In this document: positions 1-64,000 of the stretch, piece by piece
Position numbering within the stretch: position 1 is the stretch's first letter
Layout: every line of letters starts with the position of its first letter
Assembly (NCBI RefSeq): GCF_009720365.1
Contig: NZ_WBZD01000016.1
Location: 1 to 64,000 of the forward strand
Length of the DNA: 64,000 nucleotides
DNA from: Catellatospora paridis
GTDB taxonomy: Bacteria > Actinomycetota > Actinomycetes > Mycobacteriales > Micromonosporaceae
Reading direction: 5' to 3'
Translations under genes and position numbers: made by a program
Notes under the pieces: generated by a model
Seen by the model: the letters and a program-made list of their open reading frames with translations, nothing else
Database searches by the model: none
Told to the model about the DNA's origin: nothing

Positions 1-265
1 CGCCGCGACCAGGGGCGGCCGGACGCTCCTCCAACTCGGCGAGCTGGCGCTCGACCCGGTCGAGGTGCAGGTCGACCTGCCATTCGTCGTATCCGCCGAA
101 GCGCACCCGGAACACGACGTCCCGGACCTCCTGCGACCTCATCTCGGGACCGACCGGGGCGCCGTTGAGCGTCGCCTCCACCCGGTCGAGGAACGTGTCC
201 ACCTCGTCGACCTTGTAACCGCGACGGACCGCCCGGCGGCGGAACCGCTGACCATGCGAGCTCAC
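1..265 (-). CDS. DivIVA-domain protein, 3' end cut by the window
   Basis: Only the first 88 codons are visible; the frame is open to the window edge. Two DivIVA-type repeat units can be seen: one around 'RGYKVDEVDTFLDRV' (residues 15-29) and a second around 'YDEWQVDLHLDRVERQL'. These match the short actinobacterial DivIVA-repeat proteins, membrane- or pole-associated coiled-coil proteins. The GTG start has GAGG 7 nt upstream, and a stop codon in the same frame lies just before it, so no earlier start is possible. It follows rlmN closely and is probably co-transcribed with it. The exact role cannot be told from this fragment. Confidence 0.8.
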   Translation of the reverse strand, partial: MSSHGQRFRRRAVRRGYKVDEVDTFLDRVEATLNGAPVGPEMRSQEVRDVVFRVRFGGYDEWQVDLHLDRVERQLAELEERPAAPGRG

Positions 266-293
266 GCCGGAACCTCAATCCTCTTCATGCCGC

Positions 294-1421
294 TCATGCC
301 TCAACCTCGCTCGCAGCCAACTGTCCACATGCGCCGTCAATCTCGCGTCCCCGGGTGTCACGCACCGTAGTGGCCACTCCGGCCGCACGCAACCTCCGGA
401 CGAACTCCCGCTCCACCGGCTTGGGACTGGCGTCCCACTTGCTGCCCGGCGTGGGGTTGAGCGGGATGAGATTGACGTGCGCCAGCCGCCCCGCAAGCAG
501 GCGACCCAGCAGGTCAGCCCGCCACGGCTGGTCGTTCACGTCCCTGATCATGGCGTACTCGATGCTGACCCGGCGACCGGTGCGGGCGGCATACGCCCAC
601 GCGGCGTCGAGCACTTCGGCGACCTTCCACCGTTGGTTCACCGGCACGAGTTCGTCGCGAAGGTCATCATCGGGCGCGTGCAGCGAGAGCGCAAGAGTCA
701 CGGAGAGGTCTTCCTCCGCGAGCTTGCGCATCGCGGGGACCAGACCCACCGTGGAGACCGTGACGTGCCGCTGGGACAGCCCCAGGCCCTCCGGCGCGGG
801 GCTGGTCAGGCGGCGCACCGCGGCGATGACCCGGTTGTAGTTGGCCAGCGGCTCGCCCATGCCCATGAAGACCACGTTGCTCAACCGGCGGGCCTCGCCG
901 CCCATCACGCCCGACTGCGCGACCCCGGCGAGGTAGACCACCTGGTCGACGATCTCGGCGGTGGACAGGTTGCGGGTCAGCCCCGCCTGGCCGGTGGCGC
1001 AGAACGGGCACGCCATGCCGCAGCCGGCCTGGCTGGAGATGCAGACGGTGACCCGGTCGCCATACCCCATCAGCACGCTCTCGACCAGCGCGCCGTCGTG
1101 CAGCCGCCACAGCGCCTTGCGCGTCTCGCCGTCGTCGCAGGCCAGCTCGCGGACCGGGGTGAGCAGCTTGGGCAGCAGTTGCTCGGTGAGGCGCTCGCGC
1201 GCGGCGGCCGGGATGTCGGTCATGCCGGCCGGGTCGCGCTCCAGCCGCCCGAAGTAGTGCGTCGACAGCTGGGTGGCACGGAAGGCCTGCTCACCGAGGT
1301 CGGACACGGCGCTGCGCCGACCCGCGAGATCCAGGTCGGCGAGGTGGCGCGGAGGCATGGAGGAGCGGCGCGCGGTCGCGCCGTCACCATCGGTAACGGA
1401 AATCAACGGAAGGCTCGTCAT
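294..1421 (-). CDS. rlmN: Dual-specificity RNA methyltransferase RlmN (23S rRNA A2503 / tRNA A37)
   Basis: Radical SAM enzyme that methylates C2 of adenosine 2503 in 23S rRNA and A37 of some tRNAs. The [4Fe-4S] motif CxxxCxxC is at residues 134-141 (Cys134, Cys138, Cys141). The accessory N-terminal domain runs to about residue 110, and the late 'GACGQL' supplies the second catalytic cysteine. I chose the ATG giving 375 aa because it fits the family length; an upstream in-frame start would add 26 poorly conserved residues. It is downstream of cdsA on the same strand, and its stop codon overlaps an ATG (ATGA) that leads into the DivIVA-domain gene. Confidence 0.95.
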
Positions 1422-1447
1422 GACTGGTCCAGTGTCCCACGTCCGCA

Positions 1448-1465
1448 CGAGGGCGACAGCCCTCG
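1448..1465 (-). terminator. Small hairpin between cdsA and rlmN
   Basis: A perfect 7-bp inverted repeat with a GACA loop lies between the cdsA stop and the rlmN start. There is no T-run on either side, so it may be a weak terminator or only a leader hairpin of rlmN. Confidence 0.3.
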
Positions 1466-1529
1466 ATGGTGCCAACAGTGCTGCTCGGGGTCGTGCCACG
1501 CCTGCCTGCGCCGCGCGCTGTGTCTCACC

Positions 1530-2630
1530 TCACGCCGACGGGGCGAGCACGGACAGCAACAGGTAGGCCGTCGGCACGGCGAACACGATCGAGTCGAGTC
1601 GATCCATGATGCCGCCGTGGCCGGGCAGGATGTTGCTCATGTCCTTGATGCCGAGGTCCCGCTTCAGCAGCGACTCGGCAAGGTCGCCGAGCACCGCCGC
1701 GACGGAGACCACCACGCCGAACAGCACGCCCTTCCAGGGCGCCACGTCCAGCAGTGCCCACAGGATCGCCGCGCTGCCCGCCCCGGTCGCGAGGATCGAG
1801 CCGGCGAAGCCCTCCCAGGACTTCTTCGGGCTGATCGTGGGAGCCATCGGATGCCTGCCGAACAGCACACCGGCCACGAACCCGCCGGTGTCGGAGAGCA
1901 CCACCGCGGCCAGGGTCGCCAGGATCCGCCACTGCCCGTCCTCGGGCGTGGTCAGCGGAGCCGCGAAGCCGAGCAGGAACGGGACGTACACCATCGTCAG
2001 CGCCGCCGCGCCCATGTCCCGCTGGTAGCCGGCCGGGCCGTCGCCCATCCGCCACACCATGGTCGCCAGCACGGTGATCAGCAGGCCGATGCTGAGCGCG
2101 TCGACGCCGGAGAACCAGGCCAGACACATCATCGCCACGCCGCCGCCGAGCAACGGGATCAGCGGCGGACGCGCCCCGGAGGTGCGCAGCGCGCGCGTCA
2201 TCTCCCAGATGCCCAGCCCGGCCGCGGCCACCAGGATGACCAGGAACAGCGGCTTGAAGAAGAACAGCGGGGTCAGGATGACCAGCAGGAGGCCGACCGC
2301 GACCAGGATGGAGACGGGCACGTTGCGGCCCGCACGGCCGTAGTCCTTGGCGGCCGCGGCCCGCTCACCTTCGCCACCGTCGTCGGCGTCGCCGCCGGGC
2401 GTCCCGGCCCGGTCGTGTCCGCCGGTCCCGTCGTCGCCCGGGTCGCCGTGGCCGGCCGCGGCACCGTGCTCGGCGGGTGCGGAGGCCTCCTCGCGGCGGC
2501 GACGGCCGCCCCGAGACTCCTCGCCGGGCCGGTCGGAGGGGTCGGTATACGCGTCGGGCGCGGCATCGTAGGGCTGCCGCGCCCGGGAAGCGCCGGACCG
2601 GCGAGGGTCCGTGTCGTATGGCTCGCTCAT
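1530..2630 (-). CDS. cdsA: Phosphatidate cytidylyltransferase (CDP-diacylglycerol synthase)
   Basis: Integral membrane enzyme making CDP-diacylglycerol from phosphatidate and CTP, the entry step to phosphatidylglycerol, cardiolipin and phosphatidylinositol. The C-terminal signature is intact ('SLLKRDLGIKD' followed by 'PGHGGIMDRLD'). About 90 hydrophilic residues rich in Arg, Gly, Asp and Glu precede the first membrane segment ('ILVAVGLLLVILTPLFFF'), making the protein 366 aa against about 280 in typical bacteria; such tails are common in actinobacteria. The ATG overlaps the frr stop by one base (TGATG), so translation is probably coupled. Confidence 0.95.
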   Translation of the reverse strand: MSEPYDTDPRRSGASRARQPYDAAPDAYTDPSDRPGEESRGGRRRREEASAPAEHGAAAGHGDPGDDGTGGHDRAGTPGGDADDGGEGERAAAAKDYGRAGRNVPVSILVAVGLLLVILTPLFFFKPLFLVILVAAAGLGIWEMTRALRTSGARPPLIPLLGGGVAMMCLAWFSGVDALSIGLLITVLATMVWRMGDGPAGYQRDMGAAALTMVYVPFLLGFAAPLTTPEDGQWRILATLAAVVLSDTGGFVAGVLFGRHPMAPTISPKKSWEGFAGSILATGAGSAAILWALLDVAPWKGVLFGVVVSVAAVLGDLAESLLKRDLGIKDMSNILPGHGGIMDRLDSIVFAVPTAYLLLSVLAPSA

Positions 2631-3187
2631 CAGACTTCGAGCAGCTCGACTTCCTTGTGCTTGATGAGCTCGTCGATCTGCGCCACGTACTTGGCGGTCA
2701 GGTCGTCGAGCTCCTTCTCCGCCCGGCGTCCGTCGTCCTCGCCCGCCTCGCCGTCCTTGACGATGCGGTCGAGCTCCTCCTTGCCCTTGCGGCGCACGTT
2801 GCGTACGGCGACCTTGGCGTCCTCGCCCTTGCTCCGCGCGACCTTGGTCATGTCGCGGCGGCGCTCCTCGGTCATCGGCGGCACGAGGATGCGCAGCTGG
2901 GTGCCCTCGTTGCCCGGGTTGACCCCCAGGTCCGAGTCGCGGATGGCGCGCTCCATGGCGCCCAGCTGGGACGTGTCGTACGGCTTGATGATCACCATGC
3001 GCGGCTCGGGCACCCCGATCGACGCCATCTGCGGCAGCGGGGTGGGCGTGCCGTAGTAGTCGATAACGATCTTGGAGAACATCGCCGCGCTGGCACGGCC
3101 GGTGCGGATCGCCGCGAGCTCCTCCTTCGCGTGCTCGACCGCCCGGTCCATCTTCTCCTCTGCTTCGAGGAGGGTGTCGTCGATCAC
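2630..3187 (-). CDS. frr: Ribosome recycling factor
   Basis: RRF splits post-termination ribosomes together with EF-G. The whole 185-aa family length is recovered from the GTG at 3187, which has GGAG 7 nt upstream; a longer in-frame reading adds 31 low-complexity residues. Family hallmarks are visible: '[13 protein letters not shown]' near the N-terminus, '[16 protein letters not shown]', and the C-terminal helix '[10 protein letters not shown]...[15 protein letters not shown]'. It lies between pyrH and cdsA, the usual bacterial order. Confidence 0.97.
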
Positions 3188-3518
3188 GGGCTTCTCCGTC
3201 TCTGATCGTGTGCCGCGTCCGACCGGTGGCGGCGCGGCAGCCTGTGGGCCCCGTTCCGCGGCGACCTGGTCGCCGGGCACTGACTCCGTGCTGTGCTCTG
3301 TCTTCGATCATCCGCCTGACGGCGGCGTGATGCTCGCATCACGTCCGAGCCCGCGTGAACGTGTCCGCACCCAGCGCACCCGTGCCACGCCCGGAACCCG
3401 TCCGCCACGCGGCCATAGGGTACCGCCCGTCACGTCCGTCCCTGCGCGAGGCGTCCCACCCCACCCGTCCACCCCCGTCCCACCGCGCCGGCGCCCGGCG
3501 GAGGCGGGGCGGACAAGG
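3188..3518. other. 331-bp gap between pyrH and frr
   Basis: I see no gene here. The gap is GC-rich and holds two overlapping inverted repeats at 3307-3343 (listed separately). On the minus strand a TACCCT hexamer at 3417-3422 could serve as a -10 element for frr, but I cannot find a matching -35 box. Confidence 0.6.
3307..3343 (-). promoter_or_regulatory. Two overlapping, mutually exclusive hairpins upstream of frr
   Basis: One is an 18-bp palindrome, CGTGATGC-TC-GCATCACG, at 3326-3343. The other is a hairpin at 3307-3331 in which ATCA/TGAT and CCGCC/GGCGG pair around a 4-nt loop. Bases 3326-3331 belong to both, so in RNA only one can form. The palindrome could equally be a protein operator. 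It lies 139 bp before the frr start and downstream of pyrH. Confidence 0.35.
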
Positions 3519-4238
3519 TCAGGAGGCGGTGATCAGGGTGCCGATCTTGTCGCCGCTGACGGCGCGGACGATGGTGTCGTCGCCCTCGGCGCCGAAAACC
3601 AGCATCGGCATGCCGTTGTCGGCGCAGAGGCTGAACGCGGCGGCGTCGGCCACCCGGATGTTCTGCCGCAGCACCTCGCTGAACGTGATCTGGTCGATCC
3701 GGACCGCGTCGGGGTTGGTGCGCGGGTCGGCGGTGTACACCGCGTCCACGCCGTTCTTGCTCATCAGCACCACGTCTGCGTGGATCTCCAACGCGCGCTG
3801 GGCTGACACGGTGTCGGTGGTGAAGTACGGCATGCCGGCACCGCCACCGAAGATCACCACGCGGCCCTTCTCCAGGTGCCGGATGGCACGCAGCGGGATG
3901 TACTGCTCGGCGACCTGGGCCATCGTGATGGCGGTCTGCACGCGCGTCTCGATGCCCTCCTTCTCCAGGAAGTCCTGCAGCGCCAGGCAGTTCATCACGG
4001 TGCCCAACATGCCCATGTAGTCGGCGCGGGACCGGTCCATGCCGCGCTTCTGCAGCTCGGCACCGCGGAAGAAGTTGCCTCCGCCGACGACCACGGCGAC
4101 CTGCACGCCGCGGCGCACCACGGTGGCGATCTGGCGGGCGACCCCGGCCACGACGTCCGGATCGACGCCTACCTCACCACCGCCGAAGACCTCGCCGGAG
4201 AGCTTCAGCACGACCCGGTTGAACTGGTGTCCGGACAT
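3519..4238 (-). CDS. pyrH: UMP kinase
   Basis: Hexameric amino-acid-kinase-fold enzyme converting UMP to UDP with ATP in pyrimidine nucleotide synthesis. The 239-aa length is normal. Visible motifs are '[12 protein letters not shown]' at the N-terminus, the glycine-rich '[11 protein letters not shown]', and '[14 protein letters not shown]'. It is separated from upstream tsf by a terminator and precedes frr after a 330-bp gap. Confidence 0.97.
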
Positions 4239-4280
4239 CAGCGACCTTTCGTCTCACCGTCGGCGACCCCGCGGACGGTA

Positions 4281-4325
4281 GGGAAAAGGGAGGCCGTTGG
4301 CTGCCACCAGCGACCTCCCTCCTTA
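4281..4325 (-). terminator. Rho-independent terminator after tsf
   Basis: Arms at 4288-4300 and 4307-4319 form a 13-bp stem (one mismatch, one G-U) with a 6-nt loop. On the minus strand the stem is followed directly by TTTTCCC (complement of 4281-4287). It ends the rpsB-tsf unit before pyrH. Confidence 0.75.
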
Positions 4326-4346
4326 GTGCGTTCCGCTCGGGGCGGC

Positions 4347-5174
4347 TCAGGCCTGTCCGACCTCGAACCGCGCGAAGCGGGTGACCTCGATGCCGGCCTC
4401 GGCCAGCACCTGCTTCACCGTCTTCTTCTGGTCGGTGACCGACGGCTGCTCGATCAGGACGAAGTCCTTGAAGAACGAGTTCACCCGGCCCTCGATGATC
4501 TTCGGCAGGGCCGCCTCGGGCTTGCCCTCCTCGCGAGCGGTCTGCTCGGCGATGCGGCGCTCGGACTCGACGACCTCGGCCGGCACCTCGTCACGGGTGA
4601 CGTACTTCGGCCGCATGGCCGCGATCTGCATCGCGACCGAGCGGGCGTCGTCCGCACCGGCCTCGTCGGACTTGCCGCTGTACTGGACCGCGACACCCAC
4701 CTGCGGGGGCAGGTCGGCGCTCTTGCGGTGCATGTACACCGCGACCGCGCCCTCCAGCACCGCGAAGCGGCCGATGACCAGCTTCTCGCCGATCTTGGCG
4801 GACTGGTCCTGCATCAGGTCGGCGACGGTGCCGTCACCGATCTTCGAGGCGAGCAGCGCCTCCACGTCGGCCGGCTTGGTCTCGGCGACGTGGGCGACCA
4901 GCTGCTCCGCCAGCGCGATGAACGCGTCGTTCTTGGCGACGAAGTCGGTCTCGCAGTTGAGCTCCAGCAGCGCGGTGCCCTTGTGGGCGACCAGACCGTT
5001 GGCGGTGGAGCGGCCGGCACGCTTGCCGACGTCCTTGGCGCCCTTGACGCGCAGGATCTCCACGGCCTTGTCGAAGTCGCCCTCGGACTCCTCGAGCGCC
5101 TTCTTGCAGTCCATCATGCCGGAGCCGGTCAGCTCACGGAGCCGCTTGACGTCTGCAGCGGAAATAGTGGACAT
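4347..5174 (-). CDS. tsf: Translation elongation factor Ts
   Basis: Nucleotide exchange factor for EF-Tu. The N-terminal UBA-like part '[21 protein letters not shown]' and the signature '[10 protein letters not shown]' are present, and the length (275 aa) is normal for actinobacteria. The ATG at 5174 has AGAGGGA 6-7 nt upstream, while the longer in-frame reading adds 14 unconserved residues. It follows rpsB, as in most bacteria, with a strong hairpin in the 78-bp gap between them. Confidence 0.97.
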
Positions 5175-5211
5175 CAGTTCCCTCTTTGGTAGAAGACTTC
5201 GCAAGTCGTAC

Positions 5212-5244
5212 CACACGGTGCGGGTTTGTCACCCGCACCGTGTG
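5212..5244 (-). terminator. 14-bp perfect hairpin between rpsB and tsf
   Basis: Arms CACACGGTGCGGGT and ACCCGCACCGTGTG pair perfectly around a TTGTC loop. No T-run follows on the minus strand. It may be a partial terminator (attenuator) lowering tsf relative to rpsB, or an mRNA-processing stem. The structure is certain; the role is inferred. Confidence 0.6.
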
Positions 5245-5252
5245 ACAGCGGG

Positions 5253-6134
5253 TCACTCAGCGGCAGCGGCGGGCGCGGCGGGCGCGGTCTCGGCCGGAGC
5301 GGCCTCGGCGGCCGGGGCCTCGACGGCCGGAGCCTCGGCGGTCGGCTTGTCCCCGGCCAGCAGCTCCTGCTCCCACTCGGCCATCGGCTCGTCGGCCGCG
5401 ACGGTGCCGGGCTCCGGCTTCACGTCGCCGCCACGCGCGGCCTTGCCCGAGCGGGCGATCAGACCGTCGGCCACCGCGGTCGCGATGACCTTGGTCAGCA
5501 GCTCGGCCGAGCGGATCGCGTCGTCGTTGCCCGGGATCGGGAAGTCGACCTCGTCCGGGTCGCAGTTCGTGTCCAGGATCGCGATCACCGGGATGCCCAG
5601 CTTGCGGGCCTCGTCGACGGCGATGTGCTCCTTCTTGGTGTCCACGATCCAGACCGCCGACGGGAGCTTGGTCATGTCCCGCAGACCACCGAGGGTCTTG
5701 GTGAGCTTGGTCTTCTCCCGCGACAGCTGCAGGGTCTCCTTCTTGGTGTACCCCGCGGCGGTGCCGGTCAGGTCGATCGACTCCAGCTCCTTCATCCGCT
5801 GCAGCCGCTTGTACACCGTCTGGAAGTTGGTGAGCATGCCGCCCAGCCAGCGGTGGTTGACGTAGGGCATGCCCACGCGCGCGGCCTGCTCGGCCACGGC
5901 CTCCTGGGCCTGCTTCTTCGTGCCGACGAACAGCACGGTGCCGCCCTCGGCGACGGTGTTGCGGACGAACGCGTACGCCTTCTCGATGTACTCGAGGGTC
6001 TGGCGCAGGTCGATGATGTAGATGCCGTTGCGCTCGGTGAAGATGAAGCGCTTCATCTTCGGGTTCCAGCGACGGGTCTGGTGCCCGAAGTGAACGCCGC
6101 TCTCGAGCAACTGGCGCATGCTGACTACAGCCAT
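5253..6134 (-). CDS. rpsB: 30S ribosomal protein S2
   Basis: Small-subunit protein S2, with signatures '[19 protein letters not shown]' and '[23 protein letters not shown]'. The 293 aa include an Ala/Glu/Pro-rich C-terminal tail of about 60 residues that E. coli S2 lacks; such tails occur in actinobacteria. The ATG at 6134 matches the conserved N-terminus '[11 protein letters not shown]'; longer in-frame readings run into non-coding leader. It is the first gene of the rpsB-tsf pair. Confidence 0.97.
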
Positions 6135-6152
6135 GTGTAGGCCTATCTCTCG

Positions 6153-6172
6153 GCACGGGCTCAGGCCCGTGC
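6153..6172 (-). promoter_or_regulatory. Leader hairpin 18 nt before the rpsB start
   Basis: GCACGGGC and GCCCGTGC pair around a 4-nt loop, just upstream of the rpsB ATG on the mRNA strand. Its position would suit S2 autoregulation through the leader, which is known for rpsB in other bacteria, but no family match is claimed. On the plus strand it is followed by TTTT and so could also stop plus-strand transcription. The rest of the 255-bp gap up to 6389 holds another small hairpin at 6302-6320 and no gene. Confidence 0.45.
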
Positions 6173-6389
6173 TTTTCCCTGGTTGAACCGGCAGCCGGCG
6201 GCTGCCGCCTGGCGCCCGGTCGTCGGCCATGGTGGAACCCCGCGAACGGGGACCAGGGAGGCCGCCGCCCTGCCTGTCAAAGGCGGGAGGGCGCGCGAAG
6301 TCGACCACGTGAAGTGGTCGCGATACCCAAGTGTACGCGGTGCCCCGGGTCACCCTCGCCCGGGACACCGCCAACGCCGGGGCGCCCGC

Positions 6390-7271
6390 TCAGGAGGCGG
6401 TCGCCGCGGCCAGCATCAGTGCCGCACCCACCAGCAGGTATGCCAGCGGGGTGCGCAGCCAGACCCGCGGACCCTGGAACTGCACCGCGGTGGCGGCACC
6501 CGTGGTCAGCGCGTACAGGCCGAGGGCGAGGAACGGGAAGGCCGTCATCGCCAGCAGCGGGGCCAGTGCCAGGCCCGCCTCGGTCTTGAACAGGCCCGCC
6601 AGCAGCGGACGCACCATCAGCAGCTCACCGAGCCCGGCCAGCGCCCAGAAGGCCACCAGCAGCGCCGGGCGCTTGCTGCGGTACAGCCCGTCGGACTCGG
6701 CCACCGAGCGGCGCACCGCGGCCGCGTCGACCGTCGAGGTCGGCTGCTGGATCGGATCCGGGTGGCCCATCGGCGGACCGGCGAGCGCGGGCGGTGACAC
6801 CGGTCCGCGCTCGCGCGGGCTACGCGGGGCGAAGTCGATGTCCGGCATCGGCTCGGCCTGGCGCGGGCCACGGGGGGCGAAGTCGGCGTCCGGCGGGGGC
6901 AGCGGCGCGCCGGACCGGGACCCGCGCGGGGCGAAGTCCTGGTCGGCCGGCGGCATCGGCTGCCCGGAGCGCTGGCCGCGGGGCACGAAGTCCGGGTCCG
7001 GCGGGGCCTGGTAGCGGTCGCCGCCTCGGTCCCACTCGCGGTCGTCGCGGCCGCCGCCGGGCCCGGGTCCGGCGCTCAGGTCGGCGAGCGAGGAGTATCG
7101 GCTGTCGCCGGAGCGAGGTGCCGGCACCCGGGATTCGCCGTCGAAGTCGTATGCGTACTGGTCCGGTGCGCGCCGGTCGTCCCGGCCGCCGCGCTGCTCG
7201 CGAAAGGGGCTCGGCCAGTCGGCGAAGTCGTCATGTCCGTCCACGGCCGCAAACCGTAGAGCAGATTTCAT
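6390..7271 (-). CDS. Proline-rich membrane protein with four tandem repeats, function unknown
   Basis: 293 aa. The N-terminal two thirds are hydrophilic and disordered-looking (Arg, Asp, Gly, Pro). Four tandem units of about 17 residues follow the pattern D-F-(V/A)-P-R-G-x-R-x-x-x-P-x-P (DNA about 6820-7010). The C-terminal third has four likely membrane segments, beginning with 'ALLVAFWALAGLGELLMV' and 'AGLALAPLLAMTAFPFLALGLYAL'. I do not recognise a named family. No clear Shine-Dalgarno site precedes the ATG; a GTG ten codons in is an alternative start. It is transcribed divergently from yraN. Confidence 0.7.
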   Translation of the reverse strand: MKSALRFAAVDGHDDFADWPSPFREQRGGRDDRRAPDQYAYDFDGESRVPAPRSGDSRYSSLADLSAGPGPGGGRDDREWDRGGDRYQAPPDPDFVPRGQRSGQPMPPADQDFAPRGSRSGAPLPPPDADFAPRGPRQAEPMPDIDFAPRSPRERGPVSPPALAGPPMGHPDPIQQPTSTVDAAAVRRSVAESDGLYRSKRPALLVAFWALAGLGELLMVRPLLAGLFKTEAGLALAPLLAMTAFPFLALGLYALTTGAATAVQFQGPRVWLRTPLAYLLVGAALMLAAATAS

Positions 7272-7405
7272 CTTCGCGCCAACGAGCGGCCGCCCTAACA
7301 GATCAACCGCATGATCAGGCGCATATCCACAAGTGACCCACCGTCCACAGCCGACGCCCCTGCGTCGTGGCGATCCGGGCCGTGCACGGTGTTCGCTCAG
7401 CCCTC

Positions 7406-7765
7406 ATGACGAAGGTGACACAGGCCCTCGGCGCCTGGGGAGAACGCCTGGCAGCAGCACATCTGCTGGCCGCGGGCATGGTGCTGCTCGACCGGAACTG
7501 GCGGGGCGCCGCCGGGGAGATCGACATCGTGGCACGCGACGGTGACACGTTGGTCTTCTGCGAGGTGAAGACCCGCCGCGGTGCGACGTACGGCACACCC
7601 GCCGAGGCGGTGGCCCGGGCCAAGGTCCGGCGGCTGCGGCAGCTGGCCGCGCAGTGGCTGGCCGTCAGCGGGATACGCCCCGCCGAGGTGCGTTTCGACG
7701 TGATCAGCGTCCACGCGCCGCGCGACGCCGACCCCGTCGTCGAGCACCTCCGTGGCGCGTTCTGA
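7406..7765 (+). CDS. YraN/UPF0102 family nuclease-fold protein
   Basis: Small protein with a PD-(D/E)xK-like core: 'GERLAAAHL' (Glu13), 'NWRGAAGEIDIVARDG' (Asp40), and 'EVKTRRG' (Glu53, Lys55), the residue pattern of the Holliday-junction-resolvase-like superfamily. The ATG giving 119 aa starts at the usual place in the family; an earlier in-frame start adds 13 residues. It leads a plus-strand run yraN-comM-dprA, a common actinobacterial and proteobacterial neighbourhood linked to DNA uptake and recombination. The biochemical role of the family is not settled. Confidence 0.88.
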   Translation: MTKVTQALGAWGERLAAAHLLAAGMVLLDRNWRGAAGEIDIVARDGDTLVFCEVKTRRGATYGTPAEAVARAKVRRLRQLAAQWLAVSGIRPAEVRFDVISVHAPRDADPVVEHLRGAF

Positions 7766-7795
7766 CATGCGCGGGCAGAACGGGGCGACCCGCCG

Positions 7796-9316
7796 ATGAG
7801 CTACGCGATGGTGCTGTGCGCCGCGCTGGAAGGGGTCACCGGGCAGCTCGTGCGGGTCGAGGCCGACCTGGCTCCGGGCCTGCCGGTGGTGGTGCTGAGC
7901 GGGCTGCCCGACACGGCGCTCAACGAGGCCCGCGAGCGGGTGCGCGCGGCGATCACCAACTCCGGGGAGCGCTGGCCGCAGCAGCGCATCTCCATCAACC
8001 TCGATCCTGCCGACCTGCGCAAACGAGGTTCGGCGTTCGACCTGCCCATCGCGCTTTCGATCCTCGGGGGCACCGGCACGCTGCCGCTGGCCGGGCTCGA
8101 CGACGTGCTGGTGCTGGGCGAGCTGGGCCTGGACGGCTCGGTGCGCCCGGTGCGCGGGGTGCTGCCGATGGTCGCCGCGGCCGCCGGGCAGGGGGTCGCC
8201 AAGGCGATCGTGCCGGTCGGCAACGCCGCCGAGGCGGCGCTCGTGCCGGGGATGCGAGTGCTGGCCGCAGACACCCTGGGCCGGGTCATCGGCTTCCTGC
8301 GCGGCCGGTGCGCCCTGCTCGAACCGCCGGAGGCGCCGGCTCGCACGGTCGGGCCGGAGGCTGACCTGGCCGACGTCGCGGGCCAGGAGCTGGGGCGGCT
8401 GGGGGTGGAGCTGGCCGCCGCGGGCGGGCACCACCTGGCACTGTTCGGGCCGCCCGGCGCGGGCAAGACCATGCTGGCGCAGCGGCTGCCTTCCCTGCTC
8501 CCCCAGCTGGACGACGAGGCCTCGCTGGAGGTCACCGCCCTGCACTCGATCGCGGGGATGCTCGCGCCGGGCGAGCCGCTGCTGCGCAGGCCGCCCTACC
8601 AGGCACCGCACCACACCGCTTCGGTGGCGGCGCTGGTGGGCGGCGGCAGCGGGCTGGCCCGGCCCGGCGCCCTGTCGCTGGCGCACCGGGGTGTGCTGTT
8701 CCTCGACGAGGCGCCCGAGTTCACCCGGCATGCGCTGGACACGCTGCGCCAGCCGTTGGAGGGCGGGGTCGTCACGCTGGGCCGCTCGCGCGGCGTGGTG
8801 GTGTATCCGGCGCAGGTGCAGCTGGTGCTCGCGGCCAACCCCTGCCCGTGTGCCCGCCCGTCCGGCGACGCCGGGTGCGCCTGCACACCGCAGGTGAAGC
8901 GACGCTACCTGGGCCGCATCTCCGGGCCGCTGCTGGACCGCATCGACATCCGGCTGACGCTGCTGCCGCTGAAGGCGGCCCATCTGTTCACCGACGCGTC
9001 CGTGCGCGAGTCCTCTCAGGTGGTGGCGCAACGGGTGGCGGCGGCGCGGGACACGGCCGCCGCGCGCTGGGCCGGGCTGGGCGCGCGCTGCAACGGCGAG
9101 GTGCCCGGCACGGTGCTGCGCCAGCGCCGCTGGCGGCTGCCCGACGACGTCACCGAGGGGCTGCGCCGGCGGCTGGACACCGGCGAGATGTCCGCTCGCG
9201 GCCACGACCGGGTGCTGCGGATGGCCTGGACCCTCAGCGACCTGGCGGGCCTGGACCGGCCCGGCAAAGAAGAGATCAACATCGCCCTGAACCTGCGCAG
9301 CGGAGGCACACCGTGA
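7796..9316 (+). CDS. comM: YifB/ComM family AAA+ ATPase (Mg-chelatase-like)
   Basis: 506 aa with an N-terminal Lon-protease-like (ChlI) domain (residues 1-170), an AAA+ core with Walker A GPPGAGKT at 218-225 and Walker B 'VLFLDEAPE', and a C-terminal Mg-chelatase-related domain. 'NPCPCARPSGDAGCACTP' provides the cysteines typical of YifB proteins. In naturally competent bacteria ComM is a helicase that drives branch migration during integration of taken-up DNA; the role in actinobacteria is not established. Its stop overlaps the dprA start (GTGA), so the two are translationally coupled. Confidence 0.92.
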   Translation: MSYAMVLCAALEGVTGQLVRVEADLAPGLPVVVLSGLPDTALNEARERVRAAITNSGERWPQQRISINLDPADLRKRGSAFDLPIALSILGGTGTLPLAGLDDVLVLGELGLDGSVRPVRGVLPMVAAAAGQGVAKAIVPVGNAAEAALVPGMRVLAADTLGRVIGFLRGRCALLEPPEAPARTVGPEADLADVAGQELGRLGVELAAAGGHHLALFGPPGAGKTMLAQRLPSLLPQLDDEASLEVTALHSIAGMLAPGEPLLRRPPYQAPHHTASVAALVGGGSGLARPGALSLAHRGVLFLDEAPEFTRHALDTLRQPLEGGVVTLGRSRGVVVYPAQVQLVLAANPCPCARPSGDAGCACTPQVKRRYLGRISGPLLDRIDIRLTLLPLKAAHLFTDASVRESSQVVAQRVAAARDTAAARWAGLGARCNGEVPGTVLRQRRWRLPDDVTEGLRRRLDTGEMSARGHDRVLRMAWTLSDLAGLDRPGKEEINIALNLRSGGTP

Positions 9317-10518
9317 ACATCCTCGACGAACCCGCCGGCTCCGCCGACGAGCAGGCGGTCCGCAACGCCCGCATCGTGCTGGGCACCCTGGTCGAACCCG
9401 GCAGCCGCCGCCTGTACGAGCTGGTCGCCGCCCACGGCCCGGTCGAGGCGCTGGACCGGCTCGCCTCGGGCCGCGAGAGCGGGCAGCTCGCCGAGGCTGC
9501 CGCGCTGCGCCTGCACGGACGGCCGCCCGCGGAGTTCGCCGCCCGGCTGTGGGAACGGTCCGACCGCCTGGGCGTACGCGTGCTGACGCCCGAGTCGGGC
9601 GAGTGGCCCGCACGGCTGGCCGATCTGCGGCAGATCAGCGTCGACGGGCCGCACACGATCGACCGGGACACCTACCCGCCGCAGTGTGTGTGGCTGCGCG
9701 GCCCGCACCGGCTCGACGACGCGGTCGAGCGGTCCGTGTCCATGGTCGGCGCGCGGGCGAACACCGACTACGGGGCGTACGCGGCGACCGAGCTGGGCTA
9801 CGGGCTGGGCGAGCGGGGCTGGACCGTGGTGTCCGGTGGCGCGTACGGCATCGACGCGGTCGCGCACCGGGCCGCGCTGGCCGCGGGCGGCGTGACCGTC
9901 GCGGTGCTGGCCTGCGGCGTGGACCGGCCGTATCCCCTGAGCAACAACGCCCTGTTCGACCAGATCGCCGAGGAGGGCCTGCTGATCAGCGAGTGGCCGC
10001 CGGGCACCGCCCCGTTCAAGGTGCGCTTCCTGGTGCGCAACCGGGTCATCGCCGCGCTGTCGCGGGGCACCGTGCTGGTCGAGGCGGCCGCACGCAGCGG
10101 GGCCCGGCAGACCCTGCGCCGGGCCCGGCAGCTGCGCCGCGCCGCGATGGCGGTGCCCGGCCCGATCACCTCGGAGATGTCGGTGGGCTGCCACGAGGAG
10201 CTGCGCCGCGAGCCGCACGAGCCGGTGCGGCCGGTCGCCACGGTGGCCCAGGTGCTGGAGGAGGTGGGCGGCATCGGCGAGCTGGCCCCGGTGCCGCGCG
10301 GCGCGGACCGCCCGCTGGACGCGCTGGACCCGGTGGAACGGCAGCTGGTGGACGCGGTGCCGCGGCGGGGCGGGGCGTACCCCGAGCAGATCGCCGCCGA
10401 CGCCGGGGTGTCCCTGCGCGCCGCGCTCGCGATCCTGCCGTCCCTGGCGCTGCGCGGGCACCTGCGCGAGCACGGCGGCGGGTTCGCCAGGCCCGTGCCG
10501 ACCGGCCGGAAGCCCTAG
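9313..10518 (+). CDS. dprA: DNA-processing protein DprA
   Basis: DprA binds incoming single-stranded DNA and loads RecA. The Rossmann-like core is clear: 'VSGGAYGIDAVAHRAAL' and 'FLVRNRVIAALSRGTVLVEA'. The N-terminal SAM-like part and the C-terminal winged-helix DprA_WH domain ('LDPVERQLVDAVPRRGGAYPEQIAADAGVSL') are both present in 401 aa. The GTG start overlaps the comM stop. The adjoining TAG stop also forms the first bases of the likely -10 box of the following aminotransferase gene. Confidence 0.93.
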   Translation: MNILDEPAGSADEQAVRNARIVLGTLVEPGSRRLYELVAAHGPVEALDRLASGRESGQLAEAAALRLHGRPPAEFAARLWERSDRLGVRVLTPESGEWPARLADLRQISVDGPHTIDRDTYPPQCVWLRGPHRLDDAVERSVSMVGARANTDYGAYAATELGYGLGERGWTVVSGGAYGIDAVAHRAALAAGGVTVAVLACGVDRPYPLSNNALFDQIAEEGLLISEWPPGTAPFKVRFLVRNRVIAALSRGTVLVEAAARSGARQTLRRARQLRRAAMAVPGPITSEMSVGCHEELRREPHEPVRPVATVAQVLEEVGGIGELAPVPRGADRPLDALDPVERQLVDAVPRRGGAYPEQIAADAGVSLRAALAILPSLALRGHLREHGGGFARPVPTGRKP

Positions 10519-10529
10519 ACTCCGGGTAC
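10516..10529 (+). promoter_or_regulatory. Leaderless-type -10 box before the aminotransferase
   Basis: TAGACT at 10516-10521 lies 8 nt before the ATG and no Shine-Dalgarno motif is present. In actinobacteria this arrangement often gives a transcript starting at the start codon. The box overlaps the dprA stop codon. Confidence 0.5.
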
Positions 10530-11699
10530 ATGACCGGTGTTCCCCCCGCCCCGCTGGACGGCGCCCGCGAGCTGTTCGCGCTCGACCCGGCCGTCGCTCA
10601 TCTCAACCACGGCTCGTTCGGCGCGGTCCCGGTGCCGGTGCGCGAGGCCCGGCAACGGCTGATCGACGAGCACGACGCGAATCCCACCCGGTTCGTCACC
10701 GCGAGTCTGTGGGAGCGGGTGGGGCGGGCGCGCGACGCCGCGGCGGCGTTCTGCGGGGCGGATCCGGCCGGCAGCGCGTTCGTCGCCAACGCCACCACGG
10801 GCACTTCGCTGGTGCTGGCGGCGGTCGCAGCGGGTGAGGGTGACGAGATCGTGGTCACCGACCATGGCTACCACGCCGTCGAGCTGGCCGTGGACGACCA
10901 GCGCCGGCGGCGCGGCGTACGCGTGGTGACGGCGCCGGTGGAGCTGGGCGCGCCCGAGGCGGACACGGTGGCCGCGGTGCTGGACCGGGTCGGCCCGCGC
11001 ACCCGTCTGGTGATCGTCGACCAGGTGTCCTCGGCGACCGCGCAGCGCCACCCCGTGCACGCGATCGCCGGCGCGCTGCGTGAGCGGGGCGTGCCGCTGC
11101 TGGTCGACGGCGCGCACGCGCCCGGCATGCTGGACCGCCCGGTGGCCGGGCTGGTGGCCGACTTCTGGGTGGGCAACCTGCACAAGTGGGCGTTCGCCCC
11201 GCCGGGGGCCGCGCTGCTGCAGGTCGCCCCGGACTGGCGGGACCGGATGGTGCCGCTGGTGGTGTCGCACTCCCAGCCGGACGGCTTCCCGCTGTTCCTG
11301 GAGCAGCAGGGCACCGTCGACCACAGCCCCTGGCTGGCCGTGCCCGCCGGGCTCGACGTGTTCGACCGGTACGGCTTCGCGGCGATCCAGCGGCACAACA
11401 TCGCGCTCGCCGCGTACGGCCAGCGGGTCCTCGGGCAGGCGCTGGGCCTGGACCCGGACACGCTGCCCGACCCGGGCCCGGAGGTGCCCATGCGGCTGCT
11501 CCCGCTGCCCGCGGGCGCGGTTCGCGACCTCGCCGACACGGCCGCGCTGCGCACCCGGATCAGCGTCGAGCTCGGGGTCGAGCCCAACGTGATGTGGTGG
11601 CGCGACTGTGCCTTCATCCGCATCAGCGCCCAGATCTACAACAGCGCCGCCGACTACGAGCGGCTCGCCGCCGGGCTGCCAGGCCTGCTGCGCGGTTGA
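10530..11699 (+). CDS. Class V aminotransferase (isopenicillin-N-epimerase-like fold)
   Basis: PLP enzyme of 389 aa, closest in style to the isopenicillin N epimerase / cysteine desulfurase-like group. PLP-binding residues are visible: Asp193 and His196 in 'LVDGAHAPG' and the Schiff-base Lys219 in 'GNLHKWAF'. The N-terminal 'LNHGSFGAVP' is typical of this subgroup. The substrate cannot be inferred; isopenicillin N itself is unlikely without a beta-lactam cluster. A TAGACT hexamer 8 nt before the ATG and no Shine-Dalgarno site suggest a leaderless transcript. Confidence 0.88.
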   Translation: MTGVPPAPLDGARELFALDPAVAHLNHGSFGAVPVPVREARQRLIDEHDANPTRFVTASLWERVGRARDAAAAFCGADPAGSAFVANATTGTSLVLAAVAAGEGDEIVVTDHGYHAVELAVDDQRRRRGVRVVTAPVELGAPEADTVAAVLDRVGPRTRLVIVDQVSSATAQRHPVHAIAGALRERGVPLLVDGAHAPGMLDRPVAGLVADFWVGNLHKWAFAPPGAALLQVAPDWRDRMVPLVVSHSQPDGFPLFLEQQGTVDHSPWLAVPAGLDVFDRYGFAAIQRHNIALAAYGQRVLGQALGLDPDTLPDPGPEVPMRLLPLPAGAVRDLADTAALRTRISVELGVEPNVMWWRDCAFIRISAQIYNSAADYERLAAGLPGLLRG

Positions 11700-11725
11700 C
11701 CGGCTGGGCGGTCGGTCCGCAGGAT

Positions 11726-11786
11726 GATCGCTGTTTGCGGTCGGAACACGGGGTTCGAGCGCAGGTTCAGACCGCAAACGGCGATC
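11726..11786. terminator. Hairpin with GATC-bounded arms between convergent genes (element B)
   Basis: 17-nt arms at 11726-11742 and 11770-11786 pair throughout with a single G-U, enclosing a 27-nt loop. It lies between the ends of the plus-strand aminotransferase and the minus-strand M23 gene, so it can terminate both. The outer ends read GATCG...CGATC, like four other hairpins in the window. Confidence 0.7.
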
Positions 11787-11787
11787 T

Positions 11788-12348
11788 TCATCGAGTTGAG
11801 CTGCCGCCGGGCAGCAGGCGCACCCGGCCGAGACCGAGCACGGCCAGCGGGTCGAGGTAGACCGTGCCACGCCGCAGCCCCCAGTGCAGGCAGGCGGTCC
11901 CTGCGCAGCCGGGGTGCCCCGCGGTCAGGGTGCCCAGCGGTATGCCCGCGGTGACGGTGTCACCGGCCTTGACCAGCGGTGTGACGGGTTCGTAGGTGGT
12001 GCGCAGACCGCCCGGATGGTCGACGCTGACGACGCCGCGCCCGGCGAGCATCCCCGCGTAGACGACCGTCCCGCTGCCCGCGGCCAGCACCGGCGATTCC
12101 GGTGCCGCTGCCAGGTCGACGCCGCGGTGGCCCGGCAGCCAGGGCTGCGGAGGCGGATCGAAGCCACGGACCAGGCGGGGCGAGCCCGCGAGCGGCCACC
12201 GCCACACGTTCGGAGCCGGCAGTTCGGCCGCCGGACCGGCGGAACGCGACGGTGGGACATGTCCCGCCGTGATGGCGTGCGCGCCCGAGACAGGCGGGGA
12301 TACGCCGATGATCAGTAGAAGCGCCGCAGTCGGCGCGATGGTCCTCAC
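11788..12348 (-). CDS. Secreted M23 (LytM-type) metallopeptidase
   Basis: 186 aa from a GTG that opens a signal peptide ('VRTIAPTAALLLIIGVSPP', likely cut after AHA near residue 25). The LytM zinc site is visible: His74 and Asp78 in 'HRGVDLA' and His155 in 'LHWGLR'. Such enzymes cleave peptidoglycan cross-links or act as amidase activators. I prefer this start over one 31 codons earlier because the longer form would place basic, proline-rich residues before the signal peptide and would run into the hairpin at 12413-12436. Confidence 0.85.
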   Translation of the reverse strand: MRTIAPTAALLLIIGVSPPVSGAHAITAGHVPPSRSAGPAAELPAPNVWRWPLAGSPRLVRGFDPPPQPWLPGHRGVDLAAAPESPVLAAGSGTVVYAGMLAGRGVVSVDHPGGLRTTYEPVTPLVKAGDTVTAGIPLGTLTAGHPGCAGTACLHWGLRRGTVYLDPLAVLGLGRVRLLPGGSSTR

Positions 12349-12412
12349 GGCGGCAGCGTGCCCGGCGGCGGGGCCTGCTCGCGAGGGGCGGCCGGGCGTG
12401 CCTGTGGACAAC

Positions 12413-12436
12413 CGGGCGGTTGGGGACAACCGCCCG
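12413..12436 (-). terminator. Hairpin downstream of DUF2469
   Basis: CGGGCGGTTG and CAACCGCCCG pair perfectly around a GGGA loop, 32 bp past the DUF2469 stop and before the M23 gene. No T-run follows. Confidence 0.5.
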
Positions 12437-12467
12437 ATCACGTGCCCGGTGTGCTAGGACCGGACGT

Positions 12468-12785
12468 TCAAAACCCGCCCTCGGTGGGCAGCGAGATGTC
12501 GGGCTTCTCCAGCTCCTCGACGTTGACGTCCTTGAAGGTCATTACCCGGACATTCTTCACGAACCGGGCGGGACGGTACATGTCCCAGACCCAGGCGTCG
12601 TGCATCTCGACCTCGAAGTAGACCTCGCCGTCGGAGTTGCGCACGTGCAGGTCCACCTGGTTGGCCAGGTAGAACCGTCGCTCAGTCTCCACCACGTAGG
12701 AGAATTGGCGCACGATGTCGCGATACTCCCGGTAGAGCTGCAGCTCCATGTCGGTCTCGTACTTCTCGAGATCCTCTGCGCTCAT
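12468..12785 (-). CDS. DUF2469 family protein
   Basis: 105-aa protein conserved across actinobacteria and almost always next to rnhB. It is acidic with aromatic residues ('YFEVEMHDAWVWDMYRPARFV'). The function is unknown. The ATG at 12785 is preceded by GGAGG at good spacing, so the upstream in-frame start is not needed. Confidence 0.9.
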   Translation of the reverse strand: MSAEDLEKYETDMELQLYREYRDIVRQFSYVVETERRFYLANQVDLHVRNSDGEVYFEVEMHDAWVWDMYRPARFVKNVRVMTFKDVNVEELEKPDISLPTEGGF

Positions 12786-12851
12786 CGTTCGCCCTCCTGC
12801 GGCCCACATCCTGCCGATGAACCGTACCGCGCCGCGCCCAGCGGCGCGCGT

Positions 12852-13556
12852 TTAGCCACGGAGGCCGGTCGCCGCCGCCAGCTCGGCCACCCCGCTTCGC
12901 CCGTCGCGACCCCGCTCCGCGCGTGCCACGTTCTGGTAGGAGCGGCGGTGCACCGGGCTCGGCCCGTGCTCCTCCAGCGCCGCCTGGTGTTCCGCGGTGC
13001 TGTACCCCTTGTGCAGCGCGAAGCCGTACTGCGGGTACACCATATCGAGCTGTGTCATGATCCGGTCGCGCGACACCTTCGCCAGCACGCTGGCCGCCGC
13101 GACACAGGCCGCGACCTGGTCGCCCTTCCACACCGCGAGGTTCGGCACGCCGAGCCCGTCCACCGGGAAGCCGTCGGTCAGCACGTACGACGGGCGGGCC
13201 GACAGCGCGGCCAGCGCGCGCCGCATCGCCGCCACGTTGCACACGTGCAGCCCGCGCGCGTCGATCTCGTCGGGACCGACGACCACCACCGCGTACGCCA
13301 GCGCGGTCGCCTGCACCACGTCGAAGAACCGGTCACGGGTGGCCGGGGTGAGCAGCTTCGAATCGGTCAGGCCCTCGATCTCGGCCCGCTTGGCGTCGGG
13401 CAGCACCACCGCCGCGGCCACCAGCGGCCCCGCACAGGCCCCACGACCCGCCTCGTCGGCTCCGGCCACCACCGCGAACCCGCGCCGCTGCAGCGCGCGC
13501 TCCAGGGCGTACACGCCGCCGTCCACGCGCAGCACGGGGCGCGACGGGCTCAGCAC
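12852..13556 (-). CDS. rnhB: Ribonuclease HII
   Basis: Cleaves the RNA strand at ribonucleotides embedded in DNA. Catalytic carboxylates lie in 'GADEAGRGACAGPLVAA' (the family DEAGRG motif), and 'LTDSKLLTP' and 'DGFPV' are also conserved. 234 aa is normal. The GTG start lies inside the end of the Nudix gene (7-nt overlap). 'VPNLAVWKGDQVAACVAAASVLAKVSRD' is a typical RNase HII core, supporting an intact gene. Confidence 0.95.
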   Translation of the reverse strand: MLSPSRPVLRVDGGVYALERALQRRGFAVVAGADEAGRGACAGPLVAAAVVLPDAKRAEIEGLTDSKLLTPATRDRFFDVVQATALAYAVVVVGPDEIDARGLHVCNVAAMRRALAALSARPSYVLTDGFPVDGLGVPNLAVWKGDQVAACVAAASVLAKVSRDRIMTQLDMVYPQYGFALHKGYSTAEHQAALEEHGPSPVHRRSYQNVARAERGRDGRSGVAELAAATGLRG

Positions 13557-14014
13557 GGGCCGACCCCCGCGCCGTCCAGCACCGTGACGAGATCGGCCGG
13601 ATAGAGCAGTTCACCGGTCTCGCGCAGCTCCGGCACGCTCCACCAGTGGTGGGCGTGCACCCACTGCCGCTCGACCTCGTCGAAGCCGCTGGTGTCGACG
13701 TGCCACTCGGGCACCCGTACCAGATAGAAGTCCTGCTCCTGGCGGTAGGCGACGCCGTCGAACGAGAACAGCGCGACCTCGGAGTGCACTGCGGCACCCA
13801 GCTCGGCCGCGGGCACGGCCAGGCCGGTCTCCTCGTACAGCTCACGGGCGGCCGCCTGCGCGGTCGTCTCGCCGTCGTCGAGGCCGCCGCCGGGGGTGAA
13901 CCAGTAGTACACGTCCGGGTGAGTCGGGTCGCTGCCACGGAACAGCAGCACCCGTTCCGCCGCGTCCACCAACAGCACCCGTCCGGCCCGCCTCGACCGG
14001 CGCTCTGCCTGCAT
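13550..14014 (-). CDS. Nudix hydrolase
   Basis: 154 aa with a complete Nudix box from residue 42 ('GGGLDDGETTAQAAARELYE' continuing EETGL), the GX5EX7REUXEEXGU motif that binds the metal-nucleoside diphosphate. The substrate is not predictable. The ATG at 14014 has a TAGGCT hexamer 7 nt upstream and no Shine-Dalgarno site, so it may be leaderless. The end overlaps rnhB by 7 nt. Confidence 0.88.
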   Translation of the reverse strand: MQAERRSRRAGRVLLVDAAERVLLFRGSDPTHPDVYYWFTPGGGLDDGETTAQAAARELYEETGLAVPAAELGAAVHSEVALFSFDGVAYRQEQDFYLVRVPEWHVDTSGFDEVERQWVHAHHWWSVPELRETGELLYPADLVTVLDGAGVGPC

Positions 14015-14067
14015 GTGATGCAGCCTAATTCGTGCGACCCGCCCGGCACACGCCGGGCGCGGGGGCC

Positions 14068-14709
14068 TCACTTGCCGGGCGACGGGTCCGGCACGGCGTC
14101 GAAGGTCTCCGGCACGGTCAGCCAGGTGGCCCGGTCGAACGGCCAGAACAGCACGAAGGCCCGCCCGACGAGCGCGTCCAGCGGGATCGTCGCCTGCATG
14201 ATGTCCTGGTTGTGGCCGTTGTAGTTGGCCAGCGAGTCCGCGGAGGCCTCGCGGTGGTCGCCCATCACCCACACCCGGCCCGCGGGCACCGTGATGTCGA
14301 ACGGCGCCGGAGCCGCCTTGTTGCCCGGGAAGACGTACGGCTCGTCCAGCGGCTGCCCGTTGACGGTGATCCGGCCCTGCGCGTCGCAGCAGACCACGTG
14401 GTCACCGGGCTGGCCGATGATCCGCTTGATGAAGTCCTCCTGCTCGGTGGAGCTGCGCCAGCTCTCCGGGGCCTCGAAGACGACGATCTCGCCGCGCGCC
14501 GGCTCGCCGAACTCGAAGGCGAGCTTGTTCACCAGCACCCGGTTGTCGATGAGCAGCGTCTGCTCCATCGAGCCGGTGGGGATCCAGAAGGTCTGCACCA
14601 CGAACTGCCGCACCAGCAGGGCGACGACGAGGGCCACCACCAGCAGGACCGGCAGTTCTTTCCAGAAGGATCCCCGGCCGGCACGCGGCTTCTTCTCGTC
14701 GTCGATCAT
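14068..14709 (-). CDS. lepB: Signal peptidase I, copy 1
   Basis: Removes signal peptides from exported proteins. One N-terminal membrane segment ('LPVLLVVALVVALLVRQFVV') is followed by the catalytic Ser47 in 'PTGSMEQTL' and Lys95 in 'FIKRIIGQPGD', then box E 'VWVMGDHREASADS'. 213 aa. It is the last of three tandem signal peptidase genes in the direction of transcription and is closest in sequence to copy 2. TAGGCT lies 7 nt before the ATG, matching the promoter of copy 2. Confidence 0.95.
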   Translation of the reverse strand: MIDDEKKPRAGRGSFWKELPVLLVVALVVALLVRQFVVQTFWIPTGSMEQTLLIDNRVLVNKLAFEFGEPARGEIVVFEAPESWRSSTEQEDFIKRIIGQPGDHVVCCDAQGRITVNGQPLDEPYVFPGNKAAPAPFDITVPAGRVWVMGDHREASADSLANYNGHNQDIMQATIPLDALVGRAFVLFWPFDRATWLTVPETFDAVPDPSPGK

Positions 14710-14722
14710 GCGCCGGAGCCTA
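14710..14722 (-). promoter_or_regulatory. Leaderless-type -10 box of lepB copy 1
   Basis: TAGGCT (complement of 14717-14722) is 7 nt before the ATG and there is no Shine-Dalgarno motif. The flanking CCGCG-TAGGCT-CCG is identical at copy 2 (15400-15411), consistent with duplication of gene plus promoter. Confidence 0.5.
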
Positions 14723-14763
14723 CGCGGCACGCGCGCGTCCGGTGACCCCACCTCTACCCTGTG

Positions 14764-15399
14764 TCAGCCTCCGGACGTCGGCTCCGGCACACCCGCGAAC
14801 GTGTCGGGGACCGTGAGCCAGGTGGTCCTGCTGAACGGCCAGAACAGCACGAAGGCCCGGCCGATCACGGAGTCCAGCGGAATCGTGGCCTCCTCGATGT
14901 TCTGGCCGTGGTTGTTGTAGTTGGCCAGCGAGTCGCCCGAGGCCTCGCGATGGTCGCCCATCACCCACAGCCGGCCCTCGGGGATGGTGACGTCGAAATC
15001 CTCGGGCGCCATCTTGTTGCCCGGGTAGACGTACGGCTCGTCGAGCGGGTGGCCGTTGACCTGGATGCGTCCCTGCGGGTCGCAGCACACGACGCGGTCG
15101 CCGGGCACGCCGATCACCCGCTTGATGTAATCCTCGTGCTCGGGGGTGTTACGCCAGCTTTCGGGTGACACGAACACGATGATCTCGCCACGCTCGGGCG
15201 TGCGGAAGTCGTAGACGAGCTTGTTGACGAGCACCCGGTCGTCGAGGTCCAGAGTGTGCTCCATCGACCCGGAGGGGATGAAGAACGTCTGCACCACGAA
15301 CTGCCGCACCAGGAATGCCACGATGATGGCCACACCCAGCAGGATCGGCAGCTCACGCCAGAACGACCCTTTGCTGCTTTTGGTCTGCTCGTCAATCAC
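14764..15399 (-). CDS. lepB: Signal peptidase I, copy 2
   Basis: 211 aa from a GTG. Catalytic Ser45 ('PSGSMEHTL') and Lys93 ('YIKRVIGVPGD') are intact. Its C-terminus shares long near-identical blocks with copy 1 ('GRAFVLFWPF', 'TWLTVP'), so the two look like a fairly recent duplication. TAGGCT stands 6 nt before the start codon, as for copy 1. Confidence 0.95.
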   Translation of the reverse strand: MIDEQTKSSKGSFWRELPILLGVAIIVAFLVRQFVVQTFFIPSGSMEHTLDLDDRVLVNKLVYDFRTPERGEIIVFVSPESWRNTPEHEDYIKRVIGVPGDRVVCCDPQGRIQVNGHPLDEPYVYPGNKMAPEDFDVTIPEGRLWVMGDHREASGDSLANYNNHGQNIEEATIPLDSVIGRAFVLFWPFSRTTWLTVPDTFAGVPEPTSGG

Positions 15400-15411
15400 G
15401 CACGGAGCCTA
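15400..15411 (-). promoter_or_regulatory. Leaderless-type -10 box of lepB copy 2
   Basis: TAGGCT (complement of 15406-15411) is 6 nt before the GTG, with the same flanks as at copy 1. Confidence 0.5.
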
Positions 15412-15434
15412 CGCGGCGAAACTGGAAACGACGA

Positions 15435-16319
15435 TCACCCGTGCTGTGTTGCCCTGTCGCGTGTAAGCCTGCGGCGCACCACGACCGCCCCGAGCAGCAG
15501 CGGCAGGGCCACCGACACCGACGCGCCGGAGTCCGGCGCGGCGGCGCCCGCAGCCGAATTCGTGTCCGGCACCTTGTCGAAGACCTCCTGGTGGGCCACC
15601 GATCCCCAGCGGCTCAACGGCAGCGCGACGACCATCGCCTTGCCGATGACGTCGTCGATCGGCACCTGTCCCTGACAGCGCGAATCCTGCGACACCAGGC
15701 GGTGGTCGCCCATCACGAACAGCATGCCGGGCTCGACGATGACCTCGTCGAAGTCACGCGAGTTGCAGGTCTTGTCGCCCGCCTCGCCGCGCGGGGAGTT
15801 GCGGATCACGTACGGCTCGTCGATGGGAACACCGTTGACGTAGATCCGACCCTCGACGTCGCAGCAGGACACCCGGTCGCCGGGCAGGCCGATGACGCGC
15901 TTGATGAAGTCCTTCTCGCCGGGCTGGCTGATGCCGACCAGGTCGCCCACGGTCCGGCCGAGCTTGGAGAAGAAGCCCGCGTCCGGGTCCGCGCCGTTCT
16001 CCGGGGCCCAGTTGTCGGGTCCCTTGAAGACGATGACCTCGCCGCGGGTGGGGTCGCGGAACTCGTAGACCACCTTGTTGACCAGCACCCGGTCGCCGAC
16101 CAGCAGGGTGTCCTCCATCGAGCCGGAGGGGATGTAGAACGCCTGCATCAGGAAGGTGCGGATGAGGACCGCCAGGCAGAACGCCACCACCAGCAGCAGC
16201 GGGAGCTCCTGCCACAGCGGCATGCCCTTGCGGCCGCGGCGGCGGCGGCGGCGCTTCTTCCACTGCTCGCCCGTGAACCCGTCGTCGTGGGATGCCCTGT
16301 TGGTGGGGAGGAGTGCCAC
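15435..16319 (-). CDS. lepB: Signal peptidase I, copy 3 with extra C-terminal membrane segment
   Basis: 294 aa. A strongly basic stretch (KKRRRRRRGRKG, residues 21-32) precedes the membrane segment. Ser67 ('PSGSMEDTL') and Lys140 ('FIKRVIGLPGD') are present. Unlike copies 1 and 2 it has a 40-residue insert between the catalytic residues and a C-terminal hydrophobic stretch ('VSVALPLLLGAVVV') followed by arginines, giving a second anchor. The GTG start lacks a strong Shine-Dalgarno site, so the N-terminal end is uncertain. Confidence 0.92.
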   Translation of the reverse strand: MALLPTNRASHDDGFTGEQWKKRRRRRRGRKGMPLWQELPLLLVVAFCLAVLIRTFLMQAFYIPSGSMEDTLLVGDRVLVNKVVYEFRDPTRGEVIVFKGPDNWAPENGADPDAGFFSKLGRTVGDLVGISQPGEKDFIKRVIGLPGDRVSCCDVEGRIYVNGVPIDEPYVIRNSPRGEAGDKTCNSRDFDEVIVEPGMLFVMGDHRLVSQDSRCQGQVPIDDVIGKAMVVALPLSRWGSVAHQEVFDKVPDTNSAAGAAAPDSGASVSVALPLLLGAVVVRRRLTRDRATQHG

Positions 16320-16440
16320 AACTGCCGCCGCTCGTGAAGTTCGCCACTTGATGTCGGCCGCAAGCCTAGAAGAACGGAGAACTTTTCGGGAGTCCCGTTC
16401 AGTCAGTGATACGAGCTTTAACAGACCGGTGGGTACACGA

Positions 16441-16476
16441 AACGGGCGGCGACCCCCGAAGGTGTCACCGCCCGTT
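16441..16476 (-). terminator. Terminator after rplS
   Basis: Arms 16441-16453 and 16464-16476 pair over 13 bp with one mismatch. The hairpin is 18 bp past the rplS stop, and the minus strand continues TTTCG. The rest of the 174-bp gap holds the upstream region of lepB copy 3. Confidence 0.6.
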
Positions 16477-16493
16477 CCGGCGTAAGCGTGGTC

Positions 16494-16850
16494 TCAGGCG
16501 ACCTTGGCCTCGCGCAGCTCCTTGATCTTCGCCTTCTTGCCGCGAAGGTCGCGCAGGTAGTAGAGCTTGGCGCGGCGCACGGCACCACGGGTCACGACCT
16601 CGACCCGGTCGATGGCGGGCCCGTGGAGCGGGTAGGTGCGCTCGACACCCACGCCGAAGCTCAGCTTGCGGACCGTGAAGGTCTCGCGCAGGCCCGAGCC
16701 CTGGCGGCGGATGACGACGCCCTGGAAGACCTGCACACGGGAACGGTTGCCCTCGACGACCCGGGCGTGCACCTTGACGGTGTCACCGCCCCGGAACATC
16801 GGGAGGTCGGTCCGCAGGGAGGCGGCGTCAAGTGCGTCCAGCGTGTTCAT
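16494..16850 (-). CDS. rplS: 50S ribosomal protein L19
   Basis: 118 aa starting '[20 protein letters not shown]'. The S1/L19 core '[20 protein letters not shown]' and '[20 protein letters not shown]' identify it. An in-frame extension of 37 residues upstream is not conserved and was left out. It is downstream of trmD, the classical rpsP-rimM-trmD-rplS order. Confidence 0.97.
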
Positions 16851-17010
16851 CGCTGCATCCTTGAATCTCAGCGCATCGGCTGCCGATACGCGTGTGGGCG
16901 ATACTGACCCAGGCGGGCGCCGCACGGGGCGGGGTGGGCTTGAGTCCTCGTCGTCGCGCACGGCGTGCCCGACAGACGGCAGACGTCACCGTCCGCGGAC
17001 GGCAACCCCT

Positions 17011-17796
17011 CTACTCTGCCACATCGACCGGGTGGGCCGGAAATCCAGCCCCGTCGAGTAGAGCGAGGTCACGCTTGTCCAGCGCGGCCCGGTCCAGCGC
17101 GGCCAGCAGGTCCGGGCGGCGGGCGGCGGTGCGCAGCAGCGCCTGGTCGCGCCGCCAGCGGGCGATCTTTCCGTGGTCGCCGGAGCGCAGGATGTCGGGC
17201 ACGTCATGCCCGCGCCACGACTGCGGCTTGGTGTAGACCGGCGTCTCCAGCAGGCCGTGCGCGTGCGACTCGTCGGCCAGCGAGTCGGCGTTGCCGAGCA
17301 CCCCGGGGATCAGCCGGGTGATCGCCTCCAGCATCACCAGCACCGCGACCTCGCCGCCGAACAGCACGTAGTCGCCCAGCGACACCTCGCTGACCGGCAT
17401 GCGCTCCGCGGCATGGTCCAGCACCCGCTGGTCGATGCCCTCGTAGCGGCCGCACGCGAAGACCAGGTGCGGCTCGGCGGCCAGCGCGTACGCGGTGGAC
17501 TGGGTGAACGGGGCGCCGGCCGGCGACGGCACCACCAGCCGCGCCGGCGTGCCCTGCGGCACGAGCTCGTCGAGGGCCTGGCCCCACGGCTCCGGCCGCA
17601 TCACCATGCCCGGCCCCCCGCCGTACGGGGTGTCGTCCACGGTGCGGTGCACGTCGTGCGTCCAGCCGCGCAGATCGTGCAGGTGCAGGTCGAGGACCCC
17701 GGTGGTGCGCGCCTTGCCGATGAGCGAGAGCTCCAGCGGGGCGAAGTACTCCGGGAAGATGGTGACGACGTCGACGCGCAAACCCTGCCCCGTCAC
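17011..17796 (-). CDS. trmD: tRNA (guanine37-N1)-methyltransferase
   Basis: SPOUT-class methyltransferase making m1G37, which prevents frameshifting. The trefoil-knot SAM site is in '[11 protein letters not shown]' and '[18 protein letters not shown]'. 261 aa. The GTG start overlaps the rimM stop (GTGA), supporting translational coupling; a TTG five codons later would give the more usual '[12 protein letters not shown]' N-terminus. Confidence 0.95.
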
Positions 17797-18311
17797 AGGT
17801 CGAACAGCCCGCCGGGCGGGTCGACGACGATCCGGCCGCCGGGCACGTCCACCTCGGGCACGATCGTGCTCACGAACGGGATGAGGCCGGTGCGGCCGTC
17901 GGGCATGCGTACCACCAGCAGGTCCGACGCGGGCGCGTGGTCGATGCGGACCACCTTGCCCAGCGGCTCGCCGCCGACGGTGAACACGTCGAGGCCTACC
18001 AGCTGGTGGTCGAGGAACTCGTCCGGGTCCTCCGGCGCGGGGACCTCGGCGGAGTCGACGTTGAGGACCGCGCTCTTGGCCAGCTCGGCCGTGTTGCGGT
18101 CGGTGATCTCCGCGAAGGTGACGATCAGCTCGCCCGAGTGCGGGCGCGCCTCCTCCACCGTGAGCTTGCCCGGCAGTCCCGCCACGGTGGGCTCGACGAC
18201 CAGCGTCGAGCCCACCGCGAAGCGCAACGCGGGCTCGTCAGTGCGCGGATGCACCAGGACCTCGCCCCGGATGCCGTGCGCGCGCATGACATGTCCGACG
18301 ATCAGAAGCAT
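17793..18311 (-). CDS. rimM: 16S rRNA processing protein RimM
   Basis: Assembly factor for the 30S head that binds S19. 172 aa with an N-terminal RimM domain ('[23 protein letters not shown]') and a C-terminal PRC barrel ('[20 protein letters not shown]'). The ATG is clear, and the stop overlaps trmD. Confidence 0.95.
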
Positions 18312-18329
18312 GGGAATGCTGATCCGCCG

Positions 18330-18593
18330 TCAGAACGCGTCGACGATGTCGACACGGATGCCCTTGCCGCCGACCGAGCCGACCACCTGGCGCAGGGCCC
18401 GCGCGGTGCGACCACCACGGCCGATGACCGTGCCGAGGTCCTCGGGATGAACCCGGACCTCCAGCCGCGGCCCGCGGCGGTTGTCGACCATACGCACCCG
18501 GACGTCGTCCGGGTGGTCCACGATGCCCTTGACGAGGTGCTCCAGCGCGGGCCGGAGCGCGGCGTCAGCTCTGCTGCTCGTCGCCGGCCGCAA
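18330..18593 (-). CDS. khpA: KH-domain RNA-binding protein (KhpA/YlqC type)
   Basis: Single KH domain with GxxG-type loop '[18 protein letters not shown]'. Its place between rpsP and rimM is that of KhpA in Gram-positive bacteria, a small RNA chaperone linked to cell-size control in Streptococcus. The only usable start in frame appears to be a TTG at 18593, overlapping the rpsP end by 29 nt; no ATG or GTG occurs before the conserved '[19 protein letters not shown]'. The true N-terminus is therefore uncertain. Confidence 0.88.
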
Positions 18594-19035
18594 CAGTCTG
18601 CTCCTCAGCCTTGGCCTCGGCCACCGGCTCGACAGCCGCCGGCTTCTCCGCCTTCGCGGCCTTCTTGGCCGGGGCGGCCTTGGCGGGCTCGAGGCCCGCG
18701 GCAGCCTGCGCGGCGGCCTCGTAGGTCGCCTTGCGGTCGGCCTTCGGCGCGGCCATCAGCAGCGGCGGCGGGGCCGGCAGGCCCTTGAACTTCTGCCAGT
18801 CGCCGGTCTTGGAGAGGATGGCGATCACGGACTCGCTCGGCTGCGCGCCGACCGACAGCCAGTGCTGCACCCGGTCCGACTTGACCTCGATGACCGAAGG
18901 GTCTTCCTTCGGCTGGTAGATACCGACGTACTCGATCGCCTTGCCGTCGCGCTTGGTGCGCGAGTCGGCGATGACGATGCGGTACTGCGGGTTGCGGATC
19001 TTGCCCATCCGCAGAAGCCGGATACGAACGGCCAC
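18565..19035 (-). CDS. rpsP: 30S ribosomal protein S16
   Basis: '[26 protein letters not shown]' is the S16 N-terminus. The core ends near residue 85, and a C-terminal Ala/Lys/Glu-rich tail of about 70 residues follows (156 aa in total, against about 82-90 in E. coli and Bacillus). The GTG has AGGAG 11 nt upstream. It is first in the rpsP-khpA-rimM-trmD unit. Confidence 0.96.
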
Positions 19036-19156
19036 GGTTTTACACTCCTGTGGGTTTGAGGTGAGCGCCATCGCCCTGCGTGGGGTTGCCGGGCTCCGTT
19101 GCTCGAGACATCGCCGCGCCCCGGAAGTTAGAGGGCAGCCGGAAACGCACCGAATA

Positions 19157-19825
19157 TCAGCTAGTCATTGTGCCAGACGGAACGGGCCGGATCGCACGCG
19201 GGCGGTCCCAACCCGCTGTGCGCCGCGGCACCGGCCAGGCGGGATCGGGACGGAAATCACACCAGGTCCCGTCGAACGGGAATCGCCCCGCCTCGGCGAT
19301 CTCGATCAGCCGCGCCCCGTCGGCCCGGATCCGGGCGGCGCCCGCCTCATCCCAGTAGTCCGCATGACCGGTCTTGGCGGCGAGCTCGCCCTCGTCCTTC
19401 CAGCGCCAGCTCAGATCCGGCTCCACCAGCACGTCGAGGGCGTTGTCGGCGAAGTCGACGCCGCACACGTCCCCGTCACGCCAGCGGACGAAAGGGTCCT
19501 CCAGGTTGCCGTACCAGCTGCCGAACCGCCCGCCCGGGAAGAACCACCACACCGACCACGGCTCGCCAGGCCGCTGCCACATCAGCAGATCGTTGCCGGC
19601 CCACACCAGCGGGCGCAGGATCGCGTCCGGCCCCAGCTCGTCGAGGGTGCCGTCATGGTGGCTGCGGCCGTCCCCGGTCATGATCCGCCAGTACGTCGTG
19701 CCCGCCGGCAGCCACAGCAGCAGGCCCCGCTCGCCGTCCTCGACCACCGTGGTCGCCTGGAGGAACGTGATCCGCCCACCCCGCCAGCACCGCCGCAGCA
19801 CGGTCTGCCCCGTCTCGAAGTACAT
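19157..19825 (-). CDS. DUF402 family protein, copy 1
   Basis: 222 aa. The end shares the block '[17 protein letters not shown]' and 'AGWDRPRA' with the neighbouring copy 2. The aromatic/acidic core ('[12 protein letters not shown]', '[24 protein letters not shown]') is that of DUF402, a fold shared with FomD and nucleoside-diphosphate hydrolases; the substrate here is unknown. TAGCGT lies 8 nt before the ATG and no Shine-Dalgarno site is present. An in-frame extension upstream of the ATG was rejected because similarity to copy 2 begins at this ATG. Confidence 0.85.
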
Positions 19826-19946
19826 GCGCCGCGACGCTACCGGCCTAGCGCAGCCCGCGCGGCCCCGCCTGGACGTCAGCCCCCGGTTCATGATCACCGT
19901 CTGGCGCCAAGACCGATGGCCTGACCTGACTTTTCGGCACGAGACA

Positions 19947-20000
19947 GCGATCACGGCCGCAACCCAGCGGTCACGGCCGCGGGACGGCGGTCACGGCCGA
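19947..20000 (+). repeat. 20-bp tandem repeat, about 2.7 units
   Basis: GCGATCACGGCCGC, GCGGTCACGGCCGC and GCGGTCACGGCCGA start at 19947, 19967 and 19987, an exact 20-bp period. The array lies between the two DUF402 genes and runs into the last codons of copy 2. Confidence 0.7.
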
Positions 20001-20641
20001 GCGCGGGGGCGGTCCCAGCCGGCCGGGACTTCGGCGGGCACCGTCCAGGCCGGGTCGGGCTGGAAGTCGCACCAGGTGCCGTCGAACGGGAAGGCGCCCG
20101 CCTCGATCAGCTTCACCACCCGCTCGCCCTCGGCCCGCACCGCCTCGCCGTCGGCCACCCAGTAGTGCTGCGGGTGCGCCAGGCGCTCGGCGAACTCCTC
20201 CTCGTCCTTCCAGCGCCAGGACAGGTCGGGCGCGACCACGATGTCGAGGTCCTGGTCCACGATGTCGACGCCGGCGACGGAACCGTCGTCCCAGCGCACC
20301 CCGGACTCCTCGAGGTTGACGTACCAGCGGGTGAACCGGCCGGCGTCGTCGCGGAAGAACCAGACCGAGTGGTCCTCGCCGCGCGGCAGCCACTTGAGCA
20401 GGCTCGGCCCCGACCAGGTGACGTCCCAGAGCTTCGTCTCCGTCTCGATCCACTCCGCGAACGGCATGGCCCGCAGCCCCCGCCGGTCGACCGCGAGCCG
20501 GTCCAGCATCGGCGCGCCGCGGGGCAGCCAGAGCAGCAGGCCCTGCTCGTCGTCGGCGGCGACCACCGCGGTCTTGAGCAGGCCGATCCGGTGGCCGTGG
20601 AAGTGGCGGTGCAGGATCACCCGTCCGGGTTCGAAACGCAT
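19991..20641 (-). CDS. DUF402 family protein, copy 2
   Basis: 216 aa, a paralogue of copy 1 in tandem ('[42 protein letters not shown]' split by small differences from copy 1, and the same [10 protein letters not shown] ending). The family is a predicted metal-dependent nucleotide phosphatase fold. The ATG is preceded by TAGGGT at 6 nt, so the transcript may be leaderless. Confidence 0.85.
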   Translation of the reverse strand: MRFEPGRVILHRHFHGHRIGLLKTAVVAADDEQGLLLWLPRGAPMLDRLAVDRRGLRAMPFAEWIETETKLWDVTWSGPSLLKWLPRGEDHSVWFFRDDAGRFTRWYVNLEESGVRWDDGSVAGVDIVDQDLDIVVAPDLSWRWKDEEEFAERLAHPQHYWVADGEAVRAEGERVVKLIEAGAFPFDGTWCDFQPDPAWTVPAEVPAGWDRPRARP

Positions 20642-20839
20642 GTGCCAACCCTAGCGAAGAACTTGATTGACCAAGTCGTACGACACTAGAGTCGACCGGA
20701 CGCCACAGCACCACAGCACCACCCCCGGCCGCTAATGGGAGAGCGGGAACGGGCGGCTCACACCGGGCGACCGGACCGGATTGGGAGTGTGGCCGCTCCT
20801 GAGTAGTCCCTTTGCAGTCAGACTCAGGAGGACGTGGGA

Positions 20840-21190
20840 ATGTCGATTCCCGTCGAAGAGCACCACGTCGAGCACCAGCGCATCCGGAAGATCGACGAGG
20901 ATGCGACCACGGTCATCGTGCAGGTCGGTGAGATCGCCGAAACGCAGCGCAAGCACACCGCGATGCTCGAGCGGCACACCGTGTACCACCAGCAGCACCG
21001 GTCCGACCTGACCGGGCTGCGGCGCGACCTGGAGGACACCCGCGCCGAGATGAACACCCGTTTCTCGGCACTGGACGACGACGTCGCCGGGCTGAAGACC
21101 GACGTGTCGACGCTCAAGACCGACGTGTCGCTGATCAAGGACACGCTCGGGGTGATCCTGTCGCGGCTGCCGGAGCAACCGGCCGCGTGA
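20840..21190 (+). CDS. Small coiled-coil protein, function unknown
   Basis: 116 aa, almost entirely predicted helix with heptad-like spacing from about residue 55 ('LTGLRRDLEDTRAEMNTRFSALDDDVAGLKTDVSTLKTDVSLI' in pieces). No membrane segment or signal peptide. The ATG at 20840 has AGGAGG 8 nt upstream, which decides against the GTG six bases earlier. It stands alone on the plus strand and is closed by a strong terminator. I do not recognise the family. Confidence 0.75.
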   Translation: MSIPVEEHHVEHQRIRKIDEDATTVIVQVGEIAETQRKHTAMLERHTVYHQQHRSDLTGLRRDLEDTRAEMNTRFSALDDDVAGLKTDVSTLKTDVSLIKDTLGVILSRLPEQPAA

Positions 21191-21194
21191 GATG

Positions 21195-21235
21195 ACGAAA
21201 GCGGCCCCCGGAGCCTGGCCGGGGGCCGCTTTCGT
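21195..21235. terminator. Strong bidirectional terminator
   Basis: A perfect 17-bp stem with a 7-nt loop lies 4 bp past the plus-strand coiled-coil gene and 10 bp past the end of minus-strand proS. Both outer edges are A/T-containing (ACGAAAG...CTTTCGT). Confidence 0.8.
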
Positions 21236-21245
21236 GTCGTTCGGG

Positions 21246-22655
21246 TCAGTACGAGCGGGCCAGGATCGCGGTCAGGTCGGGCTCGTCCTGCGAGGCCGGG
21301 ACCGAGCCGTCCGCCCGGAACAGGCAGCGCACCGTGATGGCGCGCTCGTTGGCCAGCGCCTCGCCGTCGACGCCGACCGCCGACCACGGCACCCGGGCCC
21401 AGCCGGTGCCGGCCGCTTCGAGGGCCTCGTCCAGGGTGGACACCTCGACGGTGTTCGCCTCCCGGCGGGCCAGCGCCTCGTCGTACAGCGCCTTCTGGTC
21501 GGCCTCCAGCGCGGCGGTGACCGCGCCGACCGCCTCACCGAGCTGCATCGGGGTCTTCGAGCCATCGATGCGGCGCACCAGCACGACGCGGCCCTCGGCC
21601 AGGTCGCGCGGGCCGACCTCGATCCGGATCGGGTAGCCCTTCAGCTCCGCGTCGACGGCGCGGCGGCCGAACGGGGTGTCGACCCGGTCGTCCAGCTTGA
21701 CCCGGACACCGGCCGCGGCCAGGTCCTCGACCAGCGTGCGGGCGGCGGAGGTGATCGAGCCGTCGGTCTCCTTGACCACGGTGACGATCGCCTGGATCGG
21801 CGCGAGCGCCGGCGGGACGCGCATGCCGTTGTCGTCGCCGTGGCACATGATCAGGCCGCCGAGCATGCGGGTCGAGGTGCCCCAGGACGTGGTCCAGGCG
21901 TGCTCGCGGGTGCCCGCCTGCGACGAGTACGCCACGTCGAACGCCTTGGCGAAGTTCTGGCCGAGCTCGTGCGAGGTGCCCATCTGCAGCGCCTTGCCGT
22001 CGCCCATCATCGCTTCCAGCGTGTACGTGCTGGTGGCGCCCGCGAAGCGCTCGCGGTTGGTCTTGCGGCCCAGCACCACGGGAATGGCGAGCAGCTCACG
22101 CATGTGGCGCTCGTACACCTCGTGGTGGATCTTCAGGGTGTATGCCTTGGCGTCGGCCTCGGTGGCGTGGGCAGTGTGCCCCTCCTGCCACAGGAACTCC
22201 GACGTGCGCAGGAAGATCCGCGGGCGCATCTCCCAGCGGACCACGTTGGCCCACTGGTTGAGCAGCAGCGGCAGGTCACGGTAGGAGTCGACCCACTTGG
22301 CCATGAACTCGCCGATGACGGTCTCGCTGGTGGGACGCACCACGACCGGCTCGGCCAGCTGCTTGCCGCCGCCGTGGGTGACCACCGCGAGCTCGGGCGA
22401 GAAGCCCTCGACGTGCTCGGCCTCGCGCTTGAGGTAGCTCTCCGGGATGAACAGCGGGAAGTACGCGTTCTCCGCGCCCGCCGCCTTGATCCGGGAGTCC
22501 ATGTCGGCCTGCATCCGCTCCCAGATGGCGTAGGCCGTCGGTCGGATGACCATGGTGCCCCGGACCGGGCCGTTGTCGGCCAGCTGAGCCTTGGAGATCA
22601 GGTCCTGATACCAGCGGGGAAAGTCTTCCGCCCGGGGAGTGAGCACACGCGCCAT
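21246..22655 (-). CDS. proS: Prolyl-tRNA synthetase (archaeal/eukaryote-like type)
   Basis: Class II synthetase of 469 aa. The three class II motifs are visible around 'GTMVIRPTAYAIWERM', 'NVVRWEMRPRIFLRTSEFLWQEGHTAHA' and 'GLIMCHGDDNGMRVPP'. There is no editing insertion between motifs 2 and 3, and the architecture is the short eukaryote/archaeal-like form found in some bacteria. The ATG is clear. A 75-bp palindromic element lies upstream. Confidence 0.95.
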   Translation of the reverse strand: MARVLTPRAEDFPRWYQDLISKAQLADNGPVRGTMVIRPTAYAIWERMQADMDSRIKAAGAENAYFPLFIPESYLKREAEHVEGFSPELAVVTHGGGKQLAEPVVVRPTSETVIGEFMAKWVDSYRDLPLLLNQWANVVRWEMRPRIFLRTSEFLWQEGHTAHATEADAKAYTLKIHHEVYERHMRELLAIPVVLGRKTNRERFAGATSTYTLEAMMGDGKALQMGTSHELGQNFAKAFDVAYSSQAGTREHAWTTSWGTSTRMLGGLIMCHGDDNGMRVPPALAPIQAIVTVVKETDGSITSAARTLVEDLAAAGVRVKLDDRVDTPFGRRAVDAELKGYPIRIEVGPRDLAEGRVVLVRRIDGSKTPMQLGEAVGAVTAALEADQKALYDEALARREANTVEVSTLDEALEAAGTGWARVPWSAVGVDGEALANERAITVRCLFRADGSVPASQDEPDLTAILARSY

Positions 22656-22740
22656 AGCGGGTCATCCTACTGACCCACGCCGCGCCCGCTCCCCCCAGCC
22701 CGCCCGTGTCCCGCCCCACCCCGCCGCCCGAAGTGCTCAA

Positions 22741-22815
22741 GATCGCCCGACTTGCCTGGCACATGGGCGAAAGCGCGCCCAAGATACGCACACGTGCCCG
22801 GCAAGTCCGGCGATC
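22741..22815. repeat. 75-bp dispersed palindrome, copy A1
   Basis: 22-nt arms (22741-22762, 22794-22815) pair with two mismatches; the outer ends are GATCG and CGATC. It is 9 bp past the amidohydrolase stop and upstream of proS. About 85% identical by eye to copy A2 and exactly the same length as A2 and A3. Confidence 0.85.
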
Positions 22816-22824
22816 ATGAACCGG

Positions 22825-23907
22825 TCAGTGGATGACGCGGCCGCGCAGGACGATGCGTTGTGGGGCGAGCAGGGTGCGCAGGTCGCGGCGGGGGTCTTCG
22901 TCGTAGACGACCAGGTCGGCCAGGCCGCCCTCGGTCAGGCCGGGGAAGCCGAGCCAGTCGCGGGCGCGCCAGGAACCGGCCGCGAGCACGTCGGACGCGG
23001 ACATTCCGGCCGCGTGCAGGCGCAGCATCTCCTGTGCGGCCAGGCCGTGTGCGATGCCGCCGCCGGCGTCGGAGCCGACGTAGATCGGCACCCCGGCCTC
23101 GTGCGCCGCGGACACCACCGCCGGGAACCGGTCGCGCAGCGCGAGCATGTGCTTGGCGTACCCGGGGAACCTCGCCTCGGCCCGTTCGGCGATGTGCCCG
23201 AACGTCTCGATGTTGATCATTGTCGGGACCAGGGCGGTGCCCCGGCGCGCCATCTCGTCGAGCAGGTCGGTCGACAGCCCGGTGCCGTGCTCGACGCAGT
23301 CGATGCCCGCGCGCACCAGCGTCGCGACGCTCGACTCCTCGAAGCAGTGCGCGGTGATCCGCGCCCCGGCCGCGTGCGCCGCGCCCACGGCCGCGGTGAG
23401 CGTGGCCTCGTCCCAGGCGGGCGCGAGGTCGCCGCGGTCGCGGTCGATCCAGTCGCCGACCAGCTTCACCCAGCCCGTGCCCGCCGCCGCCTGCCGGGTC
23501 ACCTCCGCCACCACCTGGTCCGCGGGCACCTCCACCCCGATCTCGGGCAGGTACCGCCGCGGCGGCGCGACATGCCGGCCCGCGCGGGCCAGTCGCGGCA
23601 CGTCGCGGTCGTCGTCCAGCTCGGCGTACGGATACGGCGAGCCCGCATCCCGGATCGCCAGCACCCCGGCGTCCCGGTCGACGAAGGCCAGCTCCCGCGC
23701 CTGCGCCAGGCTCGTCACCGGGGCCCCGCCGGGCGCGATGCCGATGTGGCAGTGCGCGTCCACCAGTCCCGGCAGCACGTAGCCGCCGGTGGAGACCGTC
23801 TGCGCCCCGGACACCGGGGTCAGCGACACCCGGTCGCCGACCAGCCACAGATCACGGACTTCGTCGTCGGGGAGCACCACGCCCCGCACATGCAGCGCCG
23901 TCGCCAT
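22825..23907 (-). CDS. Amidohydrolase-superfamily enzyme
   Basis: 360-aa TIM-barrel hydrolase. Metal ligands are visible: His52 and His54 ('DAHCHIG'), a likely carboxylated Lys148 ('GWVKLVGDW'), His187 ('ITAHCFEE'), His207 ('CVEHGTG') and Asp280 ('YVGSDAGG'). This resembles the imidazolonepropionase/prolidase-like group; the substrate is unknown. The ATG at 23907 begins the small beta-domain. A LexA-type operator lies 112 bp upstream, so DNA-damage control is possible but unproven. No partner gene is adjacent. Confidence 0.87.
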   Translation of the reverse strand: MATALHVRGVVLPDDEVRDLWLVGDRVSLTPVSGAQTVSTGGYVLPGLVDAHCHIGIAPGGAPVTSLAQARELAFVDRDAGVLAIRDAGSPYPYAELDDDRDVPRLARAGRHVAPPRRYLPEIGVEVPADQVVAEVTRQAAAGTGWVKLVGDWIDRDRGDLAPAWDEATLTAAVGAAHAAGARITAHCFEESSVATLVRAGIDCVEHGTGLSTDLLDEMARRGTALVPTMINIETFGHIAERAEARFPGYAKHMLALRDRFPAVVSAAHEAGVPIYVGSDAGGGIAHGLAAQEMLRLHAAGMSASDVLAAGSWRARDWLGFPGLTEGGLADLVVYDEDPRRDLRTLLAPQRIVLRGRVIH

Positions 23908-24018
23908 GCCTCGCACTGTCCCATACGACTGGATCTCCGCGACGGCGGCGTGACGGGTCGCCGCCGCCACCCGAACGGGTCGTGCGTCGCAGGATCGAGG
24001 ACGGTCCCTTGCTTTTGT

Positions 24019-24034
24019 TCGAACACATGTTCGA
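24019..24034 (+). promoter_or_regulatory. LexA (SOS) operator within a possible plus-strand promoter
   Basis: TCGAACACATGTTCGA fits the Gram-positive/actinobacterial SOS box CGAACRNRYGTTYG at every position and adds a flanking T/A pair. On the plus strand TTGCTT (24009-24014) and GATAAT (24033-24038) flank it with an 18-bp spacer, so LexA would block that promoter. A minus-strand role for the amidohydrolase, 112 bp away, is the alternative. Confidence 0.7.
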
Positions 24035-24044
24035 TAATGGATGC

Positions 24045-24200
24045 AGGCGCGGGGCGTCGGCACAGCTGAGTGATGGCAGTCAGCAACTGTGCCGGCGCCT
24101 CCCCGACTGCATGCATCGATCCCATGCAGACGAAGATCGCCACCTCAGGCCCGGCGTCGGGGGGTGACCGGTAGCGGACCCTGAGGTGGCGATCTTCAAA
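24045..24200 (+). ncRNA. Candidate structured small RNA under LexA control
   Basis: From a start near 24045 the transcript would consist of three consecutive stem-loops: 24053-24099 (12 bp with one G-U, a small bulge, then 5 bp), 24107-24129 (7 bp) and 24132-24197 (18 bp perfect). No reading frame with a ribosome site is seen. The last hairpin lies at the ffh end, and no T-run follows on the plus strand. This is inference from structure and the promoter-like sequence only. Confidence 0.25.
24132..24197. terminator. Perfect 18-bp hairpin downstream of ffh (element C)
   Basis: GAAGATCGCCACCTCAGG and its exact reverse complement are separated by 30 nt. It begins 26 nt past the ffh stop on the minus strand. 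The GATCG/CGATC outer ends resemble the 75-bp palindromes and element B. Confidence 0.7.
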
Positions 24201-24222
24201 AACCGTGCGGGACGGACCGGAC

Positions 24223-25788
24223 CTATTTGTCCTTGTCCTTGTCGTCGCCCTTCATCAGCTTGCCGAAGTCGAGCTTCGGAGCCTTGAACGGGCTGCCGCC
24301 GCCCATGCCCATCTGCTGCTCCAGCGCGGCCGGGTCCATGCCCGGGGGCAGTTGCGGCATGCCGCCGCCCATGCCGGGCAGACCGGCCGGGAAACCGCCG
24401 CGCGGACCGCCGCCGCTCTTGGTGCCCTTGCGCTTGTTCTTGGGCGACTTGGTCGCCTTGCGGCGGCCGCCGCCGGGCAGGCCCATCATGCCGCCCATCT
24501 GCTTCATCATCTTCTGCGCCTGCTCGAAGCGGTTGAGCAGCTGGTTCACGTCGGTGACGGTGACTCCGGAGCCGCGGGCGATGCGGGCCCGGCGCGAGCC
24601 GTTGAGGATCTTCGGCGTGGTGCGCTCGCCCGGGGTCATCGAGCGGATGATCGCGGTGACCCTGTCGAAGTGGCTGTCGTCCAGCTCGGCCAGCTGGTCC
24701 TTCATCTGGCCCATGCCCGGCATCATGCCGAGCAGGTTCGCGATGGGACCCATCCGGCGTACGGCGATGAGCTGGTCCAGGAAGTCCTCCAGCGTGAACT
24801 GCTCGCCCCCGAGCAGCTTCGCCGTCATCTTCTCCTTCTGCTCCTCGTCGAAGGCCTGCTCGGCCTGCTCGATGAGGGTCAGCACGTCGCCCATGCCGAG
24901 GATGCGGCTGGCCATCCGGTCGGGATGGAAGACGTCGAAGTCCTCCAGCTTCTCGCCGGTGGACGCGAACAGGATCGGCTGCCCGGTGACCTCGCGCACG
25001 GACAGCGCGGCGCCACCGCGGGCGTCGCCGTCGAGCTTGGAGAGCACGACACCGGTGATGCCGACGCCGTCGCGGAACGCCTCCGCGGTGGCCACGGCGT
25101 CCTGGCCGACCATCGCGTCGATGACGAAGATGATCTCGTCGGGGTTGACCGCGTCGCGGATCGCGGCGGCCTGCGCCATCATCTCGGTGTCGATGCCGAG
25201 GCGGCCCGCGGTGTCGACGATCACGATGTCGCGCATGTGGCGGCGCGCGTGCTCGATCGAGTCCTTGGCGACCTGGACCGGGTCGCCGGTGCCGTTGCCG
25301 GGCTCCGGCGCGTACACCTCGACGCCCGCGCGCTGGCCGAGCACCTGCAGCTGGTTGACCGCGTTGGGGCGCTGGAGGTCGCAGGCGACCAGCAGCGGCT
25401 GGTTGCCCTGGGCCTTGAGCCAGCGGGCGAGCTTGCCCGCGAGCGTGGTCTTACCGGATCCCTGCAGACCGGCCAGCATGATCACGGTGGGCGGCTGCTT
25501 GGCGAACTGGAGCCGCCGAGCCTCCCCGCCGAGGACCGCGACCAGCTCCTCATGCACGATCTTGATGATCTGCTGGGCCGGGTTGAGCGCCTGCGAGACC
25601 TGCGCGCCGCGCGCCCGCTCCTTGAGCCGGAAGATGAAGGCCTTCACCACCGGCAGGGCGACATCCGCCTCCAGCAGCGCCAGCCGGATCTCCCGGGCGG
25701 TGGCGTCCACGTCGGCGTCGGTGAGCCGGCCCTTGCTCCGCAGCTTGGAGAAGATGCCGGAGAGCCGGTCGCTCAGGGTGTCAAACAC
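24223..25788 (-). CDS. ffh: Signal recognition particle protein Ffh
   Basis: SRP54 GTPase that binds signal sequences and 4.5S RNA. NG domain with P-loop 'GLQGSGKTT' (about residue 105), 'DTAGR' and 'LSKLDGDARGG'. The M domain has the RNA-binding 'RRARIARGSGVTVTDVNQLL'. The methionine/glycine-rich tail ends in Lys/Asp. 521 aa from a GTG. Its partner FtsY is 6 kb away. Confidence 0.97.
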   Translation of the reverse strand: MFDTLSDRLSGIFSKLRSKGRLTDADVDATAREIRLALLEADVALPVVKAFIFRLKERARGAQVSQALNPAQQIIKIVHEELVAVLGGEARRLQFAKQPPTVIMLAGLQGSGKTTLAGKLARWLKAQGNQPLLVACDLQRPNAVNQLQVLGQRAGVEVYAPEPGNGTGDPVQVAKDSIEHARRHMRDIVIVDTAGRLGIDTEMMAQAAAIRDAVNPDEIIFVIDAMVGQDAVATAEAFRDGVGITGVVLSKLDGDARGGAALSVREVTGQPILFASTGEKLEDFDVFHPDRMASRILGMGDVLTLIEQAEQAFDEEQKEKMTAKLLGGEQFTLEDFLDQLIAVRRMGPIANLLGMMPGMGQMKDQLAELDDSHFDRVTAIIRSMTPGERTTPKILNGSRRARIARGSGVTVTDVNQLLNRFEQAQKMMKQMGGMMGLPGGGRRKATKSPKNKRKGTKSGGGPRGGFPAGLPGMGGGMPQLPPGMDPAALEQQMGMGGGSPFKAPKLDFGKLMKGDDKDKDK

Positions 25789-26099
25789 AGCGCAACATCC
25801 CCAATTGGTCGAGTTCGTCTGAATGAGCGGCTACAGGCAGCCCTGGTAAGGGTAGCCGCTGCCCTCACCGCCCGATCCCACTGCCGCCCGGTCACGCATA
25901 CCCACCCCGCCGACCCCCCGAACCGCCCACCCGCGCGACCCTGACCCCCGCCGCCGCGCCGACGGCCGACCGGCCGCGCAAGGTCGCCCGACTTGCCTGG
26001 CACATGGGCGAAAGCGGGTTCAAGATACGCACAGGTACCAGGCAAGTCGGATGATCAAGGACCACCCGCGCGACGGCCGAGTAGGGCACCGCGGCGGGA
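25789..26099. other. 311-bp gap between glnD and ffh
   Basis: No gene seen. It holds the palindrome copy A2 (25982-26056) at the glnD side. On the ffh side an inverted repeat at 25827-25859 (GCGGCTAC/GTAGCCGC) contains TACCCT on the minus strand, a possible -10 element for ffh. Confidence 0.6.
25982..26056. repeat. 75-bp dispersed palindrome, copy A2
   Basis: 22-nt arms at 25982-26003 and 26035-26056 pair with a few mismatches. The core 'CTTGCCTGGCACATGGGCGA' is identical to copy A1. It sits 43 bp past the glnD stop. Confidence 0.85.
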
Positions 26100-28373
26100 T
26101 CAGGCGGCGGCGAGGACGGCGGCTTCGACGGTGTCGCGGTCGACGTCGCCGACGAGGTAGAAGGCGTCGACGACGTCGGCGCCGAGGGTGGAGACACGGG
26201 CGGTGCGCACGTCGACGCCGAGCTCCGCCAGCGCCGAGGTGACCCGGTAGAGCAGGCCGGGCGAGTCCGTGGCGCGCAGTTCCAGCAGCGTCGCGCCGGT
26301 CGCCTCACCCCAGATGACCCGCGGCTCGGCGCCGGTCACCGGCTTGCGGCCACCCGCGCTGCCCAGGCGGCGGGGCAGCGGCAGCTGGTCCAGCCCGACC
26401 CGGCGCAGGTCCGCGGCCAGCAGCTCCCGGTCCGGAGGGGCGCCGTAGCGGTTGTTCACGGCGCATTCGATGATCGCGCGCTCACCGATCGTGGACGTGC
26501 CCGCGGCGACGATCTCCAGTTTGTGCGTGGCCAGGCAGCCCGCGACCGCGGCGAGCAGGCCGACGCGGTCGTGCGCGGCCAGCGCCACCCAGTCGTCGGC
26601 GACCTGCACCACCGGCAGCGGCCCGGCCAGCAGCGCCGGGTCGGGCAGGGTCGGCTCGGGCAGCTGCCCGCCGCCGAGCACCTTGCGCACCCGCGCGCAC
26701 AGGTCGTCGATGAGCTTGGACTTCCAGGCCGACCAGGCGGCCGGGCCGGTGGCCTGGGCGTCGGCACGGGCGAGCATCTGCAGCAGTTCGAGCGTGCCGG
26801 TGTCCCCGACGAGCTTGGCGACGTGGTTGATCGTCGCCGGGTCGTCGAGGTCGCGGCGGGTCGCGGTGTCGGGCAGCACCAGGTGGTATCGCACCAGCGT
26901 GGCGATGGTGTCCACGTCGGCCGGGGGCAGGCCGATCGCGGTGGCGATCTCGCGGGCCAGCTCCGCGCCGACCTCGCTGTGGTCACCGGGCAGGCCCTTG
27001 CCCACGTCGTGCAGCAGCGCGCCGAGCACCAGGAGGTCGGGCCGGGCCACCTCGCGCGACCAGGTGGCGGCGTTCGCGGCGGCCTGCACCAGGTGCCGGT
27101 CGAGGGTGAAGCGGTGCACGGGGTGGTGCTGCGGGGTGCCGCGCAGCCGGGTCCACTGCGGCAGCCAGGCCGAGGTGAGCCCGAAGCGGTCGCAGGCCTC
27201 CCAGGCCGCGACCAGGCCGGTGCCCGCGCCGAGCAGGGTCAGCAGGGCGGTGCGGGCCGAGGCGGGCCACGGGGTCGGCAGCGGCGGGCAGAACCGGGCC
27301 AGCCACTCCAGGGTGGCGCGCGCGATGGGCATCTGGTGCTGGGCGGCGGCGGCGGCCACCCGCAGCGACAGCGACGGGTCGGGGTGCGGGCCGACCGCTG
27401 CCCGGGCCAGCACGATCTCGCCGTCGGCGGCGACCACGTCGCGGGCGATCGGGCGGCGTACGGTCACCGCTTCGCGGGTGCGCGGGTCACCGTGGCGGGA
27501 CCCGGCCGCGGTCCAGCGCTGCACCGAGCGCCAGGCGTCGGTCAGCGACCACGAGACGGCCCGGGCGTCGAGCCCGATCCGGCGCAGCAGCATGTCGCCG
27601 TCGGCCAGCCCGAGCAGTTCGGCCACCTGCAGGCGCTCCTGGGCCCGCAGCCGGTCGTTGCGCCGGCCGATGCTGACGTGCAGCGCGTCGCGTACGTCGA
27701 GCAGCCGGGTCGCGGCGGCGCGCACCTGGGGCGGCAGTGCGTCGGCCACCCCGGCGACACCGATGCCGCGCAGCACGCCGACGTCGCGCAGGCCGCCCGC
27801 GGCCTCCTTCACGTCGCCTTCGAGCAGGTAGGCCAGCTCGCCGTGGGCCGCGTGGCGCTCCTCGACCAGCTCCCGCAGGCGCAGCAGCTGGCGGCGCGCG
27901 GTGCGCCGCCACTGGTCCACCGCGGCCCGGCCCAGCTGGGCGGACAGCGCCGGGTCACCGGCGATGTGGCGGGCGTCGAGCAGCCCGAGGGCCACCTTGA
28001 CGTCGTCGTGCGCCGCGTCGAGCGACTCGGCGACGGTGCGGGTGGAGTGGTCCAGGCCCATCCGGGCGTCCCAGATCGGATACCACAGTGACGCGGCCAG
28101 CTCGTCGACCCGCGGCACCCCGGCGTGCACCAGGATCAGGTCCAGGTCGCCGTGCGGCGTGCACTCGCGGCGGCCCAAGCCGCCGACGGCCACCAGGGCG
28201 ACGCCGGGGGTGTCCGGCAGCAGCCGGCGCAGCCAGGCGTCGAGCGCGTCGGCCCGGGCGAGCCGGGCGTCCGCGCCGATGGAGGACTGTTCCCGCAGCG
28301 CGAGCCGCGCATAGTCGGGCCCGGGGCCCGCCGCGCTGTCCGATGCGGAAGCTACGACGTTCCCCGGGCCCAT
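26100..28373 (-). CDS. glnD: Bifunctional [protein-PII] uridylyltransferase / uridylyl-removing enzyme
   Basis: Nitrogen sensor that modifies PII in response to glutamine. 757 aa: a nucleotidyltransferase domain with 'GGLGRRECTPHGDLDL' (Asp76, Asp78), a GlnE-like helical part, an HD hydrolase domain ('LGALLHDVGKGLPGDHSEVG') and two C-terminal ACT domains ('DRVGLLAAVAGCLATHKLEI' and 'DSPGLLYRVTSALAELGVDV'). In actinobacteria such as Streptomyces and Corynebacterium the enzyme acts on GlnK by adenylylation instead; the sequence does not tell which nucleotide is used here. It is third in the amtB-glnK-glnD operon. Confidence 0.95.
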   Translation of the reverse strand: MGPGNVVASASDSAAGPGPDYARLALREQSSIGADARLARADALDAWLRRLLPDTPGVALVAVGGLGRRECTPHGDLDLILVHAGVPRVDELAASLWYPIWDARMGLDHSTRTVAESLDAAHDDVKVALGLLDARHIAGDPALSAQLGRAAVDQWRRTARRQLLRLRELVEERHAAHGELAYLLEGDVKEAAGGLRDVGVLRGIGVAGVADALPPQVRAAATRLLDVRDALHVSIGRRNDRLRAQERLQVAELLGLADGDMLLRRIGLDARAVSWSLTDAWRSVQRWTAAGSRHGDPRTREAVTVRRPIARDVVAADGEIVLARAAVGPHPDPSLSLRVAAAAAQHQMPIARATLEWLARFCPPLPTPWPASARTALLTLLGAGTGLVAAWEACDRFGLTSAWLPQWTRLRGTPQHHPVHRFTLDRHLVQAAANAATWSREVARPDLLVLGALLHDVGKGLPGDHSEVGAELAREIATAIGLPPADVDTIATLVRYHLVLPDTATRRDLDDPATINHVAKLVGDTGTLELLQMLARADAQATGPAAWSAWKSKLIDDLCARVRKVLGGGQLPEPTLPDPALLAGPLPVVQVADDWVALAAHDRVGLLAAVAGCLATHKLEIVAAGTSTIGERAIIECAVNNRYGAPPDRELLAADLRRVGLDQLPLPRRLGSAGGRKPVTGAEPRVIWGEATGATLLELRATDSPGLLYRVTSALAELGVDVRTARVSTLGADVVDAFYLVGDVDRDTVEAAVLAAA

Positions 28374-28406
28374 GTGGTCCTCTTTCAGGTTGTTGCGACT
28401 ACTGCC

Positions 28407-30176
<1,770 letters not shown>

Positions 30177-30326
30177 GCTGCCCTCCTAAGTGAGTGGGTT
30201 CCTCCCAGCCAGCCCCGAGGTCGACCGTCGTGGCGCCGCCGTGTCGGCGGGCCGCTCGTCGTGTCATCCCCGACCGATCGCCGCAGTGCCATCGGTGCTG
30301 GTTGGGGGGCAGCATCGCCAACCCCT

Positions 30327-30386
30327 GTTTCGCGCAATGACGCTGCTCGGTTTCCGGCACGTCACGATCTGTTTCGTACGTGTGAA
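30327..30386 (-). promoter_or_regulatory. GlnR-like binding region upstream of amtB
   Basis: Read towards amtB the strand shows TTCAC-N6-GAAAC-N5-GTGAC-N6-GAAAC (30386 to 30350) and then GTCAT-N5-GAAAC (30341 to 30327). This closely follows the actinobacterial GlnR a/b-box pattern gTnAc-N6-GaAAc repeated, with one spacer shortened to 5. The amtB-glnK-glnD operon is a known GlnR target in Streptomyces. Confidence 0.65.
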
Positions 30387-30401
30387 GAAATGTTCACACG
30401 T
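30378..30401 (-). terminator. Inverted repeat between the phosphotransferase gene and amtB
   Basis: ACGTGTGAA and TTCACACGT surround a 6-nt spacer, 24 bp past the phosphotransferase stop. It overlaps the outermost half of the GlnR-like region, so it may be a terminator or an operator. The remaining 248-bp gap has no gene. Confidence 0.45.
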
Positions 30402-30424
30402 GAGGAGACCATTCATGGCGCGTT

Positions 30425-31231
30425 TCAGCGCAGCGCGTGCTCCAGCGTGTACCGCTCGTAGTCAATCAGCCGAAGGTCGCGAAGCGGACGACGAAGGTGG
30501 CCCTTCTGCACGATACGTACGAACGCCGGCTCCCCCGCCGTGGCGAGGCGGCGGATGCCCTCGACGTGGTCCACGATGCGCTTGCGGATGGTCCGCACGA
30601 GACGGTGCCGGTCGCGCGGGATCAGCCCGTACGCGTCGGCGAACAGGCGCAGCCGGCGGGGCCGGTCGGGCCGGTGCCAGCCGAGCGTGATCGAGTCGCG
30701 GTCGCTGAAGATCGGCACCCAGGTCCAGGCGGCGTATGCCACGTCGTAGATGCGCGAGCCGGGCGAGGCGAGGTCGAAGTCGATCATCGCGAGGGTGCCG
30801 TCCGGCCGCCAGATGACGTTGTGCGGGGCGGCGTCGTGGTGGCAGATGATCTCCGCGTCCGGCGGCGGCGGCCCGAACGAGCGCCACACCCCACCAGGCG
30901 GCGTGCGGAAACCCGCCTGCGCATCGTGGAACATGCGCAGCATGGTGGCGACGGTGACCAGCGCCTCGTCGGTGACCCAGTGCGGGGCCAGCGGGTATTC
31001 CCCGCACTCGCCCGGCAGGTAGGACAGCACCTCACGGCCGTGCTCGTCCATGCCCAGGGCACGGGGGGAACCGGTGAAACCGGCGTACTCGAGATGGCGT
31101 AGCAGGGCATGCACGGTCGGGGTCCACGGTCCGGCGTTGCGCCGGACCGTCTCGCCGACCCGCACCACCGTGCTGACGTTTCCGCCACGCAGCGGGATCT
31201 CGGTGGGATCCTGGAAAGGGGCTGTCACCAT
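30425..31231 (-). CDS. Aminoglycoside-phosphotransferase-like (APH/choline kinase fold) protein
   Basis: 268 aa. The catalytic loop 'ICHHDAAPHNVIW' (HxDxxxxN) and the metal-binding 'MIDFDLASPG' identify a small-molecule kinase of the APH family. The substrate is unknown; genes of this type are widespread in actinobacteria and are not by themselves evidence of antibiotic resistance. The ATG is followed at once by GTG, and no clear Shine-Dalgarno site is seen. It sits just after ftsY on the same strand with a 33-bp gap. Confidence 0.85.
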   Translation of the reverse strand: MVTAPFQDPTEIPLRGGNVSTVVRVGETVRRNAGPWTPTVHALLRHLEYAGFTGSPRALGMDEHGREVLSYLPGECGEYPLAPHWVTDEALVTVATMLRMFHDAQAGFRTPPGGVWRSFGPPPPDAEIICHHDAAPHNVIWRPDGTLAMIDFDLASPGSRIYDVAYAAWTWVPIFSDRDSITLGWHRPDRPRRLRLFADAYGLIPRDRHRLVRTIRKRIVDHVEGIRRLATAGEPAFVRIVQKGHLRRPLRDLRLIDYERYTLEHALR

Positions 31232-31264
31232 GGACTCGTCAGCTGCTCGTCGCTCGTCGGCTCG

Positions 31265-32518
31265 TCACTCGTCGCCCAGCAGGGCGGAGACGAACTGAGC
31301 TGGGTCGAAGGGTGCGAGATCGTCGGGACCCTCGCCAAGGCCGACCAGCTTCACCGGAATGCCGAGAGCACGCTGCACCGCGATCACGATACCGCCCTTC
31401 GCCGTGCCGTCCAATTTAGTGAGCACCACGCCGGTGACGTCGGCGACCTCGGTGAAGACCCGAGCCTGGCTCAACCCATTCTGTCCCGCGGTGGCGTCGA
31501 GCACCAGCAGGGTCTCCGAGACCGGGCCGTGCTTCTCCACCACCCGCTTGATCTTGCCGAGCTCGTCCATCAGGCCGACCTTGTTCTGCAGCCGGCCGGC
31601 GGTGTCGATGAGCACGGTGTCGACGCCCGCGTCGATGCCCTTCTTGACCGCGTCGAAGGCGACGGCGGCCGGGTCACCGCCCTCCGGACCGCGAACGACC
31701 TGCGCGCCGACCCGGCTGGCCCAGGTGGCCAGCTGCTCGGCGGCGGCCGCGCGGAAGGTGTCGGCCGCGCCCAGCACCACGGTGTGACCGTCGGCCACCA
31801 GCACCCGGGCGATCTTGCCGCAGCTGGTGGTCTTGCCGGCGCCGTTCACGCCGACGACCAGGATCACCGACGGCTTGCCGTCGACGACCCCGGTGTGCAG
31901 CGAGCGGTCCAGCTTCGGGTCCAGCGCCTCGGTCAGCTCCTCGGTCAGCAGCGCCCGCAGGTCCCCAGCCGTCCGGGTGCCGAGCACGCGGGTGCGCTCG
32001 CGCAGCTTCGCCACGATCTCGGTGGTCGCCTGCACGCCCACGTCGGCGCTGATCAGGCTCTCCTCCACCTCGTCCCACGCGTCGTCGTCGAGGTGGTCAC
32101 GGGAGAGCAGGCCGAGCAGGCCCTTGCCGAAGACGTTCTGCGAGCGCGACAGCCGGGCGCGCAGCCGCACCAGGCGGCCCGCGGTCGGCTCCGGCGTCTC
32201 GATCTCCGGCTCGGCCGGCTTCGGCGGCGCGACCTCGACCGGCGGGGCCGTCTCTCCCGGCGCGGGCGGGGCCGGCGCGGGCACGACGGCCGGCTTGCCC
32301 GGCGCCGCCTTCTCCGGCGCCTTCTCGGGCGCGGGCTTCTCCGGCGCGGGGGCCGTGATCACGCTCGGCGGGATCTGCTCCCCGCGCTCGATCCCCGGGC
32401 GCTGCTGCTCGGTGGGCGGCAGCGCGCCGCGGCGCGGCCGGCGGACGAGGAACAGCGTCAGCCCGGCCAGCAGCAGCAGGCCGATGACCACGAGTACGGG
32501 GACGAGCGCGTCTTTCAT
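31265..32518 (-). CDS. ftsY: SRP receptor FtsY
   Basis: 417 aa. An N-terminal membrane anchor (residues 5-25, 'LVPVLVVIGLLLLAGLTLFLV') is followed by a Pro/Ala/Glu-rich linker to about residue 115, then the NG GTPase: P-loop 'GVNGAGKTT', 'DTAGRLQNK' and 'LTKLDGTAKGG'. I chose the second of two close ATGs (32518) because GAGAGG is 9 nt upstream of it. It docks Ffh-ribosome complexes at the membrane. Confidence 0.96.
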   Translation of the reverse strand: MKDALVPVLVVIGLLLLAGLTLFLVRRPRRGALPPTEQQRPGIERGEQIPPSVITAPAPEKPAPEKAPEKAAPGKPAVVPAPAPPAPGETAPPVEVAPPKPAEPEIETPEPTAGRLVRLRARLSRSQNVFGKGLLGLLSRDHLDDDAWDEVEESLISADVGVQATTEIVAKLRERTRVLGTRTAGDLRALLTEELTEALDPKLDRSLHTGVVDGKPSVILVVGVNGAGKTTSCGKIARVLVADGHTVVLGAADTFRAAAAEQLATWASRVGAQVVRGPEGGDPAAVAFDAVKKGIDAGVDTVLIDTAGRLQNKVGLMDELGKIKRVVEKHGPVSETLLVLDATAGQNGLSQARVFTEVADVTGVVLTKLDGTAKGGIVIAVQRALGIPVKLVGLGEGPDDLAPFDPAQFVSALLGDE

Positions 32519-32629
32519 GCTCGGCATCCTCTCAAACCTGGGGCCGTCCGGCGCACACCGGAGGCCGCGCGCGCCGATACGACAGCCTCCGCCCTGGCCC
32601 CGGCCGCGCCGATCCCGGAGGATGTCCGC

Positions 32630-34216
32630 GTGGCGAACCTCCTCCTCGGCCCGCTCCTGCGCCGCGTCGACGGTGACCAGGCGGTCATCTGGGTACAGAC
32701 CGACCAACCCGCGCGGGTGCGCGTGCGAGCCGGTGACAGCACCGTGACGTCGGACACGTTCGAGGCGTTCGGAGTGCATGTGGGGCTGGTGGTGCTGGCC
32801 GGGCTGCCCGCCGGCGCGACCGCGTACGCCGTCGAACTCGACGGCGCGGCCGTGTGGCCGCTGTCCGGATACCCCGATTCTGTGATCACCATCCGCGATC
32901 CGGGGCGGGCCGACGCGGTGATCGCGTTCGGCTCCTGCCGTGAGGCCAGCGCGTCGACGCATACCGAGGCCGGGCACGACCCGGACGCCCTGGAGGCGCT
33001 CGGGCACCGGCTGCTGGCGCAGGCCCGGACCGGGCAGGCCGAGCTACCCGACCTGCTGGCGCTGATCGGCGACCAGATCTACGCCGACGGCCTCTCCGCG
33101 CCCACCCGCGGCTGGCTGGCCGAGCAGACCCGGCCGCGGTCCGCGCCGGACGGGCACGTGGTGACCTTCGCCGAGTACGTGCACCTCTACCACGAGTCGT
33201 GGAACGAGAAGCCGGTCCGCTGGCTGCTGTCCACCGTGCCCAGTGTGATGATCTTCGACGACCACGAGATCATGGATGACTGGAACTCCTCGGCCGCCTG
33301 GCTCGCACAGGTGCGCCGCGAGCCCTGGTGGGACGAGCGCAGCACCTCCGGCATCGCCTCCTACTGGCTGTTCCAGCACCTCGGCAACCTGACCCCCGCC
33401 CAGCTCCGCCGCGACCCGGTGTGGGCGCGCATCCAGGCCGGCGAGGACGCCACCGCAGTGCTCACGGAGTTCGCGACCCGGGTCGCCACGCCCGCCGGTC
33501 CGAACCCCTACCCGTGGGGGTACACCGTCGACGTCGGCCGGACCCGGCTGGTCATGCTCGACTGCCGCGGCAACCGGGTGATCGACGGGCCCGAGCGCCG
33601 GATGTGGCCCCAGGAGCACTGGGACGAACTGGCCGAGCAGGCCCGTGCCGACTGCGACCACCTCGTGCTGGCCTGCTCCCTGCCGTGGCTGCTCGCGCCC
33701 GCGATCCACCACGGCGAGGCCGTGATCGAGGTGCTGGCCGCGAAGCGCCCCGGCATGGAGCGCCTGCGCCAGAAGTACGACCTGGAGCACTGGGCCGCAG
33801 TGGGGCACTCCTTCGACGAGCTCACCGCCCTGATCGCGGGCGTACGAGGACCGGCCACGGTGAGCGTGCTCGGCGGCGACGTGCACCACTCGTACGTCGC
33901 CCGCGCCGCGATCCCGGGCGCGACCGCGGTCGTGCACCAGATCACCTGCTCGCCACTGCACCAGAGCATCCAGGGCGTCATGCGCACCCTGCTGCGGGTG
34001 GGCTGGTGGCGGGCACTGTCCGGCCCCGCGGCACTGGTCGCGCGCCTCTTCCGCGTACCCAGGCCGGGCGTGCGCTGGAAGGCCTACGACCGGCCGTACT
34101 TCGGCAGCGCCGTGGCCACGCTGACCCACCGTGGCCGCGCCGCCTCGGTGGTCATCGAGGGCACCGCCACCGGGACCAGCCTGTCCCCCGTGCTGCGCTA
34201 CGACCTCACCGCCTGA
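32630..34216 (+). CDS. PhoD-like metallophosphatase
   Basis: 528 aa with an N-terminal beta-domain and a PhoD-like core: 'FGSCREAS', 'LIGDQIYADG', 'FDDHEIMDDWN' and 'LGGDVHHSYVA' are the usual metal-site blocks. No signal peptide is visible, unlike exported Bacillus PhoD, so it may be cytoplasmic. The GTG at 32630 has GGAGG 8 nt upstream. It is transcribed divergently from ftsY. The substrate (phosphodiester or monoester) is not predictable. Confidence 0.88.
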   Translation: MANLLLGPLLRRVDGDQAVIWVQTDQPARVRVRAGDSTVTSDTFEAFGVHVGLVVLAGLPAGATAYAVELDGAAVWPLSGYPDSVITIRDPGRADAVIAFGSCREASASTHTEAGHDPDALEALGHRLLAQARTGQAELPDLLALIGDQIYADGLSAPTRGWLAEQTRPRSAPDGHVVTFAEYVHLYHESWNEKPVRWLLSTVPSVMIFDDHEIMDDWNSSAAWLAQVRREPWWDERSTSGIASYWLFQHLGNLTPAQLRRDPVWARIQAGEDATAVLTEFATRVATPAGPNPYPWGYTVDVGRTRLVMLDCRGNRVIDGPERRMWPQEHWDELAEQARADCDHLVLACSLPWLLAPAIHHGEAVIEVLAAKRPGMERLRQKYDLEHWAAVGHSFDELTALIAGVRGPATVSVLGGDVHHSYVARAAIPGATAVVHQITCSPLHQSIQGVMRTLLRVGWWRALSGPAALVARLFRVPRPGVRWKAYDRPYFGSAVATLTHRGRAASVVIEGTATGTSLSPVLRYDLTA

Positions 34217-34218
34217 GG

Positions 34219-34264
34219 CCCGCGGGGTGCTCGTGTCGTCATTCCGACACGTGCACCCCGCGGG
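34219..34264. terminator. Long bidirectional terminator between the PhoD-like and ABC genes
   Basis: CCCGCGGGGTGC/GCACCCCGCGGG (12 bp) encloses CGTGTCG/CGACACG (7 bp) with one unpaired T on each side and a 6-nt loop. It starts 2 bp past the plus-strand stop and ends 5 bp before the convergent gene's stop. Confidence 0.75.
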
Positions 34265-34269
34265 AGGTC

Positions 34270-35148
34270 TCAGACGTGCTCGGACGCGACCGGCACGGAC
34301 ACGGAGTGGTCGTCGGTGACCAGGGTGACCTTGCCGTTGGCGTGCTCGACCGAGAGCAGCGTGCCGGGCGGCAGCACGTCCAGCACGTCCGGTGGCAGCT
34401 GCACGGTGCCGTCCCCGGCGATGACCGCGAACTCGCGGCCGTCGCGGCCCTCGGAGCCGACCCGGCCGTCGCGGATGGTCACCGCCCGGCCCAGCCGCGC
34501 GCCCACGTCGGGGTCGTGCGTGACCGCGACGATGGTGGTGCCGCGCTCGGTGTTGACCGCCTCCAGCGCCGCCAGCACCTCGTCGCGCGCGGTCCGGTCG
34601 AGCTGGCTGGTCGGCTCGTCCACCAGCAGCAGGCCGGGCGAGGCGGCCATGCCGACCGCGATGGCGGCCCGCTGTGCCGCGCCGGGCGGCAGGTCCTGCA
34701 CCTTGCGGTGGCCCAGCCCGGTCAGGCCGAGCAGGGACAGGATGCGCTCCGGCGGCTCCAGGTCGGCGGGGCGCACGTGCGCCGCACGGCGCTGCGCCAG
34801 CCACACGTTGCTGAGCACGGTGGCGTACGGCAGCAGGTTGCGCCGGGCCCCCTGCAGCACCACGCCGAGGTCCGTGCCGCGCAGCCGGGCCAGCTCGGCC
34901 TCGCTGATCCGGCCGATGTCGACCAGGCCGATCTGCACCCGGCCGGCGCTCGGCCGCATCAGCCCGGCCAGCAGCGCGATCAGCGTCGACTTGCCCGAGC
35001 CGGACGGCCCGACCAGGGCCACCCGCTCCCCCGGAGCGATGTCCAGGTCGACGCCGGCCAGCGCCACCACGTCGCCGCCCTCGGCACGGTAGATGTGCAC
35101 CACCCGGCGGCACACCACGGCCAGGCCGGTCAGGCTGGAGTTCTTCAC
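34270..35148 (-). CDS. ABC exporter ATPase A, degenerate signature, AbrB-like tail
   Basis: 292 aa of the MacB/LolD type. Walker A 'GPSGSGKST' at 47-55, Q-loop Gln99, Walker B 'LLLVDEPTS' with Glu178, and H-loop His211 are intact. The signature is 'LPPGAAQ' (153-159) instead of LSGGQ. Residues 239-280 ('GDGTVQLPPDVLDVLPPGTL') read like a SpoVT-AbrB hairpin domain; this is inference. The GTG start overlaps the permease stop (GTGA) with GGGAG upstream. Its probable partner is ATPase B at 41194. Confidence 0.88.
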   Translation of the reverse strand: MKNSSLTGLAVVCRRVVHIYRAEGGDVVALAGVDLDIAPGERVALVGPSGSGKSTLIALLAGLMRPSAGRVQIGLVDIGRISEAELARLRGTDLGVVLQGARRNLLPYATVLSNVWLAQRRAAHVRPADLEPPERILSLLGLTGLGHRKVQDLPPGAAQRAAIAVGMAASPGLLLVDEPTSQLDRTARDEVLAALEAVNTERGTTIVAVTHDPDVGARLGRAVTIRDGRVGSEGRDGREFAVIAGDGTVQLPPDVLDVLPPGTLLSVEHANGKVTLVTDDHSVSVPVASEHV

Positions 35149-38108
35149 GACGTCGCTCCCTCGCTCCCGCGGGCCACCCTCGTGGCGAGCAGGCAGGTTG
35201 TCAACAGCACCAGCAGGGCCGCCGCGATCGGGGCGGCGACCAGCGGCCCGGGCAGGTCGGGCGGGGGCACGGCCGTGCCCCCGTCGCCGAACACCGGCAA
35301 CACGCCGCGGGCCAGCGCCCACGACAGCACCGCGGCCAGCAGGCCGATCACGGTGCCCGCGAGCACCAGGGCGAACCGGCCGCCCAGGTCCGCGCTGCGC
35401 AGCACCCGCTCGCTGACGCCCTGCCCGCGCAGCGTCGCCAGCCCGCCGTCGGTCCGGCCGCGTTCGAGCACCGCGGTGACCAGCAGGCCGCCCGCGGCGA
35501 AGAGCACGCCGACGAGCGCGGCCGCGGCCAGGAACAGCATCGCCAGCGCGGGGGCCTGCTCCTCGTAGAGGCGCAGCTGCCCGGCGGCGTTGCGCTCCCC
35601 GAGCATCTTCAGCCCGTTGGCCTCCAGGCGCTTGACGAGGTCGGCGGGCGCGTCGGCGGACAGCCAGACCTCGGGCTCCTGCGCGTCCGATTCGCCGCCC
35701 ACCCGCAGGTCGGCGTACTGCAGGTCGACCAGCGCGCCCTGCGAGCCGTTGCGGGGCACCAGCGGCAGCGTGCCCGCCCGGACGATCGGGACCCGCACCG
35801 TGCCGCCGGCGCCGAGCAGCTCGGGGGGCAGCTCACCGGCGGCGACCAGGGGCAGCGGGTCGGGCGCGGGATCGGCCGCGGCACGCATGTCCGGCGTGAG
35901 CACGCTGTCCACCCACACCCGCAGGCCGCCGGCGGCGGGGGCCATCTCCGGCACGGGCCGCGCGGCGCTCGTCTGCGGCAGCCGCCAGTGGTGTCCGGCC
36001 AGCTCCGCGCCGGTCAGCAACGTCTTGCCGGTGAGGTCGCGCAGGTCGCCGACGGTCAGGTCGACCAGGTAGCGCTTGGGCGTGAACAGGTCCACCAGCA
36101 GCTGCCTGACCTGGCACGGACCGGCCGCGCAGGGGGGCGTGGCAACCCGGTACGCATGCGTGCCCGGCAGCAGTTTGTCCACCCGGACAGTGGACTGGGC
36201 CCCGCCGGTGCCCACCAGGCGCAGGGTGAGGCCCGCCTTGGCGCCCGGCTCGATCCGGTCCAGCGTCACGGTGATCTCGATCTCGGCCGCGGTCAGCGAC
36301 AGCGGGGTCACCTCGGTGGGTCGCAGCTGCCTCGCCACCTCGGCCGGGGCCGTGGCGCCGTACGCGTCGGGCCACAGCGCCACCGCCGCGAACCGGGAGC
36401 TGTCCACGGCCAGCAGCTTCGTCTCGCTGTTCACGTTCACCCGCATGGCCGCCATCGCGTACCGGCCGGAGGGGTCCGCGGCGCGCACCGCGTGCAGCAG
36501 GCTGGCCGCGGGCAGCCCCTCGACCTGCAGCACCCGGGCCGCACCGACCTGCACCTCGGACCGCTCGTGCCAGGCCTGCGCGGCCACATCCCGAGCCGAC
36601 AGCGCGAACCCGAGCAGGCCGAACACGACGGTCAGCAGCACCACGACCCAGTGCGTGCCGCCGCCCCGGGCCAGCGTCAGCGCGGCCAGGCCGGTACGCA
36701 GCCGCCCGCGGCGCAGCGCCCGGCGGCCCAGCCGCTCGGCAGGCACGCCGATCGCACGGGCCGCGACCAGGCCCAGGCCCAGCGCGATACACAGCGGCGC
36801 GAGCAGCCCGATGCCACCCGCGCCGTTGTCCTCGCCCGCCGCGACCTGGTAGCCGGCGACCAGCGCGAGCGCGCCGACCATCGCCTCGACGCCGCCGACG
36901 AGCCCGCCGCGGCGGCGCACCCGGGCCCGGCGCAGCAGGCCCAGCACCGGCGTGGTGAGCGCGCGCACCTGCGCGAGCAGCCCGGCCAGCAGCGCGCCGA
37001 GCACCGCCGCGGCGGTGTACAGCGCCGACGTCGGGTTCAGGTACACCGGCGGCGAGCCGGGCAGCGCGATCGTCGCCAGCAGCGCGGTCGCCGCGTATCC
37101 GAGCAGGTAGCCGGGGATCACGGCGAGCAGCACCGGCACGGACGTCTCGGCGGTGGCCAGCCACCACCGGGTGCGGGCGGGCACGCCGCGCAGTGCGGTC
37201 AGGCCCAGCTCGCCGCGCCGCTGCTCGACCCCGCCGGCCACCGCGATGAACAGGACCAGCCAGCACAGCATCACCAGCGGCACGGCCGCCAGCAGCAGGC
37301 TCGACGCGAGCTGCGACTCGCCGTCCTTGATCCGGGCGATGAGCTTGTTCAGTTCGCTGTCGACGCCGAAGCCGCCCGCGTCCAGCTCGGACTCGGCGGC
37401 GTCCAGATCGTCGCGCAGCCGGTCCATGTCTTCGAACGCCGCGGGGGTGACCAGGAGGTCCACCATGCGCATCCGGCTGCCCTCGACGGCCGCCACGGTG
37501 CGCTCGGTGGCGAACGCGGCGGGCTGGTCGAGCCCGGTGAGGATCTCGCGATCACCCCAGTAGGGGTCGTCGAGCCGGACCGCCTGGTAGAAGCCGACGA
37601 CGGTGAGGCGCACCGGGGCGCGCTCCTCCTCCCGCGATCCGGTCGGCGGCACCCGGAACTCCAGGTCCTGTCCGGGCTGCACGTCGAGGTCGCGGCCGGC
37701 GTCCTCGCGCAGCACGACCTCGCGCTCGCCGGTGGCACACCGCCCCCGGACGATCGTCAGGTGCTCGCAGATCCCGGTCCGGGTGGCCAGGAACATGCCC
37801 TGCTCGTTCTCCTCGCCCTGCTCCCCGGTGACGACGACCTGCGCCGAGGTGCCGCTGAGCGTGATCATGCCGGGCACGTACGGGCGCAGCGGCTGGTCGC
37901 CGCCGCGCGGGTCGTCCGAAGTCTGCGCGGTGACCACCCGCTCGTCCACACTGGCCGCCGCGACCTCGACCCCGCGCAGCGACTCGGCGGCCGCGTCCTG
38001 GTAGAGCGGTCCCGCGGCGGCGGCGGCCGCGGCCAGGGCCGTCAGCAGCAGCGTGATGACCGCCAACCCGCGCCGGGCCCGCACCATCGCCCACAGCAGC
38101 GCCGTCAT
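35145..38108 (-). CDS. FtsX-like ABC permease A (987 aa)
   Basis: Large exporter permease. The N-terminal membrane anchor is followed by an extracytoplasmic domain ('AGPLYQDAAAESLRGVEVAA'), a block of several membrane segments near residues 270-480, a second extracytoplasmic domain, and three terminal segments ('LAMLFLAAAALVGVLFAAGGLLV' and following). This is a duplicated FtsX/MacB-like layout. The ATG has GGAGGG 6 nt upstream and overlaps the end of permease B by 4 bp. The substrate is unknown. Confidence 0.88.
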   Translation of the reverse strand: MTALLWAMVRARRGLAVITLLLTALAAAAAAAGPLYQDAAAESLRGVEVAAASVDERVVTAQTSDDPRGGDQPLRPYVPGMITLSGTSAQVVVTGEQGEENEQGMFLATRTGICEHLTIVRGRCATGEREVVLREDAGRDLDVQPGQDLEFRVPPTGSREEERAPVRLTVVGFYQAVRLDDPYWGDREILTGLDQPAAFATERTVAAVEGSRMRMVDLLVTPAAFEDMDRLRDDLDAAESELDAGGFGVDSELNKLIARIKDGESQLASSLLLAAVPLVMLCWLVLFIAVAGGVEQRRGELGLTALRGVPARTRWWLATAETSVPVLLAVIPGYLLGYAATALLATIALPGSPPVYLNPTSALYTAAAVLGALLAGLLAQVRALTTPVLGLLRRARVRRRGGLVGGVEAMVGALALVAGYQVAAGEDNGAGGIGLLAPLCIALGLGLVAARAIGVPAERLGRRALRRGRLRTGLAALTLARGGGTHWVVVLLTVVFGLLGFALSARDVAAQAWHERSEVQVGAARVLQVEGLPAASLLHAVRAADPSGRYAMAAMRVNVNSETKLLAVDSSRFAAVALWPDAYGATAPAEVARQLRPTEVTPLSLTAAEIEITVTLDRIEPGAKAGLTLRLVGTGGAQSTVRVDKLLPGTHAYRVATPPCAAGPCQVRQLLVDLFTPKRYLVDLTVGDLRDLTGKTLLTGAELAGHHWRLPQTSAARPVPEMAPAAGGLRVWVDSVLTPDMRAAADPAPDPLPLVAAGELPPELLGAGGTVRVPIVRAGTLPLVPRNGSQGALVDLQYADLRVGGESDAQEPEVWLSADAPADLVKRLEANGLKMLGERNAAGQLRLYEEQAPALAMLFLAAAALVGVLFAAGGLLVTAVLERGRTDGGLATLRGQGVSERVLRSADLGGRFALVLAGTVIGLLAAVLSWALARGVLPVFGDGGTAVPPPDLPGPLVAAPIAAALLVLLTTCLLATRVARGSEGATS

Positions 38109-41100
38109 CGCTGTCCCTCCTGACTGCCGGGGCGACCGGTGGTGGCCCTGGCCAGCGAACGTCCGGCCGTGAGGGCGGCCGCCAGCAGCACCGCGGTGGC
38201 CGCGACGACCGCTGCCGCGACGACCGGCAGACCCGGTCCCGGCGGCGCGAGCCCCCCGCTGGCGGTCAACATCTGCCGGGCCGGGCCGCTGACAGCCCAG
38301 GCCGCGGTGGCGGTCAGCGCGCCCACCGGCGCGGCGATTCCGATCATGGCGAGGTTGCCGAGGCGGCCCGCGCGGGCGGCCGCACCGGCGGGCAGTCCCT
38401 GCAGGCGCAGGGCGGCCAGCTCGGCCGACCGGTTGCGCCGGTCCGTCGCCGCTAGCACGAGCACAGCCAGCGCCACCAGCAGCACGCTGAGCACCGCCGC
38501 CGCCAGGTGCAGCCGCAACGCCAGCCCGGCACCCTGCTCGCGGTAACGGTCGATGCGCTCCGGCACCGCCTCGTCGCGCACCGGCACCAGGCCCGCCGCG
38601 CGCAACCGGTCCACGGCGTCTGCCGGAGCGTCGGCGTTCAGCCATACCTGCAGCTGGATCGCGTTGTCCCGGCTGCCGCTGAGCCGGTCGGCGGTCTGCA
38701 GGTCGAACAGCGCCCCGGCGGTGCCCGCGCCCGGCAGCACCGGCGACACCCAGCGCAGGTCCACCGGCCGCGGCAGCGCCTGCAGCGGTTCGATCTCGGA
38801 CAGCTCACCCGTGTGCGCCAGCCACGGCGGCCCGGCCGCGACCACCGGCAGCGGCACGGGCGCGTCGGATACGTACAGCCTGTTGTCGGTGCTGATCTGG
38901 CGCGGGTCGCTGGGCACGTAGCGCAGGCCCACCGCGTCGTCGAAGTTGAGCACCGTGACCTCTCGCTCGGCGCCCAGTTCGGGCCGCCATCGCGAGGCCG
39001 CGCCGATGGCCCGGCCCTCCAGCAGGGTGCGGTCCGGGCCGAGCTGGCGCAGCCGGTGCAGCCCGAAGCCGTCAGGCGATTGGGGGAAGCTCAGCCAGAA
39101 CAGCCGGCAGCCGGGCGCGACCGCGCACGCCGGCAGGTCCAGCCGGTACTGCCGGCGGCCGGCTCCGTCCGCGATCTCGACCATGCCGGTGACCGGCGCT
39201 CCGTCCGGCCCGACCAGGGCGGCGGTCAGCCGCATGGGGCCGCCGAAGTCCGCGGTGGTGCTCACGTCGAATTCCAGCCCGCTGCCGGCCACCATCACGG
39301 GATCGCCCGCGGGGGCGCGCAGCAGCCGTGCCGTGTCGGCCGCGGACACGGTCGCGTCGTCGGGCCACAGCGCCACGGCGGCCAGCCGGGTGCTGTCCAC
39401 CCCCAGCAGGGTCATGTCCGGGTCGTCCTGGCGGGTCACCGCCATGGCCCAGTCCCCCGCCGGGTCGGCCTTGGCGACCGCGGTCAGCAGCGCGGTACGC
39501 GACTGCGCGTACACGGTCAGCGCCCGCGGCGCGCCGAGCGCCAGCTCGGCCCGTTCCCGGGCCGCGCCCGCGGCCACGTCCCACGCGCTCACCGTGTACC
39601 CGACCAGGGCCACCGCCACGACGGTCAGTGCGACCAGGCGGTCCGCGCCGGGACGGCGGGCCACCTGGAGCGCGGCGAGCCCGTGCGCGAGCTTGCCGCG
39701 GTGCAGGCGGGACGCGCCGAACCGGGTCGCCGCGGAGCGCACCACCCGCGCGGTGAGCAGGCCGACCACGATCGCCAGCAGCAGCGGCGCGAGCAGCGGC
39801 AGCCCGCCCTCCTGGCTGTCGGAGGCGTACGACTGCCCGATCGCGGCCAGGGCGACGACCGCCACGGCCAGCTCGACCAGCCCGACGCGCCGCCGCCGCC
39901 GGGTCGGCACCTGCCGCAGCCCCTCCATGAGTGAGCCGGAGAACACCCGGCGCTCGGCGATCGCCGCGCTGATCATGACGACGAGCAGCGTGCCACCGGC
40001 CGCCACCACCGCCCCGTCGTCGAGCACGACGTCCTGGGCCCGCGCGAACGTCGCCCAGGTCAGCAGGCGCACCAGCAGCCAGCCCAGCAGCACCCCGAAC
40101 GGCGCGGCGACCAGCAGCACGAGCGCGGTGGGGCCCAGCGCGAGCAGCGCCCGGTGCCGTGGCGGCACCCCGCGCAGCAGGCCCAGCGCCAGCTCGCTGC
40201 GCCGCTCCGACGCGGTGTAGCCGATCGCCATCAGCAGCACGAACCAGCACACGACCAGCAGCTGCACCGCGCCGAGCGGGGCTGCCAGGCGCAGCACCTC
40301 CCGGGTGTCCTCGATCCGCTGCAGCAGCCGCGGCAGGCCGTTGTCGATCCGTACGCCGACCAGCCCCATGCCGGGCTTGACGACCTCGGTCAGCCCGTCG
40401 AGGTTGCCGGAGGTGAAGGTCTCGTCCCCGGCGATCATGTCCACGGTCGCGATCAGGGTGCTCGCTTCGAGCGCGGCCACCGTCGGTGCGGCCACGAACA
40501 GCGGATTGCCCGCCCGCTGCGGCCGCGGCGTGAAGTCGGCCCGCCCGGCCCAGTACGGGTCGCCGCCGGCCAGCGGTCCCGCCGGGTCGTACACGGCGAC
40601 CACGCGCAGCGTCACCGGCTCCGGGGCCCGGTGGGCCTCGTAGACGAACTCGCCGCCGGTGCTGACGCCGAGCCGCTGCGCGGTGGGTTCGCTGATCGCC
40701 ACCTCGCCCGCGGCGGCCGGGCAGGTCCCGGCGGTGAGCACCAGGTGCTCGCACACGTCCGCGCGCATGGACAGCGGAGCGTCGACCGGCGACGCGCCGC
40801 GCACCCGCCCGTCCGCGTGCACCGCGACGACCTCGGTCAGCCCGCTGCCGTCGGTGCGCTCGGCGACCTGCCCGCGCAGGCTGTCGAGCTGCGAGGTATA
40901 CCCGTTGGCCGCGGCGATCTCGGCGGTGAAGGTGATGGCGCGCTCGGCCGCGGTGGCCGCGCGCAGTTCCGCGGCGACCACGGCGCGGTCGGCGGCGGAG
41001 GCGTAGAGCGGAGCCGCGGTGCCGGCGGCGACCGCCAGCACGGCCAGCACAGCCAGGGTCACGACCTGGCTGCGGCGGCTGGCCAGCACGCCGAGCACCA

Positions 41101-41110
41101 AGCGGAGCAT
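38105..41110 (-). CDS. FtsX-like ABC permease B (1001 aa)
   Basis: Paralogue of permease A with the same plan: N-terminal anchor ('VVTLAVLAVLAVAAGTAAPLY'), extracytoplasmic domain, central membrane block ('AVQLLVVCWFVLLMAIG'), second extracytoplasmic domain and C-terminal segments ending in 'RPGSQEGQR'. It overlaps permease A by 4 bp (ATGA), so the pair is translated together, probably as a heterodimer. It follows ATPase B by 83 bp. Confidence 0.88.
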   Translation of the reverse strand: MLRLVLGVLASRRSQVVTLAVLAVLAVAAGTAAPLYASAADRAVVAAELRAATAAERAITFTAEIAAANGYTSQLDSLRGQVAERTDGSGLTEVVAVHADGRVRGASPVDAPLSMRADVCEHLVLTAGTCPAAAGEVAISEPTAQRLGVSTGGEFVYEAHRAPEPVTLRVVAVYDPAGPLAGGDPYWAGRADFTPRPQRAGNPLFVAAPTVAALEASTLIATVDMIAGDETFTSGNLDGLTEVVKPGMGLVGVRIDNGLPRLLQRIEDTREVLRLAAPLGAVQLLVVCWFVLLMAIGYTASERRSELALGLLRGVPPRHRALLALGPTALVLLVAAPFGVLLGWLLVRLLTWATFARAQDVVLDDGAVVAAGGTLLVVMISAAIAERRVFSGSLMEGLRQVPTRRRRRVGLVELAVAVVALAAIGQSYASDSQEGGLPLLAPLLLAIVVGLLTARVVRSAATRFGASRLHRGKLAHGLAALQVARRPGADRLVALTVVAVALVGYTVSAWDVAAGAARERAELALGAPRALTVYAQSRTALLTAVAKADPAGDWAMAVTRQDDPDMTLLGVDSTRLAAVALWPDDATVSAADTARLLRAPAGDPVMVAGSGLEFDVSTTADFGGPMRLTAALVGPDGAPVTGMVEIADGAGRRQYRLDLPACAVAPGCRLFWLSFPQSPDGFGLHRLRQLGPDRTLLEGRAIGAASRWRPELGAEREVTVLNFDDAVGLRYVPSDPRQISTDNRLYVSDAPVPLPVVAAGPPWLAHTGELSEIEPLQALPRPVDLRWVSPVLPGAGTAGALFDLQTADRLSGSRDNAIQLQVWLNADAPADAVDRLRAAGLVPVRDEAVPERIDRYREQGAGLALRLHLAAAVLSVLLVALAVLVLAATDRRNRSAELAALRLQGLPAGAAARAGRLGNLAMIGIAAPVGALTATAAWAVSGPARQMLTASGGLAPPGPGLPVVAAAVVAATAVLLAAALTAGRSLARATTGRPGSQEGQR

Positions 41111-41193
41111 GTGTTACCTCTTCGGGGGGTCCGGCTGCCGGAACGGCGCGGGGAGCGCTTCCACGGTCGGCGAAAGGTGGGCTCGGACGGCCG

Positions 41194-41850
41194 TCAGGCC
41201 CGGACCAGCTCGGCAGCGCCGTCGAGCAGGTGCAGTTCGGCGTCGCAGGCCGCAGCCGCCTCCAGGTCGTGGGTGGCCAGCACGACGCACGCGCCCCGGT
41301 CGGCCTCGGCGCGCAGCAGGTCGAGCACCCGGGCGCGGTTGGCGGCGTCCAGCTCGCTGGTGACCTCGTCGGCCAGCAGGATCGCGCCGGACAGCGCCAG
41401 GCCGCGCGCGATCGCCGTACGCTGCTGCTGGCCGCCGGACAGCTCCTCGACCAGCTGCCCGGCCTGCGCGGACAGGCCCACGTGCTCCAGCGACTCGGCA
41501 GTCGCGCGGCGGGCGTCCTCCGGGGAGAACCCGTTGGCCACCAGCACGACCTGCACGTTCTCGCCCGCGGTGAGGATGGTCGCGAGGCCGTTGTCCTGCG
41601 GGATCAGCACCACCCGCCGGGACACCGCGTCGTCGCGGTCGCGCAGCGCCAGGCCGTCCACCGCCACCGCGCCGCTGACCGGACGCAGCACGCCCGCCAT
41701 GGCTCGCAGCAGCGTGGTCTTGCCCGCGCCGGACGGGCCGGTCACCGCGAGCATCCGGCCGGCCACGGCCGTCACGGACACGTCACGCAGCACCGGCGCT
41801 CCGGCGGCGTACTCCACCGTCACGCGGTCCACTACCAGCGACGACGACAT
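41194..41850 (-). CDS. ABC exporter ATPase B
   Basis: 218 aa with fully canonical motifs: Walker A 'GPSGAGKTT' (38-46), signature 'LSGGQQQR' (137-144), Walker B 'ILLADEVTSELD' and H-loop 'LATHD'. The ATG at 41850 has GGGGAG upstream; a start 12 codons earlier is possible. It is first in the unit ATPase B - permease B - permease A - ATPase A, all on the minus strand. Confidence 0.9.
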   Translation of the reverse strand: MSSSLVVDRVTVEYAAGAPVLRDVSVTAVAGRMLAVTGPSGAGKTTLLRAMAGVLRPVSGAVAVDGLALRDRDDAVSRRVVLIPQDNGLATILTAGENVQVVLVANGFSPEDARRATAESLEHVGLSAQAGQLVEELSGGQQQRTAIARGLALSGAILLADEVTSELDAANRARVLDLLRAEADRGACVVLATHDLEAAAACDAELHLLDGAAELVRA

Positions 41851-42031
41851 CGCCGCGCTCCCCTCGCCGAATCGGGTCATGTGCACCCTCGCGGCAACCG
41901 GAGATCGCTCTCTCAGCGAGAGGCGGCCCTGGAGATCGTCAAGAGTCCGGTAGTAGTCACGCGCAGCATGGAGATCCGGTTGTCACCGCCCCTTACCGAT
42001 TCCACATCCCGAGAGAAATTCGCACCGCGGT

Positions 42032-42048
42032 CTCGGTCAGAGACCGAG
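42032..42048 (-). terminator. Small hairpin at the HAD gene stop
   Basis: CTCGGTC and GACCGAG pair around AGA, overlapping the stop codon at 42037-42039. The gap 41851-42036 otherwise shows no gene. Confidence 0.35.
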
Positions 42049-42636
42049 GGCGGCACGGGCGTAGGGGAGGTCGGCGGGACCGCTGAAGCGCAGGGCGGAC
42101 AGGCCGGCCACGCGGGCGCCGCGGATGTTGCGGTCGGTGTCGTCGAGGAACAGGCAGCGGTCGGCGGGCGTCTCCAGGGCCAGGCAGGCGGCCTTGAAGA
42201 ACTCCTTCGACGGCTTGTGCACGCCCAGCTCCGCCGAGGAGACGATCGCGTCGAAGTCGTCCTTGAGGCCGAACAGCGCCAGGTCGTCGTGCAGGTCGTC
42301 AGTGGCGTTGGTGGCCAGGCCGACCTTGCGGCCGGACGAGCGCACCTCGCGTACGAACGCCAGCACGGTCTGGTCGACGTAACCCCGGTACGCGTCCCAT
42401 TCGGTCAGCGCGGCCGCGGTGGCGCCGGTGTGCGCGGCGATCTCGTCCAGCCACTGCTGCCGGGTCCAGTGACCGGTGATGGCCAGCAGCTGACGGGCCC
42501 ACTCCAGCCCGGACTCCAGCAGTTTCGCGGGCGCGACGCCGTGCCGGGCCTCGAAGTCGCCGTACGCCGACGCGTCGAAGTGGCGCAGCACGCCGTCGAA
42601 ATCGATCAGCAGGGCCTCGGCCGGGCGGCGCCTCAT
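42037..42636 (-). CDS. HAD-family hydrolase
   Basis: 199 aa. HAD motif I 'LLIDFDGVLRHFD', motif III lysine in 'GVHKPSKEFF' and motif IV 'CLFLDDTDRN' are present, with a helical cap between. It is probably a small-molecule phosphatase; the substrate is unknown. The ATG overlaps the smc stop (ATGA), so it is coupled to smc. Confidence 0.88.
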   Translation of the reverse strand: MRRRPAEALLIDFDGVLRHFDASAYGDFEARHGVAPAKLLESGLEWARQLLAITGHWTRQQWLDEIAAHTGATAAALTEWDAYRGYVDQTVLAFVREVRSSGRKVGLATNATDDLHDDLALFGLKDDFDAIVSSAELGVHKPSKEFFKAACLALETPADRCLFLDDTDRNIRGARVAGLSALRFSGPADLPYARAALGL

Positions 42637-45600
42637 GCGGCCTCGCCCTTCAGCCGCTGGCTGATCACCTCGGTCACCCCGTTGCGCATGGTCACGCCGT
42701 ACAGGGCGTCGGCGACCTCCATGGTGCGCTTCTGGTGCGTGATGATGATCAGCTGGCTGCGCGAGCGCAGCTCCTGGAACAGGGTGATCAGGCGGCCGAG
42801 GTTGACGTCGTCGAGCGCCGCCTCCACCTCGTCCATGATGTAGAAGGGACTGGGGCGGGCGCGGAAGATCGCGCACAGCATCGCCACCGCGGTCAGCGAG
42901 CGCTCGCCACCGGACAGCAGCGACAGCCGCTTGATCTTCTTGCCCGGCGGGCGCGCCTCGACCTCGACCCCGGTGGTGAGCATGTTGTCCGGGTCGGTCA
43001 GCACCAGCCGGCCCTCGCCGCCCGGGAACAGGATCGGGAAGACCACCTGGAACTCGCGCGCGGTGTCCTCGAACGCGGTCGCGAACACCTCCAGGATGCG
43101 GTCGTCCACGTCCTTGACCACGGTGAGCAGGTCCTTGCGCGTCGCCTTGAGGTCTTCGAGCTGGTCGGAGAGGAACTTGTAACGCTCCTCCAGCGCCGCG
43201 AACTCCTCCAGCGCCAGCGGGTTGACCTTGCCGAGCAGGCCCAGGTCGCGCTCGGCCTTGGCGGCGCGCTTCTCCTGGATGGCCCGGTCGTAGGGCTCCG
43301 GCTCGGCGAACTCGGTGGAGCCGAGCAGGACCACCGGCACCGGGACCTCGGGGCCGTACTCGCCGAGCAGGGTCTCCACGTCCAGCGAGAACTCCTCGGC
43401 GGCGCGGGTCTCCAACTGCTCGATGCGCATGCGCTGCTCGGCACGGGCCACCTCGTCGCGGTGCACCTCGGAGGTGAGCCGGTTCAGGTCGTCGCCGAGC
43501 CGCTTGGCGCCGTTGCGCACCTGGGCCAGCTCGGCCTCCCGGGCCGTACGCGCCTCGGCGATGGTGTCCCGGCGCTCCGCGGCCTCCTCCAGCGCACCGG
43601 TGAGCCTGGCCAGCACCTCGCGGGTGCCGGACTCGACGGCCTTGGCGACGGCCGCGCCACGCTCACGAGCGGCCCGGCGGGCGGCGGCCCGCTCCCGGGC
43701 GGCGCGCTCGGCGGCGGCCTGGCGCAGCAGCGAGTCGGCGCGGCCCGCGATCTGCGAGACACGCTCCTCGGCGGTGCGCACCGCGAGGCGCACCTCGACC
43801 TCGTTCTGGCGGGCCTGCGGCACCAGCGCGGCGAGCTGGTCGCGCTCGCCGGTGGACGGGTCCTCGTCGACCGGCACCGACTCCGCGGCCATCAGCCGCT
43901 CCTCGAGTTCAGCCAGGTGCACGAGGTCCTGCTCGCGGGCGGCGACGGCCTTGTCCCGGGAGGCGGCCAGGCGCTGCGCCTCGGCCTGCGCGGAGCGGGC
44001 CCCGGCGCTGACCTCGGCCAGGCGGCGGGCGGCGGCGTTGCGCTCGCCCTCGGCGGCACGCTTGGCCGCGGCGGCCTCGTCCACCTCGCGCTTGCGGCCG
44101 GTCGCGACCTCGCGGGTCTCGGCGATCTCCTCGCGCAGGACGGCGATCGACTCCTCGGCCGCGGCGCGCTTGGCACGGGCCTCGTCGACGGCGGCCTGGA
44201 CCTCGATGTAGCTGGGGGCCTTCGCCGAGCCGCCGGCCCCGGAGAACGCGCCGACCAGGTCGCCCTCGGCGGTCACCGCGCGCAGCGACGGGTGTGCCGC
44301 GACCAGGGCGGACGCGGCCCGCAGGTCGGCGACGAGCACCACGTCGCGCAGCGCGCTGGTGATCGCGGGGCGGATGGTGTCGGCGCAGCGCACCACGTCG
44401 AGCACCCAGCGCGCGCCCGGCGGCAGCGCCACGTCAGACCGCGACTGCGGGGTGGACGTGCCGATCAGCAGCGCGGCGCGGCCCGCATCCTGGATCTTGA
44501 GCAGCCGCATCGCCTCGGCCGCCTCGTCGACGCCGGACACCGCGACCGCGTCGGCCAGCGCGCCCAGCGCGGCGGCCAGCGCCGCCTCGCAGCCGGGCTC
44601 GACGGCCAGCAGCGACGCGACACTGCCCAGCAGGCCGGGCACCTCGCCGCCGCGGGCCAGCAGCGCGCCCGCGCCGTCCTTGCGGTTGAGGCCGAGCGCG
44701 AGCGCCTCCTCGCGGGCCTTCCAGCCCGTGGCCTCCTTCTCGGCGGCGCGCTCGGCGTCGGACGCGCGCTTGACCGCGGCGTTGGCCTCGTCGTATGCGG
44801 CGACCGCGAGAGCGTGGGCGGTGTCCAGGTCGGCGTTGTCCCGGTCGGCGTCGGAGGTCTGCTCGGCAACCGCGTCGACCTGTTCCTGGGCGGCCTCGGC
44901 GCGCATCGCGGCGTCGCCGTACGCCGTGGACAGGCGCTCGATCTCCTCCGACGCGGTCGCGGTGCGCGTGCGCGCCGCGTTGACCTGCCCGGACAGCTTG
45001 GCCATGCCCTCGCGCCGGTCCGCGATCGCCTTCACCGCGGCGACCAGCGCCCGCTCGGCTCCGGCGAGCTGGCGCTCCAGCTCCTGACGGCGCTCGACGG
45101 CCTCGGCCAGGCGCACCTGGTCCTCGGTCAGCGCCTCGCGCAGGGACTCCTCCTGCTCGCGTACCGCCTCGGCCTCGGCCTCCAGCCGGTCGGGGTCGCG
45201 GCCGGACCGCTCGTCCTCGGTCGGCGCGGCCAGGTGGCGGTGGCGCTCGGCGGCCAGCTGGGCCGTCGAGCGGAAGCGCTCCTGCAGCGCGGACAGCTGG
45301 TACCAGACATCCTGGGCCTGGGTCAGCGCGGGCGCGTCGGCGGCGTGGGCCGACTCCAGCGCCGACAGCCGCAGCTGGACCTGCTCGTACTCCTCCTCGA
45401 CCAGCTCGCGCCGGGTGCGCAGGGCCGCCTCGTCGGCGACCTCCTTGTCCAGGGTCGTACGCAGCGTGAACAGGTCGTCGGCGAGCAGCCGCAGCCGGGC
45501 GTCGCGCAGGTCGGACTGGATCGTCGCGGCACGGCGGGCCACCTCGGCCTGCCGGCCCAGCGGCTTGAGCTGGCGGCGCAGCTCGTCGGTGAGGTCGGTG

Positions 45601-46172
45601 ACGCGGTTCAGGTTGGCCTGCATCGCGTCCAGCTTGCGCAGCGCCTTCTCCTTGCGCTTGCGGTGCTTGAGGACGCCCGCGGCCTCCTCGATGAACGCGC
45701 GGCGGTCCTCGGGCTTGGCGTGCAGCACGGCGTCGAGCTGACCCTGGCCGACGATCACGTGCATCTCGCGGCCGATGCCGGAGTCGGAGAGCAGTTCCTG
45801 GATGTCCATCAGCCGGCACGCGTCGCCGTTGATCTCGTACTCGCTCTCGCCGGAGCGGAACATCCGGCGGGTGATCGAGACCTCGGTGTAGTCGATCGGC
45901 AGCGCGCCGTCGCCGTTGTCGATGGTGAGAGTGACCTCGGCGCGTCCCAGCGGCTGGCGGCCGGACGTGCCGGCGAAGATCACGTCTTCCATCTTGCCGC
46001 CGCGCAGCGCCTTGGCGCCCTGCTCGCCGAGCACCCAGGAGATCGCGTCCACCACGTTGGACTTGCCGGAGCCGTTGGGGCCCACCACGCAGGTGATGCC
46101 CGGCTCCAGCCGCAGTGTGGTCGCGGAGGCGAAGGACTTGAAGCCCTTCACCGTCAGGCTCTTGAGGTGCAC
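42633..46172 (-). CDS. smc: Chromosome segregation protein SMC
   Basis: 1179 aa. Walker A 'GPNGSGKSN' at residues 31-39, a long coiled coil, a hinge around residues 500-650 ('GGEVPGLLGSVASLLAVEPG'), the returning coiled coil, and the C-terminal signature/Walker B 'LSLLSGGERSLTAVAM' with 'FYIMDEVEAALDD'. The GTG at 46172 starts the conserved 'VHLKSLTVKGFKSFA'; an in-frame extension of 17 residues was rejected. No scpA/scpB are in the window. Confidence 0.96.
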   Translation of the reverse strand: MHLKSLTVKGFKSFASATTLRLEPGITCVVGPNGSGKSNVVDAISWVLGEQGAKALRGGKMEDVIFAGTSGRQPLGRAEVTLTIDNGDGALPIDYTEVSITRRMFRSGESEYEINGDACRLMDIQELLSDSGIGREMHVIVGQGQLDAVLHAKPEDRRAFIEEAAGVLKHRKRKEKALRKLDAMQANLNRVTDLTDELRRQLKPLGRQAEVARRAATIQSDLRDARLRLLADDLFTLRTTLDKEVADEAALRTRRELVEEEYEQVQLRLSALESAHAADAPALTQAQDVWYQLSALQERFRSTAQLAAERHRHLAAPTEDERSGRDPDRLEAEAEAVREQEESLREALTEDQVRLAEAVERRQELERQLAGAERALVAAVKAIADRREGMAKLSGQVNAARTRTATASEEIERLSTAYGDAAMRAEAAQEQVDAVAEQTSDADRDNADLDTAHALAVAAYDEANAAVKRASDAERAAEKEATGWKAREEALALGLNRKDGAGALLARGGEVPGLLGSVASLLAVEPGCEAALAAALGALADAVAVSGVDEAAEAMRLLKIQDAGRAALLIGTSTPQSRSDVALPPGARWVLDVVRCADTIRPAITSALRDVVLVADLRAASALVAAHPSLRAVTAEGDLVGAFSGAGGSAKAPSYIEVQAAVDEARAKRAAAEESIAVLREEIAETREVATGRKREVDEAAAAKRAAEGERNAAARRLAEVSAGARSAQAEAQRLAASRDKAVAAREQDLVHLAELEERLMAAESVPVDEDPSTGERDQLAALVPQARQNEVEVRLAVRTAEERVSQIAGRADSLLRQAAAERAARERAAARRAARERGAAVAKAVESGTREVLARLTGALEEAAERRDTIAEARTAREAELAQVRNGAKRLGDDLNRLTSEVHRDEVARAEQRMRIEQLETRAAEEFSLDVETLLGEYGPEVPVPVVLLGSTEFAEPEPYDRAIQEKRAAKAERDLGLLGKVNPLALEEFAALEERYKFLSDQLEDLKATRKDLLTVVKDVDDRILEVFATAFEDTAREFQVVFPILFPGGEGRLVLTDPDNMLTTGVEVEARPPGKKIKRLSLLSGGERSLTAVAMLCAIFRARPSPFYIMDEVEAALDDVNLGRLITLFQELRSRSQLIIITHQKRTMEVADALYGVTMRNGVTEVISQRLKGEAA

Positions 46173-46356
46173 GGCGCTCCGAAAATGATCATCAGCGATC
46201 CCGCCGGTCGGCGGGTGGCACATGCTATCGGGTCAAAGCAGCAGGGTACCCGGCGAGGAGATCGGCCCTGGAGACGCCGCCGCCGGGTGCGGCTGTCGTA
46301 TGCCCTACGCCGCCCACCGGATAAACGGCCGGTGGCTCGAAAACGGCCCGGGACAT

Positions 46357-46391
46357 GAAAGAAGCGCGCCGCCACAGGAGTGGAGGCGCGC
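46357..46391 (-). terminator. Terminator downstream of the small coiled-coil gene
   Basis: GCGCGCC/GGCGCGC (46364-46370, 46385-46391) plus inner CCAC/GTGG around an AGGA loop. On the minus strand the stem is followed by TTCTTTC. A second short hairpin (CCCCGC-TGAC-GCGGGG, 46444-46459) stands directly after the stop codon. The rest of the 292-bp gap up to smc has no gene. Confidence 0.65.
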
Positions 46392-46464
46392 ATAAGGATT
46401 GGTGCGCTGTGGCGACCCGCATACATGATGTGGATGGCCACGGCCCCGCTGACGCGGGGATCGC

Positions 46465-46659
46465 TCAGGTGAGAGCCGGTTCGGCAATTCGGAAGAACTC
46501 GTCGGCCTCGGCAGCAGCAGCCGCCAGCCGATCGTTCTCCGCACGCAACCGGGTTACCTCGAACTCCAGTGCCCGCACCGTGGCACGCAACCGGGTGACC
46601 TCGTCGAGCATACGCCGATCTGGCGCAGCAGTGACGTGGCCATAGAGGGCCTTCGCCAT
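46465..46659 (-). CDS. Small conserved coiled-coil protein
   Basis: 64 aa. 'MAKALYGHV' followed by a leucine/arginine/glutamate coiled coil ('RLRATVRALEFEVTRLRAEN') resembles a small actinobacterial protein family of unknown role. AGGAGA lies 6 nt before the ATG. It is followed by two hairpins and is probably a one-gene unit. Confidence 0.8.
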   Translation of the reverse strand: MAKALYGHVTAAPDRRMLDEVTRLRATVRALEFEVTRLRAENDRLAAAAAEADEFFRIAEPALT

Positions 46660-46896
46660 ATCGTCTCCTTGTGAAGCGCTGCCGGTTCGCCGGCCAAACG
46701 CGCGCCCAGTTATTCGCGGCTCCCGGCCCGTGCCATCCGGAATGTTTCTCCGGATATGGCTGGCGAGCGCGGTCGGGCGCGACTGGCGACGTATCCATAG
46801 TCCGCCGATACGACCGTCACGTCAAGTTGCCCTGCGCCACACATCACGGAAGGTGTCGAGAGGGGACAAACCGCCCCGGCTTGCTAGCGTCAGGCG

Positions 46897-47643
46897 GTGG
46901 CACCTCGTGGCCGTTACGCCGGCCGGCATCGTGCGCCTCTGTGGTGGTTGCCCGCGCTCGTCGGCTCGGGTGCGCTGGTCGCCGCCCTGCTCGGCGGCGC
47001 GCTGGCCCTGGACGGACCGGTCGCCATCTCCGCCGCGCCCGGCTCCGCCGCCACCGCGGGCGCTGGCCATGTCACCGGTACGGGTGACACCACGGTCTCC
47101 CTTTCCGGTGACACTCCGTCATCGCGGATCACCCCGCAGGTGTCACGGACCGCGCCCGCCGCGGCGCGGGCCCCCGGGCCGGGCGTGCTCGCCGCGAGCC
47201 CTCCCGCCGCCGCGCAGGCTGCCGCCGCCCCGCGCACCAGCCCCGAAAGCGACCGGATAACCATCCTGGAGGACCAGGTCGCCATCCTGATCAACCGGGA
47301 GCGGGAGCGGGCGGGCTGCCACCGGATGCGCGCCGACGAGCGCATGGGCGTCGCGGCCCGCCGGCACAGCACCGACATGGCCCACCTCGACTACTTCAGC
47401 CACACCGGGCGCAACGGCAGCAGCTTCGTCGACCGCCTGGAGGACGCCGGCTACCCGCGCCGGCACGCGGCCGGCGAGAACATCGCCTACGGCTACTCGA
47501 CCGCCGAGTCCGTCGTCGAGGCCTGGATGGCCAGCACCGGGCACCGCAACAACATCCTGAACTGCGACGCGCAGGCGACCGGGGTGGGGCTGTCCTACCA
47601 GGGGCGCACGGCGTACTGGACACAGGAGTTCGGCCGCGAGTAG
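46897..47643 (+). CDS. Secreted CAP-domain (SCP-like) protein
   Basis: 248 aa. An N-terminal hydrophobic segment ('LPALVGSGALVAALLGGALAL') acts as signal or anchor, followed by an Ala/Pro/Ser/Thr-rich linker to about residue 118. The CAP domain carries 'RRHSTDMAHLDYFSHTGRNG', 'HAAGENIAYGY', 'AWMASTGHRNNILNC' and 'YWTQEFG', including the His and Glu of the CAP cavity. TAGCGT stands 6 nt before the GTG, so the transcript may be leaderless. It starts a three-gene plus-strand island. Confidence 0.9.
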   Translation: MAPRGRYAGRHRAPLWWLPALVGSGALVAALLGGALALDGPVAISAAPGSAATAGAGHVTGTGDTTVSLSGDTPSSRITPQVSRTAPAAARAPGPGVLAASPPAAAQAAAAPRTSPESDRITILEDQVAILINRERERAGCHRMRADERMGVAARRHSTDMAHLDYFSHTGRNGSSFVDRLEDAGYPRRHAAGENIAYGYSTAESVVEAWMASTGHRNNILNCDAQATGVGLSYQGRTAYWTQEFGRE

Positions 47644-47721
47644 TCGCGGGCCGGGTCGGTCGGCTAGCCGACAGTCACCTCCGGGTAGTCGCGGCGCACC
47701 GATATCGGTCGTTGTACGAGC

Positions 47722-48348
47722 GTGACCCCCCTGCTGCCACTTCCCGCACACCCCCAGCTGAACCCGGAGCTGTGGGCGACGATCGAGGCTGCCGGCGTCG
47801 GCGCCACCGTCCTGCTCAACATCGACGCCGGGCCCGGCAGCGGGCTCGACCCGACCTGGACCGCGGCCACCACGCGGCTGGTCCGCGCCGGGGCCGGCCT
47901 GCTCGGCTACGTCGACCTGGCCTTCGGCGCGCGCCCGACCGAGCAGGTGCGGGCCGAGCTCGGCCGCTGGGCCGGCTACCCGGTCCGGGGCGTCTTCTTC
48001 GACCAGGCGCCGACCAGCCCGTACTCGATCGGCCCGGTCGCCGTCGCCGTGCGCGCGGCCCGCCGCATCGGCTTCGACACACTGCTGGTGAACCCGGGCC
48101 GCCCCACCGACTCGATCTACCGCGGCCTGGGCGCGGTGCTGTGCACCTACGAGGGCCCGTGGGACCGCTACCGGCACGGCACCGAGTCCGGTGTCCGGCC
48201 CGGTGACGCGCACCTGGTGCACTCGGTCCCGCTGGACCAGATCTCGGCCTGCCACGAGTTGATGCGCGGCCGCGGCGCGCGGTTCGGCCTGGCCACCCAC
48301 GAGGCCTCCATCCACGGCGCGTCCGCGGTCGTGCCGGTGCCGGTGTAG
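47722..48348 (+). CDS. Spherulation-specific family 4 (GH135-like) protein
   Basis: 208 aa. The pattern 'VLLNIDAGPGSGLDPTW', 'AGLLGYVDLAFGARP', 'VRGVFFDQAP', 'LLVNPGRPTDSIY' and 'LCTYEGPWDRY' matches the Spherulin-4 TIM-barrel family, which includes the fungal galactosaminogalactan hydrolase Sph3 (GH135). The usual FFDE reads FFDQ here, so one acidic residue is replaced. No signal peptide is seen. The next gene, 4 bp on, is GH114-like. Confidence 0.75.
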   Translation: MTPLLPLPAHPQLNPELWATIEAAGVGATVLLNIDAGPGSGLDPTWTAATTRLVRAGAGLLGYVDLAFGARPTEQVRAELGRWAGYPVRGVFFDQAPTSPYSIGPVAVAVRAARRIGFDTLLVNPGRPTDSIYRGLGAVLCTYEGPWDRYRHGTESGVRPGDAHLVHSVPLDQISACHELMRGRGARFGLATHEASIHGASAVVPVPV

Positions 48349-48352
48349 AGCC

Positions 48353-48940
48353 GTGCGTGTCGCGGGGGTGCGCGTCCCGGTCAGCGCGCTGGTCGTGCTG
48401 GGCTGCGTCGCCTGTGCCGCGCCGGCCCGGCCGTCGCACTGGTACGACGCCCCGCCGCCGGCCGCGATGCCCGAGCGGCTGCGCTGGCAGTGGTCGCTGG
48501 CCGAGCCCCCGCAGCCGACCGCTGCGGACGTGTTCGTGCTGGACGGGTTCACCACCGCCGCGTCCACCGTCGAGGACCTGCACCGGGCCCGCCGCCGGGC
48601 GGTCTGCTACCTGCCGCTGGCCGCCGTGGAGCGCGACCGGCCCGACGCCGCGCGCTTCCCCGCCGAGATGACCGACCCGGCCGGGCGGGTGCGCTGGGAC
48701 GCGCCCGAGGCCGAGCTGCGCACCCGGATCACGCCGATCCTCACCGACCGGCTGCGGCTGTGCCGGGACAAGGGCTTCGACGCCGCGGCGCTGGACCAGC
48801 TGGCCGGCGCGCCGCGCAGCGTCATCGACGACCTGGTCACCCAGGCGCACCGGATGTTGCTGCCGGTCGGCCTGCTCGACGCCGTGCACGACGACGCCGA
48901 CCTCACCGTGCCCGCCTTCCCGGACCGGCCGCCGGGCTGA
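48353..48940 (+). CDS. GH114-like lipoprotein, divergent endo-alpha-1,4-polygalactosaminidase family
   Basis: 195 aa. The N-terminal hydrophobic stretch ends 'VVLGCVACA', a plausible lipobox. The start of a GH114/TM1410-like barrel is visible: 'WQWSLAEPPQ', 'VFVLDGFTTAASTVEDLHRARRRAVCYLPLAAVE', 'RPDAARFPAEM' and 'KGFDAAALDQLAGAP'. It is shorter than typical family members, and the usual 'DGVEPDN' motif is altered, so activity is uncertain. It overlaps nothing and ends 3 bp before convergent mutM. Confidence 0.65.
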   Translation: MRVAGVRVPVSALVVLGCVACAAPARPSHWYDAPPPAAMPERLRWQWSLAEPPQPTAADVFVLDGFTTAASTVEDLHRARRRAVCYLPLAAVERDRPDAARFPAEMTDPAGRVRWDAPEAELRTRITPILTDRLRLCRDKGFDAAALDQLAGAPRSVIDDLVTQAHRMLLPVGLLDAVHDDADLTVPAFPDRPPG

Positions 48941-48943
48941 GGG

Positions 48944-49801
48944 TCAGGCCCGGCCCACCGTGCGCGGGCGGGGCTGGCAGCGGGGGCAGGAGTACGACGA
49001 GCGGTTCATGAACTGCTCGCGCCGGATCGGCGAGCCGCACCTCGGGCACGGCTCGCCCTCGCGGCCGTACGCGTTGAGCGAGCGGTCGAAGTAGCCGGAC
49101 TCGCCGTTGACGTTGACGTACAGCGCGTCGAACGTGGTGCCGCCGACCTCGATCGCCTCGCCGAGCACGTCGCGCACGTGCCCGAGCAGCCGCGACGCGG
49201 CCGGCTTGGTCAGCTCGTCGCTGGGCCGCTCCCCGTGCAGCTTGGCCCGCCACAGCGCCTCGTCGGCGTAGATGTTGCCGACCCCCGAGATCAGGGTCTG
49301 GTCGAGCAGGGCCCGTTTGACCGCGGTGCGCCGGCGCCGCAGCGCGGCCAGGAAGTCCGCCGCGACGAACGTGGCGTCCATCGGGTCCAGCGCGATGTGC
49401 GCGATCTCCGCGGGCAGCGTCGCGCCGCCCGGCGAGACCGCCAGCCCGCCGAAGGTGCGCTGGTCGACGAAGCGCAGCTGCGGGCCGCCGTCGGTGAAGT
49501 CGAACCGGATGTGCAGGTGCTTCTCCTCGGCCGCCTCGGCGGGCTGCACCAGCAGCTGGCCGGACATGCCGAGGTGGCCGACGACCGCGTCCCCGCTGTC
49601 CAGCGGGAGCCACAGGTACTTGCCCCGGCGGCGGGCCTCGGTGATCGTGCGTCCGGCCAGCACGTCGGCGAAGTCCTGCGCCCCGGCCGGATGGCGGCGC
49701 ACGGCACGGGGGTGCCGCACCTCCACGGTGGCGATGGTGCGGCCGACCACCCAGCGGGCCAGCCCGCTGCGGACCGTCTCGACCTCGGGCAACTCCGGCA
49801 T
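48944..49801 (-). CDS. mutM: Formamidopyrimidine-DNA glycosylase (Fpg/MutM)
   Basis: Removes 8-oxoguanine and Fapy lesions. 285 aa starting '[10 protein letters not shown]' (Pro1 nucleophile after Met removal, Glu2), with '[12 protein letters not shown]' and the C-terminal zinc finger '[12 protein letters not shown]' ... 'YSCPRCQ'. The ATG at 49801 is fixed by the catalytic proline. It is downstream of rnc on the same strand. Confidence 0.97.
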
Positions 49802-49955
49802 GGCTCCAGCCTCCCTCGCCGGCCGCGCGGGCGGCCCGGCCACACGTGATCGGGTGCGCGGCGGGCCGGAGCCCGGGCGCACTCCACATCATGAACAACA
49901 CCACCGACGTTCCCGCCGACACCCGAGCCCCTCAGGCGGGCGGTGGCGAGCGCCG

Positions 49956-50729
49956 TCAGGCCTCGCGGGCCTCCGGGTGGGAGGTGTCCACGGCCCGGTG
50001 CGACAGCACCTGCCAGGCGTCCTCCGCGGCACGCTGCTCGGCGTCCTTCTTGGTGCGGCCGGTCACGCCGCCGAACCGCTCGCCGCCGACGACCGCCCAG
50101 GCGGTGAACATCTTGGCGTGGTCGGGGCCCTGCTCCTCGATGGCGTACTCGGGCACGCCCCAGCCGTGCGCGGAGGTCAGCTCCTGCAGGCTGGTCTTCC
50201 AGTCCAGCGACGCGCCCCGGCGCGCGGACTCCGCCATCAGCGGGTCGAACAGCGCGCGGATCACCTCGGCGGCCTTCTCCATGCCGTGTTCGAGGTAGAT
50301 CGCGCCCAGCAGCGCCTCGAGCGTGTCGGCGAGGATCGACTCCTTGTCGCGCCCGCCGGTGGTCTCCTCGCCCTTGCCCAGCAGCAGGTGCTGGCCGATG
50401 CCGGCGGTGCCCAGGGAACGGGCCACCCCGGCCAGGGCGCGCGAATTGACCACGCTGGCCCGCAGTTTCGCCAGCCGGCCCTCGGGCAGGTCGGGGTGCG
50501 CCTGGTAGAGCGAGGCGGTGATGACGACGCCCAGCACGGCGTCGCCGAGGAACTCGAGCCGCTCGTTGGTGGGCAGGCCACCGTGCTCGTACGCGTACGA
50601 GCGGTGGGTCAGCGCCCGCTCCAGCAGCTCAGGCTCCAGCGTCACGCCGAACGCCGCGGCGAGATCGGACGCGGCGAGCTGCGCGGACCGCTCGGCGGCC
50701 CGCGTGTCCTGCGACGGCTTCGAGGCCAT
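49956..50729 (-). CDS. rnc: Ribonuclease III
   Basis: 257 aa. The RNase III signature '[13 protein letters not shown]' and second acidic cluster '[14 protein letters not shown]' are intact, followed by a double-stranded-RNA-binding domain ('[20 protein letters not shown]'). It processes rRNA and structured mRNAs. It is downstream of rpmF, with a strong hairpin between. Confidence 0.97.
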
Positions 50730-50774
50730 CAGTCACTCCCCTCCCGGCGGCTGAGGGGCAGCACAGGTACGGCG

Positions 50775-50808
50775 ACGTCGCCGGCTGGCGGGAACCAGCC
50801 GGCGACGT
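50775..50808 (-). terminator. Hairpin between rpmF and rnc
   Basis: ACGTCGCCGGCTGG and CCAGCCGGCGACGT pair perfectly (14 bp) around a 6-nt loop. There is no T-run. It may be a partial terminator or, being a long duplex just upstream of rnc, an RNase III site for autoregulation (inference). Confidence 0.55.
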
Positions 50809-50851
50809 GACGTTTCACAGGTTCCCGGACGCACCGGGATCAGCCTGATGC

Positions 50852-51025
50852 TCAGACCTCGAGAACCTGGCGGCCGTTGTAGGTGCCGCACACGCTGCAC
50901 GCGGCGTGCGGCAGCTTGGCCGACTTGCACTGCGGGCAGGCCACGGTCGCGACCGCGGTCGCCTTCCACTGCGCCCGGCGGTGACGGGTGTTGCTGCGCG
51001 ACATCTTGCGCTTCGGGACTGCCAC
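50852..51025 (-). CDS. rpmF: 50S ribosomal protein L32
   Basis: 57 aa beginning 'VAVPKRKMSRSNTRHRRAQW'. It has the zinc-binding form: 'CPQCKSAKLPHAACSVCG' holds two CxxC pairs. GAGGAG precedes the GTG. DUF177-rpmF-rnc order is standard. Confidence 0.96.
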   Translation of the reverse strand: MAVPKRKMSRSNTRHRRAQWKATAVATVACPQCKSAKLPHAACSVCGTYNGRQVLEV

Positions 51026-51140
51026 TGTCTTACTCCTCAGTAGTAGTCGGCGGTCGCCGACCATTATCTCGGTACGGCCGCAGCCGTCGTACCCGGGTCT
51101 CGGCACCCGCCGCGGTGAACGCGGCGGGCAAACAGCCGAT

Positions 51141-51731
51141 CTAGGGCGCCGGCTCAGCCGGCTCGTCCGGCCCTGAAGAGCCGGTCAGCTTGCTCAACTT
51201 CGCCCAGCGCGGGTCGATCTGCTCGTGGGTGTGACCCTCGGGCAGGTCGTCCCAGCGCACCCCGCAATCGGGGCACAACCCTGGGCAGTCCTCTCGGCAC
51301 AGCGGATTGACCGGCAGCTCCAGCACCACCGCGTCCCGCAGCGTCGGCTCAAGGTCGATCATGTCGTCCTGGAGCCGGCCCACCTCGTGCTCGTCCGTGG
51401 TCTCGTCCGTGGCGCTGTCCGCGTACGCGAAGAGCTCCTGGATGTTCACGGTCAGCGGCTCGCCGATGTCGGTGAGGCAGCGAGCGCACTCGCCCGTCAC
51501 CTCGCCGGAGATGGTCCCGGAGACGAGCACGCCCTCCGACACCGACTCCAGCCGCAGATCCAGCGTCAGGTCCGCGCCCTCGGGCACACCGATCAGCGCG
51601 AGACCCAGGTCAGCCGGTGCCGGCACCACTCGCTGGATGGTACGCATCGACCCCGCGCCTCGCGGCAGGTCCCGAGTGTCGAGGACGAGCGGAGCGCGCG
51701 GGTCGAGGTGTTTCGTCGAGTGTGCAGGCAT
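51141..51731 (-). CDS. DUF177 (YceD-like) protein
   Basis: 196 aa with the family's central part ('SGTISGEVTGECARCLTDIGEPLTVNIQELF') and a C-terminal cysteine cluster 'CREDCPGLCPDCG'. The YceD/DUF177 family lies upstream of rpmF in most bacteria and is linked to 23S rRNA/L32 assembly. The ATG is clear. Confidence 0.92.
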   Translation of the reverse strand: MPAHSTKHLDPRAPLVLDTRDLPRGAGSMRTIQRVVPAPADLGLALIGVPEGADLTLDLRLESVSEGVLVSGTISGEVTGECARCLTDIGEPLTVNIQELFAYADSATDETTDEHEVGRLQDDMIDLEPTLRDAVVLELPVNPLCREDCPGLCPDCGVRWDDLPEGHTHEQIDPRWAKLSKLTGSSGPDEPAEPAP

Positions 51732-51851
51732 GAGCTTTCACTGAGCAGTTAGATGGAGGCCGTTATCGCAGGCCGACGTAGAAGATTACCTGAAGCGGCA
51801 GGTCCCCGTCGAACCGGCTCCGGCATGCGGAACCCGCTACGCGGCCCTGAC

Positions 51852-51886
51852 CGGTGTCATCCTTCGCCGTGCTACGGATGACACCG
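51852..51886 (-). terminator. Hairpin between sepIVA and DUF177
   Basis: CGGTGTCATCC and GGATGACACCG (11 bp) with a 13-nt loop; a further 6-bp GCGGCC/GGCCGC pair lies outside (51841 and 51890). It begins about 25 nt past the sepIVA stop. No T-run. Confidence 0.55.
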
Positions 51887-51910
51887 AGCGGCCGCTCCGA
51901 TGGGCTCCTG

Positions 51911-52405
51911 TCAAAACGGGAGCGGGCGGTCGTCGTCGCCGGGGACGAACGAGCCGATCTCCCGCAGTGCGTGCATCTTGTCCCGGCCGCGCTCGATGGA
52001 GGCCAGCGCACGCGTCAGGAACTGCTCGAAGTTGCCCAGCGCGGTGTCGACGTACTCGTCGACCTCCTCGCGCAGGCGCTGCGCCTCGGCACGGGCGTCG
52101 CCGACGATGCGCGAGCCCTCGTGCTCGGCCGAGACCGTGATCTCGTTCACCGAGACGAGCCGGGCGTGTTCCTGCTCACCCTCGTGGATGATGCGGTCCG
52201 CCTCGCGCCGCCCGGAGTCGAGGATCTTGTCCCGCTCCTCCAGGAGGGCGGCGGACCGCCGCAGCTCACCGGGCAACTCTGCCCGGAGCTGGTCCAGCGC
52301 GCCGATGAGCTCACCGCGGTCGACCATGCAGTTACGCGACATCGGCACCGATCGCGCGGCTTCCACCAGCGCGATGATGTCGTCAATACGGTCGAGTGGG
52401 TCCAC
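51911..52405 (-). CDS. sepIVA: SepIVA-like DivIVA-family septal protein
   Basis: 164 aa, helical throughout. 'VDPLDRIDDIIALVEAARSVPMSRNCMVDRGEL' and the following coiled coil match the Rv2927c/SepIVA family of mycobacteria, which localises to septum and pole and is needed for division there. Its place beside DUF177, rpmF, rnc and coaD is the same as in Mycobacterium. The GTG has AGGAG 10 nt upstream. The role in this organism is inferred. Confidence 0.82.
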   Translation of the reverse strand: MDPLDRIDDIIALVEAARSVPMSRNCMVDRGELIGALDQLRAELPGELRRSAALLEERDKILDSGRREADRIIHEGEQEHARLVSVNEITVSAEHEGSRIVGDARAEAQRLREEVDEYVDTALGNFEQFLTRALASIERGRDKMHALREIGSFVPGDDDRPLPF

Positions 52406-52515
52406 CGACGGTCACTCCTTGTCCAGCGTTGTTGTCCACACCATGATGCGTCCCCCGTCCACCCTCACGGCAGACCGGGGACCCCTGCGGCGCGTCGCCG
52501 CGACGGACCTGCGGT

Positions 52516-53004
52516 TCAGTCGGTTCCGACGTCCCGGAACTTCTCCAGCAGACGCCGCTCCACCAGCTCGGGAACGAAGGAGGAGACCTCGCCGCCCCAC
52601 TTGGCGATCTCCTTGACGAGGCTGGACGCGACGAACGAGTAGAGCGGGTTGGTCGGCATGAACAGGGTCTCCACCCCGGACAGGCCGTAGTTCATCTGCG
52701 CCATCTGCAGCTCGTAGTCGAAGTCGCTGACCGCGCGGATGCCCTTGACCACGACCTGGGCGTCGTTGTCCCGGCAGTAGTCGACCAGCAGCCCGCGGAA
52801 CGACTCGATCCGCACATTGGGCAGATTCTTGGTGACCTCGCGCAGTATCTCGATGCGCTCCTCGACGGAGAACAGGCCCTGCTTGTTCTGGTTCACCAGC
52901 ACCGCGACGATCACCTCGTCGAACAGGCGCGACGACCGATCGATGATGTCCAGATGTCCCCGGGTGACCGGGTCGAAGGACCCGGGACAGACCGCACGCC
53001 TCAC
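52516..53004 (-). CDS. coaD: Phosphopantetheine adenylyltransferase
   Basis: Fourth step of coenzyme A synthesis. 162 aa from a GTG: 'CPGSFDPVTRGHLDIIDR' has the T/HxGH nucleotidyltransferase motif, and 'KGIRAVSDFDYELQMAQMN' is conserved. An in-frame extension of 32 residues lies inside rsmD and was rejected. It follows rsmD by 7 bp. Confidence 0.96.
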   Translation of the reverse strand: MRRAVCPGSFDPVTRGHLDIIDRSSRLFDEVIVAVLVNQNKQGLFSVEERIEILREVTKNLPNVRIESFRGLLVDYCRDNDAQVVVKGIRAVSDFDYELQMAQMNYGLSGVETLFMPTNPLYSFVASSLVKEIAKWGGEVSSFVPELVERRLLEKFRDVGTD

Positions 53005-53011
53005 TAGCTGC

Positions 53012-53608
53012 TCACCCTTCTGGTAAGACCGCTCCGCCACTCTGCGCAACGGCGCGACCGTACCAAAGGGCGGTCTCCCCGTAACGGCGGCCGCGTTCAC
53101 CAGTGACGCCCTGCACCCAGGCGGGTTCCGGAGACCGGCTGGAGCGCTCCACGACCAGCACCGCGTCGTCGGCGAGCCAGCCGTGGCCGGCGAGTCCGGC
53201 CAGCACCGCGGTGAGGTCCTCCTCGCCCAGCGCGTACGGCGGATCGGCGAAGACGATGTCGTAGGCCCCGTCGGCCGGCCCGCCGGCCAGCACCGTCGTC
53301 GCCTTGGCCGCCGCCACCCGGGCCGCGGCCCCCGCGCCCAGCACGGCGATGTTCTCCCGGATCACCCGGACGGCCTTGGCGTCGGACTCCACCAGCAGCA
53401 CGTGCGCCGCCCCGCGGGACAGCGCCTCCAGGCCCACCGCGCCCGAGCCGGCGAACAGGTCCAGCACCCGCGCGCCGGACAGGTCCGTCATGGCCTCCAG
53501 GGCCGAGAACAGCGCCTCGCGTACGCGGTCGGAGGTGGGCCGGGTGTCGCGGCCGGTGGGGGCATGGAGCCGGCGCCCGCCGTACCGGCCGGCCACAATC
53601 CTGGTCAC
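53012..53608 (-). CDS. rsmD: 16S rRNA (guanine966-N2)-methyltransferase RsmD
   Basis: 198 aa. SAM site 'VLDLFAGSGAVGLEALSRGA' and catalytic 'FADPPYAL' are clear. TAGCGT precedes the GTG by 7 nt (leaderless-type). In related genomes rsmD usually follows recG; here a surface-protein gene lies between. Confidence 0.95.
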   Translation of the reverse strand: MTRIVAGRYGGRRLHAPTGRDTRPTSDRVREALFSALEAMTDLSGARVLDLFAGSGAVGLEALSRGAAHVLLVESDAKAVRVIRENIAVLGAGAAARVAAAKATTVLAGGPADGAYDIVFADPPYALGEEDLTAVLAGLAGHGWLADDAVLVVERSSRSPEPAWVQGVTGERGRRYGETALWYGRAVAQSGGAVLPEG

Positions 53609-53850
53609 GATCTCGACGCTACGGCATCGCGTGCGGCCGACCGGGTCACGCCCACGGTGACGGGATCTGAGCTGGGCGGTTGCGTAGCGCCACGAGGATC
53701 ACCGCTGTCACCCAAAGTCGATAACGATTCAGCATCTTTTCATGTTTTGGCTGGACGACGACTTAGTACGCCAACGCGGGCTTCACTAGGGTCAGGCGGT
53801 CGCTTCACAGCTTCATCTCCTGTCCCAAAACACCCCTACTTGGAGCACGT

Positions 53851-55623
53851 GTGAAACGTCCCATCCTCCGTCGCCTGCTTGCCGTGACCGGCAGCGTGAC
53901 GCTCGGCCTCATGGGCGCGGTGGCCCTGGCCAGTCCCGCACAGGCGCACCACACCGACCCCAGCGGTTTCGCCCAGTGCACCCCGACCGAGTGGGTCATC
54001 ACCTGGACGATCAAGAACTGGGACACGGACCTGACGGCCACGGTCGACCTGGTCGCCAAGCCCGACACTCCCATCAAGAGCATCGTCGACGGCAGCAACC
54101 TCGACGGCGCCACCCTGCCGGGCAAGAGCAAGAAGAACGGCAAGTGGGTTGTGGGCGAGCTGGTCGGCGAGCAGCGCGTGCCGCTGTCGACCGACAAGGT
54201 CGAGCTCGTCGTGAAGGGCACCTGGTCCAACGGCGTCAAGCACACTGCGCAGCCGGAGATCGTGAAGCTCGACCGCTCCAAGTGCGGCGAGCGAAAGGTC
54301 GACATCCTCGGTAAGGCGAAGTGCGACTACGACACCGGCAACTGGAACGTGACCTGGACCGTCGCCAACAAGCACTACACGGACCAGGCGACCGCCAACA
54401 TCATCACGCAGGACGGCCCCGACTCGCAGAAGTCTGCGATCAAGAAGGCCAACAACCAGTGGGTGACCCTGGCAAACGAGAACGTCATCGTGGGCCTGAA
54501 GGACGGCGACAAGATCAACGGCGGTCAGGCGAAGACCGCCACCCAGGTCGTCGAAGGCAGCGCGAAGGCTGCGCGGCTGAAGGTCCAGCTGGAGTGGAAG
54601 TCCAACTTCCTGAAGAACGAGTCCGACTCGCAGGTTCGCGTGGTCGAGTTCGACGGCTCCTGCGTCAAGAACACGCCTAAGCCGACTGCCGCGTTCGCCT
54701 CGGACTGCTCCGGCGAGGTCACGGTCACCCTGAAGAACATCGCGGGCGCCACCAAGAAGGCCGTGTTCGTGGTCAAGGGCGCCGGCGACTGGGCGAGCGA
54801 GCCGATCGAGGTCGAGGCCGACGGTACGGCCACGGTGACCGTCCCGGCGAGCGCCTCCTCGTCGATCACGGTGCTGGAGAGCGGCACCCCGATCGAGAAG
54901 GGCACCTACTCCTGGACTGACAAGACCGAGTGCCACCCGGTCGACATCACCAGCGAGCAGACCTGCGACAAGGTCATCGTCACCATCAACAACCCGGCGG
55001 GCGGCGCCGCGGCGACCGTCGTGCTGACCCCGGTCAAGGGCTCCGCCCCCGCCGAGACCGAGCAGGCTGTCAAGGCGCTGAGCAGCGACGCCATCACCAA
55101 GACCGTGGCTCCGGGCACCAAGGAGACCGTCGAGTTCGAGGTCGGCGAGACCGGTCTGGTGGTCCACACGACCGTCAACGGCGAGCAGCGCGGTTCGATC
55201 ACCTGGAAGAAGCCGGCCGGCTGCGAGCCGATCGGCGGCGAGGTCGCCGACACCTGTGACGGCCTGGTCTTCGACCTGAAGAACCCGCAGGACGGCAGCA
55301 AGACCGACCTGGTGCTCACCCCGAGCAAGGGCGAGGCCGTCAGCTTCACCCTCAACCCGGGCGAGACCAAGAAGGTCGAGTTCAAGGCCGACAAGGAGCT
55401 GACCGTCAAGGTCACGCTCAACGGCAAGGTAGTCGACGAGATCGTCTGGGAGAAGCCGAAGGACTGCGACAAGCCGTCCCCCTCCCCGTCGGCCCCGCCG
55501 ACCCTGCCGAAGACCGGTACCAACGTCACGATCTTCGTGATCTCCGGTCTGCTGCTGGTCGCCGTCGGCTTCGCGGTGTTCATGCTGGCGCGACGTCGCC
55601 GGCTGAACATGACCGAGGTCTGA
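53851..55623 (+). CDS. LPXTG-anchored repetitive cell-wall protein
   Basis: 590 aa: a signal peptide (cut likely after AQA, residue about 32), five related beta-rich domains of 80-110 residues, each with a pair of cysteines, then a Pro/Ser spacer and a complete sorting signal (LPKTG at 552-556, membrane stretch 'IFVISGLLLVAVGFAVFMLA', RRRR). It is rich in Lys and Thr, unlike its Arg/Ala-rich neighbours. The GTG has GGAG 6 nt upstream. The domains ('VTLKNIAGATKKAVFVVKG', 'VTINNPAGGAAATVVLTP', 'FDLKNPQDGSKTDLVLTP') suggest internal duplication. No sortase gene is in the window. Confidence 0.9.
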   Translation: MKRPILRRLLAVTGSVTLGLMGAVALASPAQAHHTDPSGFAQCTPTEWVITWTIKNWDTDLTATVDLVAKPDTPIKSIVDGSNLDGATLPGKSKKNGKWVVGELVGEQRVPLSTDKVELVVKGTWSNGVKHTAQPEIVKLDRSKCGERKVDILGKAKCDYDTGNWNVTWTVANKHYTDQATANIITQDGPDSQKSAIKKANNQWVTLANENVIVGLKDGDKINGGQAKTATQVVEGSAKAARLKVQLEWKSNFLKNESDSQVRVVEFDGSCVKNTPKPTAAFASDCSGEVTVTLKNIAGATKKAVFVVKGAGDWASEPIEVEADGTATVTVPASASSSITVLESGTPIEKGTYSWTDKTECHPVDITSEQTCDKVIVTINNPAGGAAATVVLTPVKGSAPAETEQAVKALSSDAITKTVAPGTKETVEFEVGETGLVVHTTVNGEQRGSITWKKPAGCEPIGGEVADTCDGLVFDLKNPQDGSKTDLVLTPSKGEAVSFTLNPGETKKVEFKADKELTVKVTLNGKVVDEIVWEKPKDCDKPSPSPSAPPTLPKTGTNVTIFVISGLLLVAVGFAVFMLARRRRLNMTEV

Positions 55624-55639
55624 CAGCCATAGGCACATG

Positions 55640-55675
55640 AGAACGGGGCGGGTCCTGACGGACCCGCCCCGTTCT
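55640..55675 (+). terminator. Terminator after the LPXTG gene
   Basis: AGAACGGGGCGGGTCC and its exact complement form a 16-bp stem with a TGAC loop, 16 bp past the stop. Confidence 0.75.
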
Positions 55676-55688
55676 GCGTACCTGCCCT

Positions 55689-55763
55689 GATCGTCCGACT
55701 TGCCAGGCAGACGGTCCAATGGCTGCCCATGATTCGCACAAGTGCCCGGCAAGTCGGACGATC
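55689..55763. repeat. 75-bp dispersed palindrome, copy A3
   Basis: 22-nt arms at 55689-55710 and 55742-55763 with few mismatches; ends GATCG...CGATC. It is the same length as A1 and A2, with arms conserved and the middle more diverged. It lies between the convergent ends of the LPXTG gene and recG. Confidence 0.8.
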
Positions 55764-55828
55764 AAGGAGCGCCCGGCGGCCTCGGGCGTTCGAGGAGCGC
55801 CGGGTGCGGCCCTCGCCGGGGTCGGGCG

Positions 55829-58024
55829 TCAGCCCTTCTGGAGAAATTCGGCGCGGTCGGTGTCGACGAGGCGGGCGATCTGGTCGGCCAGCAGCGGGTG
55901 TGCGGACAGGTCCGGGTCGTCGGCGAGCAGGGCCTCCGCCTCGGCTCGGGCCTCGCCGATCAGGTCGCGGTCGCGCAGCAGGGACAGCAGGCGCAGGTGC
56001 GAGCGCCGACCGGACTGGGCCGCGCCCAGCACGTCGCCCTCGCGGCGCTGCTCCAGGTCGAGTTCGGCGAGCCGGAAGCCGTCGAGCGTGGAGGCGACCG
56101 CGTCCAGCCGCTCGCGGGCGGGAGTGCCCGCCACGGCCTCGGTGACCAGCAGGCACAGGCCCGGCGCGCTGCCCCGGCCGACCCGGCCGCGCAGCTGGTG
56201 CAACTGCGAGACGCCGAACCGGTCGGCGTCGAGGATGACCATCGCGGTGGCGTTGGGCACGTCCACCCCGACCTCGATCACGGTCGTGGCGACCAGCACG
56301 TCGAGCTGCCCGGCCGAGAACGCGCGCATGATCGCGTCCTTCTCGTCGGCGGGCAGCCTGCCGTGCAGCACCCCGATCCGCAGGCCGCGCAACGGCCCCT
56401 CGGCCAGCAGCGGGGCGACGTCCAGCACGGCCACCGGCGGGCGGCGCTCGTCCTCGACGGCGTCGTCGGGCGGCGGGGTGTCGTCGTCGGTGGCGTTGTC
56501 ACCGATGCGCGGGCAGACGACGTACGCCTGATGGCCCTGCTGCACCTCCTCGACCACGCGCCGCCAGGCCCGCTCCAGGAACGCCGGCTTCTCCGCCACC
56601 GGCACCACGTGCGAGGCGATCGGCGACCGCCCGCCGGGCAGCTGCGACAGCGTGGACACCTCCAGGTCGCCGTAGACGGTCATGGCGACCGTGCGCGGGA
56701 TCGGGGTCGCGGTCATCACCAGCACGTGCGGCGGCTGTTCGGCCTTGGCCCGCAGCGCGTCGCGCTGCTCCACCCCGAAGCGGTGCTGCTCGTCGACCAC
56801 GACCAGGCCGAGGTCGGCGAAGTCGACGCCCTCGTAGAGCAGCGCATGGGTGCCGATGACCAGTCCGGCACTGCCGTCGGCGACCTTGGCCAGCACCTTG
56901 CGCCGCGCGGCCGCCCCCTGCGAGCCGGTGACCAGGGCGACCTGGGTGCCGTTCGGGTCGCCGTCGAGCTCGTCGGCGCGCCCGGCCGGGCCGAGCATCC
57001 GGGTGATGCCCCGGTGGTGCTGGGTCGCCAGCACCTCGGTCGGGGCCAGCAGCGCGGCCTGCCCGCCCGCGTCCACCACCTGGAGCATGGCCCGCAGCGC
57101 GACCAGCGTCTTGCCCGCGCCGACCTCGCCCTGCAGCAGCCGGTGCATGGGGTGCGCCACGGCCAGGTCGGCGGCGATCTCCTCGCCGACCGCGAGCTGC
57201 CCGTCGGTGAGCGTGAACGGCAGCGTGCCGTCGAATCCGGCCAGCAGGCCGCCGTCGCGGCGCGGCCGGGGCCTGGCGGGCCACGCCGCCGCCTCCCGCT
57301 TGCGCCGCACCAGGGTCAGCTGCACCGCGAACGCCTCGTCCCAGGCGAGCCGGCGCTTGGCGATGTACAGCATCTCCTTCGACGACGGGCGGTGGATCTC
57401 GCGCAGCGCCGTCTCCAGGTCGATCAGCTTGCGCTCGGCGCGGATCCGGGACGGGGTGGCGTCCGGCGGCATGGTCACCGTGTCCAGCACCACCCGCACG
57501 CAGCGGGCGATCACCCAGGTCGGCACGGCCGCGGCGGCCGGATACACCGGGATCATCGCCCCGGCGAACTCCTCCACCTCGGCGGCCACCTCGCCGTCGG
57601 CGGCCCCCTGGTCGAGCAGCACGTACTCGGGGCTGTTGAGCTGGCGGCGGCCGCGGAAGTCGCTGACCTTGCCCGCGAACAGGCCCCACCGCCCCGGGCG
57701 CAGGTCGCGCTCGCGCCAGGCCTGCTGGAAGTACGTCAGCACCAGCTGGCCGCCCGCGCCGTCACCGACGACGACCTCCAGCATGCTGCCGCGCCGCTGC
57801 CGCATCGGCCGGGTCGTCGTGCGCAGCACCTGGGCCAACACGGTGACCTCTTCGCCGATCTCCAGCGTGCGCATGTCGGTGTGCTCGCCCCGCTGGTCGT
57901 AGCGCCGGGGCACGTAGAACAGCAGGTCACCGGCGGTGTACAGGTCGAGGTGCACGGCCAGCGCCTTGGCGGTCTTCTCCCCGACCAGCTTGGACAGCGG
58001 GGTGTCGACGTCCGCGGAGGTCAT
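55829..58024 (-). CDS. recG: ATP-dependent DNA helicase RecG
   Basis: 731 aa. A wedge/OB domain is followed by the superfamily 2 helicase: Walker A 'GEVGAGKTLVA', 'DEQHRFGVEQR', 'TATPIPRTVAMT', 'ATTVIEVGVDVPNA' and 'QLRGRVGRG'. It remodels stalled forks and Holliday junctions. About 25 residues rich in Asp/Pro (after 'PRIGDN') form an acidic insert between motifs. The ATG is clear. Confidence 0.96.
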   Translation of the reverse strand: MTSADVDTPLSKLVGEKTAKALAVHLDLYTAGDLLFYVPRRYDQRGEHTDMRTLEIGEEVTVLAQVLRTTTRPMRQRRGSMLEVVVGDGAGGQLVLTYFQQAWRERDLRPGRWGLFAGKVSDFRGRRQLNSPEYVLLDQGAADGEVAAEVEEFAGAMIPVYPAAAAVPTWVIARCVRVVLDTVTMPPDATPSRIRAERKLIDLETALREIHRPSSKEMLYIAKRRLAWDEAFAVQLTLVRRKREAAAWPARPRPRRDGGLLAGFDGTLPFTLTDGQLAVGEEIAADLAVAHPMHRLLQGEVGAGKTLVALRAMLQVVDAGGQAALLAPTEVLATQHHRGITRMLGPAGRADELDGDPNGTQVALVTGSQGAAARRKVLAKVADGSAGLVIGTHALLYEGVDFADLGLVVVDEQHRFGVEQRDALRAKAEQPPHVLVMTATPIPRTVAMTVYGDLEVSTLSQLPGGRSPIASHVVPVAEKPAFLERAWRRVVEEVQQGHQAYVVCPRIGDNATDDDTPPPDDAVEDERRPPVAVLDVAPLLAEGPLRGLRIGVLHGRLPADEKDAIMRAFSAGQLDVLVATTVIEVGVDVPNATAMVILDADRFGVSQLHQLRGRVGRGSAPGLCLLVTEAVAGTPARERLDAVASTLDGFRLAELDLEQRREGDVLGAAQSGRRSHLRLLSLLRDRDLIGEARAEAEALLADDPDLSAHPLLADQIARLVDTDRAEFLQKG

Positions 58025-58159
58025 GGACCCACCTCTCCGGCCCGGCCGTCACCGCCGCGACCTGCGATCTGCGCCGCCGAACCGGATGCGGTCCTGCGGT
58101 CGGTCATGCCCGATCCTCCCGCGGCCCTCCGACAGCGGCGGCCGGGCGCGCGGTCCATC

Positions 58160-59764
58160 TCACTCGACGCCCACCAGCAGCGGATAGTGCGGCTGGCCGC
58201 CGGGATACGCGTGCACCTCGACGAACGGCCAGCGGGTGGCCACGTGCGCGGTCAGCGCCTCGACCAGGCCGTCCGGGGCCTGCTCGCCGGTGAGCAAGGT
58301 CACCAGCTCGCCGCCGCTGGCCAGCATCCGGTCCAGCAGCCCGCAGCACACCGTCACCAGGTCGTCGCCGATCAGGTTGACCTCGCCCTCGACCAGGGCG
58401 ATGACATCTCCCGGGCGGCAGCGACCGGCCACCGTCAGGGCCTCCCGGCTGGCCGTGGTGACCTCCGCCGAGCGGCACGCGCCGGCCGCCTCGGCCATCG
58501 CGATCACGTCGTCCTCGAACCGGCGGGCGTGGTCGCGCACCGCCAGCGCGGCCAGCGCCTGCACCGGCGAACGGGTGGGCACCACCCGCACCTTGACGCC
58601 CTCGCCGAACGCCTCCTCGGCCGCAGCCTGGCACACCGCGCGCAGGTTGGAGTCGGTGGGCAGCACCGCCACCCGGCCCGCGCCGGTGGCGAGGATCGCG
58701 TCCAGCACCTCCGCGGTGGACGGGTTGCCGCCGATGGCCACCGCGCCCTCGGCGATGAGCAGCTCCTCGATGCCGTCGCCGGCCGCGGTGACGACCACCG
58801 CGCGGGCCGTCGGATCGGGCCGCCGCGGCGCGCCCTCGGCGGTCGCGCTGGTCAGGTGGGTGATCTGGATCTGGTACGGCCGCCCGGCCGCGAGCCCCGC
58901 CTCCAGCGCCGCGCCCGCGTCGTCCACGTGCACGTGCACCCGCCAGGTCGGCGCACCGCCGACGATGACCAGCGAGTCGCCCAGCCGGTCCAGCGCGCCC
59001 CGCAGCTCGGCGATCTCCGCGGCCCCCGTGTCGATCAGGAACTGCACCTCGTACGCGGGCCCGCGGTAGGTCAGCGCCGCCCGCCCCGTCCCGTGGCCGT
59101 GCCCGGCGTGATCGTGGTCATGCCCGTGCTCGGAGTCACGCGCCGCCGCGCCGTCGACCTCGCTCTCGTCGTGCTCGCCGGTCAGCGCCTCCAGCAGCGC
59201 CTCCAGCAGCAGCACCAGGCCCTGCCCACCCGCGTCCACCACCCCGGCCGCGGCCAGCACCGGCAGCTGCTCCGGCGTGCGGGCCAGCGCCTCCCGCGCC
59301 CCCAGCACCGCCGCGCGCGCGGCGGCCGGCTGGTCGGAGCCCTGATCAGCGGCCTCGGCGGCAGCCCTGGCCACGGTGAGGATGGTGCCCTCGACCGGGT
59401 GCGCCACCGCGGCGTACGCCGACTTGGCCGCCGCGTCGAGTGCCGCGGCCAGCCCGTCGCCGTCCACGGAGTCGGCCAGACCGGCCAGCCACTGCGCGCT
59501 GATGACGCCGGAGTTGCCGCGCGCGCCCAGCAGCGCGCCGCGGGCCATGGTGCGCAGCACCACCCCGGCCGACGGCGCGTCGGCCAGCGAGCCGGCCAGC
59601 GCCTGCTCCGCGGCGGACAGCGTCAGCAGCAGGTTGGTGCCGGTGTCGCCGTCGGGCACCGGATACACGTTGAGCTGGTTGAGCGCCTGCTCATGCCGGC
59701 TCAAGCCGGCCACGGCCAGCGAGCTCCAGCGCCGCACCGCCGCGATGTCCAGGACCTCCAGCAC
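58160..59764 (-). CDS. DAK2-domain protein (YloV/FakA-like) with a histidine-rich insert
   Basis: 534 aa. The N-terminal DhaL-like domain has 'LNVYPVPDGDTGTNLL' (the Asp triad for Mg-ATP) and 'ARGNSGVISAQWLAG', as in the fatty-acid kinase subunit FakA. The C-terminal half is the YloV-type domain. At about residues 213-225 lies a His-rich stretch 'DSEHGHDHDHAGHGHG', a possible metal-binding loop. The GTG at 59764 has TAAGCT 7 nt upstream. It precedes recG, as in many Gram-positives. The activity is inferred from the family; no FakB/DegV partner is nearby. Confidence 0.87.
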   Translation of the reverse strand: MLEVLDIAAVRRWSSLAVAGLSRHEQALNQLNVYPVPDGDTGTNLLLTLSAAEQALAGSLADAPSAGVVLRTMARGALLGARGNSGVISAQWLAGLADSVDGDGLAAALDAAAKSAYAAVAHPVEGTILTVARAAAEAADQGSDQPAAARAAVLGAREALARTPEQLPVLAAAGVVDAGGQGLVLLLEALLEALTGEHDESEVDGAAARDSEHGHDHDHAGHGHGTGRAALTYRGPAYEVQFLIDTGAAEIAELRGALDRLGDSLVIVGGAPTWRVHVHVDDAGAALEAGLAAGRPYQIQITHLTSATAEGAPRRPDPTARAVVVTAAGDGIEELLIAEGAVAIGGNPSTAEVLDAILATGAGRVAVLPTDSNLRAVCQAAAEEAFGEGVKVRVVPTRSPVQALAALAVRDHARRFEDDVIAMAEAAGACRSAEVTTASREALTVAGRCRPGDVIALVEGEVNLIGDDLVTVCCGLLDRMLASGGELVTLLTGEQAPDGLVEALTAHVATRWPFVEVHAYPGGQPHYPLLVGVE

Positions 59765-59970
59765 GCGCGCAAGCTTATCGGTGCCGCACCCGGTTCTCGC
59801 GCTCGGCGTGGTGGGCAGTAGAGTGTTGTCAGCCGTCGTACGCGCCAGATGCCGTCGTGCGGCTCCGCCCCGATTGGGCACGTGCCGTGCAAGTCAGGTA
59901 CCCTGGCAAAGTTCCCGGCACAGTGACGCTTGGTCGGGTTGTTTGATCAAGACGAACTCAGGAGATTTCC

Positions 59971-60162
59971 GTGGCTGCCGTGTGCGACGTCTGTGGCAAG
60001 GGACCGGGCTTCGGTCACAACGTGCCCTGGTCGAAGAAGAAGACCAACCGCCGCTGGAACCCGAACATCCAGACGGTGCGTACCCCCGCTGGTGGCGGTA
60101 ACTCCCGCAAGGTCCAGGCCTGCACCTCGTGCCTGAAGGCCGGCAAGGTCACCCGCGCCTGA
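59971..60162 (+). CDS. rpmB: 50S ribosomal protein L28
   Basis: 63 aa: 'VAAVCDVCGKGPGFGHNV' and 'VQACTSCLKAGKV' carry two CxxC pairs, the zinc-binding form. AGGAGA lies 6 nt before the GTG. It is divergent from the DAK2 gene and followed by an intrinsic terminator. The 206-bp upstream gap contains GGCACGTGCC (59877-59886) and a TACCCT hexamer but no gene. Confidence 0.97.
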   Translation: MAAVCDVCGKGPGFGHNVPWSKKKTNRRWNPNIQTVRTPAGGGNSRKVQACTSCLKAGKVTRA

Positions 60163-60173
60163 CGCGAGACTTT

Positions 60174-60208
60174 CAAAAGGCCGCCGAGCTTTGCTCGGCG
60201 GCCTTTTG
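60174..60208 (+). terminator. Rho-independent terminator after rpmB
   Basis: AAAAGGCCGCCGAG/CTCGGCGGCCTTTT (14 bp, extendable by one C-G on either end) with a short loop and a T-run inside the descending arm. It can also stop the convergent GNAT gene. Confidence 0.85.
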
Positions 60209-60227
60209 CCGTGCCCAGTTGCCGTGG

Positions 60228-60692
60228 TCAGAGGCTGCGGCCGAAGGAGCGGCAGCCGGGCTCGTCGCGGTAGTGGCCGAAGTTCTCGATCAGCTGGTAG
60301 CCGATGGCGTGGTACAGCGCGATCGCCTCGGGCTGGGCGGTGCCCGTCTCGAGGATCGCGCGGACCCGGCCGTGCGCCCGCGCGTCGGACTCCAGCGCTG
60401 TCATGATCGCCCTGCCCACGCCCTTGCCGCGCACTGTGGCCGAGGTGTAGACGCGCTTGATCTCGGCGATCTCCTCGGAGCCCGCCCAGCTGCGCCAGCC
60501 GCCGCAGCCGACCGGCGAGCCGTCGAGGTATGCCACGAAGAAGCCGCCGTCCGGCGGGTCGAACTCGACGGCCTCGATCGGGGTCGCGTCGGAGTCGCCG
60601 TAACGTTCGGCCAGGTCAGCCATGAGTTCGGCGATCAGCTTTCGGGCGACCGACCCGCCGTAGCGCGTCGGCTTGATCTCAATCTCGGTCAC
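60228..60692 (-). CDS. GNAT-family N-acetyltransferase
   Basis: 154 aa. The acetyl-CoA loop 'TVRGKGVGRAIMTALE' and late 'LETGTAQPEAIALYHAIGY' identify the fold; the acceptor is unknown. I chose the GTG at 60692 because TATCCT is 7 nt upstream; an ATG seven codons earlier is an alternative. It is 26 bp after thiL on the same strand. Confidence 0.87.
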   Translation of the reverse strand: MTEIEIKPTRYGGSVARKLIAELMADLAERYGDSDATPIEAVEFDPPDGGFFVAYLDGSPVGCGGWRSWAGSEEIAEIKRVYTSATVRGKGVGRAIMTALESDARAHGRVRAILETGTAQPEAIALYHAIGYQLIENFGHYRDEPGCRSFGRSL

Positions 60693-60718
60693 GGCGCCGA
60701 GGATACTGCGCATGCCCG

Positions 60719-61660
60719 CTATGCCCGGAAGTGGTCCCACCCCTTCGGGCCGTACCACGGGCGGTTGTCGAGCGTCACCGTGCTGCCCTCGATCACCTCG
60801 CCGATCACGTGCCAGCCCTCCGGCAGCGGCACGTCCACGGGGAACGTCGCGGCCAGCGCGTGATCGTCGCCACCGGCCAGCAGCCACTGGTACGGGTCCA
60901 CGCCCAGCGCGAGCGCCGCGTCACGCATCTGCTCCGGCACCTTGAACGCGCTGCGGTGCAGGTTGACGCCCACCTTGCTGGCGTGCGCGATGTGCCCGAG
61001 GTCGGCGATGAGCCCGTCCGACACGTCGATCATCGAGGTCGCCCCGGCCCGCCCCGCGGCCGGCCCCAGCGCGTACGGCACCACCGGCCGCCGGTACGCC
61101 TCGACCAGGATCTTCGGGGTACGGAAGCCCCGCGACAGCACCGTGTAGCCGGCCGCCGCGAAACCCACCCGCCCCGCCAGCGCCACCACGTCGCCGACCT
61201 GGGCGCCGGACCGCAGCACCGGCGCCAGCCCGTGCAGGTCGCCGAGCGCGGTCACCGCGATGGTCAGCGTGGGGCTGGCGGTCATGTCCCCGCCGACCAC
61301 GCTCGCGCCGACCAGCGCGGCCTCGGTGGCCAGCCCGTCGGAGAGCTGCTCGGCCCAGGCCACGTCCAGGTCCGGCGGCACGCACAGGCCCACCAGCAGC
61401 GCCGTCGCGGTGGCGCCCATGGCGGCGATGTCGGCGAGGTTCGCCGCCGCCGCACGCCGGCCGATGTCCTCGGCCTCGGCCCAGTCCCGCCGGAAGTGCC
61501 GCCCCTCGACGAGCACGTCAGTGGAGGCGACGACCCGCCCGTCGGAGGCGATGACCAGTGCCGCGTCGTCGCCCGGCCCGATGATGGTGGCCGGCCCGGT
61601 GCCCAACCGCGCCACCACCCGTTCGATCAGCCCGAACTCCCCCGTCCGCGCAATACTCAT
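60719..61660 (-). CDS. thiL: Thiamine-monophosphate kinase
   Basis: 313 aa. It makes thiamine diphosphate in the last step of synthesis. 'GPGDDAALV' near the N-terminus, 'AAANLADIAAMGATATALLVGL' and 'MIDVSDGLIADLGHIA' are the PurM-like ATP-binding blocks. AGGAGA lies before the ATG. Confidence 0.96.
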   Translation of the reverse strand: MSIARTGEFGLIERVVARLGTGPATIIGPGDDAALVIASDGRVVASTDVLVEGRHFRRDWAEAEDIGRRAAAANLADIAAMGATATALLVGLCVPPDLDVAWAEQLSDGLATEAALVGASVVGGDMTASPTLTIAVTALGDLHGLAPVLRSGAQVGDVVALAGRVGFAAAGYTVLSRGFRTPKILVEAYRRPVVPYALGPAAGRAGATSMIDVSDGLIADLGHIAHASKVGVNLHRSAFKVPEQMRDAALALGVDPYQWLLAGGDDHALAATFPVDVPLPEGWHVIGEVIEGSTVTLDNRPWYGPKGWDHFRA

Positions 61661-61849
61661 GCCTTCTCCTCGCTACGCTCGTCGGCGGCACGAGCCCGTG
61701 TCACCATGATTCGCTCGCGAAGCTCGCTCATGCTGTTTCCCCGTCGCGCCTGCTCATGTGGCTTCCTTCCTCACCCTTGCGCCTCCTGCCGCAGCCTGTG
61801 CACCCTCATTGAGGTACTTTCACAGGCGGCACGTGTGAAGGAGTCGTCC

Positions 61850-62083
61850 GTGGTCCACGCTTACATCTTGATTCAGACGTCGGTCGGCAAGTCCGTCGAC
61901 GTCTCCGCGGCCATCGGCGAAATCCAGGGTGTCACCCGGGTGGACGCGGTGACCGGCCCGTACGACGTGATCGCCATGGTCGAGGCGCACACCGTCGACG
62001 AACTGGGCAAACTGGTGCTGTCACAGATCCAGTTGATACCCAACATCACCCGCACCCTGACGTGCCCCATCATCCACCTATGA
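61850..62083 (+). CDS. Stand-alone Lrp/AsnC ligand-binding domain protein
   Basis: 77 aa consisting only of the RAM (AsnC_trans_reg) domain: 'VVHAYILIQTSVGKSVDVSAAIGEIQGVTRVDAVTGPYDVIAMVEA' in outline. No DNA-binding helix-turn-helix is present. AAGGAG lies 7 nt before the GTG. Stand-alone RAM proteins bind amino acids and may modulate full-length Lrp regulators (inference). It is divergent from thiL and overlaps the next gene by 4 bp. Confidence 0.9.
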   Translation: MVHAYILIQTSVGKSVDVSAAIGEIQGVTRVDAVTGPYDVIAMVEAHTVDELGKLVLSQIQLIPNITRTLTCPIIHL

Positions 62084-62655
62084 GTAACGACCAGACGGCA
62101 CGGTCGGGCCGACAGTCCCCCAAGACGATCGCCACCGTGGTGGCGCTGCCCATCGCACTGCTCGCGGGGTTCGGCTTCTTCCAGGCCATGCGGCCGCCGG
62201 CGGAGCCCGCCCCGGAGCCCAGCGTCGCTGCCGGCCCGCAGGTGATGCCCACCACGCCGGTGCCGATGGACGCCCCCGCCCTGAACGAGCGGCAGACCAC
62301 GGTGTGCCGCGCGCTGCTGTCGCAGCTGCCCGACCAGGTCCGCGACCTGCCGCGCCGTGAGGTCACCGCCGGTCACGAGCAGAACGCGGCGTACGGCGAC
62401 CCGGCTCTGGCGCTCGCCTGCGGCGGCCCGTCCCCGAGCTACCCGCCCACCGACGACGTGTTCACCCTGGACGGCGTCTGCTGGCACAAGGGCGACGGCG
62501 CGTGGACCACGGTCGACCGCGAGGTGCCCGTGCGGGTCACCGTCCCGGCGGCGTACGACCAGCCCGGCCAGTGGGTCATCAACTTCTCCAAGACGCTGAT
62601 CGCCACCGTGCCCCACGCCGAGCGCATCCCGGTGGGCTGCGGCACCCGCGCCTGA
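62080..62655 (+). CDS. DUF3515 family membrane-anchored protein
   Basis: 191 aa with one N-terminal membrane segment ('IATVVALPIALLAGFGFFQAM') and an exported domain. 'LPRREVTAGHEQNAAYGDPALALACG', 'VCW' and 'VPVRVTVPAAY' fit DUF3515, an actinobacterial family usually found beside thiL and ddl. The ATG overlaps the Lrp-domain stop (ATGA). The function is unknown. It ends 5 bp before convergent ddl. Confidence 0.88.
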   Translation: MSNDQTARSGRQSPKTIATVVALPIALLAGFGFFQAMRPPAEPAPEPSVAAGPQVMPTTPVPMDAPALNERQTTVCRALLSQLPDQVRDLPRREVTAGHEQNAAYGDPALALACGGPSPSYPPTDDVFTLDGVCWHKGDGAWTTVDREVPVRVTVPAAYDQPGQWVINFSKTLIATVPHAERIPVGCGTRA

Positions 62656-62660
62656 CCTGT

Positions 62661-63770
62661 CTAGTGCAGGCCGGTGCCGCGCCGCTGAGCGGTGCGGATC
62701 AGGCGGGAGACGAGCTTCGGGTAGTCGAGGCCGCTGGCCGCCCACATCCGGGGGAACATGCTGGTCGAGGTGAAGCCCGGCATGGTGTTGATCTCGTTGA
62801 GGTAGACCTTCAGGTCGTCGGTGACGAAGAAGTCGACCCGGGCCAGCCCCGCGCAGTCCAGCGCGGTGAACGTGCGCACCGCCAGCTCCTGCACCTCGGC
62901 CGCGATCTCGGCGGGCAGGTTCGCGGGCAGGTCGTACTCGCAGTCCTCGCCGAGGTACTTCGCCTCGAAGTCGTAGAACTCGTGCCCGCCGGCCACCACC
63001 CGCACCTCGGCCAGCACGGACGCTTCGGCGCTGCCGCCGGCCTCGGTCTCCAGCACGCCGCACTCGACCTCACGCCCCACGATGCCCGCTTCGACGAGCA
63101 CCTTCGGGTCGATCGCGCGCGCCTTGGCCAGCGCCGCGTCGAGCTGATCCCAGCTGGAGACCTTGGTGATGCCGAACGAGGACCCGGCCCGCGACGGCTT
63201 GACGAACACCGGCAGGCCCAGCCGCTCCTTGTCGGCCTCGCTGAGCTCCTGGCCGTTGCGCAGCACCGCGTACGGCCCGATCGGGATGCCCTCGGCGGCG
63301 GCGAGCTTCTTGGTGAACTCCTTGTCCATGGCGGCCGCGGAGGCGAACACGTTGGCCCCGACGTACGGGATGCCCGCCATCTCCAGCAGCCCCTGGATGG
63401 TGCCGTCCTCGCCGTAGGCCCCGTGCAGTGCCGGGAAGACCACGTCGACCCCGGCCAGCGCGGCGGCGCCCTCGGCGGGCTCCAGCACGACCAGCTCGTG
63501 GCTGGTCGGGTCGGCGGGCAGCACGATGGCCTGGCCGGAGGCGGCGGTGATCTCGGGCAGGCTGCGGCCCTCGATGGCGAGCTGTGCCGGGTCGCCGGAG
63601 GTGAGCACCCAGCGGCCCTCCTTCGTGATGCCGACCGGCACGACCTCGAACTCGGCCGGGTCGAGCGCGGCCAGGATGCTGCCCGCGCTGACGCAGGAGA
63701 TGGCGTGCTCGGTGCTGCGACCGCCGAAGACGACGGCGACACGGGTCTTACGCTGGCTGCTTTCACTCAC
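62661..63770 (-). CDS. ddl: D-alanine--D-alanine ligase
   Basis: 369 aa ATP-grasp ligase for peptidoglycan precursor synthesis. '[17 protein letters not shown]', '[13 protein letters not shown]' and '[18 protein letters not shown]' are the ATP/Mg and D-Ala sites. The Tyr/Phe selectivity position cannot be judged by eye, so D-Ala-D-Lac activity is not excluded. TAGGGT is 7 nt before the GTG. Confidence 0.96.
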
Positions 63771-63853
63771 GCGGCTGACCCTACCGTGCGTTGTGGCGAT
63801 CCGGTGAAGAGCACGTCGCACGGCACCCCAGGGTGGCACTACCATCCCGGAGC

Positions 63854-64000
63854 GTGACCCCTCAGGCGCGATTGCGGCGCATCCGGTACTGGCTCATCTT
63901 CTTCATCGTCGGCCTCGTGCTCAGCGGCGTGACGGCCTTCCCCCTGGTCACCGAGCTGCGCTGGGTGGACGGCCTGCTCCGGGAGAGCTGGGTGCCCGCC
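63854..64000 (+). CDS. Membrane protein, N-terminal fragment (window end)
   Basis: 49 codons visible, open to the edge. The start '[13 protein letters not shown]' is followed by a membrane segment '[19 protein letters not shown]'. TACCAT lies 8 nt before the GTG, and a GGAG is also close. The family is not recognisable from the fragment. It is divergent from ddl. Confidence 0.65.

Follow-up and report, generated by a model that had tools for sequence, protein, structure and literature searches.

We found that Catellatospora (Micromonosporaceae) carries a genus-wide, high-copy palindrome that lies mostly behind genes, and of which the three copies in the 64-kb window (the whole stretch of DNA analysed) are a small part. 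It is a REP-like gene-end palindrome outside the tagged REP families. Its most likely role, judged from sequence, would be that of a two-way terminator or 3′-end stabiliser, and it is a real possibility that a protein recognises the sequence. A search of openly licensed papers found no description of the repeat.

The three copies were noted in a preliminary description of the window, which gave each a length of exactly 75 bp and a place 9–140 bp past a stop codon; both points were borne out. All are given on the plus strand. Copy A1 (22741–22815; conserved unit with its C-W-W flanks 22738–22818) sits in tandem context: the stop of a minus-strand amidohydrolase gene, at 22825, precedes it by 9 bp, and the copy is itself upstream of a minus-strand class II tRNA synthetase-like gene (21246–22655), as predicted by gene calling and Pfam. 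Copy A2 (25982–26056, 75 bp; unit 25979–26059) lies 43 bp past the stop of a minus-strand glnD-like gene (26100–28373) and upstream of ffh/SRP54 (24223–25788). The more diverged copy A3 (55689–55763; unit 55686–55766), with the core CATGATTCGC, is placed between convergent genes for an LPXTG-anchor protein (53884–55623) and a recG-like protein (55829–58024), 65 bp from either stop. An ordinary terminator-like hairpin (55640–55675, plus strand) stands between A3 and the first of these stops; most gene ends with a copy have no other strong hairpin, and this one is an exception. The arm core CCGACTTGCCNGGCA, allowing up to two mismatches, matches the window eight times, six of these being the six arms, whereas 100 shuffles averaged 1.5 matches and never exceeded 6. 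RNA folds of the three copies on both strands range from −38.7 to −50.2 kcal/mol, 6.0 to 8.3 standard deviations below shuffles. Rfam gave no match in the window at gathering score. The window had also been described as free of transposases, which holds for the 13 of its 59 predicted genes that were scanned with Pfam. It also contains three adjoining minus-strand signal peptidase genes (Peptidase_S26; 14068–16319), which are tandem paralogues, and two DUF402 paralogues side by side (19157–20620).

The preliminary description would have failed had these three been the only copies in the genome and randomly placed; searching the whole genome and its relatives gave about 90 in 8.97 Mb and a repeat present throughout the genus. 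A covariance model built from 31 copies returned at least 150 rows in the source genome, both strands counted, and of the places fetched a position matrix retained 90, the scores showing a gap between 79 and 54; the copy number is a lower bound because 150 candidates were scored. For the one-contig genome G008, an exact pattern matched 76 times on the forward and 71 times on the reverse strand, a number of elements being counted on both, with none on either strand for the controls. A strand bias along the chromosome was considered and rejected on these counts, and on the 50 forward matches that we counted by hand among 100 matches listed. One exact pattern was compared with viral contigs, and none matched.

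All 11 Catellatospora genomes have model matches, at least 58 to 60 each, as against two of 70 other genomes of the family and order. In a 300-genome sample of the family (E up to 1e-4, stricter filters) the widest search made, matches came from 12 genomes, namely the 11 of the genus and, among the 289 others, G028 alone. A scan of named genomes found at least 98 stretches, and all 80 among the matches listed were from Catellatospora. The three places in G028 and G040 that match the model are a 73-bp relative that resembles the element in its arms and differs in the middle, a short AAGATCCCG palindrome, and a palindrome of 55 bp whose core is similar. Locus L278 of G040, from another genus, has one palindrome that shows GATC ends, ACTTG and a core like that of the repeat; it matches the model over 55 bp, each arm being about 10 bp shorter. 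The core motif was found elsewhere in the family in one of 36 genomes, twice, once inside a similarly built palindrome with shorter arms and once in no palindrome.

The placement of copies is not random. Counts of location, flanks and covariation used 84 of the 90 places (score above 78), leaving out six lower-scoring places, a 74-bp copy (C7:348648) and a 68-bp copy (C3:249941); genes were called by a purpose-written script. One of the 84 had no two-sided context, and one is inside a called gene. The 83 copies with two-sided context divide into 47 tandem, 27 convergent and 9 divergent, against 92, 16 and 65 among 173 de-duplicated element-free intergenic regions of at least 90 bp, convergent settings being commoner (Fisher p ~9e-6) and divergent ones rarer (p ~7e-6). 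The 103 copies from other species comprise 58 tandem, 37 convergent and 8 divergent ones. Tandem copies are usually closer to the upstream stop (41 of 47 in the source genome, 49 of 58 in other species), and they take either orientation to transcription (25 vs 22, and 31 vs 27). The median distance after the stop is 28 bp, compared with 20 bp for strong hairpins at other gene ends.

This is the position of a terminator, and the element tends to stand there in a hairpin's place, as indicated by the depletion of second hairpins at copy-bearing ends. A further hairpin with a stem of at least 11 is present at 10 of the 93 gene ends that have a copy and at 70 of the 187 that have none (p 1e-6); the rate at copy-free ends is 22% when they are cut to the same net length (p 0.008) and 10% when the same place is masked. 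With a stem of at least 9 the counts are 24 of 93 and 103 of 187, the length-matched and masked controls giving 35% and 23%, and the length-matched depletion is not significant (p 0.07). A masked-control rate equal to the observed 10% fits replacement and is not independent proof of function. As in an intrinsic terminator, a stable hairpin follows soon after the stop codon (83 locations, folds of three copies), but a U-tract after it was not found: in RNA sense, no run of more than two Ts occurs within 12 nt after the element in 46 of the 47 tandem copies.

We regard it as moderately probable that the repeat serves as a REP-like, orientation-independent gene-end hairpin, acting as a terminator or 3′-end stabiliser. 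Transcribed from either side, it would fold, a short way past the stop codon, into a highly stable hairpin, which may stop RNA polymerase without a U-tract, or may protect and define the mRNA 3′ end; in so doing it would take the place of an ordinary terminator hairpin. Copies would have spread by some transposition-like process with a helper. We infer that transcripts may end or be stabilised at the element. Copy number, constraint in place, gene-end bias and occupation of the terminator position support the earlier suggestion of an extragenic palindrome that is under selection and may also serve as a terminator. Against a hairpin role stand the nine of 83 copies between divergent genes, and the position of A3 behind an ordinary terminator-like hairpin.

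The anatomy of the repeat bears on what is being conserved. The conserved unit is about 81 bp, longer than the 75 bp first recognised, and runs from C-W-W-GATC to GATC-W-W-G, with the consensus C-W-W-GATC-RYYS-GACTTGCC-N-GGCA ... core CAAGATACGC ... TGCC-N-GGCAAGTC ... GATC-W-W-G. Two arms enclose the conserved core, and each contains a small dyad, TGCC-N-GGCA, whose centre (positions 17 and 59) varies freely. In 84 copies the left flank has C at −3 in 85%, and A/T at −2 and −1 in 87% and 86%; the right flank has A/T at +1 and +2 in 90% and 86%, and G at +3 in 86%. The A+T content of the flanks is 21%. Pairing across the element between the A/T flank positions is no higher than in shuffled sequence (84 copies); these positions are conserved yet unpaired, and an RNA hairpin would not need them.

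Copies at orthologous places are held under constraint. We compared 47 orthologous pairs, drawn from 35 clusters and with flanks about 92% identical; they have 0 to 16 differences among the 75 positions, whereas copies in the genome differ from one another at 16.8 on average. The 18 conserved columns change at 3.3% and the 25 variable columns at 22.8%, leaving out columns 40–51, 55–58 and 60–66 because the loci were fetched by exact pattern; over all columns the rates are 2.4% and 22.8%, and for the 37 pairs with at most nine differences, fetching columns included, 2.1% and 19.1%. Independent replacement could account for some of the more divergent pairs. That conserved columns are kept while variable ones change is not expected of a freely decaying insertion.

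Pairing is a lesser part of this constraint. The preliminary description held that pairing is conserved, with changes made on both sides of the arms; the claim survives as a small significant excess in the larger sets, with no sign of it in 31 copies, whose 86.2% pairing equals that of shuffles, and most of the constraint is on sequence. In the 84 copies of the source genome we counted 2063 paired cells, against 2019.5 ± 9.8 when whole 3′ arms are permuted (z 4.4; 0 of 1000 permutations), and in 206 copies from the genus, which are not independent, 5104 against 5007 ± 14. Partner pairs 6/70, 17/59, 12/64 and 11/65 rank from 23rd to 68th of 2775 column pairs in the source-genome set, where the strongest couplings are between neighbours, not partners. 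Partner columns changed together in 32 cells of the orthologous pairs against 20.1 expected, which is weak since controls slid by one column also exceed expectation (15 vs 11.5 and 15 vs 11.0). In the transcribed sense G.U is preferred over A.C (168 vs 130, p 0.03) with both sets combined, and neither set alone is significant (p 0.25 and 0.08). Pairing covariation as the main signal was rejected, being absent in 31 copies and weak in 84 and 206; pairing seems to be selected weakly on top of strong sequence constraint.

Such sequence-specific constraint in excess of pairing is what would be expected if the repeat were instead a duplex-DNA site for a genus-specific protein, serving as a boundary, a roadblock terminator or a nucleoid-organising site. 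The two inverted arm dyads and the core would together bind the protein, making orientation irrelevant; the free variation at the dyad centres, the conservation of the unpaired W-W flanks, and the retention of an asymmetric core despite random orientation to transcription all accord with this. The covariation that does exist and the small G.U preference in RNA sense argue for the hairpin, as do the scarcity of second hairpins and the occurrence of other palindromes at the same gene ends, and we consider a protein site to be rather unlikely, although it is the strongest of the alternatives.

The presence of individual copies differs between species. A1 is present in seven of the 11 genomes of the genus and absent from four, whose intergenic regions of 23 or 71 bp hold no comparable palindrome. 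Of nine resolved genomes, three have A3, a fourth has it truncated after GATCGTCCGA, two carry a different palindrome in its stead and the last three lack it. Behind glnD, the syntenic blocks of nine genomes have the 75-bp element in two, A2 being common only to the source genome and G003. Dispersal to unrelated places, this variation by species (A1 in 7 of 11, A3 in 3 of 9 resolved, A2 in 2 of 9), the palindromic shape with its terminal inverted repeats, as in MITEs, and the parallel palindrome families of the genus would suit a non-autonomous mobile element of MITE or REP kind that has no host function and lies behind genes since insertion is tolerated there.

The constraint on orthologous copies opposes such an element, and so do the insertion sites. 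Correia elements are small, mobile, MITE-like sequences with a TA duplication. The 84 copies of the Catellatospora repeat have no excess of identical flanks for lengths of 2–11 bp (of the ten lengths tested, 5 bp reached a z of 2.1) and no exact flank repeat of 3–6 bp. In 50 orthologous comparisons, a set biased towards presence since its loci were fetched by pattern, 47 have the element and three have no full copy (one with a cut-down copy, two with other sequence containing hairpins), and none is a clean empty site. In L097 (~2547–2700), the orthologue of copy C13:37555, the element is interrupted after GATCACTCGA by about 115 bp holding another palindrome, and the A3 stub in G003 breaks off at that position of the element too.

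A search for Y1/RAYT-type transposase genes found none that is obligate for the repeat. PF01797 (Y1/RAYT-type) has a match in six genomes of the genus and none in five, while all 11 carry the element, and about 1.5 kb on each side of nine PF01797 loci held two arm matches, both with three mismatches. A RAYT origin is not supported, as five element-bearing genomes have no PF01797 match and the PF01797 loci are not flanked by the repeat. Two Y1 transposase fragments (G000:C15:42896 and G000:C20:79939), near ORFs that by eye are TnpB-like, are probably IS200/IS605 remnants. Altogether a mobile element lacking host function appears improbable; mobility, also part of the earlier proposal, can be inferred from dispersal and species-specific presence, with neither target-site duplication nor a clean empty site to go with it.

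The gene ends that the repeat occupies may hold palindromes of other kinds. The seven other glnD regions have other long palindromes, six of them belonging to three other clusters, whereas the A1 and A3 positions do not all show such replacement. In G005 a tandem array of a unit near GTGCAGAGCAAGGCC lies behind glnD, beside a palindrome of another family. Seven further palindrome clusters recur within a single genome, each at no fewer than two places, and looser settings unite two of the seven; their members are 44 to 79 bp, some with GATCGC near the ends. Examples of dispersed clusters in loci of the genus are those with AAGAAGGGCACCTTCT, TGCAGTTTCGGGGAAA, GCAACTCTTAAAGACTTGCG, ACGTTGGCCTAT, CGATCTTGCGCGAA and CAAGATCGCCGTTT. 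The families share positions in 20 family-by-position events over 12 positions, with P ranging between 0.0024, if 50 positions are possible, and 0.16, if 25 are; these values are illustrative because the events were compiled by hand, merging two clusters and adding a palindrome by eye, and this sharing may be chance. We propose, quite tentatively, that these long palindromes, part of them GATC-ended, might form a Micromonosporaceae super-family of exchangeable gene-end cassettes, the same positions being filled differently by lineage and kept by a sequence-reading protein or RNA-processing factor, so that transcripts would have a second, U-tract-free and sequence-standardised mode of ending.

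That the repeat is an uptake sequence for transformation, doubling as a terminator in inverted pairs, is very improbable: repeated, conserved inverted pairs do occur at gene ends in Neisseria and Pasteurellaceae, but in 1,000 or more copies (PMC1852404), against about 100 here, and the Catellatospora repeat has a conserved core as well and only three places with exact arm matches outside known elements among 100 matches listed (by eye), one resembling a half copy behind a hairpin and two looking like chance.

Several known systems resemble the repeat in part. REPs of the GTAG and CGTC super-families, as outlined in portions of PMC3733652, are 20–40 bp with a tag at one end and are located mainly between tandem and convergent genes, near upstream 3′ ends; the GTAG kind is linked there, and in excerpts of PMC2817692, to RAYT transposases. 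The Catellatospora repeat shares the high copy number, the tandem or convergent location and the proximity to 3′ ends, which upholds the label REP-like as to number and place. Membership is another matter: the repeat is 75–81 bp, has GATC at both ends and no GTAG/CGTC tag at its end, and no Y1/RAYT-type gene obligate for it was found, five of the 11 genomes having no PF01797 match. ERIC/RU and similar MITE-like sequences are likewise short intergenic repeats of comparable length (partial texts of PMC2229807 and PMC2759123), from which ours differs in having no target-site duplication and in the constraint on orthologous copies in place. The uptake-sequence terminators of Neisseria and Pasteurellaceae are likewise sequence-standardised inverted pairs in terminator place (PMC1852404, in part); our repeat has far fewer copies and is long, with a conserved core and no T-tail. 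Stem-loops concentrated at 3′ gene ends, some in repeat families, are treated in PMC1590033, where the families in the available text are from Yersiniae, Bordetellae and Enterococci and do not include this repeat. The available text of PMC3733652 has no word starting with "actino" or "GATC", and that of PMC12306157 lists three Actinomycetota and names neither Micromonosporaceae nor Catellatospora.

To our knowledge, it is not settled how transcripts are ended in high-GC actinobacteria where hairpins have no U-tract. The repeat offers about 90 standardised, countable gene-end copies in one genome, and a gene behind which one species has the element and another species a replacement provides a natural experiment for comparing transcript ends. 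It also allows constraint on sequence to be separated from constraint on pairing within one repeat, which bears on REP-like elements generally.
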